Shown here: one piece after another, positions 1 through 64,000 of the stretch
Position numbering within the stretch: position 1 is the stretch's first letter
Layout: the number at the start of each line of letters is the position of its first letter
Assembly (NCBI RefSeq): GCF_003967175.1
Contig: NZ_AP018553.1
Location: 62,001 to 126,000, forward strand
DNA: 64,000 nt
From: Sulfodiicoccus acidiphilus
Lineage (GTDB): Archaea; Thermoproteota; Thermoprotei_A; Sulfolobales; Sulfolobaceae
Direction: 5' to 3'
The notes under the pieces: model-generated
The model's input: the letters and a program-made list of their open reading frames with translations, nothing else
Told to the model about the DNA's origin: nothing
The model's database searches: none
Translations under genes and position numbers: made by a program

Positions 1-501
1 TACAGTGACCTCACCTCCATCAAACTCTACCTTAGGAGCATGATTTCTTCTAACGTCTCTATACACTGGGGTAGTCATTTTCTTAGTTGCTGGAAGATTT
101 ATCCACAACTGTAATCCTTTAACTGTTGTATTCATAACTGAGGTCTGCAGTAAACCCCTATCGCCCTCAGAGATGGGTTTAGGCATCTCCTGATGAAATA
201 TTCCGCTTCCTGCCGTCATCCACTGAAGGTCTCCTGGGTATAGGACACCCTTGTTCCCTTCACTATCCTCATGTTCGACTTTACCCTCCATCAGATAAGT
301 CACAGTCTCTATTCCCCTGTGAGGGTGCCATGGAAATCCGGCCTCATATTCCCTAGGATCATTTGAACCGAAGAAATCGAGTAAGAGAAAAGGATCAGTA
401 AGACTGACAGTGTCCATCCCGCCAAAGACCCTGTACAGTTTGACACCGGCACCATCCATAGTGTGTCGACCTTGAATCGCTCCAGATATTCTTCTAATCA
501 A
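1..501 (-). CDS. Pirin family protein (3' end cut by window)
   Basis: The gene runs off the left edge, leaving 167 codons from a TTG at 499-501. The cupin-type pirin signature is clear: DGAGVKLYRVFGGMD near the N-terminus, then PWHPHRGIETVTYLMEG with the metal-binding His pair, then GDLQWMTAGSGIFHQEMP. Pirins are small iron-binding bicupins, variously described as transcription co-factors or quercetinases; nothing here separates these roles. The TTG is the first in-frame start and gives the N-terminus LIRRISGAIQG, which resembles family members. The C-terminal cupin is outside the window. Confidence 0.85.
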   Translation of the reverse strand, partial: MIRRISGAIQGRHTMDGAGVKLYRVFGGMDTVSLTDPFLLLDFFGSNDPREYEAGFPWHPHRGIETVTYLMEGKVEHEDSEGNKGVLYPGDLQWMTAGSGIFHQEMPKPISEGDRGLLQTSVMNTTVKGLQLWINLPATKKMTTPVYRDVRRNHAPKVEFDGGEVTV

Positions 502-926
502 GCTCGGATCACAGAAATGTCATTGACTTGGTCAAATAAAAAGATTCACGTACTTGGTCGTTTTAATGTTATGTCTAAATTCCGTTACTCTTAGCCCATA
601 AATAGGATCAGACAAGGAAAATCAGCGTAAGCACCTCAATGGTTTTCCTGAGGACTTCTAGTGGAATCCTCCATTTACATATAGAGAATCCCTCTACCCA
701 CTTCTAAGGTCTTCAACACGTGAAGTAGTCTCAGCTTGTTCGCCAGCCTCTTCAAGATCCTGTGCTTCTGTTCGCCGTTCAGCCTCTCTACATCGATTAA
801 GTGTAGTCACCTGTCACACCTATTAGAATGCGATGCTGTTCAAAAATAAGGACTGTTATTACATTTACGCCTTTACATGGAACCTTTACATGGAAAAGGT
901 ATCTCTTTCAATTTGCTAAGAAATAG
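502..926. other. Intergenic region with a possible decayed reading frame
   Basis: There is no intact gene between the pirin gene and tRNA-Gly. On the minus strand at about 679-810 an open stretch of roughly 43 codons reads VERLNGEQKHRILKRLAN and on to RLLHVLKTLEVGRG. It looks like the tail of a lost protein, perhaps a transposase, but I cannot assign it. The remaining sequence shows no convincing structure. Confidence 0.3.
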
Positions 927-1001
927 TGCGACCGCCGGGATTCGAACCCGGGACCTCTGGCTTGGGAGGCCAGCGTCCTAACCAGGCTAGACGACGGCCG
1001 C
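927..1001 (-). tRNA. tRNA-Gly (anticodon CCC)
   Basis: The complement folds as a complete 75-nt tRNA with no intron. The 7-bp acceptor stem pairs GCGGCCG with CGGTCGC. The anticodon stem CTGGC/GCCAG encloses the loop CTCCCAA, giving anticodon CCC. The T-arm carries GGTTCGAATCC and the discriminator base is A. CCA is not encoded. The gene stands alone between the pirin gene and relic DNA. Confidence 0.95.
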
Positions 1002-1639
1002 ATCACCTTTCTCTAAAATTGAGGCTTTAACTTTAACGCCTATCCATACTCCAGGGTAGAGGTCTTCCACCTTTGAAGCCTAAATTTAAGATAATCGTGG
1101 GTGAAGTTGCCCTTCCTCGATTGGATGCGACGAGAATTCTCTTAACATCCCGTTTGTGGTATAGTCGTGAGTGAACTAACCCCACCCTCATGGACGGGAC
1201 ATCCCCACCTCGCAATAGAGATTTCCTGTTTCTTACAGGAAACTTGCTTTACACTCCCTCGGAAAAGGGAATGTGCAGCAGAGGTTCCCTGTCCGCAGGC
1301 TCTAAGGGTAGTCCAGACCCAGCACAGACGTTCAGAGAAGCGTTATAATCCATAGATCTATAGTCCAACCTCATTTAGGACAGGTGAAGATCCGCCAGCT
1401 AAAGTCGACTCCTCTTTTGTACATAAATTTAGCACAAGGTCTCTCTAGGAGGACGATTTAGACTCAAACGTTCATGAAGCGATTATTTCACCCTGAGAAC
1501 CGTCACCTCTCGATATCTATAAGGGGTCGAGATGAATAACCGTTCTTAGTTAAGGGAAGGTTACCGACCTCCTCTAACCTTAAGGACGGTTATCAGGTTT
1601 GATCGAAGCATTAAAACTGGCAATCTAAATAGTTACGTT
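1002..1639. other. Gene-poor region with relic-like sequence
   Basis: Two overlapping open frames of about 60 codons on opposite strands (1033-1215 and 1167-1355) have no family resemblance and no start signals, so I do not call them genes. A perfect 7-bp inverted repeat, TTTCCTG-7 nt-CAGGAAA, lies at about 1223-1243 and could be a hairpin or the end of a lost insertion element. Otherwise I see nothing in this stretch. Confidence 0.35.
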
Positions 1640-2608
1640 ATGCCAGTGTTGGAGAAGTCGGATGTAGATCTGTTGATGGAGCTCCAGTACCACTTTCCAC
1701 TTTCGGAGACTCCGTTCGCCGAAGTGGCCCATCGACTTGGCATCAAGGAAGAAGACGTGCTGAACAGAGCAAGGATTCTAGTGGGACGAAACGTCTTGAA
1801 GAGAATTGGTATGTATGTCAGCTTCAGGGCGAAGGGAATGGAGGGAGCGTTGGTAGGAGCGTCTATCCCTCCACACAATGTGGAGTCCTTCAGAAGGACG
1901 GCCCTTGGCGTGAGAGAGATCACCCACAACTTCGTCAGAACTCACCCGCAGTTCAATATATGGTTTGTAATAAAGGAACCTACTAGGAGGGAATTGGAGG
2001 AGAAAGTGAAAGAGCTGATGAATAGGACAGAGAGTAGGAACTATATAATTCTATATTCTAAGAAGACCTTGAAGTTGAGTGTAAAGTATGACCTACGAAG
2101 GGGGGTGTCATGGAGCGAGCCAGAAGTGATAGAGGAGAGAATCCCTACCTTCGACCAGCTTGGACTGGATCAGTCGCTAGGTAAAGCTCTCTCATCACCC
2201 CTACCGATCGTTGAGAGACCGTTCTCACAAATAGCCTCCCAGTTCGGATACTCCGAACAAGAGTTGATAGATCTAGTTAAGGAGTTGAGGGAAAAGAAGG
2301 TGGTGAAGGACTACGGTGGAACTGTAAACGGTGAGAAGGCCGGAATCACAGAAAATGCTATGGTCCTCATAAGTTCCGATAATGTTGAAAAATCCTGTGA
2401 TGCGTTAGCAAGGAATGTGGGAGAAGCTACACATGTCGTGCTCAGGGAAGCGGACAAACGTTGGGACTACTTATGCTACTGCATGCTTCACGGAAGCAGT
2501 AGGGCCGTAATTGATGGGGTAGTAGGAAAAGTAGTGGAGCTCACTTCTGCGTCATCCTACATGGAACTGTTCAGCCTCGACAACCTTAAGCCAGGGATCG
2601 TAGTTTAA
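1640..2608 (+). CDS. Fused siroheme decarboxylase-like protein (AhbA/AhbB, Lrp/AsnC fold)
   Basis: This 322-residue protein consists of two tandem Lrp/AsnC-type modules, each with a helix-turn-helix (about residues 8-55 and 178-225) followed by a RAM-like alpha/beta domain. The family marks of siroheme decarboxylases are present: THNFVRTHPQFNIWFVIK in the first half and READKRWDYLCYCMLHG in the second, the latter matching the W-YNLFCMVHG motif of NirDL/AhbAB. Siroheme decarboxylase converts siroheme to didecarboxysiroheme in the alternative heme pathway of archaea. Usually two separate subunits are encoded; here the halves are joined. Heme O synthase further along the window fits a need for heme. 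A DNA-binding Lrp role cannot be excluded from sequence alone. Confidence 0.75.
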   Translation: MPVLEKSDVDLLMELQYHFPLSETPFAEVAHRLGIKEEDVLNRARILVGRNVLKRIGMYVSFRAKGMEGALVGASIPPHNVESFRRTALGVREITHNFVRTHPQFNIWFVIKEPTRRELEEKVKELMNRTESRNYIILYSKKTLKLSVKYDLRRGVSWSEPEVIEERIPTFDQLGLDQSLGKALSSPLPIVERPFSQIASQFGYSEQELIDLVKELREKKVVKDYGGTVNGEKAGITENAMVLISSDNVEKSCDALARNVGEATHVVLREADKRWDYLCYCMLHGSSRAVIDGVVGKVVELTSASSYMELFSLDNLKPGIVV

Positions 2609-3456
2609 GGGTTGCTCACCCCGCGTTTAGGGTAGCTACCCTTTAACCAAAGTTCCGACGTCAAAGACCTAGCCTCCTCTATAGAGGAGGAGATCATGGG
2701 ATCCTGGATTCCTCCTTCTAACTCCAAGTAGAAATAGTACTTCCACGGGGAGGTCTTGAGTGGCCTAGAGTATATCATTGTTAGGTTAACATCCCTCTCT
2801 GCGAATGCCTTCAGCGCAGTGAAAAGAGAACCGGGCCTATGAGGAACCGTGAATAGGATGGTTGTCTTGTCTCCTTGGTAGGAGGGTTTAGTGGAGACGA
2901 GGAAGAACCTCGTCATGTTGACGTGGTCTTGAACTCCTTCCGTCAGGACCTTAAGCCCGTAGAGCTCAGCAGCCAGCTTGGAGCAAAGAGCCGCCGCACC
3001 TGGGGTTACTGAGGCCGTCTGGGCTGCTTTGGAAGTGCTTTCCACTACCTCCATCTCTTTCAATCCGTGTCTCTCCAAAAAGCCGGCCGCCTCCTTGAGG
3101 GCATGGGGATGGGAGTAAACCTTCCTAACCTGAGATATTCCACTTACGGTGGGGTTTACTGCCAACACTAACTCGATTTCCTTTTCTACCTCAGCGTTGA
3201 CGTATATCTCCTTATGCTGGAATAAGTTATCCAAGGTCTCGTTCACTGGTCCTTCTATACTATTCTCAACCGGAACAACCGCAGCTCCACCTTTCAATGC
3301 CGACGAGAAGGCTTCGGTTATCGTTCTGACCGGAACTGGACGCCCCTGAAAGAGCGAGGCTACCTCGTGAGAGTAGCTACCCTCAGGGCCTAGGAAGTAA
3401 ATTCCATGTGGGTCACGTCCTAACCAGTTGAGCAGCTTAAAAGGTTTAACGGACAA
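2605..3456 (-). CDS. pheA: Prephenate dehydratase
   Basis: The 283-residue protein has the periplasmic-binding-protein-like catalytic domain, opening with YFLGPEGSYSHEVASLF and containing VPVENSIEGPVNETLD. The Thr-Arg-Phe catalytic motif appears as MTRFFLVS. A C-terminal ACT domain (TTILFTVPHRPGSLFTAL, then the ESRP-like IYSRPLK) is expected to bind phenylalanine for feedback inhibition. It makes phenylpyruvate from prephenate in Phe synthesis. The stop overlaps the convergent siroheme-decarboxylase-like gene by 4 nt. The only ATG/GTG/TTG start is TTG at 3454-3456, next to a TATA-like AATATTATA shared with the divergent HIT gene, so the true start may be slightly downstream. Confidence 0.92.
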   Translation of the reverse strand: MSVKPFKLLNWLGRDPHGIYFLGPEGSYSHEVASLFQGRPVPVRTITEAFSSALKGGAAVVPVENSIEGPVNETLDNLFQHKEIYVNAEVEKEIELVLAVNPTVSGISQVRKVYSHPHALKEAAGFLERHGLKEMEVVESTSKAAQTASVTPGAAALCSKLAAELYGLKVLTEGVQDHVNMTRFFLVSTKPSYQGDKTTILFTVPHRPGSLFTALKAFAERDVNLTMIYSRPLKTSPWKYYFYLELEGGIQDPMISSSIEEARSLTSELWLKGSYPKRGVSNP

Positions 3457-3486
3457 GTATAATATTCCCCCGAAGGGGCATAACTC

Positions 3487-3984
3487 ATGGATTTACTTTG
3501 GTCTCCTTGGAGGTTACAGTACGTCTCCTCATCTAAACACGAGGGTTGTGTGTTCTGTGAAGCCCCGAAGCACGAGGATAGAAACGGACAGATACTCTTT
3601 AGGGGCAAGGTCTCCTACATCATAATGAACGCATTCCCTTACAACACTGGACACGTAATGGTGGTTCCCTTCAGACACGTCCCTAGCTTAGAGCTACTCA
3701 CAGAGGAGGAGGCAATAGAGGTGCATAGGAACGTAGCAAGGTCGCTTAGAGCGATCAGAAAGGTTTACAAGCCAGATGGATTCAACGTTGGCGTCAACAT
3801 AGGTTCGGCGGCGGGAGCTGGAGTGGCAGGCCACGTTCACGTTCACATAGTCCCCAGGTGGGTGGGGGACTCAAACTTTATGGCCATACTATCAAACACT
3901 AAGGTGTTGCCCGAGATGCTTAATGACACATATTCTAGGCTCAGGCCAGCCTTGGAGGCCGATGAGGAGGCTCTCGATCACTGA
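3487..3984 (+). CDS. HIT family nucleotide hydrolase/transferase
   Basis: The 165-residue protein has the histidine-triad motif GHVHVHIVPRW (about residues 116-126) and the N-terminal CVFC zinc-binding pair of Ap4A phosphorylase-like HIT proteins. MNAFPYNTGHVMVVPFRHV is the typical nucleotide-binding strand region. Likely substrates are dinucleoside polyphosphates or adenylylated compounds; the exact one is unknown. A TATA box at about 3457-3466 puts transcription start near the ATG, so the mRNA is probably leaderless. The stop directly abuts the first possible start of ilvA, so the two genes probably form one transcript. Confidence 0.88.
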   Translation: MDLLWSPWRLQYVSSSKHEGCVFCEAPKHEDRNGQILFRGKVSYIIMNAFPYNTGHVMVVPFRHVPSLELLTEEEAIEVHRNVARSLRAIRKVYKPDGFNVGVNIGSAAGAGVAGHVHVHIVPRWVGDSNFMAILSNTKVLPEMLNDTYSRLRPALEADEEALDH

Positions 3985-5235
3985 TTGGAGATGAGAGCAG
4001 GGTTGACTGAGGCGTTAAGCTCGGCGAGCCTGGAACAACTATACACTAAGGTCCTTAGAGCGAAGGAGAGAGTAGCCCCCTATGTGCACGAGACCCCTCT
4101 GGACTACTCCAAGACGTTCTCTGACGCGACTGGCTCCGAGCTCTACCTGAAGCTGGAGAACCTTCAAAAGACAGGCTCTTTCAAGGTCAGAGGGGCCTTC
4201 AACAAACTCCTCACCATGGACGAGAAGGCCAGAGAGAGGGGGGTAGTGGCTGTTTCGGCCGGTAACCACGCACAGGGAGTGGCGTTCGCTGCGAGGAGTC
4301 TCAATGTAAAGTCCGTGATAGTAATGCCCGAGACTGCCCCAGCCTCGAAGTACTTGGCGACTAAGGGCTACGGAGCTGAGGTCGTCCTATACGGGAAGTA
4401 TATACACGAGAGCATGAAGAAGGCTGAGGAGATAATTATGAAGAGTGGGGCCACTTTAGTTCACCCTTACGATGACGTAGAAATAGTAGTAGGACAGGGA
4501 ACTCTTGGCCTAGAGTTAGTTCGGGTAATGCCAGAGATCGTTGTAGTTCCAATAGGCGGGGGAGGTCTCATATCTGGAATAACAATTGCGCTCAAGGCTA
4601 GGAACCCAGCGATAAAAGTGGTCGGAGTGCAGAGCAGCGCCTCTCCCTCCATGAAGGTATCAAAGGAGCTTGGCACGCTAACTGAGGTGGAGCCCTCCTT
4701 CTCCATAGCAGACGGCATCCTAGTCAAGTCTCCTTCTCACTTAACGTTCTCAGTGATCAAGGAGCTGGTGGATGAGATCGTGGTGGTGGAGGATGAGGAG
4801 ATAGCCGAGGCTATGTTCCTCCTACTGGAAAGGAACAAGACATTAGCTGAGGGGGCAGGGGCGGCCTCCTTAGCTGCACTGTTAAGCGAGAAAGTCAAGG
4901 TAAGGGGGAAGAGAGTTGTAGCAGTGATTTCTGGTGGAAACGTTGACCTCACCTTGCTCACCAACATCGTGGAGAACGTACTACACAGAATGAGGAGGGT
5001 AGTGAGGATAAAGCTGAAGGTCCCAGACAAACCAGGCTACCTCAATAGAATACTCAGCTACGTGGCGGAGGTGAGGGGAAACGTAATTGACGTGGTTCAT
5101 GATAGGATGAGCGCTGAGGTCAGACCAGGCTACACCTTGATATACGTTACTTTCGAGCTAGCTAATCCTCAAATAGTGAGGCAGTTCCTCTCGAACCTGT
5201 TAAAGGAGGGTATTGAAGCCAAGGTTATGGAGTGA
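3985..5235 (+). CDS. ilvA: Threonine dehydratase (threonine ammonia-lyase)
   Basis: A PLP-dependent fold-type II enzyme of 416 residues. The lysine that binds PLP lies in [16 protein letters not shown], the Asn of the phosphate-cofactor loop in [11 protein letters not shown], and the glycine-rich PLP-phosphate loop in [10 protein letters not shown]. The serine/threonine-binding tail is followed by a C-terminal ACT domain (about residues 335-416, [15 protein letters not shown]), suggesting allosteric control by an amino acid. It deaminates threonine to 2-oxobutyrate, feeding isoleucine synthesis. The first start is TTG at 3985, immediately after the HIT stop; ATG at 3991 is equally plausible. 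Confidence 0.92.
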
Positions 5236-5237
5236 AC

Positions 5238-6143
5238 CTAAGGGGAGAGTTCAGTCACTACAATCACTCCATTCTGCTGAACTAAGACTGTGTGTTCGAA
5301 TTGTGCTACAGTGCCCATCCTAGTCTCCAGCAACACAGGGTAACCATTCAGGACACCCTTCTTCCAGAGCGACTTGATGGTCGCCCGGAGCTTCTCAACC
5401 TCCATAACATCAACTAACCACCTTTCAGTGAAGGGAAGTGTCCTGAACCTCTGCTCGATCACTTCTATCAGGAACCTCTCCTCCTCTGTCAAAACCTTGT
5501 TTCTGACTCCCCTGAATGAAAAAATGGTAACCTCCTTACCTTCCCTCACAGAGCCCTCCCCATCTGTACCGAAGGGCTCTATAGCGTAAGTCTCCCCAGG
5601 CCTGATGGGCCCAAGGCCTCGCTCGAAGACGTTAGGGACGAAGGCACCAGCGTGCAGTTCGTAACGCCTTATGAGGTGACCTCCCAAGTTCCTTATGGGT
5701 TTGAAACCCGCGACTTTAAGTGTCCTCTCAATTACTCTTCCAACTTCACCTAGATCTCTACCGGCCCTAAAGGTGGAAATTGCCGCTTTCAACGAGTCTC
5801 GCGTAGCCTCCAAAAGCTTAGAAAACCTATCATCTAAGGACACGGTTACTGCGGTATCCGTAACGTATCCGTCTATATGGGCACCGACGTCAACTTTAAC
5901 CACCGCCCCTTCAGGTATGGTTTTCTGATCTCCTATTAACGGTGTATAGTGGGCCGCCTCGTAATTTACAGACACATTGCAGGGGAACGATGGCATGGCT
6001 CCGGCCTGGAAGATCTCCTTCTCTGCAGCATCACACACGTCTAAGACCTTGGCCCCAGCCCTGACCGCCTTAGCTCCCGCTTCCCTGGCCTTGGCGGCTA
6101 TCTTGCCAGCTTTAAGGAGAAGTTCCACTTCCTCGTCAGTCAT
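5238..6143 (-). CDS. map: Methionine aminopeptidase, type II
   Basis: The 301-residue protein is a pita-bread-fold peptidase with the expected five metal ligands: Asp in [11 protein letters not shown] and in YVTDTAVTV, His in [15 protein letters not shown], Glu in [12 protein letters not shown] and Glu in [10 protein letters not shown]. The insertion between the last His and Glu, with a helical subdomain (about residues 195-275), marks type II as in other archaea. It removes the initiator methionine from nascent proteins. It converges with ilvA with only 2 nt between the stops. The ATG at 6141-6143 is the natural start and lies about 55 bp from the divergent UPF0173 gene. Confidence 0.95.
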
Positions 6144-6197
6144 ATTCCCTTACCATCATAGGAATAGAGTTAAAAAACGACTCGTAAATTAGCATCC

Positions 6198-6878
6198 ATG
6201 GTGACACTTCGCTGGTTCGGGCATGCGGCGATTGAGTTGAATTTCGGAGGGAAGAAGGTCATAATAGACCCATTAATTAAGGATAATCCCAAGAGCCCAG
6301 CTAAATTAGAGGAAGTAATAGGGAAATATGACGTAGTGGCAGTAACTCACGACCACCCCGACCACCTCGGGGATGCCGTGGAGATCCTTAAGGGCGGGAG
6401 GGGTCACTTCTTTGCCAATTTCGATCTCAGCGTATACGTGAACCAGACGATGGGGTTACCGATAGAGAAGGTGATTCAAGCTAACGTGGGAGGATACATA
6501 AACGTGGATGGACTGAGACTGGCCCTCACCAAGGCCGTGCACAGTAGCGAACATGGAGATCCGACGGGCGTGGTAGTCTCGGGAGAAGGAGTTACGGTGT
6601 ACCACGCTGGAGATACAGGTCTCTTCGGAGATATGAGGCTAATCGGGGAAGTGTTCAAGCCCGACTATGTTCTACTCCCCATAGGAGGTAGGTTCACCAT
6701 GGATCCAGAACAGGCCTCCTTGGCTGTGGAGATGCTGAGGCCTAAGAAGGCGGCGATCCCGATCCATTACAATACATGGCCCCTAATCCAAGTGGACGAG
6801 ACCCAATTCGTGAAACTCAACCAAACCAAGGGATTCAAGACTATAATACCCAAGGTTGGTGAGCAAATCCAGTTGTGA
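6198..6878 (+). CDS. UPF0173 metallo-beta-lactamase-fold hydrolase
   Basis: A 226-residue protein of the metallo-beta-lactamase superfamily. The motif THDHPDHLGD (about residues 50-59) supplies the HxHxDH metal ligands, followed by HSSEHGDPTG, YHAGDTGLFGD and PIHYNTWP, which complete the two-metal site. The compact length and the opening WFGHAAIELNFGGKKVIIDP are typical of UPF0173. The substrate is not known for the family. The stop lies only 7 nt upstream of the likely pheS ATG, so it is probably co-transcribed with the Phe-tRNA synthetase genes. Confidence 0.85.
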   Translation: MVTLRWFGHAAIELNFGGKKVIIDPLIKDNPKSPAKLEEVIGKYDVVAVTHDHPDHLGDAVEILKGGRGHFFANFDLSVYVNQTMGLPIEKVIQANVGGYINVDGLRLALTKAVHSSEHGDPTGVVVSGEGVTVYHAGDTGLFGDMRLIGEVFKPDYVLLPIGGRFTMDPEQASLAVEMLRPKKAAIPIHYNTWPLIQVDETQFVKLNQTKGFKTIIPKVGEQIQL

Positions 6879-6885
6879 GCCACAG

Positions 6886-8286
6886 ATGCTAACTGAGCTT
6901 GAGAGACAGGTACTACGGTACCTAAAGGATCGAGGAGAAGTTGGGGCCGAAGAGCTAGAAAACGCCCTATCCCTTCCAAAGAGCACACTGATGAGTGTCC
7001 TGGAGTCCCTCAAGTCAAAGGGCTATTTAGAGCTAGAGGAGAGGATCGATAAAGTTTACGAATTAACCGAGGAAGGGAGAAGGAGGATAGAGGAAGGACT
7101 GCCAGAGGATAGGCTGGTGAACTGGTTAGCCGGGAGACCAAGAACCATAGCCGAGGTCAAGGCCTTCATGAGGGAGGACTTCGAGATCGCTTTAGGCTGG
7201 GCCAGAAGGAAAAGGTTGGTAGAAGTTAAGGATGGATTAATCGTTCCCAAAGTTGACAGGGCGAACTCAGAAGAGGCGGTGGCTCTTCATTCCCTTCCTG
7301 GAAAGCTAGCACAAGAGATCGCCTCAGTCCTGAAGTTAAGGAACCTCGTGAAAGAAAAGGAGATCAGGTCGTTAAGAGTTAGGGGACTGAAGTTTGAGGA
7401 GGATGAGAAATCGGTAACCTTCTTGACAACAGAGCTCCTAGTAGGCGGTAAATGGAGAGACGTGAAGTTCAGACCATACAACGTCGAGGCAATGCCGCCT
7501 CCATTCTACATAGGGAAGAAACACTTCTTCGTCCAATTCTTGGAACACATAAGGGACGTTCTAGTTAGCATGGGATTCACGGAAGTGAAAAGCGATTACG
7601 TGGAGCTTGAGTTCTTCAACTTCGATTTACTCTTCCAACCTCAAGACCACCCTGCCAGGGAAATCCACGACAGTCTAGCTTTACCTGGAGTTGGGAAAGT
7701 AAGTGATGCGAAGTTGCTTGAGAGAGTAAAGGAGATGCATGAGAGGAACTGGAAATACCGGTGGAGCGAGGAGGTCACATCGAGGATAATGCTAAGGAGC
7801 CAGGCTACCGCCACCACGGCCAGAACCTTGGCTTCGAGGCCGACCCCACCTGTGAGGACCTTTACAGTAGGGAAAGTCTTCAGATACGACACGATAGATG
7901 CCACACACCTACCAGAGTTCTTCCAGCTAGACGGCCTGATCGTGGAGGAGGGCTACAACTTCAGGAGGTTGCTTGGCACCCTCTCTGAGATATTCAGGAG
8001 AATTGGGATCGAAAGAGTCAGGTTCAAGCCAGCATACTTTCCATTCACCGAGCCTAGTGTGGAAGCGTATGGCTTCATGGAGGGGCTGGGGTGGGTCGAG
8101 GTGTGCGGAGCTGGACTACTTAGGGACGAGATAATGCTGGCCGCTGGAGTGCAGGGAGTGGCGGGGGCTTGGGGTATAGGACTGGACAGGTTAGCTATGA
8201 TGTTCTCTGGTGTTAAGGACATCAGAGAGCTATACTCGCAAGACCTAAGGTACTTGAGGAACAGAAAGGTGAGTTGGCAATGGTAA
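6886..8286 (+). CDS. pheS: Phenylalanyl-tRNA synthetase alpha subunit
   Basis: The 466-residue subunit has N-terminal winged-helix DNA/tRNA-binding segments (about residues 1-80) and a class II synthetase core. Class II motif 2 is seen in GKVFRYDTIDATHLPEFFQ and motif 3 in GAWGIGLDRLAMMF. With PheT it forms the alpha2-beta2 enzyme charging tRNA-Phe. I chose the ATG at 6886, because a GTG 30 nt upstream would overlap the preceding gene and adds a tail absent from the family. The end overlaps the pheT start by about 7 nt, so translation is probably coupled. Confidence 0.95.
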   Translation: MLTELERQVLRYLKDRGEVGAEELENALSLPKSTLMSVLESLKSKGYLELEERIDKVYELTEEGRRRIEEGLPEDRLVNWLAGRPRTIAEVKAFMREDFEIALGWARRKRLVEVKDGLIVPKVDRANSEEAVALHSLPGKLAQEIASVLKLRNLVKEKEIRSLRVRGLKFEEDEKSVTFLTTELLVGGKWRDVKFRPYNVEAMPPPFYIGKKHFFVQFLEHIRDVLVSMGFTEVKSDYVELEFFNFDLLFQPQDHPAREIHDSLALPGVGKVSDAKLLERVKEMHERNWKYRWSEEVTSRIMLRSQATATTARTLASRPTPPVRTFTVGKVFRYDTIDATHLPEFFQLDGLIVEEGYNFRRLLGTLSEIFRRIGIERVRFKPAYFPFTEPSVEAYGFMEGLGWVEVCGAGLLRDEIMLAAGVQGVAGAWGIGLDRLAMMFSGVKDIRELYSQDLRYLRNRKVSWQW

Positions 8287-9911
8287 CAGTTACGTTCAAC
8301 AAGTTCAGGTTATTGAGTAAGTGTGAGGTCCAAGAAGACGAGCTCGAGTCGTTACTCTTCGACCTGAAGTCTGAAGTTAAGCCAAAAGAGGGAGGACAAC
8401 TAGAGGTGGAGGTCAATGCTGACAGACTGGATCTGCTCTCGTCAGATGGAATAGCTAGAGCGGTAAAAGGGCTCAAGGGGAAGGCGTTGGGAGAGGCAAG
8501 TTACAAACAGTTCTCTTCCTCTTACATCTTAGAGGTCAATGAGGTTAGGTCTAGGCCTTTCGTCGCTGCGGCTGTTCTAGAGGATGTGGTATTGGGAGAG
8601 GAGGGATTGAGAGAGCTCATACAGTTCCAAGAGAAGTTGCATACGACGATCGGAAGAAAACGGAGAAAAGTGGCAGTAGGTATTCATGACCTATCTAAGG
8701 TCGATACTAAAGTCATCAAATACAGTACACTTCCATTGGATTACAAATTCGTCCCATTAGGAGCAGGGAAACTGATGTCGTTAAGGGAAGTGCTCTCAGA
8801 GACAGAGCAGGGAAGGAATTATGGTCAAATATCGCTTTCAGAGGGAAGGTTACCTGCAATACTACAGGAAGATGGTCAAGTTCTTAGTGTCCCGCCGGTG
8901 ATAAACTCTGAGAAAACTAAACTTACCGCTGAAACTGATAGGCTCCTGATAGATGTGACAGGAACCTCAGGCGAAGCGGTGGTTCAAACACTAGATATAC
9001 TAGTAACCAATCTGGCGGAGGGAGGAGCCAAAATAGGTACAATTGAATTGCAAGGAGGAGTTTGGCAAAGTACGCCTGTTCTAAATCACGATGCCTTGAA
9101 GGTAGAACTGGAATATATAAGATCAGCCTCTGGCTACGAGATGGCGTGTGAACAGGTTGTTGCGTTGCTCTCTAAAGCAAGGCTCGACTCCAGCTGTGAT
9201 GGCCAGACCGTCTCTGTGACTATCCCGCCCTACAGAATCGATATATTAGGTAGGGCAGACATCGTAGAAGAAGTGTTAATGGCCTACGGCTATTCTAGAG
9301 TGGACCCAATAGACTTCATAGTGACCAAGGGAGGGAGCTTACTCACTCAGACGAAATTAATTAGAGCACTTAGAGATTTGGCGGTTGGAGCTGGTTTCAC
9401 AGAGGTGTTTAATTTCGTCTTAGTGGACGGAAGGGACTTCAAGGGGAACTCTGTGAAGTTAGCTAACCCAGTAACGGCAGACGTAAATAGCGTCAGAAGC
9501 TCGCTTATACCTGGCCTCCTTAAAATGCTCTCCAAGAATCAGAAGGTTGGTTTTCCTGTTAAGGTGTTCGAAATAGGAGAGGTCGTGTTAGCAGACGCTG
9601 AAAAGGAGACAGGCTACACTAACAGAACGATGATGTCATTAGCTACAATAGATAGTAAGATCAGCTATGAACAACTGCAGTCTGCTCTACACGCAATCCT
9701 CACGTCGTTGGGGGTTACTCCCTCATACACAAGATACGATAACTCATACTTCATGGAGGGAAGGGGAGCAAAGATCATAATAGACGATGAGGAGGTGGGA
9801 GTTGTGGGCGAGGTACACCCTAGGGAACTGGAGTTCTTCGGGCTAACGTTTCCAGCCATGGTTGCGGAAGTTTCGGTGGACGAACTACTTAAGTTGCTCA
9901 GGACCCCTTGA
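8280..9911 (+). CDS. pheT: Phenylalanyl-tRNA synthetase beta subunit
   Basis: The 543-residue protein matches the archaeal/eukaryotic short form of PheT: B1 domain, B3/B4 editing domain (with LPAILQEDGQVLSVPPVINS), B5 domain (about residues 265-345) and a C-terminal catalytic-like class II core containing NPVTADVNSVRSSLIPGLL. It provides editing and structural functions for the synthetase. A TTG at 8274 is an alternative start two codons earlier. The 3' end overlaps the convergent membrane-protein gene by 14 nt. Confidence 0.94.
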   Translation: MVTVTFNKFRLLSKCEVQEDELESLLFDLKSEVKPKEGGQLEVEVNADRLDLLSSDGIARAVKGLKGKALGEASYKQFSSSYILEVNEVRSRPFVAAAVLEDVVLGEEGLRELIQFQEKLHTTIGRKRRKVAVGIHDLSKVDTKVIKYSTLPLDYKFVPLGAGKLMSLREVLSETEQGRNYGQISLSEGRLPAILQEDGQVLSVPPVINSEKTKLTAETDRLLIDVTGTSGEAVVQTLDILVTNLAEGGAKIGTIELQGGVWQSTPVLNHDALKVELEYIRSASGYEMACEQVVALLSKARLDSSCDGQTVSVTIPPYRIDILGRADIVEEVLMAYGYSRVDPIDFIVTKGGSLLTQTKLIRALRDLAVGAGFTEVFNFVLVDGRDFKGNSVKLANPVTADVNSVRSSLIPGLLKMLSKNQKVGFPVKVFEIGEVVLADAEKETGYTNRTMMSLATIDSKISYEQLQSALHAILTSLGVTPSYTRYDNSYFMEGRGAKIIIDDEEVGVVGEVHPRELEFFGLTFPAMVAEVSVDELLKLLRTP

Positions 9912-10680
9912 CAGTCTCTCTCATTCTAAAGGACTTAGGTACTACTCTAAAGAGTAGTCTAACATGAACTGCAAGAGCGATAGTTGTAGACAGTGGAAGC
10001 GCGTAATAAGCGATTAAAAGGACTACTCCGGAGATGGGAGAGAGAAGTATTGCTGAAGAGAGTGGTGTGAAGTCTGCTATCAAAAAGGGCAGCGATATGC
10101 AGCATGATGCCCCAGTAACAACCCCTCCCACAGGAATTAGAAGGTAGTACGCAGGCATCTTTCCCCTGACCTCCATTATCCTGGTGAGGGAGGCCGTGAC
10201 TAGGACTGCTATCATTAGACCCATTACTATCGAAAACGGGGATAGGTCGAGTTCAAAATATGGGGGTATTAGCAATACACCGGTGGGATTAAGAGTTAGA
10301 GAGAACACGGGTGAGAGAAGGCCAGAGAAGGGTGTCGCGCTCAGAAAGGCGTAAAAGCTAGAGGCAGGCAGATATGGCGCAACAGAGAGCGAGGATATTA
10401 TCTTCTCCAATACCAAAGAGTAAACGAAGTAATGGACAATCAGATATCCGAAGAATATCCCCGCACCCAAGGCGGTGCCCAACTTACTAAGGGTCTGCCT
10501 TACTGCGGGCCTAATCAAGTTCATAATAATCAGCGTCAGAGGCACCCAAAATACTAAAGCGTCTAAGGATGTAAAGAGAAGGAGGGCACTGTAATTGAAG
10601 GCTAGTGAGGGGACAACGAGAGTGAAGATGATGCTTAGAAGAATCGACACAATAGAAACGATGATAGTATACCTTCTCAC
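9898..10680 (-). CDS. Polytopic membrane protein of unknown function
   Basis: The 260-residue protein is almost entirely hydrophobic, with about seven predicted membrane segments beginning at residue 5 (IIVSIVSILLSIIFTLVV). A conserved-looking GGVVTGASCCISLPFLIAD segment around residue 185 places two adjacent cysteines at a membrane surface, which could bind a metal or form a disulfide. I do not recognise the family and infer no function. It is transcribed convergently to pheT, and nothing near it suggests a partner. Confidence 0.7.
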   Translation of the reverse strand: MRRYTIIVSIVSILLSIIFTLVVPSLAFNYSALLLFTSLDALVFWVPLTLIIMNLIRPAVRQTLSKLGTALGAGIFFGYLIVHYFVYSLVLEKIISSLSVAPYLPASSFYAFLSATPFSGLLSPVFSLTLNPTGVLLIPPYFELDLSPFSIVMGLMIAVLVTASLTRIMEVRGKMPAYYLLIPVGGVVTGASCCISLPFLIADFTPLSSAILLSPISGVVLLIAYYALPLSTTIALAVHVRLLFRVVPKSFRMRETVKGS

Positions 10681-10773
10681 GTTCGCCCATCAGGATCTTA
10701 CATAATAAAACTTTGTATGAACTAAACACCTAAGAACGAGGAATAACTAGTAGAGCCAAAAAGACTGGCATAC

Positions 10774-12576
10774 TCATTCTCCGCTTAACTCCATGGCATA
10801 ATACTCGTTACGCTCCTTCTGCAGCCTGTCCAAATAGCTCATTGGTTTATTGGCTCGAGGTCTACCAGTTTCGGCATCCCTCCTGAAGGTTATCCCGAAC
10901 TCCCTGAGGAACTTGTTAAGGCCGTGTCTGAGAGGAACAGGTTCCTCCACATTACCACTAACTCCAGGCTTTCCAGAGAACACTATGATCCTGTCGGCCA
11001 CGTAGTCGTGTATGGCAAGGTCGTGTTCTACTATTAAGGTGGCAGATCGCCTCTCTCGAGTTACCCTCTTTATAGCTCTGGCCATGACGTAACGCTCCTC
11101 AACGTCGATGTAGGCTGAAGGTTCGTCGAATACGTAGACGTCGGCCTCCTTAGCTAGAGTTTTAGCGATCATTAGCTTCTGGAGTTCTCCTCCACTAAGT
11201 GAGGAGACTGAGGAGTCTAGTAGCTTATGAAGGCCGAACCTCCTCACTACCTCAACATAAAACCATGACGAGGAGGAAAGCGAATCCTTGCTGGCATCCT
11301 CCATAACCTCCCTAACAGTTCTTTCAGTAAAAGGTGATATGACCTGTGGCTTATATGCCAGCCTGCTTTTTTCAGGTTCCACGATCCCTGCGTCGGCCTT
11401 AAGTTCGCCCACCAAGATCTTCACGAACGTCGTCTTTCCTATACCGTTGGGCCCTACTATCCCAACCACCTCACCTTCTCGCACTTCTCCTCGTGGTGCC
11501 GATAGGGAGAAGCCGAGAAACGATTTCTGCACACCTGACCACGAGATCTTTATAGATGTACCGGTAACCCCCTCCATCTCGGCGAGGTCCTTCATATAGA
11601 ACCTTATCTCATAATCTCTCATCTTCACATTTTCACTTGGAAGGAAGCCCTTTAACATGTGGTTTATACCAGCTCTTACAGAGTAGGACTTGGAAACCCT
11701 ACCATAAATCGACGGCTCTCCATACATCACGTTGACAAGGTCTGCCACATAGTCTAAGACTATCAGGTCGTGGTCAACCATAAGGACGTACTTATCCCCT
11801 AAGAGCTGTCTAAGTACTCGAGAGAGGTTAAGGCGTTCGTTTATGTCTAAGTAAGAGGAGGGTTCGTCGAATACGTAGACGTCGGCCTCCCTTAGGAGAG
11901 CTGCCCCCACCAAAAGCTTCTGCAGCTCTCCACCGCTCAAGGTCGAACTCTCCTTCTCCCACATCGACTCCATTCTCAATAAAGTCCTGATCTCGTCCAA
12001 CTTTCCCCTCTCGTCAATTCTTCGGAGTAGATCCGATACCTTCCCCTTTAGTAACCTCCCTACCACCTCAACATACTGGACTTTATGGACAACTCTCAGT
12101 TCCTTATTATAGAGTTCCTTGAAGTAAGAGTGTATTTCCTTCCCCCGAAACCGCTGAAGCACCATGTCCTGTGTAGGCATGACTTCTGGATCCCCGAAGT
12201 TGGGAACGAGCTCCCCGGACAGAATCTTCAATATGGTGGTCTTGCCGGTGCCGTTCTTACCTATAATTGCAGTGATCGCTCCGCGCTTTGGGGTCGGTAA
12301 TCCGAATAACTTAAAGCCATTGATGCCATACCTGTGGATCGCTTCTCCTTCTAGAGCATCGGGCAAGTTCACAATAGATATGGCGTCAAAGGGACACTTC
12401 TTCACACAAATTCCACATCCTATGCAGGTCTCCTCGTAAATAACAGGTTTGCCCTTCATGGCCTCTACTAGCTCTATCGCTTTAGTGCCGGACCTATTGA
12501 CTGGACAGAAGTTAACACATTCGACCCTACACTTGTCCGGCTTACAGTCGGCGTAATTTATGACAGCTACCCTCAA
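10774..12576 (-). CDS. ABCE1/Rli1 ribosome-recycling ATPase
   Basis: ABCE1 splits terminated ribosomes with Pelota. The protein has an N-terminal two-[4Fe-4S] domain (CKPDKCRVECVNFCPVNRSG and CIGCGICVKKCPF) and two ABC ATPase cassettes. Each cassette has a Walker A (GKNGTGKTT and GPNGIGKTT), an LSGGELQK signature and a Walker B followed by D-loop (VFDEPSSYLD and VFDEPSAYID). The open frame starts at a TTG at 12609, but an internal TTG at 12574-12576 follows GGTG at 7-nt spacing and yields exactly RVAVINYADCKPDK at the start, 600 residues, as in Sulfolobus relatives. I prefer this shorter form. An acidic microgene precedes it on the same strand. Confidence 0.95.
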   Translation of the reverse strand: MRVAVINYADCKPDKCRVECVNFCPVNRSGTKAIELVEAMKGKPVIYEETCIGCGICVKKCPFDAISIVNLPDALEGEAIHRYGINGFKLFGLPTPKRGAITAIIGKNGTGKTTILKILSGELVPNFGDPEVMPTQDMVLQRFRGKEIHSYFKELYNKELRVVHKVQYVEVVGRLLKGKVSDLLRRIDERGKLDEIRTLLRMESMWEKESSTLSGGELQKLLVGAALLREADVYVFDEPSSYLDINERLNLSRVLRQLLGDKYVLMVDHDLIVLDYVADLVNVMYGEPSIYGRVSKSYSVRAGINHMLKGFLPSENVKMRDYEIRFYMKDLAEMEGVTGTSIKISWSGVQKSFLGFSLSAPRGEVREGEVVGIVGPNGIGKTTFVKILVGELKADAGIVEPEKSRLAYKPQVISPFTERTVREVMEDASKDSLSSSSWFYVEVVRRFGLHKLLDSSVSSLSGGELQKLMIAKTLAKEADVYVFDEPSAYIDVEERYVMARAIKRVTRERRSATLIVEHDLAIHDYVADRIIVFSGKPGVSGNVEEPVPLRHGLNKFLREFGITFRRDAETGRPRANKPMSYLDRLQKERNEYYAMELSGE

Positions 12577-12627
12577 AACTAGGCACCGTGCACAATCTTT
12601 CCTACTCAAAAACTAAAGGTTTAACCT

Positions 12628-12720
12628 TCACTCTTCCTCCCAATCTTCCTCTTCCCAATCTTCCTCTTCTTCCTCCCAATCTTCCTCTTCCCAATCTTCC
12701 TCTTCCCAATCTTCCTCCAT
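12628..12720 (-). CDS. 30-residue acidic Asp-Trp repeat microprotein
   Basis: An ATG-initiated frame of 30 codons, with five DWEEE-type repeats and only Met, Glu, Asp and Trp, ends in TGA 18-50 nt before ABCE1. It reads MEEDWEEEDWEEEDW and continues the same way. The leader has a GGTG ribosome-binding site 8 nt before ATG, lying inside a perfect palindrome (12724-12736), and an AT-rich TATA-like stretch (TCATAAAAATA) about 30-40 nt upstream. It is either a true microprotein or a translated leader of the ABCE1 mRNA. The repetition is exact at codon level in places, so replication slippage has shaped it. I know of no described homologue. Confidence 0.55.
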   Translation of the reverse strand: MEEDWEEEDWEEEDWEEEEEDWEEEDWEEE

Positions 12721-12723
12721 TTA

Positions 12724-12736
12724 CAGCACCGTGCTG
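12724..12736 (-). promoter_or_regulatory. Palindrome enclosing the microgene ribosome-binding site
   Basis: The complement reads CAGCAC-G-GTGCTG, a perfect 6-bp inverted repeat. Its right half contains the GGTG Shine-Dalgarno core that would serve the ATG at 12720. A hairpin here would hide the ribosome-binding site, or the palindrome could be a protein-binding site at about the transcription start. Confidence 0.35.
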
Positions 12737-12923
12737 AAAGCGATATAGGTATTTTTATGATTTTCCTTTATCGGATTTGGCGTTTAGGGAATAATGAATG
12801 GGCTGAAGAATAGATGACGCAAGTAGAACCCGGACTACCCGCACACCTTTGACGGTATGAATGAAAGACTGAATACCTCACTAATTCTTCCTTGTAATTG
12901 CAGACGTTAGCTTAGAACTTAAC

Positions 12924-13235
12924 GTGAAGAGGAAGGAGTTTTCATGCCCCCTTAACCCAAAAAAGTTAAAGGAGTTGAGGAGTAGGTTTCCACCCATGAA
13001 AATCAGTAGCGTAGACTCGAAGTATCTTCTAACCGTAGGCGAAAGACAACTCCTAATAGAGGACTCTAGAAACGAAAGGGGAGAGAGACTCGTTTTAGTT
13101 TCTACAGTTTCATCTTTCACACTCCCTAACGGGGAAAAATGGACTCCCAAGGTAGAAGATGCTAAGACCGTAAAGAGGGAGGAACTTCCACCAGAATTGA
13201 AGAGAGCATTGAGAAAGTTGCTTGCCCTTTCATAA
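12924..13235 (+). CDS. Small hypothetical protein, 103 residues
   Basis: The frame encodes a lysine- and arginine-rich protein with a plausible beta-rich middle (ISSVDSKYLLTVGERQLLIED) and a helical C-terminus (ELPPELKRALRKLLALS). I do not recognise it. The GTG at 12924 has no clear ribosome-binding site, and the frame stays open for about 13 codons further upstream without an ATG, GTG or TTG, so the N-terminus is uncertain. Codon use and the ordered amphipathic tail support a real gene. It lies 42 nt upstream of the radical SAM gene on the same strand and may be co-transcribed. Confidence 0.55.
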   Translation: MKRKEFSCPLNPKKLKELRSRFPPMKISSVDSKYLLTVGERQLLIEDSRNERGERLVLVSTVSSFTLPNGEKWTPKVEDAKTVKREELPPELKRALRKLLALS

Positions 13236-13277
13236 GTATTCTTTTTATTTTGGATCAAGATCTAAGGTGAGAACGTC

Positions 13278-14786
13278 ATGGTGTCCTTCGACTTCGTTAT
13301 AACGACCGACAGATGTCTCATGACTAACCACCACCACAAAGAGTTCCTCGGATTCCTAGGCACAGGGCCTGCCATTGGACTGCCAGAGAAGGTATGGAAG
13401 TGGTTAGCTTGCCCTAAGATAGGTACGGACTCGCTGGGAAGACCTAATGAGGCTCCATACGGACTCAGGAAGATAGAGGCAAAACTTCTCGACGAGGGGT
13501 TCAACGCGGCCATAATAGATCCAGATGCCATTGATAAGTACCTCCCCACTGCCAAGGCCTTGATGTTTTCTCACCACGATTACTTCGCGTTCGGTCCTCC
13601 ATCTTCGACGTGGTGGGGGATAACTAAGAAGGAACCCATAAACTACAAGAGTTTTCAGGAACTCATAAACAGGCCTTCCATAGCTCAAGCTAAATCGAGA
13701 GGAATGAAGGTAATAGTAGGTGGCCCATCAACTTGGCAGTGGCTCTGGAGGGAGGACATGATAGAGAAGGTAGGAGTAGACACCCTCTTCGATGGAGAAG
13801 GGGAGAGGCTAATAGTGAAGATAGCACAGTCGATAATAGATGGAGAGCCTTTGCCTAAGTATATGTATGTTGACGCTGAGGACTCTCCGTCTCTAGAGGA
13901 GATACCAGAGATTAAGGGTGCCAGCGTGAATGGCTTAATTGAAGTAATGAGAGGTTGCCCTAGGTACTGCAGGTTCTGCTCTGTAACATTGAGGCAAGTG
14001 AGATACTACCCCTTGGAAAAAATTGAGAAAGAGCTGCAGGTGAACGTCAAGGCGGGAATAAGGGATGGAGTAATTCATAGTGACGATATGCTCTTCTACG
14101 GAGCGGTGGGTATATTTCCAAGACCAGAACCACTTATAAAATTACACCGGTTGATTAAAAGGTACTATAAGTCTATTGCGTGGAGCCACGCTAGCCTAGC
14201 CGCCATCAGATACTCTGAGGAGAAGTATGGGCTCATGAGCAAGTTATCGGAGATCATAATAGACGATAATCAGCGCTACTTGGGTGTAGAAGTGGGGGTG
14301 GAGACTGGATCTCCACGGCTGGCCAAGGAGATAATGCCTGCCAAATCCTCTCCATACAAGCCAGAGGAGTATCCCGAAACGGTTGAAGAAGCATTCAAGA
14401 TAATGCATGAGCACGCTGTAATCCCCGCCGGAACCATGATAATCGGTCTGCCAGAGGAGAAGGAAGAGGATGTCATAAGGACTATTGAAATGGTGGATAA
14501 CCTGAGGCCCTATAGGAGCATACTAGTTCCAATGTTCTTTGTTCCCATGGGTATGTTCAAGAATAAGGACTGGTTCACAAGAATAAAACTGAACGATAGC
14601 CACATAGAGCTTTACAGGAAAGTGTTTTGGCATGACGTTTATTGGGCTGAGGACATAATCGACAAGTTCTACATGCAAGGGCCCCTATATTATCCAGTTA
14701 GGCTCGGACTGAAGTTGTTCCTGAAGAACGCCAAGTCTAGAATGAGGAAAGTTGAGGCCTGGCTCGAAGGCCAATTGAAGAAGTGA
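13278..14786 (+). CDS. B12-binding-type radical SAM enzyme
   Basis: The 502-residue protein has an N-terminal Rossmann-like region like that of cobalamin-binding radical SAM enzymes (about residues 1-190, with [12 protein letters not shown] and [14 protein letters not shown]), then the radical SAM core with the cluster motif [12 protein letters not shown] (CxxxCxxC, about residues 229-240), [17 protein letters not shown] and [15 protein letters not shown]. Such enzymes methylate or couple unreactive carbons. In Sulfolobales, relatives of this architecture modify tetraether lipids (Grs ring synthases, calditol synthase, Tes), so a lipid role is conceivable; the sequence does not settle it. Start GTG/ATG choice: ATG at 13278 fits the family opening [19 protein letters not shown]. 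Confidence 0.8.
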
Positions 14787-14868
14787 ACCATTTTTAAATG
14801 ATAGAAGCAACGACCGAAAAGGTTTATATTCGGCACATGCAGAGTACTAGGATACCACGGTGACGTAG

Positions 14869-15174
14869 TTGAAGTTCTGTCCCAAATGTGGAGGAGCTAT
14901 GGTTCCTGTAAAGAGAGATGGAAAGGAGCTACTAAGATGTACTAAGTGCAAGTACGAGGAGGAAATGAAGAAGGAATCGAAGAAGGAGTATGTAGTAACA
15001 GAGACTAAGAACAAGAGCGAGAAAGTGCTAACTACTTCCCTAGTAAGTGATAAGTCCGGGAGGAAGAGGGAGGAAGAGGAACTTGAGCAGGAAAGGGAAG
15101 AGTACTATAGAGAGATAGGGTTAGATTTATTGAGAGATGAGTTGGAAGGAAACGAGGAAAACGATGAGGACTGA
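14869..15174 (+). CDS. Single zinc-ribbon Rpb9/TFS-like protein
   Basis: The 101-residue protein begins with the Rpb9/TFS N-terminal zinc ribbon ([12 protein letters not shown], then [11 protein letters not shown]) but lacks the C-terminal ribbon with the catalytic Asp-Glu pair of the transcript-cleavage factor TFS. Instead it ends in a highly charged coiled-coil-like region and an acidic tail (EENDED). It may bind RNA polymerase without stimulating cleavage, or be an unrelated zinc-ribbon adaptor. The start is TTG, preceded by GGTGA at 14859-14863. A TATA box, TTTATATT, lies at about 14822-14829. The methyltransferase gene follows after 8 nt. Confidence 0.75.
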
Positions 15175-15182
15175 GAAGTGAG

Positions 15183-15902
15183 TTGGAAGGAATAGAACGA
15201 ACGGAGCTTCTTTTCATCCTTCGGTGTCCGTTAGATGGTATGGAGTTGAACTCCAAATTAAGGTGCCCTCAAGGCCATCAGTACACGATAAACAACGGCT
15301 TCGTAGACTTCCTAGAAGGTCAAACTAAGGAAGGCTTCCTAGAGAGAATAGCAAGAATATACGAAGGATTGTGGGCCCCCTTGGGGTTTGCGCTGAGTTC
15401 AAGGAGAAGCTACGAGTGGATGGCCAGAAAGTCTATCTTCTCCTCAGGCCGCATTGTACTTGACGTAGCTACAGGAACCGGAAAGTCATTCGACTATGTT
15501 AACTGTGAACTTTGTATAGGTCTTGACGTTTCAGCTAGACTTTTGGCTGAGGCGAAAAAGAGGAGACCACACCTACAACTAATTAGAGCCGATGCGATGA
15601 GAATTCCGCTGTCTGATGGGAGCATTGACGGTGTTATATTCAATTTGGCATTCCACCTAATCCCAAACAAGACAAAGGCCTTAGAGGAAGTGGAAAGGGT
15701 TCTTAAGAAGGGAGGAAGACTTACAATGACGACCTTGGTCAGTGACACGACTTTAGGAAAGGCCCTAGGGACCTTGTTCCACGCAGAACCGTTGAGAACT
15801 AGTGAACTACACGAGTTAGCAAAAACTGTAGGCCTAAAAGTAGAGCATTCCGAGATAAATGGAGCATGGCTCACAATTCAAGCGATCAAAGATAATCGAT
15901 AG
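15183..15902 (+). CDS. SAM-dependent methyltransferase with N-terminal zinc-binding segment
   Basis: The 239-residue class I methyltransferase carries motif I in VLDVATGTGKSFDYV (about residues 91-105), motif II in IGLDVSA and motif IV in DGVIFNLAFHLIPNK. The N-terminal 40 residues contain CPLDG and LRCPQGHQY, a Trm112/rRNA MTase-like zinc-ribbon. This combination recalls RlmA/UbiE-type enzymes acting on RNA or small molecules; the substrate is not evident. The gene starts at TTG, 8 nt after the Rpb9-like gene, and probably shares its promoter. Its end overlaps the convergent membrane-protein gene by 17 nt. Confidence 0.8.
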   Translation: MEGIERTELLFILRCPLDGMELNSKLRCPQGHQYTINNGFVDFLEGQTKEGFLERIARIYEGLWAPLGFALSSRRSYEWMARKSIFSSGRIVLDVATGTGKSFDYVNCELCIGLDVSARLLAEAKKRRPHLQLIRADAMRIPLSDGSIDGVIFNLAFHLIPNKTKALEEVERVLKKGGRLTMTTLVSDTTLGKALGTLFHAEPLRTSELHELAKTVGLKVEHSEINGAWLTIQAIKDNR

Positions 15903-16362
15903 CAAGGAACACGAAGCCTAAGGTCTCCACCAATGTCAAAGGTTGAAAACCGCTGACTGCGTTATAAATGATAATATATATTGCAGCTACGAGGAAAATG
16001 AGGAATAGGGACATCCTAGCTTGGGCTGAAAAGGCCTCCGGTCCCTGAAATATCTCGTTTAGTGATTGTTTGTTGGTAATGAGATAAACTATCTTATAGG
16101 CCCCAAACACCAAACCTATCACGTAGAAGAAGTAAGGACTGAACCCATAGTAGGTGAGTACAGTAACGCTCTGCAATCCCTGGTTTATATCCTTGACTAC
16201 TAAGATGAGCGATACCACCAGCAAAATCACTCCGCCAACTGCACCTAATAACTTCTTAATCATAGGGGAAATACGACTTCCAAGGTTTTTAAGGTGGATC
16301 AATGCCTTCTCCTCTAGGCTGAGCTTCCTTGAGAGGCTAACTAGTTCATAGACTCTACACAT
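15886..16362 (-). CDS. Small membrane protein, four segments
   Basis: The 158-residue protein has a soluble N-terminus with helical character (SLSRKLSLEEKALIHLKN), then four hydrophobic segments beginning about residue 40 (LLGAVGGVILLVVSLILVV). I do not recognise a family and see no catalytic motif. An AT-rich stretch upstream (about 16380-16430) could hold its promoter. It converges with the methyltransferase gene. Confidence 0.65.
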   Translation of the reverse strand: MCRVYELVSLSRKLSLEEKALIHLKNLGSRISPMIKKLLGAVGGVILLVVSLILVVKDINQGLQSVTVLTYYGFSPYFFYVIGLVFGAYKIVYLITNKQSLNEIFQGPEAFSAQARMSLFLIFLVAAIYIIIYNAVSGFQPLTLVETLGFVFLAIDYL

Positions 16363-16546
16363 CTAGGGCGAATTCCTTAAGTTTAATAAACTTTACTATA
16401 ATATAAATCTTTAAAAGCAAAAGAATAGATCTTTAACAATGGACTGACTTGTGAGCTTTCGTCTTTCAACATTGGTGAGCCGCCTGGGAAGGTGAGGTGG
16501 TTAGCTCTCCAAGAATGGTTTTTACCTAATCAGCTAAGCTTTCAGC

Positions 16547-17383
16547 ATGAAAATAGGAGTAGCTAAAGTGGGACAGGAAAGGAGAGTCGTAATAATTAAG
16601 AATAACACTACTTTATCATTTACAGCTGAGGGGTTATCATGCGTCCTGTCCGACATGAGAAGTTTCATTTCAGCCTTCGACTATCTCAAATTCGAATCGC
16701 TCGAGGAAGTTAAGGTTGAAAAGTTCTTACCCCCGTTAGTCCCTAAGAAGGTTTTCCTTCCAGCTGTAAACTTCAGGAGTCACTCACAAGAAAGTTCTAC
16801 CAAACCACCTGAAGAACCATACTTCTTCACAAAGTTCTCAAACACCGTAGTAGGACCTGATGAAGAAGTGATCCTGCCCAAGGGAGCCTCAAGAGTTGAT
16901 TATGAGGGAGAAATAGGAATAGTTATTGGTAAAAAAGGGAAATATATCCCTCGAGAGAGGGCCCTAGACTACGTTTTCGGCTACACCGTAGTAAACGACG
17001 TGAGTGTAAGGGACATGCAGTACCCTGAGAGACATCCGTACGGCCTGAATTGGGTGTTAGGTAAGGGTGTGGACACCGCACTCCCGATCGGTCCCTGGAT
17101 TGTAACGAAGGAGGACGCGGGTTGGCCAATGAAGATTTCGACTAGAGTGAATGGTGAGGTGAGACAGAACGGAACCACAGAAGAAATGGTGTTTGATGCC
17201 GCAACCTTGATAAGCTACGTCAGTAACGGTATAACCCTTGAGCCTGGAGACCTTATAACCACTGGCACTCCATCTGGCGTGGCAGAATTCACCGGCTCTC
17301 GATATCTAGAGGATGGAGATGTAGTGGAAGTAATCGTTGATAAAATAGGGACTCTGCGTAACATGGTGAAGAGAGAGGCCTAG
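16547..17383 (+). CDS. Fumarylacetoacetate hydrolase (FAH) family protein
   Basis: The 278-residue protein has the C-terminal FAH fold with metal ligands in RVDYEGEIGIVIGKKG (ExE), then NDVSVRDMQ and the signature LEPGDLITTGTPSGVAEF. Family members hydrolyse, decarboxylate or dehydrate 2-oxo acids. In Sulfolobus one member is the 2-keto-3-deoxyarabinonate dehydratase of pentose catabolism; others are uncharacterised, and I cannot tell which this is. A TATA-like GGTTTTTACC at 16517-16526 lies about 26 nt before the ATG, so the mRNA is probably leaderless. Confidence 0.88.
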   Translation: MKIGVAKVGQERRVVIIKNNTTLSFTAEGLSCVLSDMRSFISAFDYLKFESLEEVKVEKFLPPLVPKKVFLPAVNFRSHSQESSTKPPEEPYFFTKFSNTVVGPDEEVILPKGASRVDYEGEIGIVIGKKGKYIPRERALDYVFGYTVVNDVSVRDMQYPERHPYGLNWVLGKGVDTALPIGPWIVTKEDAGWPMKISTRVNGEVRQNGTTEEMVFDAATLISYVSNGITLEPGDLITTGTPSGVAEFTGSRYLEDGDVVEVIVDKIGTLRNMVKREA

Positions 17384-18238
17384 CATATGGAGCACTGTAA
17401 GCTCTCTTCACTAACCACGTTTAACACTCAAACTTTTAGCCTCACCAGATTGCATCGATACTAATCCAAACTCTAAATGAAACTATAATTGAAGAAGTGG
17501 TAAGTAACAGTCTCTTTCAAGTTTGTCCCTTTCAGACTTGATCGAGAAGCAGGAGTCTTTGCGGAAGAGGGTTTTCAAACCCACATGTATAGTTTAAGGA
17601 GAGGTTACGTGGTCTAGAACCCCCCTATTTGAACTAGCGGAAGTCGGCAGCCGATTTAATGCGGATCATGTGAATGAAGTAGCAGTGGGCAGATACCTCC
17701 TCGATCTCCTCATATCACCAATAGAACTGATATTTCGTTACATCGCTAAGAAATCTCTCTACAAGGACTTCAAATTACACTGCCTTTAAAGGTGAGGACT
17801 TTCTGGTTTGTAATCGAGAAGAAATCGAGAAGACCTCCCATTCGAAGGACCGATTTGTAGGAGAGTGAGGGACTGCACTAAGAAACTGGCTGCTAAGTGA
17901 GCGTGTTAACTCGTTAGGCCAACTCAAAGACGCTAGAGTTGAGATCTAGGGGTCGAATCTCACGTTTACGGAATTCGCATTGATTCGGAACCCTATAGGC
18001 CCTCTAACTAGGTGAGGGACTTAGTCTGAACGAAGGATAGAGAACTCTGAGTCCCTAATTGTCGGAATCGTGAATTATGGGGGCCTAAGTTCACACGTTC
18101 GGCGAACGAGAGCGCGGTGAAAAAAGGGTAGTCCTCCTCAGATGTGGGACAGAGGTACCTATGTTACTGTAGAGTTGCAATCATCTATCTCCTTATAAAA
18201 TGGTGAAAATCCGTCTCTTGAGAGATGGGAACGCAATC
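17384..18238. other. Long non-coding region with eroded coding remnants
   Basis: No intact gene is visible in 855 nt. On the plus strand at about 17630-17785 a stretch reads HVNEVAVGRYLLDLLISPIE and then IFRYIAKKSLYKD before a stop; it looks like a fragment of a decayed protein, possibly a transposase. A hairpin-like CTAGA-7 nt-TCTAG with a downstream GGTCGAATC at about 17930-17965 superficially resembles part of a tRNA but lacks the other arms. The region ends at the 212-bp repeat and looks like a mobile-element graveyard. Confidence 0.4.
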
Positions 18239-18450
18239 TAAACGTCTCTTCGAAAATCTCTTTTTCAGCGATATTGACCTTCTAGGTCCACGGAGGGACT
18301 GAGGAGGGAGCGTCAAGGAGCTCATCGTCGTGATCGTCGGGTCCCTTCAAGTGTGGTGTCTCTGGACCACCCCTACTGTTTGACTTGGGACTAAACCCCG
18401 AATGGGGGAGGAAAATGGCCTAGGAACCCTCAACGGTGAGGAGGAAGTTA
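18239..18450 (+). repeat. 212-bp dispersed repeat, copy A
   Basis: This segment is identical over all 212 positions, by eye, to the reverse complement of 31513-31724. It starts TAAACGTCTCTTCG and ends CCTCAACGGTGAGGAGGAAG followed by TTA. The CCTCA-ACGG-TGAGG hairpin followed by GAGGAAG resembles the right end of IS200/IS605-family (TnpB) elements in Sulfolobales, so it may be a non-autonomous element or a solo end. It has no open frame. It stops 8 nt before the end of the convergent PUA-protein gene. Confidence 0.8.
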
Positions 18451-18458
18451 GTGCTAAT

Positions 18459-18947
18459 TCAACCACCTTTACGTAAATACCACCCTAGATCCCTTAATGG
18501 TCTTAGCAGGTTTCCGCTAGGTATCACTTCTCCGTACCCCAAAAAATCGCCTCTCCTGTCTACCACAACAAACAATCCAGAATTAGCGTCAACCTTCACA
18601 CTCTTCCCGTATAAAAACCTAACAAGCTGACTATCATCAAGTACTATCTTACGACATGCTCGGGCCATATATTCACCAAAAGCTAGAGAAGGCTCTACCT
18701 TAGGTTCTAGCGTAGCGACTGGTATTCCTATAGAATATGGATGCATCTTCAACCCCCTTAAAGCCTGAACTATCTTCTTTACGTTAGTGGCTGTGGTCAA
18801 AAAAAGCTGGGAAAAATTCGCTATCATGAGAAAGAAGCTGTAGCCTCTGAGGAGTTCGTCGAATTCGCATCCGTACGAGAGAGAGAGCTCCCTTAGTATC
18901 AGTTCAACCGTTCCCGGTTCTGCCTCTACTACCTCGATAGAAGACAT
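18459..18947 (-). CDS. PUA-domain protein (Nip7-like, putative RNA-binding)
   Basis: The 162-residue protein ends with a PUA domain (about residues 85-160): FLYGKSVKVDANSGLFVV and GDFLGYGEV are typical of the RNA-binding PUA fold. The N-terminal half resembles the pre-PUA domain of Nip7/UPF0113 proteins, which act in ribosome assembly. It overlaps the end of the NSUN methyltransferase gene by 19 nt on the same strand, so the two are probably co-translated and act on RNA together. Nip7 assignment is likely but rests on general pattern only. Confidence 0.7.
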   Translation of the reverse strand: MSSIEVVEAEPGTVELILRELSLSYGCEFDELLRGYSFFLMIANFSQLFLTTATNVKKIVQALRGLKMHPYSIGIPVATLEPKVEPSLAFGEYMARACRKIVLDDSQLVRFLYGKSVKVDANSGLFVVVDRRGDFLGYGEVIPSGNLLRPLRDLGWYLRKGG

Positions 18948-19933
18948 AGGAAGAACCCCTCAGTACCATGTAGGTGAGGATATAATCTTCTACAGTTTTC
19001 GATAGAACTATGAAAACTTACACCCCTAAACTCTCTAAGGCCAGGGTTTCCAACGCCTAGATCTAAAGGAAGGGTCTTCAAACCCAAGTTTTCTATAGCG
19101 AAGTCTATTACCGCTTCGTTCTCTTCTGGTGCTATGCTGCATGTAGAATAGATCAGCTTACCCCCTTCATCTAGGGCGGCAATGGCGTGTGTGAGAAGAT
19201 TAATTTGGATTCCTTGAAATCTTTTCAAATGTTCTGGAGTGGTCTTAGTCCTCCTAGAGGGGTCTTTAGCAATCAACCCCTCTCCAGAACAGGGCGCATC
19301 TAGGATAATCTTACTGAACTTCAGGTCTAATTTGGACACAATGGAACTCTCAGCCCTTAGCAGAACAGTGTTTTTAACGCCCATCCTATTCACATTCGAC
19401 ATCAGGCTCCTCATTCTATCCCTCCTCTTTTCGATAGCGACTATGAGACCTGAGTTCTTCATCAATTGTGCCAGCTGAGTCGTTTTGCCACCTGGGGCCG
19501 CTGCCATATCCAAAACGATGTCGCTGGAGGAGGGTCTTAGAGCGTAGGCCGGAAGCATTGACGCTAAACCTTGAATGTAGTAGTATCCTTTGAGGTACTC
19601 TGGAGTAGCTCCAAGAGAAGGTTTCCTAGGGCTTTTCTCCAGAACAAGAGCATGAGGTGCCCACCTCACCTTCCTAAAAGAAAATCCCTTTTTCTCTAAG
19701 AGAGCGGATAGTTCCCCACAGTCTACTTTGAGGTCGTTACATCTGATACTAAGCCTCGGAGGGACTTGACAGCTGGAAAGGAAGGAAATAGTACCTCCCT
19801 CTCCTAACATATTTACATACCTCTCAACCATGTAAGGCAGTACTCCAAACCTAGATGCTAGCCCTCTCCACTTATCGCTGTTCTCAAATTGAAAGAGCTT
19901 TTGATACTTTTTAATTCGGGGCCTATCACTCAT
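18929..19933 (-). CDS. Nol1/Nop2/Sun family RNA (cytosine-5) methyltransferase
   Basis: The 334-residue protein has the NSUN catalytic pattern: SAM motif I in DMAAAPGGKTTQLA, motif IV with one catalytic Cys in LDAPCSGEGLIAKDPSR, and motif VI with the second Cys in IYSTCSIAPEENE. An N-terminal RNA-recognition region precedes (about residues 1-110, with LSIRCNDLK). It methylates cytosine in tRNA or rRNA; the target is not shown. The divergent CYTH gene starts 5 bp away, so the two promoters must overlap each other's 5' region. Confidence 0.9.
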   Translation of the reverse strand: MSDRPRIKKYQKLFQFENSDKWRGLASRFGVLPYMVERYVNMLGEGGTISFLSSCQVPPRLSIRCNDLKVDCGELSALLEKKGFSFRKVRWAPHALVLEKSPRKPSLGATPEYLKGYYYIQGLASMLPAYALRPSSSDIVLDMAAAPGGKTTQLAQLMKNSGLIVAIEKRRDRMRSLMSNVNRMGVKNTVLLRAESSIVSKLDLKFSKIILDAPCSGEGLIAKDPSRRTKTTPEHLKRFQGIQINLLTHAIAALDEGGKLIYSTCSIAPEENEAVIDFAIENLGLKTLPLDLGVGNPGLREFRGVSFHSSIENCRRLYPHLHGTEGFFLCLLSR

Positions 19934-19937
19934 TCCA

Positions 19938-20492
19938 ATGCCTAATGTTATAGAAAGGGAGATTAAAATAAGGATATTATCTCCCCCGCTCAGGTTGCTG
20001 AGAGAGTCTTTACGGGCCGTTGCTGTCTACATAGGAGCTGAGGAGCAATTAGATTACTACTTCGATAATGAGCACCGGCAACTTACTTCCTCGGATCGAG
20101 CATTAAGGCTAAGGATATCAAACGCAAGAACGGAATTAACCTATAAAGGCCCGAAGGAAAACTCCCTAGTTAAATCTAGACTGGAAGCTACGACGGCTGT
20201 AAGTGACGCAAAGGCCATAGTAACGATCTTGGAAAGTATTGGGTATCGTCCGATACTGAAAGTGAGGAAATTTAGGGAGAACTACTCATATGAAGGAGCC
20301 ACAGTATCCTTGGACGAAGTTGAAGGATTAGGGGAGTTTCTAGAAATTGAACAAAACGATATAAACGAAGAAGAACTACTTACACTAACAAATAAACTGA
20401 TTACCGTCCTTAACATAAAGGGAGCAAGGGAGAAGAGGTCGTACGCGGAACTTATGGCATCCATGGCAAGTGATGGGCTAAGCTTTGAATAG
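19938..20492 (+). CDS. CYTH domain protein (class IV adenylyl cyclase/ThTPase-like)
   Basis: The 184-residue protein has the N-terminal EREIKIRI (ExExK) signature of the CYTH triphosphate tunnel fold, followed by YYFDNEHRQLTSSDRALRLR, ELTYKGP and SLDEVEGLGEFLEIE, which supply the acidic and basic residues lining the tunnel. CYTH enzymes hydrolyse or cyclise triphosphates (thiamine triphosphate, tripolyphosphate or ATP). Archaeal members are called CyaB-like, but cyclase activity cannot be inferred. The 3' end overlaps the convergent TFB3-like gene by 15 nt. Confidence 0.85.
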   Translation: MPNVIEREIKIRILSPPLRLLRESLRAVAVYIGAEEQLDYYFDNEHRQLTSSDRALRLRISNARTELTYKGPKENSLVKSRLEATTAVSDAKAIVTILESIGYRPILKVRKFRENYSYEGATVSLDEVEGLGEFLEIEQNDINEEELLTLTNKLITVLNIKGAREKRSYAELMASMASDGLSFE

Positions 20493-21050
20493 TTGCGAAG
20501 TTCTCTCTATTAGTTCGCATTTAACTGGATAGGGAACGCTCGACAATACTCCCCTGAAGTACGATTCATTAACTCCTATTAGTCTGAGAAGTTCTTTAAG
20601 CTTCTCTCTCTCGCTTAAGACCGAACATTTCAAGTAGAAGGCCAATGCTACTTTGATTTTCTCGGTCTTACCGCTAAACAATGGTTCTTCAGCTATTATT
20701 TTTTGGTAAACTTCAAATGCCTTTGGATCCCCCATCAAAATCCTCTTGGCTTTCAACGAGTCTAGCCTTATCATTGTCTTCACCTGTTTGGTTCCAGTCA
20801 GGTAGGAGTATAGGCCCGACTTCACTATTCTAAATCTCCTAGAATTAAAACTTTTTATATATATTTGATATTTATTAATTCTCAACATTCTATTATTGCT
20901 TAAAGGGTGGGAAGGACCTAGTATAACGTAGTTCTGTTCAGGCGAATCAGAGTAATACACCTTATCATTAACTACCCCACAATCCTCACAGACAACTTCC
21001 CCTCTCGAGTCCCAAACTAAATTGGGGGAACCACACGCTTCACAGTTCAT
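20478..21050 (-). CDS. tfb3: Truncated TFIIB-like factor, probable TFB3
   Basis: The protein opens with a TFIIB-type zinc ribbon (CEACGSPNLVWDSRGEVVC and CEDCG) and is only about 190 residues long, so it lacks the two full cyclin repeats of TFB1. The C-terminal part is helical. This matches TFB3 of Sulfolobales, a UV-induced TFB paralogue that activates transcription together with TFB1. The assignment rests on architecture and context; another small zinc-ribbon factor is possible. I prefer the ATG at 21048-21050 over the GTG at 21065, because the family starts close to the first Cys. A 9-bp inverted repeat lies over the promoter shared with the divergent endonuclease gene. Confidence 0.6.
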   Translation of the reverse strand: MNCEACGSPNLVWDSRGEVVCEDCGVVNDKVYYSDSPEQNYVILGPSHPLSNNRMLRINKYQIYIKSFNSRRFRIVKSGLYSYLTGTKQVKTMIRLDSLKAKRILMGDPKAFEVYQKIIAEEPLFSGKTEKIKVALAFYLKCSVLSEREKLKELLRLIGVNESYFRGVLSSVPYPVKCELIERTSQLFKA

Positions 21051-21060
21051 AATTGATGAG

Positions 21061-21106
21061 ACCACGATCCAGTTGAGATAAGTACCTCTGTTCCAAAGAT
21101 CGTGGT
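21061..21106. promoter_or_regulatory. Inverted repeat spanning the tfb3-like/endonuclease divergent promoter
   Basis: ACCACGATC (21061-21069) and GATCGTGGT (21098-21106) are perfect 9-bp inverted copies separated by 28 bp. Between them lies the only AT-rich stretch (GAGATAAGTA), a weak TATA candidate for both divergent genes. The symmetry about the shared promoter suggests an operator pair or a looped structure. Confidence 0.4.
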
Positions 21107-21577
21107 GTGAGTGTGGAGGGCGAAACTTTAACCATAATCACTGATCCTCCTGGTGAGGGGGTGAAGGTCAATGCTACTGACTCTTTCCTGTTAGAGGTGT
21201 TATGTGAAGGGTTAATCAAGGGAAGAAAAATTTCCGCTATATGGAACGAAAGAAAGTTGGAGGTAGGGGAACTTATCGAGAGGCTATCGATAAGAGACGA
21301 GAAGCTCTGGGAAAAAGTTACAGTTTGTGTAGACTTAAGGAATAGAGGAAGACAGGTAAAGAGTGGACCATTCAATAATTCCCTTTTAATAAAATCAGGA
21401 AGCAGCTTCAATACCCTCATATATATCGTAAGTCAAAACGAGGAACTCAAACTAGGAGAGTTAATGAGTTGGGCGGAGAACCAGAGAAGGTTGAGTTTGG
21501 AAACTGTTTTGGCAGTAGTGGATAGGTCGGGCGATGTTACTTATTACTCCTTCTCGTCTCTCCATACGTTGAAGTGA
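21107..21577 (+). CDS. tRNA-splicing endonuclease structural (beta) subunit
   Basis: The 156-residue protein has the fold pattern of archaeal EndA: VCVDLRNRGRQVKSGPFNN corresponds to the YxDLRxRGxxVKxG motif, and VLAVVDRSGDVTYYSF to the C-terminal VDxxGDVTYY strand. The catalytic His and Lys positions of the active subunit (HSKFLV region and K of the LVRxAxSVRK helix) are missing, as expected for the structural subunit of the Crenarchaeota heterotetramer. It cleaves bulge-helix-bulge introns together with a catalytic subunit encoded elsewhere. An intron-bearing tRNA-Leu lies about 1.7 kb downstream. hisS follows after 7 nt. Confidence 0.8.
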   Translation: MSVEGETLTIITDPPGEGVKVNATDSFLLEVLCEGLIKGRKISAIWNERKLEVGELIERLSIRDEKLWEKVTVCVDLRNRGRQVKSGPFNNSLLIKSGSSFNTLIYIVSQNEELKLGELMSWAENQRRLSLETVLAVVDRSGDVTYYSFSSLHTLK

Positions 21578-21584
21578 AAGCCTT

Positions 21585-22841
21585 TTGGAATCTATGAGAG
21601 GAATGAGGGATTACGTAGGAGAAGAAGCAGATAGATTGGTGTGGATTCAAGATACCTTCAGGAGAACTGTGAGGAGAGCGGGTTACTCCGAGATCATTAC
21701 ACCTATCTTAGAGAGCTTTCAGCTCTTCGCTAAGAAGGGAGGTGAGGAGCTAAGGAAGACAATGTACACATTCACCGACAAGGCCGGAAGGGAAGTGGCG
21801 CTCAGACCAGAAATAACTCCAAGCGCAGTAAGGGTTTTCATAGACAGGTTGCTTCCAATGCCTAAACCAGTTCGTTTATTCTACGTAGGGCCTGTTTACA
21901 GATACGACGAACCCCAGATGGGGAGGTACAGGGAGTTCAGGCAGGGAGGAGTCGAACTCTTCGGTTCCAGCAGTATCCTAGCTGACGTAGAGGTACTGAC
22001 CCTGCTACAGGAGTTCTTTGACGAAGTAGGTTTAAGGGACAAGGTAACGTTCAAGTTAGGGAACGTGGGAATACTGAGGGAAATTATGAACAGAAACGAT
22101 GTTCCTGAAGACGTTCAGGAGTCGACCTTGCATCTAATTGACAAGGAATTAATAGATGAGGCAGTTAAGGTCCTTAAGCCATATTTACCTGAGGCGATCC
22201 TAAACACATTAAGTGAGGTGCTTGTCTCTGACGACCAAAAGGCCCGCGAACTCCTAGCTAAAGAGGAGTTAAAGTACGTGATTCCACATTTGACGTACTT
22301 AGACGAGTTGACGCGAATCTTGATGGACATAGGACTTAAACTTAGCGTCGAGGTGGGATTCGTAAGAGGGCTAGCCTACTACACGGGTCCGATTTTCGAA
22401 GCCAAAGTGGAGGGTGTAAGCGTCAGTATAGCAGGAGGAGGAAGATACGATAGACTAGTGGAGCTCTACGGCGGGCCTCAGACGCCAGCAGTAGGTTTCG
22501 CTGTGGGACTAGAGAGGACCCTCTTAGCTATACCGACTAGTGCTGCACAGTCCTCACCTAAGATCGTTCTACTTTTCCTAGATCGCTCCCCAGACATATT
22601 AAAGTATGGGCTGAAATTAGTAGGACTATTAAGAAAGGCCGGCCTCTTAATCACCATCAACCTAAGGGACGAAATTCTCTCGAAACTTCTATCCCACTAC
22701 GGAGAACAACAGTACTCCCATGCTATCATAATAGGTAGAAAAGAGGTAGAAACGTCTAAGGTTACCATAAGAGATCTCGTTCAACGAACTCAAACTACAA
22801 TTGATGCGTCTGATGTTATTGAGGCATTAAGGAACGTTTAA
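21585..22841 (+). CDS. hisS: Histidyl-tRNA synthetase
   Basis: The 418-residue class II enzyme has the HisRS opening RGMRDYVGEEADRL, motif 2 in FYVGPVYRYDEPQMGRYREF, the histidine-binding HisA loop GLAYYTGPIFEAK and motif 3 in PAVGFAVGLERTLL. A C-terminal anticodon-binding domain follows (about residues 325-418). It charges tRNA-His. The start is TTG at 21585, or the ATG three codons later; both are compatible with the family. It appears to be co-transcribed with the endonuclease subunit gene. Confidence 0.95.
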   Translation: MESMRGMRDYVGEEADRLVWIQDTFRRTVRRAGYSEIITPILESFQLFAKKGGEELRKTMYTFTDKAGREVALRPEITPSAVRVFIDRLLPMPKPVRLFYVGPVYRYDEPQMGRYREFRQGGVELFGSSSILADVEVLTLLQEFFDEVGLRDKVTFKLGNVGILREIMNRNDVPEDVQESTLHLIDKELIDEAVKVLKPYLPEAILNTLSEVLVSDDQKARELLAKEELKYVIPHLTYLDELTRILMDIGLKLSVEVGFVRGLAYYTGPIFEAKVEGVSVSIAGGGRYDRLVELYGGPQTPAVGFAVGLERTLLAIPTSAAQSSPKIVLLFLDRSPDILKYGLKLVGLLRKAGLLITINLRDEILSKLLSHYGEQQYSHAIIIGRKEVETSKVTIRDLVQRTQTTIDASDVIEALRNV

Positions 22842-23246
22842 CGGAGTTGTTGCTTCTAGAGATTTTTAGAAATATAGGCGTTTAACAGCGTACGCAGTGA
22901 GTTAATAGTTCCCGCGAACTACTTACTTTAGTGAAGTGACGTCATAGTGATTTCTTGCCCAGCAGAGGACCTCTCCTAGAGGGGTTCTACGAAACCGTTC
23001 AGCGAAATGAAGTCGCTGACGGTTGACACCACGCTGGTACTAATCCCAACCCAGAGGGTGTGATATCAACTCCTGCGGCCTAGCTGTCGCCTCTGGTTAG
23101 AATGTAGGGCCATTCCCACCACCGACTACCCCTCGAGTAGGTCTTACCCCTTCAACCCCTCTAAATTAAGCTACTACCTAAGAAATCACACTCAGCTCGA
23201 ATGAGACTGAAAACCTAATTAACCAAGAAGTTAGGCATTCAGTAAT
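22842..23246. other. Intergenic region with a hairpin and relic-like sequence
   Basis: No intact gene lies between hisS and tRNA-Leu. A near-perfect stem, ACCGTTCAGCGA against TCGCTGACGGT with one bulged T, occurs at about 22994-23024. The surrounding C-rich DNA (G-rich on the minus strand) has coding-like but stop-interrupted frames and resembles other insertion-element remnants in this window. I see no recognised RNA. Confidence 0.3.
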
Positions 23247-23346
23247 GCGGGGGTGCCCGAGCCCGGTCAAAGGGGGCGGACTTAAGACCTACAGGTGAGA
23301 GATCCGCTGGCGTAGGCCTGCGTGGGTTCGAATCCCATCCCCCGCA
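23247..23346 (+). tRNA. tRNA-Leu (anticodon UAA) with a 15-nt intron
   Basis: The acceptor GCGGGGG pairs with CCCCCGC and the T-arm carries GGGTTCGAATCCC. The anticodon stem GCGGA (23276-23280) pairs with TCCGC (23303-23307). The loop CTTAAG(A) gives anticodon TAA at 23283-23285. A 15-nt intron at about 23287-23301 interrupts the loop at the canonical 37/38 position. The long variable arm fits Leu. A is the discriminator, and the next bases happen to be CCA (23347-23349). The DUF99 gene ends immediately after. Confidence 0.93.
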
Positions 23347-23349
23347 CCA

Positions 23350-23892
23350 CTACTTGGTCAAAAGATACTTAGAGATTGCAGAAGCAACAACATGTGCTGC
23401 TCTAATGGGTTCAGGCTTTCTATCGAACACCTGATAAAACTCCACTAACTCCCTAGCATCCCTCAAGGATATGCCAGGACTGTAAAGTAAAACGTCTCCC
23501 TGCTTCGTAGTAACCTTGGTGAGAGACTTCAGGACTCTGAGAATGGTGGTCCTCCTACCTATGTCACTTGGAAAGTGTTTAAACAGGGCTTTCTCGACCT
23601 CATCCACGTTGGGAGGCGTAGAATAGAAAATGATGCAGTCCTCCATTGGTTCCACGTAATTGAAACCTCCATACACAACGCCGTCCAAGAGTCCTACCCC
23701 TTCAGGTTTCACATCTCTCAAGGCTTGAGTAGCATCTTCTCCGTCCACGGTTATTGTAGTAAAGTCTACCGAAGTTAACTCAAGTCCCCTAAATATTGCT
23801 ACCGCCAAAACAGTCTTACCCCTCCTACCCTTAAATTGAGGTGGAAAGTATCCATCATCAGCTCCAAATACCGTGAAGGCGCTCATCTTCAT
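23350..23892 (-). CDS. DUF99 (UPF0215) family protein
   Basis: The 180-residue protein matches the DUF99 pattern: [19 protein letters not shown] at the N-terminus, then [13 protein letters not shown] in the middle. The fold is related to endonuclease V (RNase H-like), and the conserved Asp residues could bind metal, but no activity is established for the family. It overlaps the end of orc1 by 35 nt on the same strand, so it is in the same transcript as the replication initiator. The stop codon abuts the tRNA-Leu 3' end. Confidence 0.8.
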
Positions 23893-25045
23893 TCAGGACC
23901 TCCAGGATTGACTTCCTATCAACTGAGAGCTTAATTTCCTTGGTCTTCCCATACCTGCCACGATTTACTACGGAAGCGGTAATCACTCCCAACATATCAA
24001 GCTCGTTTACTATATCACTGACCCTCCTCTGTGTTACACTCTCTAATCCCAGTTTTCTGGTTAATCCCCTATAAATCTCGAAAACCTCACCGGTTGTCAA
24101 GGATCTATCCCTCTTGGAACCCTCAACTATAGAGAGAAGAACAAGTTTAGAGTGAAAAGGTAGAGTCTGAATAACGTCATGCATCCTGTCTCTTTCTATC
24201 TCTGTTCTGGCTTGGTATACATGCTCTTGACGTACGACCTGTTTACCCTCCCTCTCAGCTATCTCTCCTGCCACCCTCAGGAGGTCTAAAGCCCTTCTGG
24301 CGTCACCATGTTCCCTCGCTGCCAATGCTGCACATAAACTGATCACCTCGTCAGAGACCACACCTAACTTAAACGCGACTGAAGCTCTCCTTTTCAGTAT
24401 GTCTTCCAGTTCCACCGCGTTATAGGGCGGGAATACCTGTTCCACCTCGCCCAAACTACTCTTCACTCGCGGGTCAAGCTCGTCAACCAATGTTACATCG
24501 TTGGTTATTCCTACAATTGATACTCTACTTACGGAGAGCTCAACATTTATTCTTGTCAATCGATATAGAAGCTCATCCCCATGTCTCTTAATAAGAGCGT
24601 CGAGCTCATCTAGAACTAAAATTACCACTTTTCTAACATCGTTTACGGTCCTCTGCAACCTACGATGTAACTCAGCAGTTGAAAGACCTGTGAATGGAAC
24701 CTTTCCACCCAAAGTCTCAATGACGTCAGCCATTACCCTATAGGGGGTATCACTCTGTCTAGCATTAACATAGACAAAAGAGAACTTGTCTGGGGCTCTT
24801 CGATGGAGGTTCGATAGAACGAACTTAGTCACTGCGGTCTTTCCGGTTCCTGTGAGTCCATATATGAAAACGTTGCTGGGTGCTTCACCCTTCACTGCGT
24901 GCACTAGAATGTCCCCCAAAGCTCTTATCTGAGTCTCCCTGTGAGGCAATTCGTCAGGAACGTAGTCTGGACGCATATACTCCCTGCTCCTAAAGATGGG
25001 AGACACCTGAACTCTAGCTATAATGTTATCAATAATGTCACTCAT
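23858..25045 (-). CDS. Orc1/Cdc6 replication initiator
   Basis: The 395-residue AAA+ protein has Walker A in [14 protein letters not shown] (about residues 63-76), Walker B in [14 protein letters not shown], sensor 1 in VGITNDV, and a C-terminal winged helix (about residues 300-395, [16 protein letters not shown]). The opening [19 protein letters not shown] resembles Orc1-1/Cdc6-1, the initiator that binds ORB elements at oriC1. The gene lies directly beside such elements, as in Saccharolobus. It should recognise these ORBs and load the helicase. Translation starts at the ATG at 25043-25045. Confidence 0.93.
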
Positions 25046-25111
25046 TGTCTTACAACATCTTCACTTGGGTACCTTATAAGTGATGAGATCCCTTTAACTG
25101 GGGAGTAAAAT

Positions 25112-25135
25112 ACCCCTCTGTTTCCACTGGAAAAG
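25112..25135 (-). repeat. ORB element A
   Basis: ACCCCTCTGTTTCCACTGGA followed by AAAG. The dyad TTTCCAcTGGAAA and the flanking G-stretch (GAGGGGT on the complement) are the two Orc1 contacts known for ORB sequences. Confidence 0.85.
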
Positions 25136-25172
25136 GAGTAGTGAACTTACTGATAAACGACTTAAGACGTCC

Positions 25173-25193
25173 ACCCCTCTGTTTCCACTGGAG
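25173..25193 (-). repeat. ORB element B
   Basis: ACCCCTCTGTTTCCACTGGA followed by G, identical to element A over the 20-bp core and in the same orientation, 61 bp away. The A-tract after the dyad is shorter than in A. Confidence 0.85.
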
Positions 25194-25303
25194 ACTGTTT
25201 TGCCCTAAGCTACTTCAATATTGTCGGTTTGTATATTAAGCTAAAACGCTGTAGGCGAGTACTAACATCTGTTCTATCTTCACCCGCACAGTTTTAGAGT
25301 AGG

Positions 25304-25327
25304 CTTTTCCAGTGGAAACAGAGGGGT
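25304..25327 (+). repeat. ORB element C (inverted)
   Basis: CTTTTCCAGTGGAAACAGAG followed by GGGT is the exact reverse complement of element A over at least 23 positions, and faces the other two boxes across the AT-rich segment. Confidence 0.85.
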
Positions 25328-25335
25328 CCGGCCTT

Positions 25336-25899
25336 TCAATAAGGAATTGAAACCTTTATTTTAGCCTTATCGTTAACTACAGTCGCCTCTACGACAATTC
25401 CATTGCAGTTCTTCCTCATCACAATTCCATCTTGGTTCACTCTTACTCTAAGAGGCGGACACTCCATGACGGTCTTTATTTTTGACTTATAGTATGGGTT
25501 TCTTATTTTCCTAAGGGCCATATCCAAAGCCATTTTGAAGAGCGTGTTAGGGTCAAACGAAGGATCTATGTTCTTCAACCATAGCCTGATCTCTAACGTG
25601 TCTTCATCGTATGTTAGTTCTACCTTATTGTAGAAGGTGGTTATCATAAAGGAAATTATGAAAGGTGTGGCTAGTGAATATATCAATATGGCGTAAAGGT
25701 ATTTTTGTATGGTTGGTATCCCTAGATACAGAAATAGTGCACCTAGGGCCGAGAATGGTAGAGAAAATGCTACGTATTTAAGTGCTTGTGTGAAGTCAGA
25801 AGTCTCTCTACCTATCAGAAAACCACTGAGGGGAGGTCCTATAACTGGTATCAACGCACTTACCTCAGCTAACTTTAAAAAAGTCCTCCCCTCATTCAT
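25336..25899 (-). CDS. Membrane-anchored hypothetical protein
   Basis: The 187-residue protein has two or three hydrophobic segments in its N-terminal half (about residues 35-60 and 65-90, LFLYLGIPTIQKYLYAILIY) and a soluble C-terminal domain with beta character (PPLRVRVNQDGIVMRKNCNG). I do not recognise a family. It ends only 9 bp from the third ORB element and is transcribed toward the origin. Its ATG is about 60 bp from the divergent enoyl-CoA hydratase gene. Confidence 0.6.
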   Translation of the reverse strand: MNEGRTFLKLAEVSALIPVIGPPLSGFLIGRETSDFTQALKYVAFSLPFSALGALFLYLGIPTIQKYLYAILIYSLATPFIISFMITTFYNKVELTYDEDTLEIRLWLKNIDPSFDPNTLFKMALDMALRKIRNPYYKSKIKTVMECPPLRVRVNQDGIVMRKNCNGIVVEATVVNDKAKIKVSIPY

Positions 25900-25960
25900 G
25901 GGAAATACTTTGCAGGAGAACCTATAAATAATTTATGAGCCCTTAGGTGCCACGTGATTT

Positions 25961-26734
25961 ATGGAGACTCTCAGGATAGAGAGATATGGGCAGGTTTATG
26001 TTCTGTTATTAAATCGGCCCGATAAACTCAACACAATTAACCTCCTAATGTTGGAGGAACTTTCCAAGGCCCTTCAAGAGCTTAGTTCACTTGACGAGCT
26101 AAGGGTCCTAGTGATCCGTGGAAATGGAAGAGCTTTCTGTGCTGGTGCCGACGTTTCGGAGTTCATCAAACTGACCCCATCCACGGCCTTAAATTTCTCG
26201 AGAAAAGGTAAAGAAGTCCTAAAATACTTGGCACACTTTCCGAGGCCCACTCTGGCGGCAATTAATGGGTACGCGTTAGGTGGGGGGCTGGAGTTAGCGT
26301 TAAACTGTGATCTCAGGTTCGCCTCGTCTGCCGCACTCCTCGGCTTGCCTGAGATTAATTTAGGTATATTTCCGGGGTTTGGTGGTACAGTTAAACTCCC
26401 AAAGATAATAGGAAAGGCCAAGGCCTTGGAGATGATGTATACAGGTGACAGGATCTCCGCAGAGGAAGCCCTCAGAGTGGGACTGGTAAACCGAGTTATA
26501 CCCTCCGAGAAGTTCGATGAGGAGGTGATGACTTTCGCAAATAGGTTGGCGTTGAAGTCGCCCGCGATTCTCAAGCTGCTTAAAACAGCAGTCATCTCTT
26601 CCTTAGATTCCCCAGAGGAGGTGGGATCCCCCATTGAGAGCTTGGCCTGGGCCCTCACATTCACTACTGACGATCAGAAGGAGGGAATTAAGGCTTTCTT
26701 GGAGAAGAGGGAACCGAAGTTCTCGGGAAAGTGA
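25961..26734 (+). CDS. Enoyl-CoA hydratase/isomerase family protein
   Basis: The 257-residue crotonase-fold protein has the CoA-binding FCAGADVSEF, the oxyanion hole in NGYALGGGLELALNCDLR with one catalytic Glu, and the second catalytic Glu in LGLPEINLGIFPGFGG. Both glutamates being present favours hydratase activity. The C-terminal EGIKAFLEKREPKFSGK is typical. It resembles the 3-hydroxypropionyl-CoA dehydratase of Metallosphaera, but paralogues act in fatty-acid and amino-acid breakdown, so the substrate is open. Confidence 0.9.
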   Translation: METLRIERYGQVYVLLLNRPDKLNTINLLMLEELSKALQELSSLDELRVLVIRGNGRAFCAGADVSEFIKLTPSTALNFSRKGKEVLKYLAHFPRPTLAAINGYALGGGLELALNCDLRFASSAALLGLPEINLGIFPGFGGTVKLPKIIGKAKALEMMYTGDRISAEEALRVGLVNRVIPSEKFDEEVMTFANRLALKSPAILKLLKTAVISSLDSPEEVGSPIESLAWALTFTTDDQKEGIKAFLEKREPKFSGK

Positions 26735-26966
26735 TATATTACACCTGACTCCTTTATGATCGCCTCACAGGTGAGCGAGTTTCCTCCCCCATTCCATTGG
26801 GATATTGGAGAACATTAATTAACTAAGTTATAATTAAATCTTAATTTTATAAAGATTTGGATATAAATTGATTAGGGAAACCCTCGTCCTTCAGGGCACA
26901 GGACGAAAGGTAGCCTCACAGGTGACGATAGTGTAAGCCTAACCTTAAAACATGAGGATGTAGAGT
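26735..26966. other. AT-rich intergenic region with a 13-bp direct repeat
   Basis: GCCTCACAGGTGA occurs at 26762-26774 and again at 26913-26925; its core TCACAGGTGA is an imperfect palindrome. Between them lie an AT-rich run (about 26815-26870, ATTAATTAACTAAGTT) and a CTCGTCCT-9 nt-AGGACGA hairpin resembling insertion-element ends. The convergent genes on both sides mean terminators are expected here. Confidence 0.35.
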
Positions 26967-28211
26967 TTAGTGAAAGTGTCCCAATATTTTACCGGCGGCT
27001 TCCCATAGTAATTCCATATATGATGGATGAGGGAAGTGGTAATTGAATAAATCCTCAACTTTCATCCTAGCCTTTATGGCCAGACCGGCAATGGAGATTA
27101 GGTCCTCTGCCCTCTCACCGTAGGCTGTAGCCCCTACTATTCTCCCTTTTGTGTGAAAAACCTTTAGGAATCCCTCAACTTCGCCGTCGGCCAACGCCCT
27201 GGAAAGCGAATTGTAGCTCACCTTGACCGATTCTCCTTCCATCTTTCCTACAGTTGCTATCTCCGGTTTTGTGTAGATCACTTTAGGCACAACCTCCCCT
27301 TCATAGATCGTTGTTACCCCAGTAGCGTTGAGCCCAGCAACTATTCCCTGGTGTATAGCTTCATGTGCGGTGAATGTTCCTGTGACATCCCCAGCTGCAT
27401 AAACTCCTTCTCTGCTCGTACTCATTAGTTCGTTGACCTTGATGTATTTACCCTTCAATTCCAATCCTAACCCCCCTGAGTTTGGCCTCCTACCAAAGGT
27501 GAATAATGTAAGGTCGGATTCTATGGACGTCCCATCAGATAGGATAACCTTTCCCTTCGTAGAACCCAAGGCCCTAACCCCTAGATGTAGTTTAATTCCC
27601 CTCCTAAGGAAGTTTGACTTTATGGCCTTAGAGATATCGGGATCGCCCCCTTGAAGTAGAGAATCTGATGATTCTATGATGTGAACTTCCATACCACATT
27701 GGGATAGGAACCAGGCGAACTCAACTCCTCCAGCCCCTCCCCCTATTACTACTGCCTTCCCCCCACTTATGTTGATGTAAGGTAGCTCATCCGAAGCGAC
27801 AGTCCCCTCAACTTCTGGCTTACTTGTTCCCGATGCAATCACTGCTTTATCGAAGGGAAAGGTTTGAGTTCCGACCTCCATTCCATTTTGAGACAACTTT
27901 CCCTTTCCTCTAACTATTTCTACCCCGTAACTTTCTAGGAGATATTCTACTCCTTTGGAAACTTTGTCGGCCGCTTCTCGACCAACTTCTTGAAGCTCCT
28001 CTATGCTTATCGATCGAGATAGGCCGAATTTCCGAAGACCCGACGCCAACTGAAACGGATGAAACATTGCCTTTGAAGGAATACACCCGTACAGGACGCA
28101 AGTGCCACCTAGTTTCTCTTTTTCGTCTACGAGGGTGACCTTGGAGTTTCTAGATAGCATAACAGCAGCGTAGACGCCTGCTGGGCCAGATCCCAAAACT
28201 ACGCTCTTCAC
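26967..28211 (-). CDS. Dihydrolipoamide dehydrogenase-like flavoprotein
   Basis: The 414-residue class I pyridine nucleotide-disulfide oxidoreductase has an N-terminal FAD-binding GSGPAGVYAAVMLSR, the redox disulfide GGTCVLYGCIPSKAM, an NAD(P)-binding VVIGGGAGGVEFAWFLSQCG, a second FAD motif YAAGDVTG and the C-terminal HPSYMELLWEA with the His-Glu pair typical of lipoamide dehydrogenases. No 2-oxoacid dehydrogenase genes are beside it, so it may reduce another disulfide. A second, different enzyme of this type lies at 33797. Confidence 0.88.
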   Translation of the reverse strand: MKSVVLGSGPAGVYAAVMLSRNSKVTLVDEKEKLGGTCVLYGCIPSKAMFHPFQLASGLRKFGLSRSISIEELQEVGREAADKVSKGVEYLLESYGVEIVRGKGKLSQNGMEVGTQTFPFDKAVIASGTSKPEVEGTVASDELPYINISGGKAVVIGGGAGGVEFAWFLSQCGMEVHIIESSDSLLQGGDPDISKAIKSNFLRRGIKLHLGVRALGSTKGKVILSDGTSIESDLTLFTFGRRPNSGGLGLELKGKYIKVNELMSTSREGVYAAGDVTGTFTAHEAIHQGIVAGLNATGVTTIYEGEVVPKVIYTKPEIATVGKMEGESVKVSYNSLSRALADGEVEGFLKVFHTKGRIVGATAYGERAEDLISIAGLAIKARMKVEDLFNYHFPHPSYMELLWEAAGKILGHFH

Positions 28212-28462
28212 TTAAACTTCCTCACCTAACCCCCTTTTATCCTAATGTGGAGCTCAAAGGAGGTGAAAGACTTCAACCATGAAGGGGATGGAAGTCCGCG
28301 ATCTTCAAAACGCTTGAACGACTGCTCCTTCTACTCTATGGTCATACGGAATTAGCGAATCTTTGAGCTTATTGTGGTGTAACCTATGCGCCTCATCTTC
28401 TGGATCCACGATATAGTAAATAATCAAACATGGGACTTCCTTCTATGGCTGGGGTAACTACT

Positions 28463-28888
28463 TTACTTAACCACGAGAACGGGTATTCTAGAGTCCGTTA
28501 CTAACCTAGTGGAGACACTCCCTAGCATTATCCGTTTTAGTGTAGAGAGTCCTCTACTTCCTGCCACGATCAGGTCTGCTCCATTCTTAGTTGCGTACTC
28601 TAGGATGCTGTTGGCAGGGTCTCCATCGAGGGTAACGGCCTTAACCTTGACTCCCTTAGCTGACAACGAGGAGGCTGCCTCTTCAACAGTGGACTTGGCC
28701 CTATCGTACATTGTTCTTATCACCTCGTCTGGAATTGGACTAACGCCGTTGGCCGCCAGTATCAGGGTGTCTACCACGTGTATCACATCCACTTGAGAGT
28801 TGAACTTGAGAGCTATCTCCGTTGCTGCGTTCAGTGCTCTCTTGGCTGGCTCGGAGCCGTCGTAGGCGACCACTATGTGAGTGAACAT
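28463..28888 (-). CDS. Universal stress protein (UspA family)
   Basis: The 141-residue protein shows the UspA fold: HIVVAYDGSEPAKRALNAA at the N-terminus and the ATP-binding GADLIVAGSRGLSTLKRIML followed by GSVSTRLV at the C-terminus. The Gly-2x-Gly-9x-Gly-Ser/Thr nucleotide-binding pattern is intact, so it probably binds ATP. Universal stress proteins in archaea have no defined role. It is a single-gene unit with an AT-rich upstream region (about 28890-28960). Confidence 0.9.
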   Translation of the reverse strand: MFTHIVVAYDGSEPAKRALNAATEIALKFNSQVDVIHVVDTLILAANGVSPIPDEVIRTMYDRAKSTVEEAASSLSAKGVKVKAVTLDGDPANSILEYATKNGADLIVAGSRGLSTLKRIMLGSVSTRLVTDSRIPVLVVK

Positions 28889-28973
28889 AATTAATTTTTA
28901 GCATGAAGAGAACTTAAATGCATTGTGCTGAAGTTTTTCTTCTATATTATTAGTTTAAGGATTAATAATAAAA

Positions 28974-30158
28974 CTATAGCAATGTGGCCCTCGATATCAG
29001 CGACGGTGTCTTAATATTCCCGTATCTCTGGGGAGCTTTTGTCCCTAATTTCATGTTCTGGAGAAAATCCTTAAGGGATAGTCTAATTATGGTAGGTTTA
29101 AGGGTCTTTCCTTCAGACTTTAAATACGCTCTTACTACGGAAATTAACACGATGTCGGACAAGGTGTAGTCCGTTATGTCCTCGACTTCTTCTACGAATA
29201 TGTCTCCCTCCATTTCAGCCTTATCACCCCTTATTTCCACGTTGGTTGGCCTAGCGGTGAGTCTAGAGTCTATCCAAGTAGCCGACTTCGTGTTAAGTAA
29301 TCCAAGTCTCTTAGACCATCTCGCATTCGTCACCGGCCTGAGCTCCCCATCTTTAGTAAGTAATGAGGTCGAAGTCCTTAGTCCCTCGTCATCGAAGGAC
29401 CTACTGTGTGGGGAGAACGGATCTCTAGGTTGGTCATAAAGTTCCATACTTTGATTGAGTACGATGTGGGAGTTTGAGTCCCACAACTCAGGGTACGTCA
29501 GAGGAAGTATTATTCGCTTTACTATTTGAGAGGCTGCTTTAGGGCCAAATTCCACCAGCCTTTCTCCAGACACCCTTTCACTACCCCCTCCACGATATGG
29601 TGTGAAATCAATCACTCTCCCTAAACTTGGATCGTCAAGTCGTGTTGAAGATGCCTCTTCGACTCCTCCGTAGTTGTTCCAGCCCCATTTCCTCAATTTC
29701 ACCACAGTTATTACTTCACTAACTTCCTTATCGTTGGTGCTCTTGACAACCCTCCTTTTTCTTCCAACCTCTACCTCTCCAGTCATATTTCCTGTCGGAT
29801 CCGTCAGACCCATTTCTATACCCAATTCGGTTCCTGCCTTAACTACATCATCCAATTTAGGATCCCTCAAGTCAATTTTATCCAACGGATCTGGTTTCAC
29901 TACTTCAGCATAAGGATCTGGAGAGTACCTCTTTTCAATCTCGTCAAGGATGTTATGGACATTCACACCTTCATTGAACGTTAGTTCCACTGACCCTCCC
30001 CACTTCACGACCTTCACGAAATATTCGGTATTGGTTTGATACGAAGGAATTAGTTGTCCCCTCCAGACTAGGGAGTACTTCTCCACCTCTTCGGCATAAA
30101 TCACACACTCTCCACCGCTCTCTTTGATCTTAGTTAATAGCAGATCCAGATCGATCAA
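28974..30158 (-). CDS. TldE/PmbA-like protein
   Basis: The protein ends with PmbA/TldE-type motifs: PFSPHSRSFDDEGLRTSTSL matches the DDEG region of the superfamily, followed by SKRLGLLNTKSATWI and then GDIFVEEVEDITDYTLSDI-like C-terminal strands. TldE partners TldD in a heterodimeric protease that degrades small peptides. I chose the TTG at 30158, whose TTGA overlaps the stop of the upstream TldD-like gene; a GTG at 30206 would give a 48-nt overlap. Both members here look divergent from the canonical pair. Confidence 0.7.
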   Translation of the reverse strand: MIDLDLLLTKIKESGGECVIYAEEVEKYSLVWRGQLIPSYQTNTEYFVKVVKWGGSVELTFNEGVNVHNILDEIEKRYSPDPYAEVVKPDPLDKIDLRDPKLDDVVKAGTELGIEMGLTDPTGNMTGEVEVGRKRRVVKSTNDKEVSEVITVVKLRKWGWNNYGGVEEASSTRLDDPSLGRVIDFTPYRGGGSERVSGERLVEFGPKAASQIVKRIILPLTYPELWDSNSHIVLNQSMELYDQPRDPFSPHSRSFDDEGLRTSTSLLTKDGELRPVTNARWSKRLGLLNTKSATWIDSRLTARPTNVEIRGDKAEMEGDIFVEEVEDITDYTLSDIVLISVVRAYLKSEGKTLKPTIIRLSLKDFLQNMKLGTKAPQRYGNIKTPSLISRATLL

Positions 30159-31384
30159 TCTGTAGCCCTCGAGAGTAGCATAGATGGAGTACTCAAAGTA
30201 ACCCACAGTCCCTTGGTATTAACGGGCAAAGTCCTTCTTTCTTTGGAGCATGTCGAAAGATAGGAAAACGGTCTACTAGCTTCAAGTGTTATTTCAATTA
30301 GTGAGGGTTGTCCCTCGCTCATTCCCTCACCCGTGACAACTAGAGACCTACCAGCCGACGCTATGCTCCACACGTGGTTCATATAGGCTTCCCCCTCCAC
30401 CAACTCACTCGAAATAGCGGTCTCCTCCTTACCACACTCTATAACTATGTTTCGAGGGTGAGCTGATATTGGGTCTTTAAACGAGGCGGCTCTCCCATTT
30501 CCTGTGGGTCTTATTCCATAATAGGCGGAAGAGTAACGATCGGTTCCTATTTCCTCAAGAATTCCCTTATGCACTATCCTAAGTTCTCTACCCTCAACCC
30601 CTTCGTCATCTACGGGTACCGGAGAGACTGTTGGAAACTCTTTGGGGACCGGTACATCCCTTATCTCCAAGCTGGATGGGCCAACCTCTTCTTCTAAGTT
30701 AAGTTCGCTGGGAGGTTCGGGATAGACACGATTCAACCAGTGCAGGGTCACAGTTGCCACGCTCTCTGGACTCATTAGTACGCTACCAACCCGCACATGT
30801 TTTTTGGGTTCGGCCTTCAGTACTCTAATTAATTCGGATGCTTCCTCTACGATCCGTTTTAGCTCGCTGAAGGAAGGAGGCCTAAGTCCACCTATTCTTC
30901 TTACGATTTTGTGTAGGGATCCCTGACCTATGGAGAGTTCTGTTAGAAACATGTTCCAATTTAATTCAATCTCTCTATCCTCCGTACTTAAATATTTTTT
31001 AGAGTGCCTCTCTTTATACAACTTTACTTTACTTACTCCTATCTCAGACTTGAGGCCCTCAACGACGGCCCAGAGCTCGTCATCTGAAGTCTCCACCCAC
31101 TTAAACCTCGCCGGCCTAAGCCTGACGATGTTTATCTTCTCATGTCCTAACGCCGTAGCCACAACTTGGTCGCTACTAACGTGGTGCAGATCATCGGAGA
31201 TCGTTACCCCCCAATTCCCTCCGAATAATCCCCTTACCTGAACGCCAGTTCTATAGCTCCAATTCTTCGCCCTTTGGTCACCTTCTATCTCCAGCACCTC
31301 AACTTCCAAGGATTCCTCTCTGATATCTGCGAAAGTGGCCCCTTTGGCCCTCAGCTCGTCAAGTATTCTTCTCCGCCTCTCCAA
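30155..31384 (-). CDS. Degenerate TldD-like protein
   Basis: The 409-residue protein has the TldD framework: VEVLEIEGDQRAKNWSYRTG near the N-terminus, PVPVDDEGVEGRELRIV and RPTGNGRAASF in the middle, with VEGEAYMNHVWSIASAGRSL near the end. The zinc-binding HExxxH helix of TldD is not found; at the expected place the sequence reads TVTLHWLNRVYPEP. The TldD peptidase function is therefore doubtful. It overlaps the TldE-like gene by 4 nt. A TATA box, AAATATATAAATTC on the minus strand at about 31425-31440, lies upstream of the TTG start. Confidence 0.7.
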   Translation of the reverse strand: MERRRRILDELRAKGATFADIREESLEVEVLEIEGDQRAKNWSYRTGVQVRGLFGGNWGVTISDDLHHVSSDQVVATALGHEKINIVRLRPARFKWVETSDDELWAVVEGLKSEIGVSKVKLYKERHSKKYLSTEDREIELNWNMFLTELSIGQGSLHKIVRRIGGLRPPSFSELKRIVEEASELIRVLKAEPKKHVRVGSVLMSPESVATVTLHWLNRVYPEPPSELNLEEEVGPSSLEIRDVPVPKEFPTVSPVPVDDEGVEGRELRIVHKGILEEIGTDRYSSAYYGIRPTGNGRAASFKDPISAHPRNIVIECGKEETAISSELVEGEAYMNHVWSIASAGRSLVVTGEGMSEGQPSLIEITLEASRPFSYLSTCSKERRTLPVNTKGLWVTLSTPSMLLSRATD

Positions 31385-31512
31385 TGGGATTCGCCGTGAC
31401 TAACGCTCACTAACATATCGTGAATTTATATATTTTATCCATTCCTGTTCGATAGATATTCATTACTTAGGGACGGAGCTAGAGACTGATTATCTTCTTC
31501 CTAATCCCTGTT

Positions 31513-31724
31513 TAACTTCCTCCTCACCGTTGAGGGTTCCTAGGCCATTTTCCTCCCCCATTCGGGGTTTAGTCCCAAGTCAAACAGTAGGGGTGGTCCA
31601 GAGACACCACACTTGAAGGGACCCGACGATCACGACGATGAGCTCCTTGACGCTCCCTCCTCAGTCCCTCCGTGGACCTAGAAGGTCAATATCGCTGAAA
31701 AAGAGATTTTCGAAGAGACGTTTA
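31513..31724 (-). repeat. 212-bp dispersed repeat, copy B (inverted)
   Basis: The reverse complement of this segment equals 18239-18450 over all 212 positions. On the minus strand it runs from TAAACGTCTC to GAGGAAGTTA. It lies about 130 bp upstream of the TldD-like gene and about 65 bp beyond the end of a TnpB-type relic on the same strand. Flanking sequences on both sides differ completely from those of copy A, which places the boundaries precisely. Confidence 0.85.
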
Positions 31725-31781
31725 AACTAGTATGAAGGGTGTCAGTTTCCGCAGGCGAAGTTCCATGTTTCCTTCTAACCC

Positions 31782-32110
31782 TCATCCTTCTGACTTCCTC
31801 CCCGCCCTGGAAGGGCGATGGTTCCCTCCCAGAGGGATCGTCGTTCCCACCATCGGTTCGGGTTTACATGTCTCGTTTGGTGGGCAGTCGAGTGGATCAG
31901 AGATCCACTCCCATTCGAAGAGGAGGGGACTTTCATCGCAAAGCTCTAGTCCCTTAAGGGAGAAGAGAGACGATGGTTGCTCCTCCCACAGTCCCATTAA
32001 ACCTTCGATCGAGCTGGGGAGGAGCGTCGTTAGTACCACTAAGAGAAATTTCACAAAGAAGTATAAATACAAGGGGGCTGTTCACCCCCGTGAAAGGCGA
32101 GGCTTTACGC
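31782..32110 (-). pseudogene. Relic of an IS200/IS605-type element (TnpB 3' end plus right end)
   Basis: On the minus strand a frame without a proper start reads PPNETCKPEPMVGTTIPLGG and on to HRPSRAGRKSEG, resembling C-terminal tails of Sulfolobales TnpB proteins. It runs into CGCCCTTCCAGGGCGGGGAG followed by GAAGTCAG (complement of 31790-31817), the hairpin-plus-GAGGAAGTCAG right end of such elements. The upstream part around 32045-32110 (CACCCCCGTGAAAGGCGAGG) is another structured element-end motif. No transposase core remains. Confidence 0.55.
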
Positions 32111-32309
32111 CCCCTTAACCCCAATTTTTGTAAACTAGGAACTGCTAGACCCTTTGAATCGGAGCTCACTCCTTATATATGGACTTTTGAGTCACTCGTA
32201 GCAAAAATGAGTAAAAACTCATTTTCTGAAGACCGTGTGAGGTAATCCGTCATTGTAGTGACTCAGTTTAGAGATCAATGTTTTTACCTCATCCACAGAT
32301 TGTATTCTC

Positions 32310-32729
32310 GTGAGGATCTCCAGGAAGGAATACAACTACATCACCGAGATAAGTAACGAGGCCTCAAATGGAAGAGGTGCTAGGTTGACTCAGTTGGCGA
32401 AAAACCTGAAAGTTTCCCCAGCCAGCGCCTACGAGGAGGTCTTTCACTTAGTAAGCAAAGGCCTGGTTAGACGGGAAGGGGAGTATATTTATGTTACAGA
32501 GGAGGGAAATAGGGAGCTACTCTACGCCAAAAAGGCGCATAGAGTAATAGAAACGTTCCTAGTTAAGACTGGCATGGGAGTTGAGGACGCGTGTAGGCTC
32601 ACTGATAAATTCGACTTGCAGGTGCCCGAGGAGGTTGTAGAGCATATTTATCGGTTTCTAGGCAAGCCCGAACGCTGTCCACACAGTCACGAAATACCTG
32701 ACGTTAAGTCTGAAGGAGGAGCTAAGTAA
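32310..32729 (+). CDS. DtxR/MntR-family metal-dependent regulator
   Basis: The 139-residue protein has an N-terminal winged helix (residues 5-65, RLTQLAKNLKVSPASAYEEV) and the DtxR dimerisation/metal domain (RVIETFLVKTGMGVEDACRL, then PEEVVEHIYRFLGKPERCPH), with Cys and His residues placed to bind Fe(II) or Mn(II). No SH3-like third domain follows, as in MntR. A TATA-like GTTTTTACC at about 32279-32287 puts the transcript start at the GTG itself. The DedA gene begins at the very next base after the stop, so regulator and membrane protein share an operon. Confidence 0.85.
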   Translation: MRISRKEYNYITEISNEASNGRGARLTQLAKNLKVSPASAYEEVFHLVSKGLVRREGEYIYVTEEGNRELLYAKKAHRVIETFLVKTGMGVEDACRLTDKFDLQVPEEVVEHIYRFLGKPERCPHSHEIPDVKSEGGAK

Positions 32730-33341
32730 GTGGACTTAATTTCTACACTAATTCAGAGTTTAATAGGAAATTATGTGGGCTTATTTATACTGATGTTGTT
32801 GGAGGGAATGTCCCTACCAGTCCCTAGCGAAATAGTCATGCCATTAGCGGGCGCCTTCTCTAGGGACGGCTTCATGAGTCTTTGGGCGGTAGTTGCGGTT
32901 GGCACCATGGGAAGTCTCCTTGGTTCTTTGGTGGACTATTACATAGCACTTTACGCAGGTAAGGCAGTAATAAGGCGTTACGGGAGATTTTTGCATTTAA
33001 ACGAGCGAAGAATTGATAGAGTGCAGAGTTGGTTTAACAAATACGGCGTAGCTGCCGTTTTCTTCATGAAGTTTGTGCCTGGCTTCAGGGCTTTAATTTC
33101 GTTCCCTGCGGGCTTCGGTAGAATGAAGATCGGGAAATTCACGTTAGCCACCCTCGGCGGTCACGTAATTTGGGACACGGTCTTGGCCTCGATAGGCTAC
33201 GTCTACGCTTCGTCTTGGAACATGTTAATTTATCTAATGGATAAATACCTGAATTACATTGCTATATTTTTAGCCGCAGGGCTCATGATGTATTTCGTTT
33301 TTCTCCTTCTTAGAACGCGTAAAGGACCTTTGAAGGATTAA
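32730..33341 (+). CDS. DedA family membrane protein (VTT domain)
   Basis: The 203-residue protein has about five membrane segments and the DedA signatures ESMSLPVPSEIVMPLAG-like LLEGMSLPVPSEIVMPLAGA near the N-terminus and FMKFVPGFRALISFPAGFGR with the conserved Arg. DedA proteins are lipid scramblase/transport proteins needed for envelope homeostasis. GTG at 32730 directly follows the DtxR-family stop, which suggests metal- or envelope-linked control, though any functional link is inference. Confidence 0.88.
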   Translation: MDLISTLIQSLIGNYVGLFILMLLEGMSLPVPSEIVMPLAGAFSRDGFMSLWAVVAVGTMGSLLGSLVDYYIALYAGKAVIRRYGRFLHLNERRIDRVQSWFNKYGVAAVFFMKFVPGFRALISFPAGFGRMKIGKFTLATLGGHVIWDTVLASIGYVYASSWNMLIYLMDKYLNYIAIFLAAGLMMYFVFLLLRTRKGPLKD

Positions 33342-33401
33342 AATAGTTGATATGATTTCAAGGCATGTAAGAAACGAATTTAAGTTGCTGATAAAAGCAA
33401 C

Positions 33402-33791
33402 ATGTTGGTGGTTGGTTTGGAGGAAGCAAAGAAGAAGTTCCTAATAGTGGTCACTCACGGCCCTGAGGATATAGACAGAACCTACGCTCCACTCTTCATG
33501 GCATCGATAGCAGCCTCCATGGAGCTAGATACCTCGGTTTTCTACATGATTAAAGGCCCTCTCCTTCTCTCTAAGTCTTGGCAAGAAGAGGCACGAAAGA
33601 AGGGCGACAATCCATTCATAAGGTTCTTCGACCTGGCGAAGGAAAATGGTGTCAAGATGTACGTCTGTGTACAGAGTCTCAAGGACATGTGTCATATGAG
33701 AGAGGACGAGATAGTGGATGGTGTAGAGATTGTTGGAGGCTCTACTCTCATCGATCTTACCATGGAGGCTGAGAGGAGTCTATTCTTCTAA
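33402..33791 (+). CDS. DsrE-like sulfur-carrier family protein
   Basis: The 129-residue protein has a DsrE/F fold pattern: [31 protein letters not shown] and [13 protein letters not shown]. The two cysteines, Cys89 and Cys97, are in a CX7C arrangement, as in the DsrE3A thiosulfonate carrier described in Metallosphaera. It probably carries sulfane sulfur on Cys89 or Cys97. A TATA box (GAATTTAAG, about 33376) gives a leaderless ATG. The disulfide oxidoreductase gene starts 6 nt after its stop, which suggests a shared redox job. No TusA or Hdr genes are nearby. Confidence 0.8.
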
Positions 33792-33796
33792 GGTAA

Positions 33797-35152
33797 GTGG
33801 CTCTTTTGACGGCCTACGACGTCGTAGTGATCGGTAGTGGACCAGCCGGTTACATGGCTTCTTCACTTCTCTCTAGGGCAGGGAAGTCGGTCTTGGTAAT
33901 AGAGAGAGGACGCTTCGGCGGGGTGTGTGTCAACTTCGGTTGCGTACCAAGCATATTTCTTCACGACCTCACCTCCGTCATCTCGAGGTTTAAGGAAGTT
34001 GAAAATCAGTTCGGACTTGAGGGACAGTTGCGCTTGGGAAAATTCGTCCAGAGAATGAGGGAAATCAGAGATAGACTTTCCTCAGCTGGAGAGGAGTTAG
34101 TTAGGAACGCGGGTGCAGAGGTTATTTACGGCGAAGCTGAGCTTAAGGAGGACTACGTTCTTATCGACGGAAAGCCGGTGAAGTATGGCGCACTACTCGT
34201 GGCCACCGGATCTACACCAGATACTTCACTAGTCAAGGGAGGGGGTGTATACACTGAAGACCAGGTGGGGGAGATCGACACTCCACCTGAAACTATGATC
34301 GTGGTAGGTGGAGGTTACGCTGGGGTGGAGATAGCCCAGTTCTATGCTAGACTCGGCTCTAACGTTACTCTCGTTACTGAAGCAAGGTTACTGGGAAACC
34401 TAAGTCCGAGACTATCTGAAGCTATAAAGGAGTCGTTAATTTGGGATGGGGTAAATGTACGAGAAGGGGTCAAGGTTACTTCCGTGAAAGAGAAAGAAGT
34501 GGTGAGCGAGTCTGGCTCCCTCAAGGCAGACGTCGTTATTCTTGCTGCTGGAAGGAGACCTAGCGTCCCGCGAGGAACGGTAGGCTTGGGAGTGGTAGTA
34601 GACCAGCGCGGGATTCTCGTCAATGAGCAAATGAAGACAGAAAACCCGAGGATCTGGGCCGCGGGAGACGTAGTGTCAAAGTCAGGGCCTAAGAACGCAC
34701 ATACTGCCATGCATGAAGCAACTGTAGTTTATAGAAATATGATGGGTCAAAGGTGTTCAGTCGATTACAATGCCGTTCCAGAGCTTGTTTACACCGATCC
34801 TGAGGTCGGAAAGGTGGGAGAAGAACAGTCTGTCCGTGAATGGGCCTATTTCCCTCTTAACGTCACTACTAGGTCCATAATTACTGGATTTACAGAAGGA
34901 TTTGTTAGAATAGGCATAGACTCCTCTGGGAGAATCGTTTACGGGGAGGCAGTAGGTCACAACGTGGAAGAACTAATGAACGCCTTGACCATAGTTGTGA
35001 GAGCAAAGATGTCCTTAAGAGACTTCTCGTACACGGTCCTACTCCACCCTTCGCTGGGAGAGGCCCTCACTGGGGCTGCCAAGTCGTTCTTTGGGGAAGA
35101 TGTGGATATGCCGTTAAAACTCAATCGACTGCCCGCTAGAGATGATAAGTAG
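33797..35152 (+). CDS. Pyridine nucleotide-disulfide oxidoreductase
   Basis: The 451-residue class I flavoprotein has FAD-binding VVIGSGPAGYMASSLLSRAG, redox disulfide GGVCVNFGCVPSIFLHD, NAD(P)-binding VVGGGYAGVEIAQFYARLG, the second FAD motif WAAGDVVS and the C-terminal LLHPSLGEALTGAA with the His-Glu dyad of disulfide reductases. It probably starts at TTG near 33803-33805 or the GTG upstream. Paired with the DsrE-like gene, it could reduce protein persulfides or disulfides; this is inference. The 3' end overlaps the convergent hom gene by 39 nt. Confidence 0.85.
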   Translation: MALLTAYDVVVIGSGPAGYMASSLLSRAGKSVLVIERGRFGGVCVNFGCVPSIFLHDLTSVISRFKEVENQFGLEGQLRLGKFVQRMREIRDRLSSAGEELVRNAGAEVIYGEAELKEDYVLIDGKPVKYGALLVATGSTPDTSLVKGGGVYTEDQVGEIDTPPETMIVVGGGYAGVEIAQFYARLGSNVTLVTEARLLGNLSPRLSEAIKESLIWDGVNVREGVKVTSVKEKEVVSESGSLKADVVILAAGRRPSVPRGTVGLGVVVDQRGILVNEQMKTENPRIWAAGDVVSKSGPKNAHTAMHEATVVYRNMMGQRCSVDYNAVPELVYTDPEVGKVGEEQSVREWAYFPLNVTTRSIITGFTEGFVRIGIDSSGRIVYGEAVGHNVEELMNALTIVVRAKMSLRDFSYTVLLHPSLGEALTGAAKSFFGEDVDMPLKLNRLPARDDK

Positions 35153-36040
35153 GTCACTTAGAATTCCGTAGGCTGCCCTCTTTGGGCCTGCCCCAGGGCC
35201 GGAAATGAATATGTCTTGAATATCAGTACGAATTAGTAACCCGTTAGTGACACCGTCTACATGATAGAGGGGATCGTTCCGAGTCAGGGCTTCGACGGAA
35301 ACCCTAAGTTCAGACCTGGAAGCCTTAGCGACCAACTTCGGCTTCAGTCCTTCATTCCTCCATCTACCTACTTCAGAGAAGTCTATATGCTCTATTCCGG
35401 AGAACCGTACGTCTTTGATCGACTTTCTACATCCAAAATACACATTCGCTAATATGGTTAATTTGGCAGCGGAGTCGAAACCATTTACATCCAAGGTGGG
35501 ATCTGGTTCCGCAAATCCCTGCTCTTGAGCTTCCTTTAATGCCTGGTCGAAGCTTAATCCATCATGCATTTTGGAGAGAATGTAGTTAGTGGTACCGTTA
35601 AGGATTCCCCTTAATTCATATACCTTCAAGGCTGGCAACACCCTCCTAAGGTTAACGGAGGGCACACCACTCATGACTGTTGCTTGAAACCCCAGCGAGG
35701 CCTTCCTTTTCCTAGCCTCATCTAAAATCTCCCCGAATTTGAGTGCCAATGGGGCCTTATTCGCGGTTATTACGTGGATTCCTCTCTTGAAGGCCTCCAG
35801 GTAGGCTGATACGGAGGGTTCTCCATTAACGTAGTTTGGAGACGAAACGTCAACTAATACGTCTGGAGAGAGTTGTTCTAGGCCCTTCTCGATTTCAACG
35901 GCCTTTTCCTCACCCCCTAATGGGGCGACTAGTCCTCCTCTCTTGAAAGCCCCCACCACTTTCACGTTCAATTGGTTCTCTCTTAGGAGCTCCACGAAGG
36001 CCTTTCCCACGTTTCCATATCCTAACAACAACACTTTCAA
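35114..36040 (-). CDS. hom: Homoserine dehydrogenase
   Basis: The 308-residue protein has the NAD(P)-binding LLGYGNVGKAFVELL, the HITANKAPLAL segment, and the catalytic signature VYELRGILNGTTNYILSKM followed by GFAEPDPTLDVNGFDSAAKL. There is no aspartokinase or ACT domain, so this is the monofunctional archaeal form. It reduces aspartate semialdehyde to homoserine for Thr and Met synthesis. It starts at ATG 36038-36040 and overlaps the B3/4 gene by 4 nt. Confidence 0.92.
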   Translation of the reverse strand: MKVLLLGYGNVGKAFVELLRENQLNVKVVGAFKRGGLVAPLGGEEKAVEIEKGLEQLSPDVLVDVSSPNYVNGEPSVSAYLEAFKRGIHVITANKAPLALKFGEILDEARKRKASLGFQATVMSGVPSVNLRRVLPALKVYELRGILNGTTNYILSKMHDGLSFDQALKEAQEQGFAEPDPTLDVNGFDSAAKLTILANVYFGCRKSIKDVRFSGIEHIDFSEVGRWRNEGLKPKLVAKASRSELRVSVEALTRNDPLYHVDGVTNGLLIRTDIQDIFISGPGAGPKRAAYGILSDLLIISSGQSIEF

Positions 36041-36690
36041 ATAACAACCACCTCCTTCCCCGAGGCTCCACAGTACTTCTCCAAGTAATAGAGGGTTAAC
36101 TTGATTGCTTCTAGAAGTAACTCCCGAGGTACATTAGGAACTCCTGCCGCTACTATTAGTAATTTGGTCGTGGATTGAGATATAGCTGTGAGCCTCGAGT
36201 CACGATGAGGGAATACATGCATCACTTTTTCGTCATCCCTCATAATCGGTATGCCGCTGCTGAGGCTATCTACGTTTCCACCAATGGGGTGAAAGGACTC
36301 TCCCCCTCTGGAGACAGTTATTCGCGGGGTCCCCTTTACTTTGTCTAGATCGTAGAGTCCTATTGGAACTAAAGTCCTCACACTGGCCAAGTTTCCTGAG
36401 TCAACGACATTATTTATAAAAGGAAAATCCCTGCCATTAATTAGTCTCCTGCGCAAGGCCTCGCCGCTTGGTCTGACTTTAGTAGGATCTAGACCTATCC
36501 TCCAATAGAACTCCCTGTAGGCCCTCACTACTGGGTTTCTTGTAAGGTCCTCTCCCTTAATCTCCTCCTTGATCGACTCGACTTCTCTTCTCAACTCCTC
36601 CGGTGACTGTTCAACCTTTACCTTTTCAGCCGAGGACGTTGCGACGAATATTCCGAGTCTCCTACAATCCTCTTCTACTTCGATCGTCAC
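36037..36690 (-). CDS. B3/4 domain protein (PheRS editing-domain-like)
   Basis: The 217-residue protein shows a B3/4 fold related to the editing domain of PheRS beta: RRLINGRDFPFINNVVDSGN, TPRITVSRGGESFHPIGGNV and AAGVPNVPRELLLEA. Free-standing members are thought to hydrolyse mischarged tRNA or act on small amino-acid derivatives. I chose GTG at 36690, because the longer open frame up to 36867 would overlap the DUF1641 gene and its first 59 residues are not family-like. It ends in a 4-nt overlap with hom. Confidence 0.8.
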   Translation of the reverse strand: MTIEVEEDCRRLGIFVATSSAEKVKVEQSPEELRREVESIKEEIKGEDLTRNPVVRAYREFYWRIGLDPTKVRPSGEALRRRLINGRDFPFINNVVDSGNLASVRTLVPIGLYDLDKVKGTPRITVSRGGESFHPIGGNVDSLSSGIPIMRDDEKVMHVFPHRDSRLTAISQSTTKLLIVAAGVPNVPRELLLEAIKLTLYYLEKYCGASGKEVVVI

Positions 36691-36728
36691 ATGTAAATAA
36701 TAGTCCAATTGGACGTAAAAGCTAACTC

Positions 36729-37535
36729 CTACTGTCTGAAACTCCTTCCTAATGCTTCCGCGAACGAGAGCATGAGTCCTAGTGCATAGGCCACGTCGGG
36801 GTTTCTTCCGGCCGTGAGTAGACCGAAAGTACCGACAGGTTTCGCGTTTGGTGCATTCTTGATCCATTCCCTGAGCGCCCTGGCTAACTTCTCCAACAAC
36901 ATGCTCAAGCTCCCCGTCACTTCGGGTGTACCTAACACATCTAACAGTTTCACTAGGTTATCCCAAGAACCGTTGGCCTGCATTTCAGCGAACTTCCCGA
37001 GCAGAGTGAAGAGGGAGTCCCAGTTTATCTGATTTATTGACTTCAATACGGCCGGTTCACTGAACTTCCTCATTAGTGGCGTTACACCGTTGAGAGCCCC
37101 TAGCAGTCCTTCCCAGTCAACCTTCTCCATCGATTTCACCATCTCCTCTTTCCCCAGCTTAGACAGGAGCGGGGAGAGAGAGGACATCCCCTGCAGAAGT
37201 GCACCTATATCCATTTCTTGGATCGCAGTTAGCGTTCTTTCATCTGTCATTTTCTCCAGAATAGGATAGAACGCTTGCAATTTCCCCATTTGATCCATTC
37301 CTATACTTACTAGAGTATTTATGAGGTCTGCCTTCTGTACGGCTTCGTAAAGCGACATTCCCTGCTCTAACAAGTTCGATATTTGATCTAAATACCCTTT
37401 TTTCTCCCAGTCATTAACTCTTTCCATCAATTTTTCCAGCGTAGGAAGAGAGTCCATCAGTTTAGTCAACGCTATTAGTGTGGAAGGTTGCAATAACTTA
37501 TCTAACGGATCCTCCACGGTTAATTCCTGAGTCAA
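36729..37535 (-). CDS. DUF1641 family protein
   Basis: The 268-residue, nearly all-helical protein repeats short motifs such as LLSKLGKEEMVKSMEKVDWE and LLGKFAEMQANGSWDNLVKL, and ends with the DUF1641 signature PVGTFGLLTAGRNPDVAYAL followed by GLMLSFAEALG. In Sulfolobales, DUF1641 genes often accompany formate dehydrogenase-like or other membrane oxidoreductases; no such gene is seen here. Its role is unknown. It lies 38 nt upstream of the B3/4 gene on the same strand. Confidence 0.85.
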   Translation of the reverse strand: MTQELTVEDPLDKLLQPSTLIALTKLMDSLPTLEKLMERVNDWEKKGYLDQISNLLEQGMSLYEAVQKADLINTLVSIGMDQMGKLQAFYPILEKMTDERTLTAIQEMDIGALLQGMSSLSPLLSKLGKEEMVKSMEKVDWEGLLGALNGVTPLMRKFSEPAVLKSINQINWDSLFTLLGKFAEMQANGSWDNLVKLLDVLGTPEVTGSLSMLLEKLARALREWIKNAPNAKPVGTFGLLTAGRNPDVAYALGLMLSFAEALGRSFRQ

Positions 37536-37586
37536 CCCGATTCCCCACCGAGACTTTAAATTTTAGACATTTAAACGTTTCAATGA

Positions 37587-37907
37587 ATGCGGCGCAAAGT
37601 AGTCGTCTCACCTTCGGCTTACCGAGATATAGAGGAATTAGCTGAAGACTCAGCCTATGAGTTGATCGTAACCACCACCGGCCTGAGTTACGCTATGAGG
37701 AACGGTTTACCCATAAACTACATTCTAGATACATGCTCTATCAGATCTTTCGGACACAAGGTCCCTCCCATGGAGGGTCTTCCCGTACATGAGTGGGAGG
37801 CCCTGTTGCTGGCACGAGATTTGAATGCCCTTCTACTTACGAAGGATTCCAAAGCCGCCGAAGAGGCCGTGAAGTTAGGTGTTGAATTGATGCAGAGGAG
37901 GACCTAG
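37587..37907 (+). CDS. Small PIN-like protein lacking the first Asp
   Basis: The 106-residue protein ends with a PIN-like pattern, HEWEALLLARDLNALLLTKD followed by SKAAEEAVKLGVEL, where the two acidic residues match the second and third PIN positions. The N-terminal strand reads KVVVSPSAYRDIEEL, where a PIN nuclease would have an Asp in place of the first Ser. It may thus be an inactive PIN relative or a distinct family. A TATA-like TTTAAA at about 37556-37562 precedes the ATG. The neighbours do not suggest an antitoxin. Confidence 0.55.
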   Translation: MRRKVVVSPSAYRDIEELAEDSAYELIVTTTGLSYAMRNGLPINYILDTCSIRSFGHKVPPMEGLPVHEWEALLLARDLNALLLTKDSKAAEEAVKLGVELMQRRT

Positions 37908-37973
37908 CGACATGCTAGCTCTTCCACTTTCTTTAAACCATAGTTTAAATTTGGACAACCCTCCATTATCTTA

Positions 37974-38837
37974 ATGCCGGCAGTGAGAGCAAGACTCCAG
38001 AGCTACGCTAAGCTCAGTAAACCTAGAATAGTTGCACTGCTAGATCTAGCGGCCGTTGCTGGAGCACTGTTGGCCTATGAGAGAGGTCTATTCAACGTTG
38101 TCGCATTTCTCTCCATGTTAGTTGGAGGAAGTTTAGCCTCAATAGGAGCAAGTATGATAAATGAGAGCCTCGAGGCCGACAGAGATAAATTAATGAGTAG
38201 AACCTCTTGGCGTCCAACTGCCACTGGTGGAGTTGGCACTAAGGAAGCAGCGTTGCTGGGATCCTCGTTAGTTGGAGTCGGAACTTCGTTAGGTCTCTTA
38301 GCTAATACCTTGACTGCGGTCTTCATTCTCTTAGGAGCGTTAATTTATGTTGTAGTTTACACTATACTCTTAAAGCCAAGGACTTATTGGAACATAGTCA
38401 TAGGAGGCTTCGCCGGTAGCGCGGCGGCGTGGGCTGGTTACGCCTCACTAACAGGAAAATTCGACCTCGCCTCCTTTCTACTAGGCTTCCTAATTTTCAT
38501 GTGGACCCCGGGACACTTTTGGTCTCTAGCCCTCAAATATAGAGAAGACTATGCGAGGGCCGGGATCCCGATGCTCTCCGTGGTGACCAACGAGAGGAAC
38601 ACAGTCTTAGGAATAGCTATCTCTAACTTCCTTATGATCCCCTTCGCGTTACTTCTTTCTATCTATCTCGGTCTGGTCTATTTGATTGCGACTGCTCTGG
38701 TAAGTGCGGCCCTCTCATACTTCACTGTTAGGTTAGTACGAAATCCGACTGCAGACGAAGCTTGGAAATCTTTTAAGTTTTCCTCACCATATTTGGCCAT
38801 AATTCTCATGACTATTATATTAGTGAAAACAATTTAG
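37974..38837 (+). CDS. ctaB: Heme O synthase (protoheme IX farnesyltransferase)
   Basis: The 287-residue UbiA-superfamily membrane protein has about nine hydrophobic segments. The prenyl-diphosphate-binding acidic motif is [20 protein letters not shown] (NxxxDxxxxD), with the second acidic region at [17 protein letters not shown] and [14 protein letters not shown], both characteristic of CtaB. It attaches the farnesyl(ethyl) group to heme B, giving heme O for terminal oxidases. A siroheme decarboxylase-like gene at the left of the window would supply upstream heme steps. Confidence 0.92.
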
Positions 38838-38939
38838 GCTTCATAGGTCAATGTGAGAGCCTCACAATTTCCATTTGATCGGAGTGATAAATTTAGACAA
38901 ACTGCAATATCGCTACTGTTTTGTTTATACGACCAGTTT

Positions 38940-38964
38940 TTAAAAAGTTACAAAAACTTTTTAA
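38940..38964. promoter_or_regulatory. Perfect 10-bp palindrome at the AbrB-family promoter
   Basis: TTAAAAAGTT-ACAAA-AACTTTTTAA is a perfect inverted repeat. Its right half contains the TATA-like ACTTTTTAA, about 33-40 nt before the GTG start at 38997. It could be an operator for autoregulation, since AbrB/MazE proteins bind AT-rich inverted repeats. A hairpin terminator for ctaB is the alternative, but the stem is AT-only. Confidence 0.45.
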
Positions 38965-38996
38965 CCCTTGACTATAATTCCTCAACAGGTGATTGC

Positions 38997-39170
38997 GTGG
39001 CTAGGACGGAGGAGATCGTGAAGGTCTCCCGGAACTATCAGATCACGATCCCATCCAAGATAAGACAAAAGTTTAAGATAACTGAGGGGGAGCTAGTTAA
39101 AGTTGTCTATGACGACAATGAGAACGTTGTAAAGATCGAGCCCGTCAGGGAACTATGGAAAGGGCAATGA
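38997..39170 (+). CDS. AbrB/MazE-type SpoVT domain protein
   Basis: The 57-residue protein consists of one swapped-hairpin AbrB domain: VKVSRNYQITIPSKIRQKF followed by ITEGELVKVVYDDNENVVKI. I chose GTG at 38997, preceded by AGGTGAT at 38988-38994. A frame open further upstream to 38853 would add 48 non-family residues through the AT-rich promoter palindrome. It may be an antitoxin or a stand-alone regulator; no toxin partner is evident beside it. It converges with the winged-helix gene, with 1 nt between the stops. Confidence 0.85.
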   Translation: MARTEEIVKVSRNYQITIPSKIRQKFKITEGELVKVVYDDNENVVKIEPVRELWKGQ

Positions 39171-39171
39171 T

Positions 39172-39435
39172 TTAGGCCTCCTCCTGATCTACTACCACAG
39201 TGATGGTTACATTAGATCCCTTCTCTAGAGCTTGTAGAATCTCCAGTCCTTTATCGGTTAGTTTAAAGACTTTGTGAGAGCCCTTGGAGTATATCTGCCT
39301 TATTAGGCCGAGCCCTTCTAGTACATGGAATACGGCTAGAACCTCGTACCTCGGAAGGCCAGTTTTGACAACTACGTCTCCAGGATTAAGAGCCCCATCT
39401 CTTATCGCACTTAGTACGGACTTTATCTCCTCCAT
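39172..39435 (-). CDS. Small winged-helix protein
   Basis: The 87-residue protein is a single winged helix: IKSVLSAIRDGALNPGDVVV, then LPRYEVLAVFHVLEGLGLIR (recognition helix) and the wing SKGSHKVFKLTDKGLEIL. The ALNPGDVVVKTGL segment is unusual for MarR/PadR proteins; I do not assign a subfamily. It is probably a small transcriptional regulator. It lies tail-to-tail with the AbrB-family gene. Confidence 0.75.
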   Translation of the reverse strand: MEEIKSVLSAIRDGALNPGDVVVKTGLPRYEVLAVFHVLEGLGLIRQIYSKGSHKVFKLTDKGLEILQALEKGSNVTITVVVDQEEA

Positions 39436-39794
39436 CTCAGAAGTCTCGATTAGGGTGTTTTCCTTTTAAGGGTGGGGGTTAGTAGCTTCTACTCTAAGGC
39501 TAAAGAGCAGTTGATTTCCCGACAACCTTAGGTTCCCTCATTGAAAGTCCATTGTTTTCCATGGTCTATTCTAGCCACGTCCCTTGGCATAATTGACAGG
39601 AATTGCCTTCGACCTGAAAAATAGAGATATCCACACCCCGTTATAAACAATTTTCTATGAGTTATTGAACTTGTCTACAGGTCGTCAATTGAATTTGAAG
39701 ACCTAGTAGACCCTCGAATTTGTTGAGGCTCTACTGGCCACCCTCCCACACACTTTTTAAACGGGAAGAACTCCCTAACTCACGGGTCGTCTCA
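39436..39794. other. Intergenic region with promoter of the next gene
   Basis: There is no gene in about 360 nt. A TATA box with the Sulfolobales pattern (CACTTTTTAAACG at about 39750-39762) sits about 35 nt before the ATG at 39795. In-frame codons extend upstream to 39720 but include this TATA box, so I regard them as untranslated. The rest shows nothing I can name. Confidence 0.5.
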
Positions 39795-40103
39795 ATGAAT
39801 GTCAAGAAGCTTATCCTTGTAACTTCTAGCGGACATCCCTTAGATAAAGTTTTCAGAGAAGTTACAGAGGAGGTCTCCAAGGAACTAGGAATAGAAAATG
39901 AGGTTAGACAGGAGGACTACGCTTTCCTCTCAGACTTTGGTGAGAAGGATGACCTAGGCATGTCTTGGGTACCTCAACTCTTGGCACAGAAAACCGATGG
40001 TCAGGTAGTTCCAATCCTGACGCAGTTCCCTCTAGATGAGAAGTTCAAACCAGACAAGGCCAAGGGAAGAGAGGAAACCATAAGGAAGATTAAAAACCTC
40101 TAG
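39795..40103 (+). CDS. Conserved hypothetical protein, 102 residues
   Basis: The protein starts MNVKKLILVTSSGHPLDKVF and continues with a helix (FREVTEEVSKELGIENEVRQ), then LGMSWVPQLLAQKTDGQVVP and ILTQFPL. The alternating strand-helix pattern, with an N-terminal TSSGHP loop, suggests a small Rossmann-like or thioredoxin-like alpha/beta domain. I do not recognise it. The gene stands 23 nt upstream of the aKMT gene and is probably co-transcribed with it. Confidence 0.75.
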   Translation: MNVKKLILVTSSGHPLDKVFREVTEEVSKELGIENEVRQEDYAFLSDFGEKDDLGMSWVPQLLAQKTDGQVVPILTQFPLDEKFKPDKAKGREETIRKIKNL

Positions 40104-40126
40104 GTTGAACTAACTCGAGGAGAAGC

Positions 40127-40612
40127 TTGAGCTACATTCCACACGTACCTTACGTTCCTACCCCTGAGAGGGTAGTGAAGCAAATGTTAGAGATAGCTAA
40201 GGTCAGTCCAGGCGACGTTGTCTACGACTTAGGCTGCGGTGACGGTAGGGTAGTAGTTACTGCAGCTAAGGACTTCAATGTAAAGAAGGCGGTAGGAGTG
40301 GAGATCAACGACGAAAGGATCAGAGAAGTTCAGGATAACATAAAGAAGAACGGTGTAGAGGGAAGGGTGCAAGTGATCAAGGGGAACTTCTTCGAAGTTG
40401 ACGTTTCGGAAGCTACAGTGGTTACCATGTTCCTTCTGACCAATGTAAACGAGATGTTAAGGCCTAAACTAGAGAAGGAGTTGAGGCCTGGTACTAGAGT
40501 AATCTCTCACGAGTTTGAGATGCGTGGATGGACTCCCAAGCAGGTAGTTAGGGTTGAAGACGGTAACATGACTCACACCGTTTATCTTTATGTTATAGGT
40601 GAAAATAAGTGA
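40127..40612 (+). CDS. Protein-lysine methyltransferase aKMT4
   Basis: The 161-residue SAM-dependent methyltransferase closely follows the Sulfolobus aKMT pattern: SYIPHVPYVPTPERVVKQML, motif I VVYDLGCGDGRVVVTAAKDF, GVEINDERIREVQDNIKKNG and IKGNFFEVDVSEATVVTMFL. aKMT is a broad-specificity Dot1-like enzyme that methylates surface lysines of many proteins, including Cren7 and Sso7-type chromatin proteins and the replicative helicase. The start is TTG at 40127. The stop overlaps the following GTG by 4 nt, linking it to the acidic-tailed protein. Confidence 0.88.
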   Translation: MSYIPHVPYVPTPERVVKQMLEIAKVSPGDVVYDLGCGDGRVVVTAAKDFNVKKAVGVEINDERIREVQDNIKKNGVEGRVQVIKGNFFEVDVSEATVVTMFLLTNVNEMLRPKLEKELRPGTRVISHEFEMRGWTPKQVVRVEDGNMTHTVYLYVIGENK

Positions 40613-41040
40613 AGATTTTGCTTTTGAAAAGTGAGAGAGGAAGAGTGACTTCAGAACAATTGATGGAAGGTGAGCTCAGGGCCGCTGTTACATCTGTAGC
40701 TAAGAAGGCATTAGAGGAGTGGGATGTGGATAAGTCGGATTTCGTTATATTGAAGGACGTTCACGAAATAAGGAAGAAGCTTCCTCTCTCCCCCTCACTC
40801 TATGAAGTGATAAGTAAATACCTTAAAGGAAAGGAACAGGGAGAAGCCCTAGCTGAGGTCCCAGTGTACATAATAAGTTTCGATAATGACTGGGAGGAAG
40901 AGGACTTCAAGGACAGAAGTGTATATCTGATCGCGCCGTATTTAGACGAGGAGTCTAAAAACGAGATGAAAGAGTATGCGGAAGAGTTGACTATCGAGGA
41001 GACTGAAGAGACTGACGAGGATCAGGAGTCTGAGGAGTGA
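40609..41040 (+). CDS. Acidic-tailed archaeal protein (possible DUF2286)
   Basis: The 143-residue protein has an N-terminal alpha/beta domain ([20 protein letters not shown], then [19 protein letters not shown]) and a C-terminal tail rich in Glu/Asp ([18 protein letters not shown]). I suspect the DUF2286 family of crenarchaeal proteins but am not certain. The GTG start overlaps the aKMT stop. The acidic tail is encoded by DNA that also encodes the end of polB1 on the other strand (50-bp overlap). Confidence 0.65.
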
Positions 41041-43729
41041 AGAACGAATCTATTGAGATCCTAGACGTTATATCGTCCCAGCTAAGACCGAGGGCCTTCA
41101 GAACCTGCTCGAACGTGCTTCTCACCGCCTCCACATATTTCTCCACATCGACTTCCTTAAGTTTAGCCAACTGGACAGGCTTCACTCCTTCTTTCCCTTT
41201 CACCTTGACAAAGAGTATTATGTCTCTAGAAGTCATCTCCTGTCCTGTCACTCTCTTCAGTTGTAGCGCAGCCTTAGCGTGTTGTGGCATGGTTTTCGTA
41301 TATTGTTCTATCGACTTGGAGAGCATGACTTTGAAGGCGAGCTGATCTAGGTTATAACCTTTCTCTCTTAATTTATTGTAGATTTCCTTTATCTCTTCTG
41401 CCACCTTCTGCTTCGCCACTTCCACATCCGCCTCGGAGTTCATAGAAGCCACAATGGACTTAACGTCATTAAATGAGCTCTTCAAGAATTCTGGTGTGTT
41501 TCTCTTCTTGGCTAACATTCCCTTTATTTCCACCTTTCCGTCCTGGGACACCCCCATGTAGTTCTTCTTTAGTCCCGAGAAAAGCACCAGTTTGTACGCC
41601 TTATCCACCTCGAAATCCAGGTTAAACTCCTTCTTCACCCAAGCGACAATCTCTTCTAATTTATCCTTACTTGGGTTATGCAAGAAAAGAGAGTCAGTAT
41701 CGCCATAAAGTACTCTTAATCCTATCTGTTCCGCTTTCCTCAGCGTGTTTGTTATCACGAATCTACCCAGAGCCGTCACGCTTTCCGCTACAGCTGGCGC
41801 ATAGAGGGGGAACTTATCGTCTCCAAAGACGCCATAAGTAGCATTGATGAACACCTTCATTGCCCTCTGGACGACGTCGTAGAGGGCCTTCTGTGAGGAT
41901 TCTAGATCCTTCTGCTTCGACTTCCTCTTGTATATCTTTACTCTGAAGTCCCTCAGTAATCCTGTTATTAGCGCTGTAAGTCCTACCTTATCCATACAAA
42001 CTTTGTGCAGGACGTCCCCGTTCTCATCTCTGACCTCTCTTTCGTTTCTACACTCTGCTATGTCTACAGTCTCGTAGCTTATATTCCAGTTCTTTATAAC
42101 CGAGGGATATAGAGAGGCGAAGTCGAGGACAACAACATTGAAGAAGACACCAGCAGGCGGGTCTATCACTATGGCCCCCTTATATCCCTTCCCTTTTATT
42201 ATGGCAGAGGTCCTGATCTTACCTCTCCTGGCTATCTCCTCCTTAGAGGGTATTAAAAGACCCCTCTGTCTATGCTCCCAATAGTACAGATTCTTAATCC
42301 ACGTTGATACCTCTACACGGGTCAGCTCCTCCAATCCCAGCTTGGAGATCCTAGCCAACAGGATCATTAGTTTCCACACTAGTTCATCGCTAAACGTGGT
42401 GAGGCCAAGCGTTATCTCTGCGTCCCTGTAGTTATAAAGGATCAGGGTCTTCAGGTCTACGAAACTCACTATGGTATCCAACTTCATTTTGTTCGCTCCA
42501 AGTATTCCCGAGGCCACTGCGTCTAGGTTGTACTCACTGTACCTAGCCTCGAAGGCGTAATTTCTTACTGCCTTATTGAAGAAGAACCTAAACAAATCTA
42601 CGTGAAGCCCTAGGTTATATTTGGTAGCTGGCTTTCCCTCCTGCTTGGTAACTGTGAAGGGTGTCAAGTCTCCTATTCCTAACTTCACAGCCCTGTAGAA
42701 AATGTAAGGTATGTCGAAGTCGTCACCATTGAACGTTAGGACCACTGGGTATTGAGAAAGAACTTCAAAGAACTTCATCATTAGGTCCCTCTCGCTCTTA
42801 AAGAACTCCACCTGAATCTCCTTCAACTCACCATCGAAGCCTGCAACGTCCTTCCTCTCCAACACGAGAACCTTCTTCAGCCCATCGCTTCCAGCAAGTG
42901 CTATACTTATGATAGGGAACTCTGCGTCCTTCGGGTTAGGAACTCTACCCTTAGTTGGTGTATATACCTCTATGTCTATGGCAACCCTCTTCACAGTGGG
43001 TATAGGAGTTTCGAAAATCGGAAACCAATCTAGCGCAGTCTTCTTAGAGATCTCGTCAGTATACTCTAAGCTCTTTAACAACGCGTCGACGTCATCCCTT
43101 GAAGGGACCTTCCCGGCGAATTTGAGCTGGCCCTTACTTACTTCGTAAGGCATCCCAGGAATAAGTCCTAAATCGTAAATGTAGTTGTTGAAATACTTTA
43201 TATGTGCCTCGTAGGCCACGGGTATGGCATCCCTCATCCGTCTAACTGCTAATGGGTCCTTGGTTACCACCTTCGTGAGTTTTACTTTCCTCCCTGTGAA
43301 AGGATCGACTTTCTCCACCAACTCAATTCTCTCAAAGGAAGGATCCTTTACGATCTTCGCTATCTTACTTATTTTATCCGGAGGAACGTCGGCGAGGAAG
43401 TAAGGTAGGTGTTTAGTGTTGTCATATAACACATGAACCTTACTTGTTGTTACATCGTATAACTTGCAGAAGGCCTTTCCTTGTTCGCCATCGTAATCGA
43501 CCTGAAGTAAGAGGTAGCTTTTCCCCTCTTCGGCTGCGGGCATTTCGAGGCCCTCTCTGTTTGTGGAGTTCCTCCCCTCTTTCTCCTTAGTCGGCCTTGG
43601 AGATTGGTTCCTAGCTTTTTCCTTACTTTCTTCCTCGCTTCTAGGCTGCTCGAGAGAAGTTAAGAGGAAATCGTCCAGTGTGCCCTGCTTTGCCTTCTGC
43701 ATTAAATATAATTTAGACCTGCTCCCCAT
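40991..43729 (-). CDS. polB1: Replicative family B DNA polymerase PolB1 (Dpo1)
   Basis: The 912-residue polymerase carries the exonuclease motifs [23 protein letters not shown] and [10 protein letters not shown], and the polymerase motifs [16 protein letters not shown] (A), [14 protein letters not shown] (B) and [10 protein letters not shown] (C). An N-terminal QGTLDDFL and a C-terminal SIDSFF resemble PCNA-binding motifs, as in Sulfolobus Dpo1. It is the main replicative polymerase. Residues 20-75 form a low-complexity charged linker. The ATG at 43727-43729 is only 16 bp from the divergent tRNA-Arg; the second Met (codon 10) is an alternative start. The 3' end overlaps the acidic-tailed gene. 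Confidence 0.95.
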
Positions 43730-43745
43730 CTATAAACTTACTTGA

Positions 43746-43820
43746 GGACCCGTAGCTCAGCCAGGACAGAGTGTCGGCCTTCGGAGCCGATGGTCCCGGG
43801 TTCGAATCCCGGCGGGTCCG
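43746..43820 (+). tRNA. tRNA-Arg (anticodon UCG)
   Basis: The 75-nt tRNA has acceptor stem GGACCCG/CGGGTCC, anticodon stem TCGGC/GCCGA around the loop CTTCGGA (anticodon TCG), and a T-arm with GGGTTCGAATCCC; the discriminator is G. There is no intron and CCA is not encoded. The start lies 16 bp from the divergent polB1, so its TATA box must overlap that gene's first codons (AAATATAATTT at about 43705-43715). Confidence 0.95.
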
Positions 43821-43929
43821 TTTTCTGTAATAAGGATCATGCGACCACGTAAGCCAGGGACAACTCTTCCTGAATTTAATTTTACAGAGGAAGGAGGTTG
43901 AGTTGGCGGAAAGCCCCCAGCGGGGATGG

Positions 43930-44210
43930 ACGGCCTTCTCGTTTAAATATCAGTTAGATATTTCTTCAGTGGCGCTGACGACGTCCTTCCCCAACTCGAC
44001 CGAGGGTTTAACGCGACTGAGGTGGAGGCGATCGGCATCTCCCTCCTACGTCCCTTTCGACAGGGACTAGAGGCCGTTCGACGAGAGTTCACTTCTAAGG
44101 GTGGCCCCCTCCCGAGTCCCCCTCTATAGACGTAACCCCGAACAGAAGGTGGGAACCACGAACCCTTGGAGGGGAACCCTCAACGGTGGGGAGGAAGCCA
44201 GATTTAGGCT
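43930..44210 (+). pseudogene. IS200/IS605-type relic between two tRNAs
   Basis: This segment aligns by eye with the relic at 31782-32110 (minus strand): shared blocks include AACTCGACCGAGGGTTTAA, GACAGGGACTAGAG and GGTGGGAACCACGA. It ends GGGAACCCTCAACGGTGGGG followed by AGGAAGCCAG, the hairpin and right-end motif also found in the 212-bp repeat. Its frames are broken by several stops. It is probably the eroded 3' end of a TnpB gene and the element's right end, lying between tRNA-Arg and tRNA-Thr. Confidence 0.55.
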
Positions 44211-44281
44211 CGATGAGAGACGTTTAAGCCCAAATTATTCATAGTGAAAACTTAAATATGGTACAAGAAAATTGGGTTATC

Positions 44282-44355
44282 GCCGCGGTAGCTCAGCTGG
44301 CTAGAGCACCGCCTTGGTAAGGCGGGGGTCTCGGGTTCGAATCCCGACCGCGGCT
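44282..44355 (+). tRNA. tRNA-Thr (anticodon GGU)
   Basis: The 74-nt tRNA has acceptor stem GCCGCGG/CCGCGGC, anticodon stem CCGCC/GGCGG around the loop TTGGTAA (anticodon GGT), and T-arm CGGGTTCGAATCCCG with discriminator T. No intron is present and CCA is not encoded. The mobB gene ends 26 bp downstream on the opposite strand. Confidence 0.95.
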
Positions 44356-44380
44356 TATGGCAGAGTTTGACTTCGTTCTT

Positions 44381-44869
44381 TCACACCCTTTTTATCGCTT
44401 TAATGTTGCCTATTTTCATCAACTTATCTATTAATTCTAGTAATCCGGTAGCTTTTTTCCGTTCACCATCTACTTCCACATATTCATAAGAAACACATTT
44501 TTCGGCTTCATCAGCAATTTTTGAGATGGCCTTCTCCCAATCTTCCCTCCCCTCTACTTCAATTACTTCGCCTAGATTAGCCTCTCGCCATCCCTCTATT
44601 AACACCACGTCCGACGGAATTGCGAGAGCTAGTAGGGTAGGATCCACGTCTAAGAAAATCGCTGTTTTCCCTCTTCCCTTAAATATCACTACGTCTGCCC
44701 CGCTATTAATAAATCTAGAAGTATCCTTTCCTTCTAAATCTAATTGATGATGGGAATGTTTGATCACTACCACTCTAATTCCCTTGGATTTTAACCTCCT
44801 TAAGGCCTCCTCTATTACACTTGTCTTTCCAGATCCTGAAGGACCTACGACTTGAAATACGCAAACCAT
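44381..44869 (-). CDS. mobB: Molybdopterin-guanine dinucleotide biosynthesis adapter MobB
   Basis: The 162-residue P-loop protein starts MVCVFQVVGPSGSGKTSVIE with Walker A, followed by IRVVVIKHSHHQLDLEGKDT, SRFINSGADVVIFKGRGKTA and LIEGWREANLGEVIEVEG, all typical of MobB. It assists GMP attachment to molybdopterin, perhaps delivering GTP to MobA. I start at ATG 44867-44869, because the frame open further to 45058 overlaps moeA and is not family-like. Its base composition is ordinary for the window, unlike the divergent moeA-mobA pair. Confidence 0.9.
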   Translation of the reverse strand: MVCVFQVVGPSGSGKTSVIEEALRRLKSKGIRVVVIKHSHHQLDLEGKDTSRFINSGADVVIFKGRGKTAIFLDVDPTLLALAIPSDVVLIEGWREANLGEVIEVEGREDWEKAISKIADEAEKCVSYEYVEVDGERKKATGLLELIDKLMKIGNIKAIKRV

Positions 44870-44900
44870 TATTTCCACCTTACCAATATCAACAATTAGA

Positions 44901-46058
44901 ATGTTGATTCCCTTGGAGAAGGCCCGAGCCATAGTGGACCAGCTCACCTTCCCCCCAGTCAACAGGGCGACCCTACCCCTAGAACTGGCGGTGGGTAAGG
45001 TGTGCGCCAGGGACGTGGTGGCCGACAGGGACGTCCCGCCGGCCGACCTTTCAGCCATGGACGGGTACGCCCTCAGGGCGGAGGACGCCGGGAGGGGCCT
45101 GAGGGTTAGGGGGAAGGTGTTCCCGTCCGGAGGGGACGTGAGTAGGTTGGACAGGGGGGAGGCCGCCTACGTCGCCACCGGCTCAGCTCTACCCGAGGGG
45201 GCCGACGCCGTGGCCAGGGTGGAGGCCGCCAAGTTGGAGGGAGGGGAGCTCCGCGTGCTGGAGGAGGTGTTCAGGTGGAAGGACGTGAGGAGGGCAGGGG
45301 AGGACGTGAGGAGGGGGGAGTTGGTCCTGGGGGCCGGGACCAGGGTCAGGACGACCCACCTGGGGCTCCTCACTGTCCTGGGGGTGGAGGAGCTGGAGGT
45401 CTACCTGCCCAGGATAGGGGTGCTCTCTGTTGGGGACGAGCTCTCTCCCTTCTACTCCCCCGAGGCCGGGAAGTCCAGGGACGCCCTGGGCAGGGCGCTC
45501 GTGGCGACCCTGTCCGGGATAGGGGAGGTCAGGTACTTGGGGGTGGTGGGGGACTCGGTGGGGGAGATAGGGGAGGCGGTGAGCCGGAGCGTCAGGTCCC
45601 TCGACCTGCTGATCACGGTGGGGGGCTCCTCGGTGGGGGAGAGGGACTTGGTCAAGGCCGCCGTGTCCTCGGTGGGGGAGGTGTTGTTCGAGGGGGTCAC
45701 GGTGAACGTGATCAAGAGGGGAGGGCTGGGCGAGGTGGGTGGGAGGCCCGTGCTGATGCTCCCGGGGCAGGCCGTGGCGGCCTTCGCCACGCTGGCGGAG
45801 CACGGCTACAGGCTCCTCTCCAGGATGCTCGGGGCTAGGCTCCAGAGGACAGAGACGGTGGAGCTAGGGACGGACGTGACGGTGAACCACAAGATGGACA
45901 CCCTCTACGTGTTCGCCGTGGACGACGGCGTGGCTACTCCCTTGCGCTGGGGAGTCGGGCTCTACTCCGTCCTCGCCCAGGCCGACGCATACGCCGTCTT
46001 GAGGAGGGGGGAGACTTACAGGAGGGGGGAGAGAATTGTCGTACGGAGACTGGTTTGA
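44901..46058 (+). CDS. moeA: Molybdopterin molybdotransferase MoeA (GC-rich)
   Basis: The 385-residue protein has the MoeA opening (VNRATLPLELAVGKVCARDV), the catalytic DRDVPPADLSAMDGYAL, the YVATGSALPEGADAVARVE segment, GVLSVGDELSPFYSPEAGKS, and LITVGGSSVGERDLVKAAV for molybdate and MPT-AMP binding. It inserts molybdenum or tungsten. The DNA is exceptionally rich in G+C, with runs such as GGTGGTGGGGGACTCGGTGG and third positions almost always G or C, starkly unlike its neighbours. This suggests recent transfer or gene replacement from a GC-rich donor. It overlaps mobA by 23 nt. Confidence 0.92.
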   Translation: MLIPLEKARAIVDQLTFPPVNRATLPLELAVGKVCARDVVADRDVPPADLSAMDGYALRAEDAGRGLRVRGKVFPSGGDVSRLDRGEAAYVATGSALPEGADAVARVEAAKLEGGELRVLEEVFRWKDVRRAGEDVRRGELVLGAGTRVRTTHLGLLTVLGVEELEVYLPRIGVLSVGDELSPFYSPEAGKSRDALGRALVATLSGIGEVRYLGVVGDSVGEIGEAVSRSVRSLDLLITVGGSSVGERDLVKAAVSSVGEVLFEGVTVNVIKRGGLGEVGGRPVLMLPGQAVAAFATLAEHGYRLLSRMLGARLQRTETVELGTDVTVNHKMDTLYVFAVDDGVATPLRWGVGLYSVLAQADAYAVLRRGETYRRGERIVVRRLV

Positions 46059-46623
46059 CGCGGTAGTACTTGCGGGCGGGAAGTCGAGGAGGTTCGGGGC
46101 GGACAAGTGCGAGTTCGAGCTCTCCGGCAAGTCCATGCTCCGGAGGGTGGTGGAGAACTTCGAGAGCCCGATAGTGGTGGGGAGGGGAGGCTTGACGGAC
46201 GAGGGCAGGGGTCCCCTGGATGCCGTCGAACTGGCGGTCCCCCTCCTTCGGAGGGAGAAGGTCTTCGTCGCCGGGTGCGACTTCCCCTTCCTCAGGAGGC
46301 CGGTGGTGGAGCTGATCTGCGGCAAGGACTACGACGTGGTGGCCCCGGTGGTGAACCGAACGATCCAGCCCATGCTGGCCTGCTACAGGACCGCCTACCT
46401 CAGGGACGTCCTTCCCAGGGCCAGGTCCATGGCGGACCTGGTGTACGGGACTGAGTCGGTCTACCTGGTGGGGACCGAGGAGGTCTCCCGGGCCGACCCG
46501 TCCCTCTCCTCCCTCTTGAACGTGAACAGGGTAAACGACCTGTGGGGGAAGGTCGAGCGGACCCACTCACCCCTGCCGTTGAGGAGCTGGGCCAGACTCT
46601 TCCATTCTCTACATTACTACTGA
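46036..46623 (+). CDS. mobA: Molybdenum cofactor guanylyltransferase MobA (GC-rich)
   Basis: The 195-residue nucleotidyltransferase has the signature AVVLAGGKSRRFGADKCEFE, the VFVAGCDFPFLRRPVVELI region with the metal-binding Asp, and the VNRTIQPMLACYR segment typical of MobA. It transfers GMP from GTP to molybdopterin. The DNA shares the high G+C and strong G/C-ending codon bias of moeA up to about 46590 and then drops sharply. It starts in frame after a ribosome-binding AGGAGGGGGGAG stretch inside moeA. Confidence 0.88.
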   Translation: MSYGDWFDAVVLAGGKSRRFGADKCEFELSGKSMLRRVVENFESPIVVGRGGLTDEGRGPLDAVELAVPLLRREKVFVAGCDFPFLRRPVVELICGKDYDVVAPVVNRTIQPMLACYRTAYLRDVLPRARSMADLVYGTESVYLVGTEEVSRADPSLSSLLNVNRVNDLWGKVERTHSPLPLRSWARLFHSLHYY

Positions 46624-46846
46624 AGAATACCTAAGGGGGGAAGCGTAAAAGTGAGACCTTCTTTATTTAGAGAATTTTGATACTTGGCAACTTAGTTGTG
46701 GTGAGTGCTTGAAAACTTTTGAATGTGACAGGCAGAATACTCGTTATCTTTCATGAAAGACCAACACTTTTTAAATCAGTATTTTGTAATCTCCAATTGA
46801 GTTATTCTTATATTGCTCCTATCTCATCTCCTACATAGAGCCAAAA
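46624..46846. promoter_or_regulatory. Promoter region of the Lys-rich microgene
   Basis: A clear Sulfolobales-type TATA box, CACTTTTTAAATC (about 46764-46776), is followed by a second weaker one, ATTCTTATATTG (about 46803-46814). Transcription from either reaches the ATG at 46847 with a leader of about 10-50 nt. I see no gene in this stretch. Confidence 0.45.
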
Positions 46847-46918
46847 ATGGCCGCAAAGAAGAAGAAGGAAGAGGGCCAGAAAGCAGGCGGACAGAAGCCC
46901 GAAGAGAAAAAGAAGTAA
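46847..46918 (+). CDS. 23-residue Lys-rich microprotein
   Basis: An ATG frame of 23 codons reads MAAKKKKEEGQKAGGQKPEE followed by KKK and TAA. It is made almost only of Lys, Glu, Gln, Ala and Gly, is very basic overall and is probably unfolded alone. The regulated spacing from a TATA box, an ATG start and a poly-T stretch after the stop (CAAACTTTTTTAATG, about 46947-46961) make it look like its own small transcription unit. I do not know a named family; disordered ribosomal-protein-like tails are the nearest pattern. Confidence 0.5.
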   Translation: MAAKKKKEEGQKAGGQKPEEKKK

Positions 46919-46987
46919 AACTGAGCGAAGAATCCACTCACCGCAAGTCAAACTTTTTTAATGTGATTAGCTTTTCGTTTTGGAAAA

Positions 46988-47659
46988 TTGCGGGTAGTAT
47001 CAATGTTCTCTGGAGGCAAAGATAGTACGTATGCCCTCCATTGGGCGGTTGAGAAGGGATTTGACGTATGTTGTCTTCTGACTTTACTCCCTGCTAGTGA
47101 TGAGTCATGGATGTTTCAGAAAAGCAGTGTCAATTTCGCCACATATCAGGCCGCGGTTATGGGAATTCCTCTAATCAGCTGGAGAACTAGTGGTGCTAAA
47201 AACGAGGAACTAAAGGATCTAGAAGAAGCCCTTCTCTACGTCAAGGAGAAGGGAGTTTCTGGAGTAATAACTGGAGCTCTCCTGTCGGACTATCAGCGTC
47301 TGAACATAAATCTGATTGCACTCAAGGCCGGCCTCAAGGTCTATTCTCCCCTCTGGCGAAAAGATCAGTCTAGGTACATGTTCGATCTTATTAGGCATGG
47401 TTTCACTTTCGTTATCACTTCGGCATCGGCTTACGGATTTCCTTTTCACTTAGTTGGCAAGGAAGTGGTGAGCGAGGAACAAGTGGAGGAGATAGTAGAG
47501 GCCGCTCTTACCTACGGCTTCAATCCTGCGTTCGAGGGGGGAGAGGCCGAAACTTTCGTAACTTTCGCTCCTCTTTTCTCTAGGAAGCTGCGACTGGAGG
47601 GAAGAACAGTAAAGGAGGGAGAGTTCAGATGGAGATACGACATCAGCCGTATACTATAA
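46988..47659 (+). CDS. Diphthine-ammonia ligase-like ATP pyrophosphatase (Dph6)
   Basis: The 223-residue protein has the N-type PP-loop SMFSGGKDSTYALHWAVEKG, and the Dph6/MJ0570 family segments SGVITGALLSDYQRLNINLI, KVYSPLWRKDQSRYMFDLIR and NPAFEGGEAETFVTFAPLFS. It should complete diphthamide on elongation factor 2 by ATP-dependent amidation. The start is TTG at 46988; GTG or an internal ATG (codon 6) would cut into the PP-loop. It overlaps the amidohydrolase gene by 31 nt. Confidence 0.88.
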   Translation: MRVVSMFSGGKDSTYALHWAVEKGFDVCCLLTLLPASDESWMFQKSSVNFATYQAAVMGIPLISWRTSGAKNEELKDLEEALLYVKEKGVSGVITGALLSDYQRLNINLIALKAGLKVYSPLWRKDQSRYMFDLIRHGFTFVITSASAYGFPFHLVGKEVVSEEQVEEIVEAALTYGFNPAFEGGEAETFVTFAPLFSRKLRLEGRTVKEGEFRWRYDISRIL

Positions 47660-48837
47660 CCAACTGCGACTTCGTGTTATCATCGAGAGGAGTCCTGCGT
47701 CATGTAAATGTAGTGATTGATGAAGGGAAAATTCAGAGCATTGGAAGGGAGAGAGTAGGGGATGAACTGTCTTGCGTTGGAATGACCCTCGCACCTGGGT
47801 TAGTTAACGCTCATACCCACACCGGTATGATGTATCTCAGGGGATATAGCGACGATCAGGAGCTAGGTCCTTGGCTGAAGAGGGTCTGGGAAGTCGAGTC
47901 GAGGGCGAAAGAGGAGTGGATGCGGTTGAGCTCGGAACTGAGCATTATTGAGATGTTGGCAGGGGGGATCACTGCTTTCATAGACATGTATTTCAATCCC
48001 TTTGATCTAGTTCAGCTCAGTACCAAGTATGGCGTGAGGGCGGCGGCCGGGCCAACTTTCCTCGATTCATTTAAGGATCCACACGAGATCGATAAGGAAA
48101 TCAGAGAGGTCGCAAGGAAGCGCTCTCCAACCTTCTCCCCCATAATCAACGTTCATTCCTTATATGCGGTCTCCAGGCAGACCCTCCTTTTAGCGAAACA
48201 GTTAATGGAAGAGCTGGATCTCCCCCTACACATGCACGTTTCAGAGACGCGAGATGAACTCTTCGAGGTGAAGAGACTATATGGGAAGTTTCCGGTGGAA
48301 GTGTTAGCTAGTGAAGGAATTCTAGGCTCGAGGACCATATTAGCCCATCTAGGTTGGGTTAGCAGCTGGGAAATCGTGTCTATAGCGAGTTCTAAGGCTA
48401 GGGCAGTTCACTGTCCTACTTCGAACATGAAACTTGCGACAGGGGGTTTCTTTCCCATTAATGAATTCTTACAGAAAGGAATTACTCTAGCATTGGGTAC
48501 AGACGGACCTGTTTCCAATAACTCGCTCGATATATTTAGGGAAATGAAGCAGGCAGTACTCCTGCAGAGACATGGATATTGGGAAGCGTCAGTAGGCGCT
48601 AGACACGTGCTTAAAATGGGAAGCCAAGAGGGTTACAAGCTTTTAGGCCTAAATGGAGGAGAAGTAAAAGAGGGAGCCTTAGCTGACCTAATTTTGATTG
48701 ATAACAAGTGGCTTCGTCCCCTGACCGAGGCCAACTTAGAATCTTCACTGGTCTACTTAGCCACGGGAAGGGACATCTCCTGCACCTTAGTTGAAGGAAA
48801 AATGGTATACCAGAGGGGGATTTCGATGAAGAGATAG
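47629..48837 (+). CDS. Amidohydrolase, nucleoside deaminase-like (MtaD/SAH deaminase group)
   Basis: The 402-residue metal-dependent hydrolase has LAPGLVNAHTHTGMMYLRGY with the HxH metal site, LPLHMHVSETRDELFEV, ILAHLGWVSSWEI, CPTSNMKLATGGFFPI and ALGTDGPVSNNSLDIFREMK with the last Asp ligand. This pattern fits the MTA/SAH and 5'-deoxyadenosine deaminase group, which recycles SAM by-products, but atrazine-type hydrolases share it. Its ATG lies inside the Dph6 gene, so the two are translationally linked. Confidence 0.85.
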   Translation: MEIRHQPYTITNCDFVLSSRGVLRHVNVVIDEGKIQSIGRERVGDELSCVGMTLAPGLVNAHTHTGMMYLRGYSDDQELGPWLKRVWEVESRAKEEWMRLSSELSIIEMLAGGITAFIDMYFNPFDLVQLSTKYGVRAAAGPTFLDSFKDPHEIDKEIREVARKRSPTFSPIINVHSLYAVSRQTLLLAKQLMEELDLPLHMHVSETRDELFEVKRLYGKFPVEVLASEGILGSRTILAHLGWVSSWEIVSIASSKARAVHCPTSNMKLATGGFFPINEFLQKGITLALGTDGPVSNNSLDIFREMKQAVLLQRHGYWEASVGARHVLKMGSQEGYKLLGLNGGEVKEGALADLILIDNKWLRPLTEANLESSLVYLATGRDISCTLVEGKMVYQRGISMKR

Positions 48838-48865
48838 AGAGCTTGCAGGAAAGGTTAGAAAGGAT

Positions 48866-49378
48866 TCAGGAGTCATTGAACTGATTGAGACGTTGTAGGA
48901 GAGACACTAGGTCTTTGGAACCTAATTCCTGAATGGTTGCGAGTTTCACCTTCCCTCTTCGCATACAAGAAGAAAGAAAGTGCAGCTCGGTTAATGTTCC
49001 GTATCTTTTTGCTACGTCTTCGAGGGAAAGGTCTAGGTTCAAGTAATCCTTAACGAAGTCTCTAGAGCAGAGGTTATAGATTAGGGTTAGTGCTCCCAAG
49101 TCGAACGTTCTAGATCTCTTCCTCCCCACCAGTACAACTCTAACTCCCAACTTAACTCTTTCATCTTCTAAGTCTTCAGGTCCAAGCTCACTTTCTCTCA
49201 AAGTCAAGTACGCTTCTTCTCTTAACTCAAATTCCTTTGCGACCTCCGAGGCCTTCAAGTTTCTCCCTACTTGAAAACTCAACATCCCATAACTTTTAAG
49301 ATGGATAAGGAATTCGTCCTTATTCCTATGAGTACGTCCAACAATTTCTCTCACTCCGCCGAAGGGGCTCATAGACAA
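48866..49378 (-). CDS. Hypothetical protein, 170 residues or shorter
   Basis: The protein is alpha/beta and charged: VAKEFELREEAYLTLRESEL, VKLGVRVVLVGRKRSRTFDL, and a C-terminal helical part (VKDYLNLDLSLEDVAKRYGT then LTELHFLSSCMRRGKV). The C-terminal half looks like a helix-turn-helix. I do not recognise it. The N-terminus is uncertain: TTG at 49378 lies in the degenerate DNA of the neighbouring pseudogene, and later starts, such as GTG at about 49352, are possible. Confidence 0.55.
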   Translation of the reverse strand: MSMSPFGGVREIVGRTHRNKDEFLIHLKSYGMLSFQVGRNLKASEVAKEFELREEAYLTLRESELGPEDLEDERVKLGVRVVLVGRKRSRTFDLGALTLIYNLCSRDFVKDYLNLDLSLEDVAKRYGTLTELHFLSSCMRRGKVKLATIQELGSKDLVSLLQRLNQFNDS

Positions 49379-49762
49379 CGAAGGAGGCCCACCTGAGTAC
49401 CGTGCCTCTGCAATTCCAGGGAAAGTGTAGTTCGGTTCCCGTCTCGCGTTTCGAGGATCTGAAGGTCTTCACCGCGTTCCTCGCGCCGAAGGCAATGCCT
49501 TCCCGGTTTAACCCGATACATAGCACCTCGTCGTCGACGGCGGGGCACCCCCGGGAGAGGACGTACCACCCGGTCTAGGCGAGGCCGCTCTCGTCCTCCA
49601 CCGGGGATTTGCTCCCTCCACCTGCCTGACCTCTCCCACCGCCCGCTTCCCCGGGTTCAGGCCGGGTGCGACGGACTCCGCTAGCCGAGTGGACTCGGCG
49701 AGGGAGTCCAGTACTCTCTTTCTCATGGCCTCTAGAATGTCTTCCGGTTTGGTCGAGTCCAC
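49370..49762 (-). pseudogene. GC-rich broken gene of unknown function
   Basis: On the minus strand an ATG at 49762 begins MDSTKPEDILEAMRKRVLDS and continues LAESTRLAESVAPGLNPGKR AVGEVRQVE until about 49615. Then the coding signal moves to another frame (GSKSPVEDESGLA), meets a TAG at about 49576, and resumes as WYVLSRGCPAVDDEVLCIGL and FGARNAVKTFRSSKRETGTE. One frameshift and one stop therefore break it. The 5' part is G+C rich, with G/C-ending codons unlike the neighbours, recalling the moeA-mobA patch. I cannot name the family. Confidence 0.5.
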
Positions 49763-50062
49763 GTAAACTAGGCAGCTCGAAAGTCGTCCTCTCGAAACGA
49801 ATTGTTGGGTACAGTCATCTCGACTGTAGAACTCCCTAATATATAGGTAGTGAAAGTGGTGTCTCTAACCTACACGATATGATACCTTAATATATAACAT
49901 CCCGAAGAATGTCGAACATAATAATCTCGTAGCTAAATATCAATGACAACAATGTATTAGTAGCATTGTTAACTAAGCGTGCCAGATTTGAGTGAGGAGT
50001 ATGTAAGAAGCCCAAAACCCCTACTCACTCATCCTTTTAACGATCATTAACTCAAGTCTCAC
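49763..50062. other. AT-rich intergenic region with promoter-like repeats
   Basis: Two TATA-like copies, CCTAATATATAGG (about 49833-49845) and CCTTAATATATAAC (about 49892-49905), and an inverted repeat AACAATG-9 nt-CATTGTT (49948-49970) lie between the pseudogene and taw3. A TCCTTTTAACG at about 50031-50041 sits 25-30 nt ahead of the taw3 GTG and is its probable TATA box. There is no gene here. Confidence 0.4.
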
Positions 50063-50629
50063 GTGGAACAGTGGTATGTGAAAAAGGAGAAGGCCTACCA
50101 AAGGATATTCAAAGACAGAGAGATCGGCTACTTAGATCCGGACATCCTTCCTACCCTACAAGCGTTCTTTTCTTGGCCGAACTTGTTCACTAAGAGTAGT
50201 TGCAGTGGTAGAATAACTGTAATAGACGCCCATATGCCTTGGGATAGGAAGAACTCAACGGTAGTGTTTAAGGATCACTTAGGAATTACCTCCAATCAGT
50301 TAGACGCTGTGGTGGAAAAGGGAGCTCTCAGGAAGCTGTGGCTAATTGTACAGGGACCTATATTTCATGTCTACGCTAAGACCCTAGATGATGTGTGGAA
50401 GTTGTTGCAAGTATCCAGATCTGTGGGATTCAAACACAGTGGCCTCCTGACCAAGAACTCTAATGGGTATTTAGTTGAAGTGAGAAGTGGCGTGAGAATG
50501 GATCATCTGCTTTACGACAGAAGTCCGCTCAGTGAGTTCGGTCCAGTAGTCAGTGTGGCTAACGAAGTACTGAAAAGGGGGAAGGAGAGGTTGTTTTCTC
50601 TGACTCAAGCACTTAAAGACAGCATTTAG
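50063..50629 (+). CDS. taw3: Wyosine-pathway tRNA methyltransferase Taw3 (TYW3 family)
   Basis: The 188-residue protein has the TYW3 hallmark LFTKSSCSGRITVIDAH (about residues 41-57) and HVYAKTLDDVWKLLQVSRSV, KHSGLLTKNSNGYLVEVRSG and MDHLLY. In Crenarchaeota, Taw3 N-methylates the wybutosine intermediate at position 37 of tRNA-Phe. The likely TATA box lies at about 50031, so the GTG-initiated mRNA is nearly leaderless. No other wyosine gene is adjacent. Confidence 0.9.
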   Translation: MEQWYVKKEKAYQRIFKDREIGYLDPDILPTLQAFFSWPNLFTKSSCSGRITVIDAHMPWDRKNSTVVFKDHLGITSNQLDAVVEKGALRKLWLIVQGPIFHVYAKTLDDVWKLLQVSRSVGFKHSGLLTKNSNGYLVEVRSGVRMDHLLYDRSPLSEFGPVVSVANEVLKRGKERLFSLTQALKDSI

Positions 50630-51051
50630 CAGGAATGAGCGAGTTTCGTAAGTTTGAGGGACTTAGAAACAGTAAAATATCCATATTTATAGGAAAATTA
50701 GATAAATTTTTTATAATAAAAAAATTTAAATATTTAACTTGGAATTTTCGGCTGTCAGGAGTGAACTTCAAAGAATCTCACGAATTTGTATTTAAGCGTC
50801 AAGGTAATGCTCCATTTAGAGCCCTGTTAGACCAGGAGGGGAAGCATCTACCTCTCATATAACGATGTCTCATAGTGCTCAGAGCTGAACTCCTTAAGTG
50901 ACTGTTATACAGACCCACCTTTGAGCAAACGAGGCGAGCAGTTTCGAATCCATGGTGGAAACTTTGAACCACCTAGAGCCCACCTCCTAAGGGGAGGAAA
51001 CTGAGCGGAGTCCAAGGGGAATGAGGTGCCGAACTTCAATAAAGCGAGACA
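50630..51051. other. Intergenic region with an insertion-element-like end
   Basis: An AT-rich frame at 50635-50862 (75 codons) is not supported by codon use or family resemblance, so I leave it uncalled. At about 50981-51005, CACCTCCTAAGGGGAGGAAA followed by CTGAG forms a short stem followed by a GGAGGAA motif like the right ends seen in the relics elsewhere in the window. Confidence 0.35.
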
Positions 51052-51684
51052 TTATCTATACTTTAATATTCTGTGAAGTTGAGGTAGAACTCTATATGGT
51101 AATCTCATCTCACTTACTGTGTCGGCTAGCTCCCTTAGGGCCTTTTCGTAATCCTTCCTGTTCCCATCAGGCTGTACAATCACCTTAGAAGGGTTAACAC
51201 CTTGTTCATTAACTAGTGCGAGCACCTCTCTCAAGTCTCTCCTAGGCTCTACAATGACGAACTTGTAGTAGGTGGCCCAGTCGTCCTTCAGGTTATAGTG
51301 TAACTTGAATCCCGCATTACTCAATTTAGGTGAAACTGAGAAGACATCCACTATTTTCCTGAGCCTCGCGGAGGGTTTCACTGTCCCGCTGGTCTCAACT
51401 ATCACAAAGTGTTCCATCTCCTTCAGTTTACTGACTAGAGGTTCCAGATCTTGGAGCAATGGTTCTCCCCCTGTTATAGTAGTGGTTGTCACTAGGCCGT
51501 TAATCGACTGCAGGATCTCCTCTAGCTCCATCTCCTTACCGTCTGTTTTGAGCCAAGAATACTTAGTATCACACCAGATGCATCTCAAATGGCATCCTGC
51601 CATTCTAATGAAATTAGAAGGTCTTCCGATTACTTCTCCCTCTCCCTGTATCGAGGTGAAGATCTCGCTGATCCAATACTTCAC
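51052..51684 (-). CDS. queE: 7-carboxy-7-deazaguanine synthase (QueE)
   Basis: The 210-residue radical SAM enzyme opens ISEIFTSIQGEGEVIGRPSN, with the cluster motif GCHLRCIWCDTKYSW (CxxxCxxC), followed by TTTITGGEPLLQDLEPLVSK and VIVETSGTVKPS. QueE makes the 7-deazaguanine core, in archaea for archaeosine in tRNA. The N-terminal ATG fits. Other pathway genes (queC, queD, tgt) are not in this window. Confidence 0.93.
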   Translation of the reverse strand: MKYWISEIFTSIQGEGEVIGRPSNFIRMAGCHLRCIWCDTKYSWLKTDGKEMELEEILQSINGLVTTTTITGGEPLLQDLEPLVSKLKEMEHFVIVETSGTVKPSARLRKIVDVFSVSPKLSNAGFKLHYNLKDDWATYYKFVIVEPRRDLREVLALVNEQGVNPSKVIVQPDGNRKDYEKALRELADTVSEMRLPYRVLPQLHRILKYR

Positions 51685-51815
51685 CCTAAGGTCCCTCTCA
51701 CGTTTTCACCTAGATGACTGAGTCTTAAAGAATGTCTGTTGAAGTCTATAGCTTCCAATAGAATTTCAGGACGAATGAGAACCCCTCTTCATATCCCTCA
51801 TCCGGTCACCAACTA

Positions 51816-52805
51816 CTAGAATATCGGACGAAGACCCAAGTAGCTACTTAATTCGTCTTCTATCGCAACCTTCAATTCCTCTAAGCTATCTCCATTGACA
51901 CAGCTTACCTTGACGAGCCTTATTCCCTTTTCTTTGACTAGCTCCTCTAAACGTTTCACCTTAGAGGAACTAGCTATGTCCATTTTGTTTATGCATGCAA
52001 GCGAAGGTTTGTTCAATTTAACCACCTCTTCGAACACGTTGAGCTCCTCTGAAACTGTGGTGGCCTCCGTACCATCGAAAGCGAACAAGATCACTCCATT
52101 AAGGTTCCTAAGCGCGTTTACCGCTTTCTTCTCTATTATGTTCCTCTCCGAATTCGGCCGATCTAGGAGCCCAGGTGTATCAACTATTTGAACCTTGCCT
52201 AGTTTCGTCTCTAAGTGACCAACGTGAATATCTTTTGTGGTGAAAGGATAAGAGGCGATCTCAAGTTTAGCGGAAGACAACGACGCCACTATGGAAGATT
52301 TACCCACGTTGGGGAGGCCCGCGACGATCACCGTGGGAAGGGAAGGATCTATGAACGCCAGTTTCGAAAGCTTTGAGAAACCTGTTACTATTTGTTCTAC
52401 TGCGGTCGAGTTTCTCCTGAGGAAAGACAAACTCCTGCCTACAGCTTCCTTTTCCAATTTTCCGATCCTGTCCATAGGGGTTTTGGATAATTCTTTATAG
52501 AACTTGAAGGAAATGGTTCTTCCGACCACCAGTTTTCTTCTAAGTTTCTCCACCTCCTCGGGCCAATCGGAACCTAGAGTTAACTCTGCCATCTCGCGAT
52601 AGAAAGGATGGAGCTCCTTTGGAGTGGGAATAGAGTTCAGGAACGAGATGTAGTAGTCTAGGACCTTCACACATACACTTAGCCTAGCTAATGCTACTTC
52701 CCTTCTGTCTCTGCCCCCCACCTTCAACATGGTTTGGGAGGCCCACTTGAGGGTGAGGGTAGGGCTTGAGGGAATTCTCAGACCTTCAAAAGGAGATCTA
52801 GGCAA
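51816..52805 (-). CDS. Nog1-like GTPase
   Basis: The 329-residue protein has a helical N-terminal domain (about residues 1-155) as in Nog1/Obg-type factors, then a G domain with G1 VAGLPNVGKSSIV, G2 SYPFTTKDIHVG, G3 VDTPGLLDRPNSERN and G4 NKMD. Nog1 acts in assembly of the large ribosomal subunit. The archaeal form lacks the long eukaryotic C-terminal extension, as here. It ends 1 nt after the MetRS beta-type gene begins its stop region, so they are probably one transcript. Confidence 0.88.
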   Translation of the reverse strand: MPRSPFEGLRIPSSPTLTLKWASQTMLKVGGRDRREVALARLSVCVKVLDYYISFLNSIPTPKELHPFYREMAELTLGSDWPEEVEKLRRKLVVGRTISFKFYKELSKTPMDRIGKLEKEAVGRSLSFLRRNSTAVEQIVTGFSKLSKLAFIDPSLPTVIVAGLPNVGKSSIVASLSSAKLEIASYPFTTKDIHVGHLETKLGKVQIVDTPGLLDRPNSERNIIEKKAVNALRNLNGVILFAFDGTEATTVSEELNVFEEVVKLNKPSLACINKMDIASSSKVKRLEELVKEKGIRLVKVSCVNGDSLEELKVAIEDELSSYLGLRPIF

Positions 52806-52806
52806 C

Positions 52807-53136
52807 TTAACAAACCTTCGAGCCAGGAGAAGCTCCCTCGTCCACCGTCACTACCTTCACTGACGTACCATCTTCGCAACCTGCCGCTAAGATCATGCCT
52901 TGACTTTCGTATCCTCTGATCACTCGTGGTTTAAGATTGTAGACTATCACTACCTTTCTGTTGAGTAGTTGCTCTGGTTCGTAATATTCAGCGATTCCAG
53001 ACACAATCTGTCTCTTCTCTTGGCCCGTCGAAACCTCCAGTCTAAGTAACCTTGTCCCTGGTATCCTCTCTGCTGCCGTCACTATTGCTACCCTTAGTTC
53101 CAACTTTCTGAAGTCTTCTATGGAGATTTCCTCCAT
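52807..53136 (-). CDS. Stand-alone tRNA-binding OB protein (MetRS beta-type)
   Basis: The 109-residue protein is a single EMAP-II/Trbp111-like OB fold: IEDFRKLELRVAIVTAAERI, LRLEVSTGQEKRQIVSGIAE, KVVIVYNLKPRVIRGYESQG and MILAA. In archaea it works as the separate beta subunit of methionyl-tRNA synthetase. A TATA-like TTTAAAT on the minus strand at about 53158-53164 places transcription start near the ATG. Its gene precedes the Nog1-like gene by 1 nt. Confidence 0.9.
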   Translation of the reverse strand: MEEISIEDFRKLELRVAIVTAAERIPGTRLLRLEVSTGQEKRQIVSGIAEYYEPEQLLNRKVVIVYNLKPRVIRGYESQGMILAAGCEDGTSVKVVTVDEGASPGSKVC

Positions 53137-53220
53137 GCCCTCCTCTGAGGGGCTTGAATTTAAATATGGCGTTTTACATTTCTAAGTAAAAGTTCATCCT
53201 AGATCTGCGGTCTTGATCTA

Positions 53221-53236
53221 GTTAAATTTTAAATTA
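53221..53236 (+). promoter_or_regulatory. TATA box of the purine operon
   Basis: GTTAAATTTTAAATTA lies about 20-36 nt ahead of the purC GTG at 53257, the spacing for transcription starting at or next to the start codon. No other promoter of this quality is seen within the pur genes, so it likely drives the whole set. Confidence 0.6.
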
Positions 53237-53256
53237 GACATGTAAAGACATCCTCT

Positions 53257-53958
53257 GTGAGTGCCCTACTAGGGGAGGGGAAAACCAAGTTAGTTATAGA
53301 AGCAGGTGAAGAGCGTGTCCTTCTGAGGTTTAAAGATACCATAACCGCAGGCGATGGAGTTAAGATGGACATCCTGAGGGGTAAAGGAGAGGTTAATGCC
53401 AGAACCTCTGCGGTTCTGTTCTCTAAACTGATGGAGGCTGGCATTCGAAGCCATTACATCTCCCAGTATGACGAGAGAACCTTGCTGGTGAGGAAACTGC
53501 AGATGATACCAGTGGAAGTGGTAGTGAGGAATGTAGCCACAGGCTCGATAGTGAAGAGATTGCCTATTAAGGAAGGCGAGATATTTGATCCTCCAATAGT
53601 GGAGTTCTTCCTTAAGGATGATAGACTTCACGACCCGCTACTCAACGCCGATCATTTGAGGTACTTGAAATTGATGAGTCCAGAGGAAACTGAAGACGTT
53701 AGAAGACAGGCACTTACTATCAATAAAGTCCTTAAAAACGTATTTGAACCCAAGGGGTTACGGCTCTACGACTTTAAGGTAGAGTTCGGAAGAACAGGCA
53801 GTTCCCTGTTGCTTGGGGACGAACTCACATTGGATGGTATGAGGGTACGGGTTAACGGTACTGGAGAGGTTCTCGATAAGGACCTTTACAGAAGGGGAGA
53901 GACCCTGGAAAGGGTGATGGAGGCCTATCTCCGTTTCCTGAAGGTGTTGTCTAGTTGA
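53257..53958 (+). CDS. purC: SAICAR synthetase
   Basis: The 233-residue protein starts SALLGEGKTKLVIEAGEERV (GEGKTK loop), and has MIPVEVVVRNVATGSIVKRL, PPIVEFFLKDDRLHDPLLN and LYDFKVEFGRTG, all typical PurC motifs for CAIR, ATP and Asp binding. It joins aspartate to CAIR in purine synthesis. It is the first gene of an eight-gene purine cluster. Its end overlaps purS by 4 nt (TTGA). Confidence 0.95.
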   Translation: MSALLGEGKTKLVIEAGEERVLLRFKDTITAGDGVKMDILRGKGEVNARTSAVLFSKLMEAGIRSHYISQYDERTLLVRKLQMIPVEVVVRNVATGSIVKRLPIKEGEIFDPPIVEFFLKDDRLHDPLLNADHLRYLKLMSPEETEDVRRQALTINKVLKNVFEPKGLRLYDFKVEFGRTGSSLLLGDELTLDGMRVRVNGTGEVLDKDLYRRGETLERVMEAYLRFLKVLSS

Positions 53959-54200
53959 ATTTCGTAGTTGACGTTCTAGTCCTTCCAAAGGAAGAGATCA
54001 GGGATCCCGAGGGTGAGGCTGTGAAGAAGTACCTTCTGAAGGAGAATGGATCGAAGGTCAACGAGGTGAGAGCAGGGAAGCTAATCAGGTTAGCAGTCGA
54101 CGCCACCTCCCCTAGCGAGGCTGAGGAAATAGCCCTTTCTCTGGCATCCAAGGGATTGTTCAACCCATTAGTTCATAGAGTGGAGGTGAGGGTTCTCTGA
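53955..54200 (+). CDS. purS: FGAM synthase subunit PurS
   Basis: The 81-residue protein has the PurS opening FVVDVLVLPKEEIRDPEGEA and the EVRAGKLIRLAVDATSPSEA segment, a ferredoxin-like fold that bridges PurL and PurQ. Start TTG at 53955 overlaps the purC stop (TTGA). Its TGA (54198-54200) overlaps the likely CTG start of purQ. It is needed for the three-part archaeal FGAM synthase. Confidence 0.93.
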   Translation: MNFVVDVLVLPKEEIRDPEGEAVKKYLLKENGSKVNEVRAGKLIRLAVDATSPSEAEEIALSLASKGLFNPLVHRVEVRVL

Positions 54201-54871
54201 TCGCTGTAATGAAGTTTCCTGGAACTACCTGCGAGGTGGAAACTGTCGCAGCACTACGTGAAGCTGGAGTTGAAGCCAGGGTGGTGGACCACCTTGAGTT
54301 CGATCCGAGCGTGGTTAGCGGGGTAGTCATACCGGGCGGCTTCTCCTTCGGAGACTACCTTAGAGCCGGAGCGATAGCGGCTAGGACTGAGGCGATCAAG
54401 GGGATTAGAGAGGTTGCTAAGTCCGGCAGACCTGTAGTTGGGATATGTAACGGCTTTCAAGTGCTGACCGAGGCTGGGCTCCTTAATGGGGCTTTACTTC
54501 CCAATCTCAGTGGAAGGTTCGTAAGTAAGTGGGTTAGCCTGAAAGTGGTGAGGGGAGATACCGTGGTAACTGAGGGACTGGAAGGTAAATTGTTGCGTAT
54601 GCCAATAGCTCATGCCGAGGGAAGATACTACGATGAGGAAACAAGGGCGTCTGAAGCAGCAGTATTGAAGTACACCTCTCCTTCAGGGGAAGTTGAAGAA
54701 AGATGGAATCCCAACGGTTCTGTGCTCAATGTCGCAGCGGTGGCTAACGAGGAGGGAAACGTAGTAGGCATGATGCCTCACCCAGAGAGGGCCAGCTTCA
54801 ACTTTTCGTCCCCCGACGGTTCTACCGACGGCCTCCTAGTCCTAAGGGGACTTAAGAGGTGGACTCGATGA
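54197..54871 (+). CDS. purQ: FGAM synthase glutaminase subunit PurQ
   Basis: The class I glutaminase has the nucleophile Cys in RPVVGICNGFQVLTEAGLLN and the His-Glu pair in MMPHPERASF. The first ATG (54209) gives MKFPGTTCEVETVAAL, which removes the first strand of the family fold. A CTG at 54197-54199 restores it (LIAVMKFPGTTCE), overlaps the purS TGA (CTGA), and lies 7 nt after a strong GGAGGTGA at 54182-54189, whereas the ATG is 19 nt away. I therefore annotate CTG, with ATG 54209 as alternative. It releases ammonia for PurL. Confidence 0.9.
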   Translation: MIAVMKFPGTTCEVETVAALREAGVEARVVDHLEFDPSVVSGVVIPGGFSFGDYLRAGAIAARTEAIKGIREVAKSGRPVVGICNGFQVLTEAGLLNGALLPNLSGRFVSKWVSLKVVRGDTVVTEGLEGKLLRMPIAHAEGRYYDEETRASEAAVLKYTSPSGEVEERWNPNGSVLNVAAVANEEGNVVGMMPHPERASFNFSSPDGSTDGLLVLRGLKRWTR

Positions 54872-55665
54872 CTCCAGAGGAGTTAGACTACTTAACTTCG
54901 TCCCTTGGGCGACGTCCAACCTCGGCAGAACTGGCGTTGATGGAGCAGCTCTGGTCGGAACATTGCTCCTACAAGTCTTCAAGGTTCTTCTTAAAGAGAC
55001 TAGGGTGGAGAAACGGAGATGTAGTAATGGGAGTAGAAGAGTGGGGAGACGCTGGGGCGTTCAGGCTCAACGATGGGACCATAGTAGTGCTCAAGCTAGA
55101 GAGCCACAACCATCCCTCTGCGTTGGATCCGTTCAACGGAGCTGCCACCGGGGTTGGAGGCGTAATAAGGGACGTGCTCAGTGTCGGAGCCAGACCCGTG
55201 GCGCTTTTAGACATGTTAAGGGTGGGATCCCTAAGGCGGGAGAGAAACAGGGAACTGCTCAGAGGGATCGTGAGAGGAGTTGGCTTTTATGGTAACAGCG
55301 TTGGGGTTCCAGTTGTTGGAGGAGAGCTATCCTTCGACGATTGTTATGATAGTAACCCCCTTGTGGACGTAGCTTGCGTAGGAGTAGCAACGACGGCCCT
55401 TAAGTCGAAGACCTTGGCCCCTGGAGATAGATTGGTAATAGTGGGTTCTACGGGCATCGACGGCATTGGTGGAGCCTCCTTTGCTTCCAGATCTCTGAGT
55501 GGCGATGATGAGAGGGGAGCTGTGCAGATCGCAGATCCCTTCTCGGGTAAGATCGTACTCGACGTCACTCTACGATCACTGCAGCTGGTTCACGCAGTTA
55601 AGGACTTGGGAGCTGGTGGGATAGGTGTGGCAGTGGCTGAGCTGGCGGGGAGATTGGAGCATTAG
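54868..55665 (+). CDS. purL: FGAM synthase PurL, N-terminal part (frame 1)
   Basis: This 265-residue part has the PurL N-terminus MEQLWSEHCSYKSSRFFLKR, the substrate-binding LKLESHNHPSALDPFNGAAT and GVGGVIRDVLSVGARPVALL, VVGGELSFDDCYDSNPLVDV and DLGAGGIGVAVAEL. The ATG at 54868 overlaps the purQ stop (ATGA). The frame then ends ELAGRLEH with TAG at 55663-55665. The rest of PurL continues in the -1 frame, where reading through CGGGGAGATTGG gives LAGEIGALVKLDSVP. So the gene is interrupted by a -1 shift at a G4 run, either a real mutation, programmed frameshifting or a sequence error. Confidence 0.85.
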   Translation: MTPEELDYLTSSLGRRPTSAELALMEQLWSEHCSYKSSRFFLKRLGWRNGDVVMGVEEWGDAGAFRLNDGTIVVLKLESHNHPSALDPFNGAATGVGGVIRDVLSVGARPVALLDMLRVGSLRRERNRELLRGIVRGVGFYGNSVGVPVVGGELSFDDCYDSNPLVDVACVGVATTALKSKTLAPGDRLVIVGSTGIDGIGGASFASRSLSGDDERGAVQIADPFSGKIVLDVTLRSLQLVHAVKDLGAGGIGVAVAELAGRLEH

Positions 55666-56963
55666 TGAAATTGGACAGCGTTCCCACTAGGGTCTCTAAC
55701 ATGAGTCCCGAGGAGATCTTGGTGTCTGAAACTCAAGAGAGGATGCTTTACTCAGTGGAACCCGATAAGGTTGAGGCTTTCTGTTTGCAGTTTAAGCGTT
55801 TGGACTATCCGTGTGTGGAGATAGGTGTAGTCACCGGCGATAGTACGCTGAGATTTACTTACTTTGGTGACACCTTGGTTTCGCTTCCTTCGAAGGTCCT
55901 GAGTTACGTCCCTAGAGTACCTTGGAAGATGGGCAAGAGGATCAAACGAAGTTCCACCGTTGAGAGACGGCCTACGCTACAAGAAGCTGTGTTGGCCGTG
56001 ATGAGTCACGAGGACTTCGCAGATAAAGAGTGGGTTTACTCCCAGTATGACTATGAAGTTCTGGCGTCCACTGTGATTAAGCCGGGGTGGGCGGACGCGG
56101 CTGTAGTCAAGTTGCCAAATGGGGCCTTCTTGGCACTTAAGGGAGACGCTAACCCAGAGTTATGTAACTGGGATTCCTACAAATGTGCTAAAGCAATATT
56201 TGCCGAAGCCTACAGAAACCTCTCCTCGGTGGGGGCGAGGCCTCGGGCTGCCGTAGATCATCTACAGTTCGGCTCACCCGTCAATCCTACAGTCTATGCC
56301 GACTTCGTTGACGCAGTGAACGGCCTCGCAGAGGCTTCCAGATTCTTCAACGTTCCTATAGTAGGTGGAAAAGTATCGTTCTACAACGATACCCCCGATG
56401 GATTTCCCATTAAGCCCACTCCGCTTGTGGTAATGGCTGGAACGTTGGAGTCTCCTCCCCAAAGGTATCGGATTTCCTTGGGAGATCAGTTGCTTTTGGT
56501 CGGATTCACAAGGTCTGAGTTAGGAGGGTCCCTTTATCATAGACTGTTCGGTGGCTCATGGGAAGTACCAGATCCGGTTCTTGTAGAGGATCTCAGGTCC
56601 TCAGAACTAATCTCTTCTTGGGTAGCTGCGGGCCTGGTCAAGTATGTGAAGGATGTTTCGAAGGGAGGACTTCTAGGTTCTCTGTTCCCCCTATTCAAGG
56701 AAGGCCTAGGGGCTAAGATTGAGTTAGAACGGGTTCCATGCGACTCCGAGGATCCCATAGTAAAGTTGTTTTCGGAGACGAGTGGAAGGTTCCTTGTAGT
56801 TGGCAGTGAAGAGCTGGTTTCGAGCGCTCAAGATCAGGGAATTCTAGCCTCATATATCGGAGAAGTAGCTGATGGACCTGTTCTCAACCTAAGCGGACTG
56901 AAGGTGGAGCTAACCGAGTTGATCTCAAGGCAACTGAATTACTTGGAGAGGGTGATGGAGTGA
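55665..56963 (+). CDS. purL: FGAM synthase PurL, C-terminal part (frame 2)
   Basis: From GTG at 55665, overlapping the TAG of part 1, 432 residues complete PurL: MSPEEILVSETQERMLYSVE, VVKLPNGAFLALKGDANPEL, RAAVDHLQFGSPVNPTVYAD, PIVGGKVSFYNDTPDGFPIK and KYVKDVSKGGLLGSLFPLFK. The two parts together make about 700 residues, the normal length of small-form PurL. It could be made by stop-start reinitiation at TAGTG, giving a two-piece enzyme, or by slippage. The end overlaps purF by 4 nt (GTGA). Confidence 0.88.
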   Translation: MKLDSVPTRVSNMSPEEILVSETQERMLYSVEPDKVEAFCLQFKRLDYPCVEIGVVTGDSTLRFTYFGDTLVSLPSKVLSYVPRVPWKMGKRIKRSSTVERRPTLQEAVLAVMSHEDFADKEWVYSQYDYEVLASTVIKPGWADAAVVKLPNGAFLALKGDANPELCNWDSYKCAKAIFAEAYRNLSSVGARPRAAVDHLQFGSPVNPTVYADFVDAVNGLAEASRFFNVPIVGGKVSFYNDTPDGFPIKPTPLVVMAGTLESPPQRYRISLGDQLLLVGFTRSELGGSLYHRLFGGSWEVPDPVLVEDLRSSELISSWVAAGLVKYVKDVSKGGLLGSLFPLFKEGLGAKIELERVPCDSEDPIVKLFSETSGRFLVVGSEELVSSAQDQGILASYIGEVADGPVLNLSGLKVELTELISRQLNYLERVME

Positions 56964-58324
56964 GGGAGAGTTGTGGTGTGGCGGCCGCCGTAGGTCTACA
57001 AGCATCTACATTAGTTTACAGAATGTTGAGGGCCCTTCAGCATAGGGGGCAGGAGTCCGCAGGAGTCAGTTGGTTAGATGGTCGAATTCAAACTCGTAAG
57101 GGACTAGGTCTGGTGGATCGTGCTGTCAACATCAGCGAGTTGAGTGCACAAGCTACTCACGCCATAGGTCACGTGAGGTACTCCACCACTGGCAGTTCCA
57201 CATTGGAAGAGGCTCAACCTATGGATGATGGAACTCTGTCACTGGCTTTCAATGGCACTATAGCCAACTATATGGATCTAAGGAAGGAACTGAATAATCT
57301 ACTAACCATCACCGATACCGAAGTGATCTTAAAGGTGGTTTCAAACTACTTGCGCCAAGGCTACTCCGTCGAGGAAGCTCTGATCAAGTTTTCAGAGGTA
57401 GCTGACGGAGGATATTCGTTAGTCCTCCTAAACTTGGATGGCGAAGTGGCAGCCTTCAGAGACCCGACAGGATTTAGGCCTCTGGCAATGGGGATGGTCG
57501 GTGAAACCCTTGTAATAGCATCAGAAACGTCCGCGATAGAGCAGGTAGGTGGCACTGCCATAAGGGACATTCAACCAGGGGAACTTCTAATTCTGTCGAG
57601 AGAAGGTGTGAGGAGTTTTAGGGTTAGACGGGAAGTTCATACGTGTTCCTTCGAGTACGTTTACTTCGCCCGTCCAGATTCCGTAATTGATGGAGTCTCA
57701 GTCTACGAGGCCAGGAGGAAGTTGGGAGAACTTCTAGCCGCATACCACCCAGCGCCGGCCGAGGTAGTTGTACCTGTCCCAGACTCGGGAAGGCCTGTGG
57801 CCTCAGGGTACTCTGCGAGAAGTGGGATTCCACTAGTTGAAGGACTTGTGAGGCTCCACAACTCCCTCAGGTCGTTTATCATGCCTAGTCAGGAGTTGCG
57901 AAACGCCGTGGCATTGGATAAGTTCGGTGTGGTGAAGGAAGCCATAAGGGGAAAGAAGGTCGTCTTGATCGACGACTCAGTCGTCAGAGGAAATACTCTA
58001 CGAACCTTAGTTAAGAGGGTTAGGCAGGCGGGAGCGACTGAAGTCCATGTTAGAGTAGGTTCTCCACCTGTCACCTTTCCATGCTACATGGGGGTAGACT
58101 TTCCCACCCGTGGAGAGTTACTGGCGGCCTCTATGGACCTCAACTCCATAGCTAACTATCTTGACGTTGATTCGTTGGATTATCTGACAATTGAGGAGAT
58201 GATGCGAGGAGTAGGGAGACGGGATCTGTGTCACGCTTGCTTCTCTGGGATCTATCCGCTTAAGGGGTTCTACCCCCGTACCCACGTAGACCTTACTGGA
58301 GGGAGAGGGGAGTGTCAGGCATAG
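56960..58324 (+). CDS. purF: Amidophosphoribosyltransferase
   Basis: The 454-residue protein begins MRESCGVAAAVGLQ, so Cys5 would become the N-terminal nucleophile after removal of a four-residue propeptide. LQHRGQESAGVSWLD, GHVRYSTTGSST and the AFNGTIANY segment complete the Ntn glutaminase site. The phosphoribosyltransferase domain has the PRPP motif VVLIDDSVVRGNTLRTL. It makes phosphoribosylamine, the first committed step. GTG at 56960 overlaps the purL stop; its end overlaps the purF paralogue. Confidence 0.94.
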   Translation: MRESCGVAAAVGLQASTLVYRMLRALQHRGQESAGVSWLDGRIQTRKGLGLVDRAVNISELSAQATHAIGHVRYSTTGSSTLEEAQPMDDGTLSLAFNGTIANYMDLRKELNNLLTITDTEVILKVVSNYLRQGYSVEEALIKFSEVADGGYSLVLLNLDGEVAAFRDPTGFRPLAMGMVGETLVIASETSAIEQVGGTAIRDIQPGELLILSREGVRSFRVRREVHTCSFEYVYFARPDSVIDGVSVYEARRKLGELLAAYHPAPAEVVVPVPDSGRPVASGYSARSGIPLVEGLVRLHNSLRSFIMPSQELRNAVALDKFGVVKEAIRGKKVVLIDDSVVRGNTLRTLVKRVRQAGATEVHVRVGSPPVTFPCYMGVDFPTRGELLAASMDLNSIANYLDVDSLDYLTIEEMMRGVGRRDLCHACFSGIYPLKGFYPRTHVDLTGGRGECQA

Positions 58325-59493
58325 TCGGACTTCTCGCTTTCAGTGATACGTGGAATGTAGTCAAGTTCACCTACTATGGCCTTATAGCCCTCCAAAATCG
58401 AGGGCGGGGAGTTGCAGGATTGGCCTTGGTTAACGACGATCTCCAACAGATCATAGGTACCAAAGGGGAGGCGTCTGAGCTGGAAGTGGAGGGGGCCAGA
58501 GGCTGGGCTTCAATAGGATATGTGGGGAGAGATAGAAAGTATCCTCTGCAATTGGGGAGTCAGGTAATTGTGGTTGACGGAATTGCAAGTGACGATGAGC
58601 TGATAAGGGCTCTAGAAGATCCGACTCAACCCCTCAAGTTCTCCTTCATCTCCCTTACGAAGAATGGCACTCTCACAGTGAGGAGGGACTCATTCGGTCT
58701 CAAGCCACTTTACTTGGGTTCCTTCGGATTCGACGTGGTCATGGTTGCGTCAGAGCCCTCTGCTATATGGGCTGTTGGAGGTGAGCTAAGAAGAGAGTTG
58801 GATCCTGGTGAACTCCTAGTGATAGATCGCATGGGACTTTCGATGAGGCCTAGTAAACGCGAAAAAAGGAGAACATGTTCCTTGGAATACATATACATGT
58901 CGAGGCTTGACTCAGTGTTAAGCGACGTTCCTATCTATCAGGCTAGGGTGAAGTTGGGAGAGCTCCTAGCGAAGGACTATCCCATAAACGCTGACGTAGT
59001 GGTGGGAGTTCCAGAAACGGGAATACCGGTAGCCATAGGTTACTCGAGGGCGAGCGGAATTTCGTTTGAACTGGGTTTCGTCAAAATGGGCTCCTACGTC
59101 AGGACCATGGGGATAGATGATCCGTTTATGCGATTAGTCGGAGCACAACTTAAGCTAAATCCAATTAAGAGCGTCTTCGATGATCGTCGGGTGATTCTCA
59201 TCGACGACTCAATGGTTACTGGAAACACCCTCAGGAACACCGTGCAAGTTGTGAGAAGGGCCGGAGCCAAAGAAGTACATGTGTTATTAGCCAGTCCTAA
59301 GTTGGTGAGGAGTTGTCCTTATGGTGTCGACGTTCCAGACTCTCGATTCTTGGTAAACGAGGGTGATGTGTACAAGCGGATCGGGGCCGACTCGTTGAGG
59401 TGGATAACGATAGAGTCGATGTACAGGGCCTTAGGTACTCGTGAGTTATGTACTCTGTGCATGGGAGGACAGGGATTGGGTGATGAAAAGTGA
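58312..59493 (+). CDS. PurF paralogue lacking the glutaminase Cys
   Basis: The 393-residue protein starts MSGIVGLLAFSD: a Ser stands where active PurF has the Cys nucleophile, and LQNRGRGVAGLAL replaces the LQHRGQESAG loop, so the glutaminase site is lost. The PRPP-binding motif VILIDDSMVTGNTLRNTVQV is intact, as is the CSLEYIYMSRLDSVL region. It is most likely a partner or regulator of PurF next to it, or an ammonia-dependent enzyme. A GGAGAGGGGAG ribosome-binding stretch precedes GTG. It overlaps purF by 13 nt and purD by 4 nt. Confidence 0.88.
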   Translation: MSGIVGLLAFSDTWNVVKFTYYGLIALQNRGRGVAGLALVNDDLQQIIGTKGEASELEVEGARGWASIGYVGRDRKYPLQLGSQVIVVDGIASDDELIRALEDPTQPLKFSFISLTKNGTLTVRRDSFGLKPLYLGSFGFDVVMVASEPSAIWAVGGELRRELDPGELLVIDRMGLSMRPSKREKRRTCSLEYIYMSRLDSVLSDVPIYQARVKLGELLAKDYPINADVVVGVPETGIPVAIGYSRASGISFELGFVKMGSYVRTMGIDDPFMRLVGAQLKLNPIKSVFDDRRVILIDDSMVTGNTLRNTVQVVRRAGAKEVHVLLASPKLVRSCPYGVDVPDSRFLVNEGDVYKRIGADSLRWITIESMYRALGTRELCTLCMGGQGLGDEK

Positions 59494-60908
59494 AGGTCCT
59501 AGTAATAGGGGAAGGAGCGAGAGAACACGCTATCGCAGAGTCACTTGCGAACGCGGGCGACAGTGTATTTGCGTTAGCCTCTTTTAGGAACCCAGGACTG
59601 CTCTCCGTCACCAGTAGAACTGGTGGACGTCTCCTTCTAGGTAGAGTCACAGATCCTTCGACGGCCAGGAGGGCACTTCAGAGCATCAGTCCAGATCTAG
59701 TGGTGATAGGTCCTGAGGATCCGCTCTTCAGCGGGGTATCTGAAACGGTAAGAGAGGAGGGGATCCCAGTAGTGGGACCAAACAGTTCCATGGCTCGTAT
59801 AGAAGCCTCCAAGGTGTGGATGCGTCAACTGATGGAGAAGTACGATATACCTGGCAGGCTCAGGTTCAAGAGTTTCGACTCAATAGCGGAAGCGGCAGTC
59901 TTCGTGAAGTCTGTGGAAGGGTCAATAGTGATCAAGCCAGCTGAACAGGTTGGAGGTAAGGGTGTGAGAGTGATTACTGATATCCAAGCTTACCTGTCTC
60001 AGGATAAGAAGGAGTCAGCCAGCTTCACATTAAGCGAGATCTCCACTACTGTTAAAGGTAAGGAGAAGGTAATCGTAGAGGAGAAGGTTGAGGGACCAGA
60101 GTACACCCTTCATGGGTTAAGCGATGGTCACTCAATGATCTTCCTCCCGCTAGCCCAAGATTACAAACATGCTTTCGACTATGGGGTAGGCCCAGAGACG
60201 GGCGGAATGGGGTCGATCTCAGGTCCTAAAGACTCTCTTCCTTTCATTACTTCTTCGGAACTGGAGGAGACTAAGGACATACTAAACGCCACCATTAAGG
60301 CCGTTGAGGCTGAAACAAAAGGGAGCTACGTTGGATTTCTTGGAGGTCAGATGATGCTAACTCCCCTGTGGGGCCCGACAGTAATAGAGTACTACACCCG
60401 TTTAGGAGATCCTGAGGCGTCGTCCATAATTACTCGTGTGAGAAATTTCGGAGAACTCCTCCATAGGGTTGGTTCAACAAGCCTCGCTAGGGCCACTGTC
60501 GACGTGATGGATGAGCCGGCAGTAGTGAAGGTTGTAGCTCCTAGGGGTTATCCTATGAACAGGAACATGGCCGCAGGCCACTCCCTCACCGTAGACGTTG
60601 AGAGGATTAGGGAGGCTGGATGTATTATCTATTTCGGTTCCGTTTCACTGGAAGGAGGAAAGCTAGTCACTCAAGGATCAAGGGCTCTGGAACTTGTTGC
60701 TCTCGGGGGGTTCGAAGAGGCCTCTAAGAGGTTAGAGCGTTGTATATCCATGGTGAGCTCCAATTACCCTCTATATCATAGGAGCGACATAGGTGTTACG
60801 ATCTCTGATCAAATAAAGTTGGCAGAATTGTCGAGAAGGATGAGATCCTCAGATGCGTATAGAGCCATGTTAAGCACCTTCTTTGACGTCAAGGGTGGCT
60901 CGTCTTGA
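59490..60908 (+). CDS. purD: Phosphoribosylamine-glycine ligase
   Basis: The 472-residue ATP-grasp enzyme starts KVLVIGEGAREHAIAESLAN and has VVIGPEDPLFSGVSETVREE, GSIVIKPAEQVGGKGVRVIT, VIVEEKVEGPEYTLHGLSDG, GVGPETGGMGSISGPKDSLP and GFLGGQMMLTPLWGPTVIEY. It makes glycinamide ribonucleotide. It is longer than the bacterial form by about 45 residues, mainly in the central region, as in other Sulfolobales. GTG at 59490 overlaps the preceding TGA; the end overlaps purM by 4 nt. Confidence 0.93.
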   Translation: MKVLVIGEGAREHAIAESLANAGDSVFALASFRNPGLLSVTSRTGGRLLLGRVTDPSTARRALQSISPDLVVIGPEDPLFSGVSETVREEGIPVVGPNSSMARIEASKVWMRQLMEKYDIPGRLRFKSFDSIAEAAVFVKSVEGSIVIKPAEQVGGKGVRVITDIQAYLSQDKKESASFTLSEISTTVKGKEKVIVEEKVEGPEYTLHGLSDGHSMIFLPLAQDYKHAFDYGVGPETGGMGSISGPKDSLPFITSSELEETKDILNATIKAVEAETKGSYVGFLGGQMMLTPLWGPTVIEYYTRLGDPEASSIITRVRNFGELLHRVGSTSLARATVDVMDEPAVVKVVAPRGYPMNRNMAAGHSLTVDVERIREAGCIIYFGSVSLEGGKLVTQGSRALELVALGGFEEASKRLERCISMVSSNYPLYHRSDIGVTISDQIKLAELSRRMRSSDAYRAMLSTFFDVKGGSS

Positions 60909-61870
60909 ATGGATATACCTACAAAGATGCTGGAGTAGACCTGTCTAAGGTTCTAGATCTGCATGATAAGTTAAGAGAGATTTTATCTCCTAGCTCAGAA
61001 AAAACCGTGTTGGGTCCAGGGCACTACTCTGGCGTAGTTAAGGTGGGAGATCTGTACCTAGGACTCCACACTGACGGGGTAGGAACAAAAGTTCAGTTAG
61101 CTCTTCAGTATCAGAACTTCGAGCCAGTTGGAGTAGATTGTGTGGCGATGAACGTTAATGACCTTGTTTCCCTCGGACTCACTCCTGTTGCTATCGTTGA
61201 TTACATTGCAATGGAGAGTCCCTCTGATACGTTAATAGAAGGGATAGCCAGAGGTCTGAGAATGGCAGCAAAGGAAGCTGATGTGGACGTCGTCGGAGGA
61301 GAGACTGCTATAATGCCTGGTGTAATAAAGGGTTTTGACCTTTCATGTTCGGCTTTAGGAGTGTCCACTTCCCTCAAGAGCGGGAGTGAGGTGGCTCCAG
61401 GAGATTTAATAATAGCAATGGAAAGTAACGGTCTTCATTCTAACGGATTCACGTTAGTTCGTTCCCTGTTGGAGAAGGGGACTTTGAAGGTGGATCCGGT
61501 TGAACTCCTTAAGCCTACATTTATTTACGTTAAGCCAGTCCTAGAATCTCTCCCATATATAAAGGGGGTGGCCCATGTAACTGGAGGATCTTTCTCCAAA
61601 TTAAGAAGAATAACTAGGCATAGGTTGAACCTATCAATAGAGCAAACTCAAGACATCTTTATCAAAATAGAGAAAGCTGGGGTACCCCACGAAGAGATGT
61701 ATAGAGTCTTCAATATGGGAGTAGGAATGGTTCTCTTTGTGGCTAGAGAGGAGGCTGAGGAGGTGATGAAGATAACATCAAGATATTATCGCTCTAAAGT
61801 TATTGGTGAGGTAAGTGTAGGAGAGGGTATAGTATTAAGGACCCATCGAGGCAAAGTTCTCCATTTATAG
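60905..61870 (+). CDS. purM: AIR synthase (FGAM cyclo-ligase)
   Basis: The 321-residue protein has NGYTYKDAGVDLSKVLDLHD, YLGLHTDGVGTKVQLALQYQ, GVDCVAMNVNDLVSLGLTPV, VDVVGGETAIMPGVIKGFDL and ESNGLHSNGFTLVRSLLEKG, all PurM hallmarks. It closes the imidazole ring. It starts at TTG 60905 overlapping the purD stop (TTGA) and ends the operon; an AT-rich 60-bp gap follows before the zinc-finger gene. Confidence 0.94.
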   Translation: MNGYTYKDAGVDLSKVLDLHDKLREILSPSSEKTVLGPGHYSGVVKVGDLYLGLHTDGVGTKVQLALQYQNFEPVGVDCVAMNVNDLVSLGLTPVAIVDYIAMESPSDTLIEGIARGLRMAAKEADVDVVGGETAIMPGVIKGFDLSCSALGVSTSLKSGSEVAPGDLIIAMESNGLHSNGFTLVRSLLEKGTLKVDPVELLKPTFIYVKPVLESLPYIKGVAHVTGGSFSKLRRITRHRLNLSIEQTQDIFIKIEKAGVPHEEMYRVFNMGVGMVLFVAREEAEEVMKITSRYYRSKVIGEVSVGEGIVLRTHRGKVLHL

Positions 61871-61883
61871 AATATAGTGCATC

Positions 61884-61896
61884 TCTTTTAAACCCT
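61884..61896 (+). promoter_or_regulatory. TATA box of the zinc-finger gene
   Basis: CATCTCTTTTAAACCC (TATA core CTTTTAAAC, about 61885-61893) lies about 35-45 nt upstream of the ATG at 61930, consistent with a transcript starting 10-15 nt before the ATG. It also marks the end of the purine operon. Confidence 0.45.
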
Positions 61897-61929
61897 GACT
61901 AGGTGTAGAGTTTCCTAGTGTGAAAGACG

Positions 61930-62379
61930 ATGAAACAACTTGACATGAAGTCCCTAGTAAGCTATGTGGCCCTAAAGGTCCTCGGAGGGAGCGACTTCGT
62001 CCTTGATGCCCTTGAGGAATATTTAGTCAAGGGTGACGGACCTGCTACAGTCGCTCACAGGTACTCGATCTCAAAACATCAGTTGCGAGGATATGCGCAG
62101 AGGGTGACCGAGAAGAGTGGAGGCGAACTAAGGGCTAAGAAGATAGTGCCAATTCTAAGGGAGATATTTAAGGATACAGAACCGGTTGTTTCAAAAGCAA
62201 GTACTGGTATGTTCGTTTGCAAGATCTGTGGTCAGTCTATGCCTAAGGAAGACACTGAGGAGCATATAAGGAAGTTCCATAAGGAGGTAGTGGTCCTTGC
62301 TATTAAGAACTCTATGCAGAAGTTGGAGAACCTGAAGAAGGCCAGGGAGCAGGTAATATTTACTTCCACAAATAAGTAA
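61930..62379 (+). CDS. C2H2 zinc-finger protein with helix-turn-helix-like region
   Basis: The 149-residue protein has an N-terminal helical region that looks like a helix-turn-helix (PATVAHRYSISKHQLRGYAQ, about residues 37-56), and a C-terminal C2H2 finger CKICGQSMPKEDTEEHIRKF followed by H (about residues 97-117), with Cys-x2-Cys and His-x4-His spacing. It is probably a DNA- or RNA-binding regulator restricted to Sulfolobales. No target is evident; the purine operon upstream and the RHH gene downstream are neighbours. Confidence 0.75.
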   Translation: MKQLDMKSLVSYVALKVLGGSDFVLDALEEYLVKGDGPATVAHRYSISKHQLRGYAQRVTEKSGGELRAKKIVPILREIFKDTEPVVSKASTGMFVCKICGQSMPKEDTEEHIRKFHKEVVVLAIKNSMQKLENLKKAREQVIFTSTNK

Positions 62380-62469
62380 CTTCTCCCTATTTCACCCTTA
62401 AACCATGTTATCTTGTTTGGGCAATCTAGAGAGATTCATTTAATACTTGCCCTGAGTCATTTCTCGTCC

Positions 62470-62655
62470 GTGAAGTCTACTCAGTCTGCCTCTAAGAGGG
62501 TCCTAAGTGTCAGATTGAAGGATAGTGTGGTTAAGAAGATAGATCAATTAATACATGAGAGGAAGTTCGAAAGTAGGACGCACTTCATTAAAAGCGCTCT
62601 AGATTTCTATATATCAAAAAAACTCAATGAGGAAAGGACGGTGAACGGTTCGTGA
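62470..62655 (+). CDS. Ribbon-helix-helix (CopG-like) protein
   Basis: The 61-residue protein has the RHH fold pattern: a DNA-binding strand SKRVLSVRLKDSVVKKIDQL followed by helices (IHERKFESRTHFIKSALDFY). I start at GTG 62470; the frame is open to 62413 but the added residues are not RHH-like. It may be a regulator of argG or an orphan antitoxin; no toxin gene follows. The stop is about 110 bp before the argG ATG. Confidence 0.8.
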   Translation: MKSTQSASKRVLSVRLKDSVVKKIDQLIHERKFESRTHFIKSALDFYISKKLNEERTVNGS

Positions 62656-62767
62656 GATGTGTCATAAAGGTAGATTAAAGGACTCCTTTAATTTTATCTA
62701 TGTGGAGAACCATATAGTTTTCATTTTCTTCATGGCTTATATTCCATTAGTACTCTCGCCCTTTGGT

Positions 62768-63940
62768 ATGAAGATAGTCCTTGCCTATTCGGGAGGTCTG
62801 GACACCACTGTGGCTATAAAGTGGCTGTCGGAGAAGTATAGGGCGCAGGTAGTTACGGTTACGGTTGACGTAGGCCAGGAGGAGAATTTCAGTGAAATCG
62901 AAAAGAGGGCCTACATTGCAGGAGCGGAGAAGCACTACACAATCGATGCCAAGGAAGAGTTCGCTAACTCTTTCGTGGCGCCCTCAATAATGATGAATGC
63001 CCTCTATGAGGGTGTATATCCCCTCTCCACCGCCCTAGCTAGGCCCTTGATAGCAGAAAAGGTAGTGGAGGTGGCTAAGAAGGAAGGTGCCACCCACGTG
63101 GCACACGGTTCCACATCTAAGGGTAACGATCAGGTCAGGTTCGACCTAGCAATCAAGTCGAAGATGCCGGAGGCCGAGATCGTGGCGCCAGCAAGGACTT
63201 GGGGGATGACTAGGCAACAGGAGGTCCTTTACGCCAAAGAAAAAGGGATTCCCATAAAGGAGGAAAACAAGAAGTTCAGTATAGATGAGAACCTATGGGG
63301 AAGAAGTATAGAAGGGGACACAATATCTGATCCATATGCGGAAGTTCCAGAGGAGGCTTTTGAATGGACTAAAGTAACTTCAACTGAACCATTGGAGATC
63401 GAGCTGGAATTCAAGGAGGGTGTTCCAATTACGATCAACGGCAAGAGGTCCTCTTTGTTGGAGATTGTGAGGTACTTGAATAGAGAGGCCGGAGCTAGGG
63501 GATTTGGAAGGGTGGATCACCTAGAGAACAGGTTGGTCGGGTTCAAGTCACGTGAAGTATATGAGGTGCCTGCAGCTCTCCTCATCTATTCGGCACACCA
63601 GGACTTAGAGAAGGCAGTTTATACGCCACTCGAACTGAGGTTCAAGAGGTATGTAGACCAACTTTGGTCCGACTTGGTGTACAGGGGCCTGTGGTATGAA
63701 CCTCTGAGATCACTTCTTGACGAAGTAGGCAGATCGATGAACAAGTACGTTGAGGGAGTAGTCAAATTGAGGGTGAAAGGGGGTGGAGTTAATGTGTTGG
63801 GGAGGAGAGCCAAGTACTCCCCCTATGCCGAGAACGTTGCTAGTTACGAGAGGGGTTGGTATCCCACGGACGAGATGGCACGGGGGTTCATAGAGATATG
63901 GGGCATGCACTCACTCCTTGCAAACAGGTCGAGGGCCTAA
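62768..63940 (+). CDS. argG: Argininosuccinate synthase
   Basis: The 390-residue protein starts MKIVLAYSGGLDTTVAIKWL with the ATP PP-loop, and has VAHGSTSKGNDQVRFDLAIK, VAPARTWGMTRQQEVLYAKE, SIDENLWGRSIEGDTISDPY and REAGARGFGRVDHLENRLVG, all ArgG signatures. It joins citrulline and aspartate. I start at ATG 62768; frame extension to 62657 adds a hydrophobic stretch absent from the family. argH follows 3 nt after the stop. Confidence 0.95.
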   Translation: MKIVLAYSGGLDTTVAIKWLSEKYRAQVVTVTVDVGQEENFSEIEKRAYIAGAEKHYTIDAKEEFANSFVAPSIMMNALYEGVYPLSTALARPLIAEKVVEVAKKEGATHVAHGSTSKGNDQVRFDLAIKSKMPEAEIVAPARTWGMTRQQEVLYAKEKGIPIKEENKKFSIDENLWGRSIEGDTISDPYAEVPEEAFEWTKVTSTEPLEIELEFKEGVPITINGKRSSLLEIVRYLNREAGARGFGRVDHLENRLVGFKSREVYEVPAALLIYSAHQDLEKAVYTPLELRFKRYVDQLWSDLVYRGLWYEPLRSLLDEVGRSMNKYVEGVVKLRVKGGGVNVLGRRAKYSPYAENVASYERGWYPTDEMARGFIEIWGMHSLLANRSRA

Positions 63941-63943
63941 AAG

Positions 63944-64000
63944 TTGCTCTATAGGAAATGGGGTAATGAGTCGGACTTCGTAGTTTCCTTCACCTCCTCT
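63944..64000 (+). CDS. argH: Argininosuccinate lyase, 5' end only
   Basis: From TTG at 63944, 3 nt after argG, 19 codons read LLYRKWGNESDFVVSFTSS before the window ends. This matches the LYRxWG and FTSS opening of archaeal ArgH, and the argG-argH order is usual. The rest lies outside. Confidence 0.7.
   Translation, partial: MLYRKWGNESDFVVSFTSS

Follow-up and report, generated by a model that had tools for sequence, protein, structure and literature searches.

The 30-codon frame directly upstream of the gene for the ribosome-recycling ATPase ABCE1 in the window (the whole 64,000-nucleotide stretch of Sulfodiicoccus acidiphilus DNA analyzed here) is a conserved protein-coding gene and no chance repeat. 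It encodes an acidic, Trp-rich microprotein, is under strong purifying selection, and is preserved over most of Thermoproteota. Its linkage to ABCE1 across the phylum points to the microprotein as a putative ABCE1 partner. With moderate confidence, we propose that it is a trans-acting acidic-aromatic docking protein for ABCE1 and ribosome recycling, with a mode of action resembling that of the acidic-Trp segment in eIF3j/Hcr1.

The microprotein gene runs from ATG to TGA on the minus strand (12720..12628), and its 30-aa product, MEEDWEEEDWEEEDWEEEEEDWEEEDWEEE, is composed of four residue types alone (M, E, D, and W) and includes five DW(E/D)n units. A GGTG Shine-Dalgarno-like site lies 6 nt upstream of the ATG (12727..12730, minus strand), and a TATA-like AT-rich stretch, ATAAAAAT, is a candidate promoter (12751..12758, minus strand). 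Comparable AT-rich elements are visible upstream of the gene in relatives. The sequence confirms the description in the earlier note of a frame of these four residues on the ABCE1 strand, just ahead of that gene and equipped with an ATG, a GGTG site, and a TATA-like stretch. An intergenic gap of 51 nt (12577..12627, minus strand) separates the microprotein stop from the ABCE1 start and holds another GGTG site (12584..12587, minus strand). ABCE1 (also RLI; 10774..12576, minus strand) encodes 600 aa from a TTG at 12576 and matches NCBIfam NF009945 with 843 bits. The upstream context CACGGTGC is common to both start codons (12725-12732 and 12582-12589), a short duplication. A TFS/RPB9-type zinc-ribbon gene is located at 14869-15174, approximately 2 kb from the microprotein gene.

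No frame in the window except the microprotein has 21 D, E, or W among 24 residues together with at least three W, and such a frame was absent from all 100 versions of the window simulated with an order-2 Markov model. The array is also a tandem repeat at the DNA level (15/36 bp), so composition alone is weak evidence for a gene, and a non-coding low-complexity repeat that is open by accident would look similar in this respect. The real test is protein conservation in diverged genomes, which the microprotein passes. Eighteen close pairs of the family differ at 92 synonymous and 17 nonsynonymous positions (162 synonymous and 1278 nonsynonymous sites; pooled pN/pS 0.023), and 98 of the 109 nucleotide differences are in third codon positions. 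Selection keeps the microprotein sequence rather than the DNA. Comparison of synonymous substitution between relatives, which the earlier note had proposed, thus identifies the frame as coding. This codon-level result refutes the accidental repeat, as do like frames with differing repeat units in dozens of families, and we assign that reading practically no probability.

Of 31 Sulfolobaceae genomes, 29 yielded an ABCE1 gene, and these 29 are the basis for counts of ABCE1-adjacent genes. A small acidic-aromatic frame precedes ABCE1 on its strand in 23 of them, and its repeat units vary (MEEDWEEIEEEDWEEIEEEDWEEDEW, MEEEWEEDLEEEEWEDELDEDWEEEEW, MLEEEDWEEEDFEEEDWEEEDF..., (M)VFEEDWEEEFDEFEEEEDWEEEEFEEEEW); a search of relatives at this position, also suggested beforehand, recovers the gene with varied repeats. 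All six exceptions belong to one seven-genome genus (probably Saccharolobus). Each of the six has one intact copy at another site, such as L212 (MIFEEEEDLWEEEEDWDEEEEDLWEEEEEEW), and the seventh genome of the genus (G012) has both copies. A decayed remnant ((V)EEDLLND or EDLLED) remains beside ABCE1 in five of the six exceptions (L013, L014, L016, L020, and L021; the other copies are in L212-L217), and its counterpart in G012 is EEEDLLEEEEW. Locus L023 has neither gene nor remnant beside ABCE1, and its genome holds a differently placed copy (L215). Loss of the ABCE1-adjacent copy with retention of a distant one argues that the microprotein acts in trans and not as a leader.

A direct protein search with the window 30-mer found no match except itself; searches of this kind probably fail on low-complexity sequence. 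As a workaround, we scanned ABCE1 loci and used the DNA pattern TGGGANGANN{0,30}GANTGGGANGAN, which was chosen because [D/E] is encoded by GAN and Trp by TGG. The pattern matches 254 of 398 Thermoproteota genomes and 139 of 197 genomes in the order-level set (far fewer in a backward-read control), and these prevalence figures are lower bounds because the pattern misses WW variants. Among 20 ABCE1-upstream regions read individually, mostly from genomes without a pattern match, seven carry a WW-variant gene. Carriers beside ABCE1 include Bathyarchaeota A05DMB-2 and PFL2, Thermoprotei archaea B15_G16 and B15_G2, and Thermogladius. The gene is present and distant from ABCE1 in Calditenuaceae and a Nitrososphaeria archaeon, and no microprotein gene was found in the Nitrosopumilaceae-type genomes examined. 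Genome G219 has an ordinary copy (L232) and two extra, longer paralogues that are near-alike (L229 and L231), in which the N-terminal part has no Pfam match.

Euryarchaeota are essentially without the microprotein gene. The pattern occurs in 42 of 197 genomes of one Euryarchaeal phylum, mostly out of frame or non-acidic; of 22 matches hand-picked from among those listed, seven (from about six genomes) are purely acidic-aromatic in frame. In a phylum-wide Asgard sample, the pattern occurs in 101 of 195 genomes. Some of these loci encode microproteins (L273 from Thorarchaeota, ...SFEPDDWDDDEEDWDDDDWEDDDDY; L296, L299, L301, L303, L308, and L309), others encode tails on longer proteins, including PCNA, and a few are chance matches. 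Flanks of up to 4 kb at six named Asgard ABCE1 loci contain no acidic-Trp frame. Asgard genomes hold D-rich relatives that are not adjacent to ABCE1.

Amino acid composition is strongly biased in the family. Among 125 distinct frames, Glu accounts for 62% of residues, Trp 12.5%, Asp 6%, and Gly 1%, and basic residues are almost absent. The last residue is Trp in 88 frames and Phe in 14 (102 of 125, 82%), although these counts are not independent because the frames are related. A C-terminal aromatic residue is evidently favored, as 88 frames end in Trp when only one residue in eight is Trp. The window genus is an exception, with frames ending WEEE-stop and lacking a terminal Trp. Neither the window protein nor L212 has a Pfam or NCBIfam match, and a PDB sequence search with the microprotein found none. 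The open full-text literature searched, which includes few subscription journals and preprints, yielded no mention of the gene. The gene has been missed owing to its short length (20-50 codons) and low complexity, and standard homology filters hide genes of this kind.

Acidic-Trp tails are also found on other proteins. One follows a LysW-type zinc ribbon (L226, 2827-3105) and ends EEEEEW, and others follow B-box/HIT-like zinc fingers (L227, 3023-3274; L249, 2984-3238; weak matches). Asgard PCNA can carry such a tail at the C-terminus, for example EEDWDEEDEEFEDWDDDDE (L298, identified as PCNA by Pfam; L302 and L304, by sequence likeness). Because of these tails, the acidic-Trp motif is not ABCE1-specific. 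TFS/RPB9-type zinc-ribbon genes are located near the microprotein gene in Asgard genomes (L299, L303, and L301, where the neighbor gene has no Pfam match) and at L230; in Thermoprotei archaeon B15_G16, such a gene lies between the microprotein gene and ABCE1.

Linkage to ABCE1 was assessed outside Sulfolobaceae in 141 gene/ABCE1 pairs with known coordinates from 28 families. The gene is on the same strand and less than 500 nt upstream of ABCE1 in 84 pairs, representing 16 families besides Sulfolobaceae. It is within 5 kb of ABCE1 in 108 pairs (77%; 17 of 28 families), compared to about 1% of cases or less expected for a random locus. In family f10, the gene is divergent and about 1.4 kb upstream of ABCE1, or 3.6-3.9 kb downstream. 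Families f5, f6, f23, f27, f33, and others have the gene unlinked to ABCE1. In total, 11 of the 28 families show no linkage, a count to be read with the caution that placement on another contig can conceal linkage because assemblies are often fragmented. In several genomes of unlinked family f6 (L157, L160, L162, L163, and L164), the gene adjoins a MiaB-like methylthiotransferase, as read from the sequence.

Gene linkage suggests that the microprotein acts on ribosome recycling. It would be produced together with ABCE1 as a probably unfolded chain of repeated acidic-Trp docking motifs that in most cases ends in a free Trp or Phe. Through Trp side chains in their acidic setting, the microprotein would most likely dock on ABCE1 itself or on the recycling complex of the small subunit; as a multivalent ligand, the chain would insert Trp residues into hydrophobic pockets with basic rims. 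Such docking could tune ribosome splitting or ABCE1 release. If the microprotein is a conserved partner, it would be a new component of archaeal ribosome recycling. The helpers of ABCE1 known to us (eIF3j and Lto1-Yae1) are eukaryotic. A 2020 study of the archaeal ABCE1-30S complex treated eIF3j solely as a eukaryotic helper (PMC7196836).

eIF3j/Hcr1 is similar to the microprotein in that its N-terminal acidic segment (NTA) uses an acid-flanked Trp as a docking determinant, and it is a partner of ABCE1/Rli1 in eukaryotic recycling, the role proposed here for the microprotein. Trp52 of eIF3j with flanking Asp binds the eIF3b-RRM (approximately 20 μM), where the Trp enters a hydrophobic pocket with Lys at its rim; W52A or charge reversal abolishes the interaction (PMC2824034). 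Hcr1 binds Rli1/ABCE1 via the ABC2 domain, hcr1 deletion is suppressed by RLI1 overexpression, and Box-NTA mutations of Hcr1 do not affect read-through (PMC3836723). Because of this last result, the NTA is not the demonstrated ABCE1 contact even in yeast; therefore, working like eIF3j is a proposal, and membership in the eIF3j family fails. eIF3j is far larger (265 residues in yeast Hcr1) and has one key NTA Trp with a known pocket on the eIF3b-RRM, whereas the entire microprotein chain consists of acidic-Trp repeats. All members have an acidic segment with a conserved Trp, the likeness to eIF3j is compositional only, and Pfam and NCBIfam give no eIF3j domain match in the window protein or L212. 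As a conserved ABCE1 partner, the microprotein would bear on the origin of acidic-Trp motifs in eukaryotic factors. We consider it unlikely that an ancient, undescribed microprotein of Thermoproteota, D-rich in Asgard and consisting solely of acidic-Trp docking motifs, is a dedicated ABCE1 recycling cofactor from which the acidic-Trp part of eIF3j took its function and perhaps its evolutionary origin.

AA-boxes lie in folded C-terminal domains of large factors. The earlier note likened the microprotein to the AA-boxes of eukaryotic initiation factors; the likeness to eIF5 and eIF2B-epsilon extends only to acidic and aromatic composition, there is no Pfam domain match, and the C-terminal HEAT/W2 domain of AA-box proteins has no match in the 30-aa microprotein. 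LysW/ArgW amino-group carrier proteins are likewise small and acidic, and LysW ends in the acidic-Trp motif EDWGE. However, the window protein has neither a zinc ribbon nor a terminal EDWGE, most members lack both, and the only member with a LysW-type zinc ribbon (L226) does not end in EDWGE.

The strongest rival to a docking protein for ABCE1 is a general acidic-Trp binder, which would serve basic proteins (ribosomal proteins, RNA polymerase, or chromatin factors) as a multivalent chaperone or would compete for them, with the position beside ABCE1 reflecting ancestral gene order more than dedicated function. It owes this standing to the families with unlinked genes and to the same module forming tails on Asgard PCNA and on B-box/HIT-like and LysW-like zinc domains; the TFS/RPB9-type zinc ribbons nearby in several genomes are also consistent with it. 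However, ABCE1 linkage recurs in 18 families including Sulfolobaceae while other neighbors change, which exceeds the usual inherited order, and the C-terminal aromatic residue is kept by selection. We regard this general role as possible but rather unlikely. The C-terminal residue and the Fe-S nature of ABCE1, which holds two [4Fe-4S] clusters, suggest another role, in which terminal Trp or Phe recruits an archaeal assembly factor (e.g., DUF59/Cia2-like) to load ABCE1 clusters, as Lto1-Yae1 does for yeast Rli1. Lto1 relies on a conserved C-terminal Trp, in some organisms Phe (PMC4523923), and the eukaryotic C-terminal signal is [LIM]-[DES]-[WF] (PMC10623007). Like Lto1 and this tripeptide, the microprotein has Trp or Phe after an acidic residue and a link to ABCE1, and the MiaB-like neighbor in one family would fit such a role. 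The 102 frames ending [E/D]-[W/F] match the last two signal positions only; at position -3, the frames have E, D, or N in place of L, I, or M, and window genus members end WEEE. The deca-GX3 motif of Lto1 is absent at the low Gly content of the family, and internal Trp repeats running throughout the chain would be superfluous. In addition, a survey of the signal found that few prokaryotic Fe-S proteins end in Trp or Phe and that the archaeal homologues examined lack the signal (PMC10623007). An Fe-S adaptor is thus improbable.

The earlier note also raised a translated leader controlling ABCE1, for example as a Trp or ribosome-stalling sensor. A peptide rich in Trp and Glu, encoded on the same strand at short spacing in most lineages, would suit this role. 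However, a leader keeps a fixed position upstream of the gene it controls, and the microprotein gene is divergent from ABCE1, downstream, kilobases away, or on other contigs in many lineages (f10, f6, f22, f23, and others). Six of the seven probable Saccharolobus genomes keep only the distant copy, the adjacent one being lost or decayed, and conservation is at the amino acid level, terminal Trp included. Genomic position largely refutes cis control by the microprotein gene, which we consider very improbable. The trans-acting docking protein remains our preferred reading.

Few translation proteins of archaea and eukaryotes are as conserved as ABCE1, and the nearest solved structures to the ABCE1 encoded in the window are those of archaeal and eukaryotic ABCE1. 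No fusion of the acidic-Trp motif to ABCE1 was found. At ABCE1 residue 12, which comes after the first Fe-S cysteine, almost all of the proteins examined from Thermoproteia, Bathyarchaeota, and Asgard have K or R; Q, N, or H predominates in Euryarchaeota, Nitrososphaeria, and DPANN. We rejected this basic residue as a tracker of the microprotein gene; its pattern is phylogenetic, because the residue also occurs in those Asgard and Bathyarchaeota that lack a nearby gene. With Asgard and gene-less Bathyarchaeota in the comparison, no ABCE1 residue co-varies with gene presence. The source genome is a single 2.35-Mb contig, and outside the window it contains a second Fer4_RLI domain match (38 bits; G000:C1:144936-145016, L070) in a 165-aa frame.
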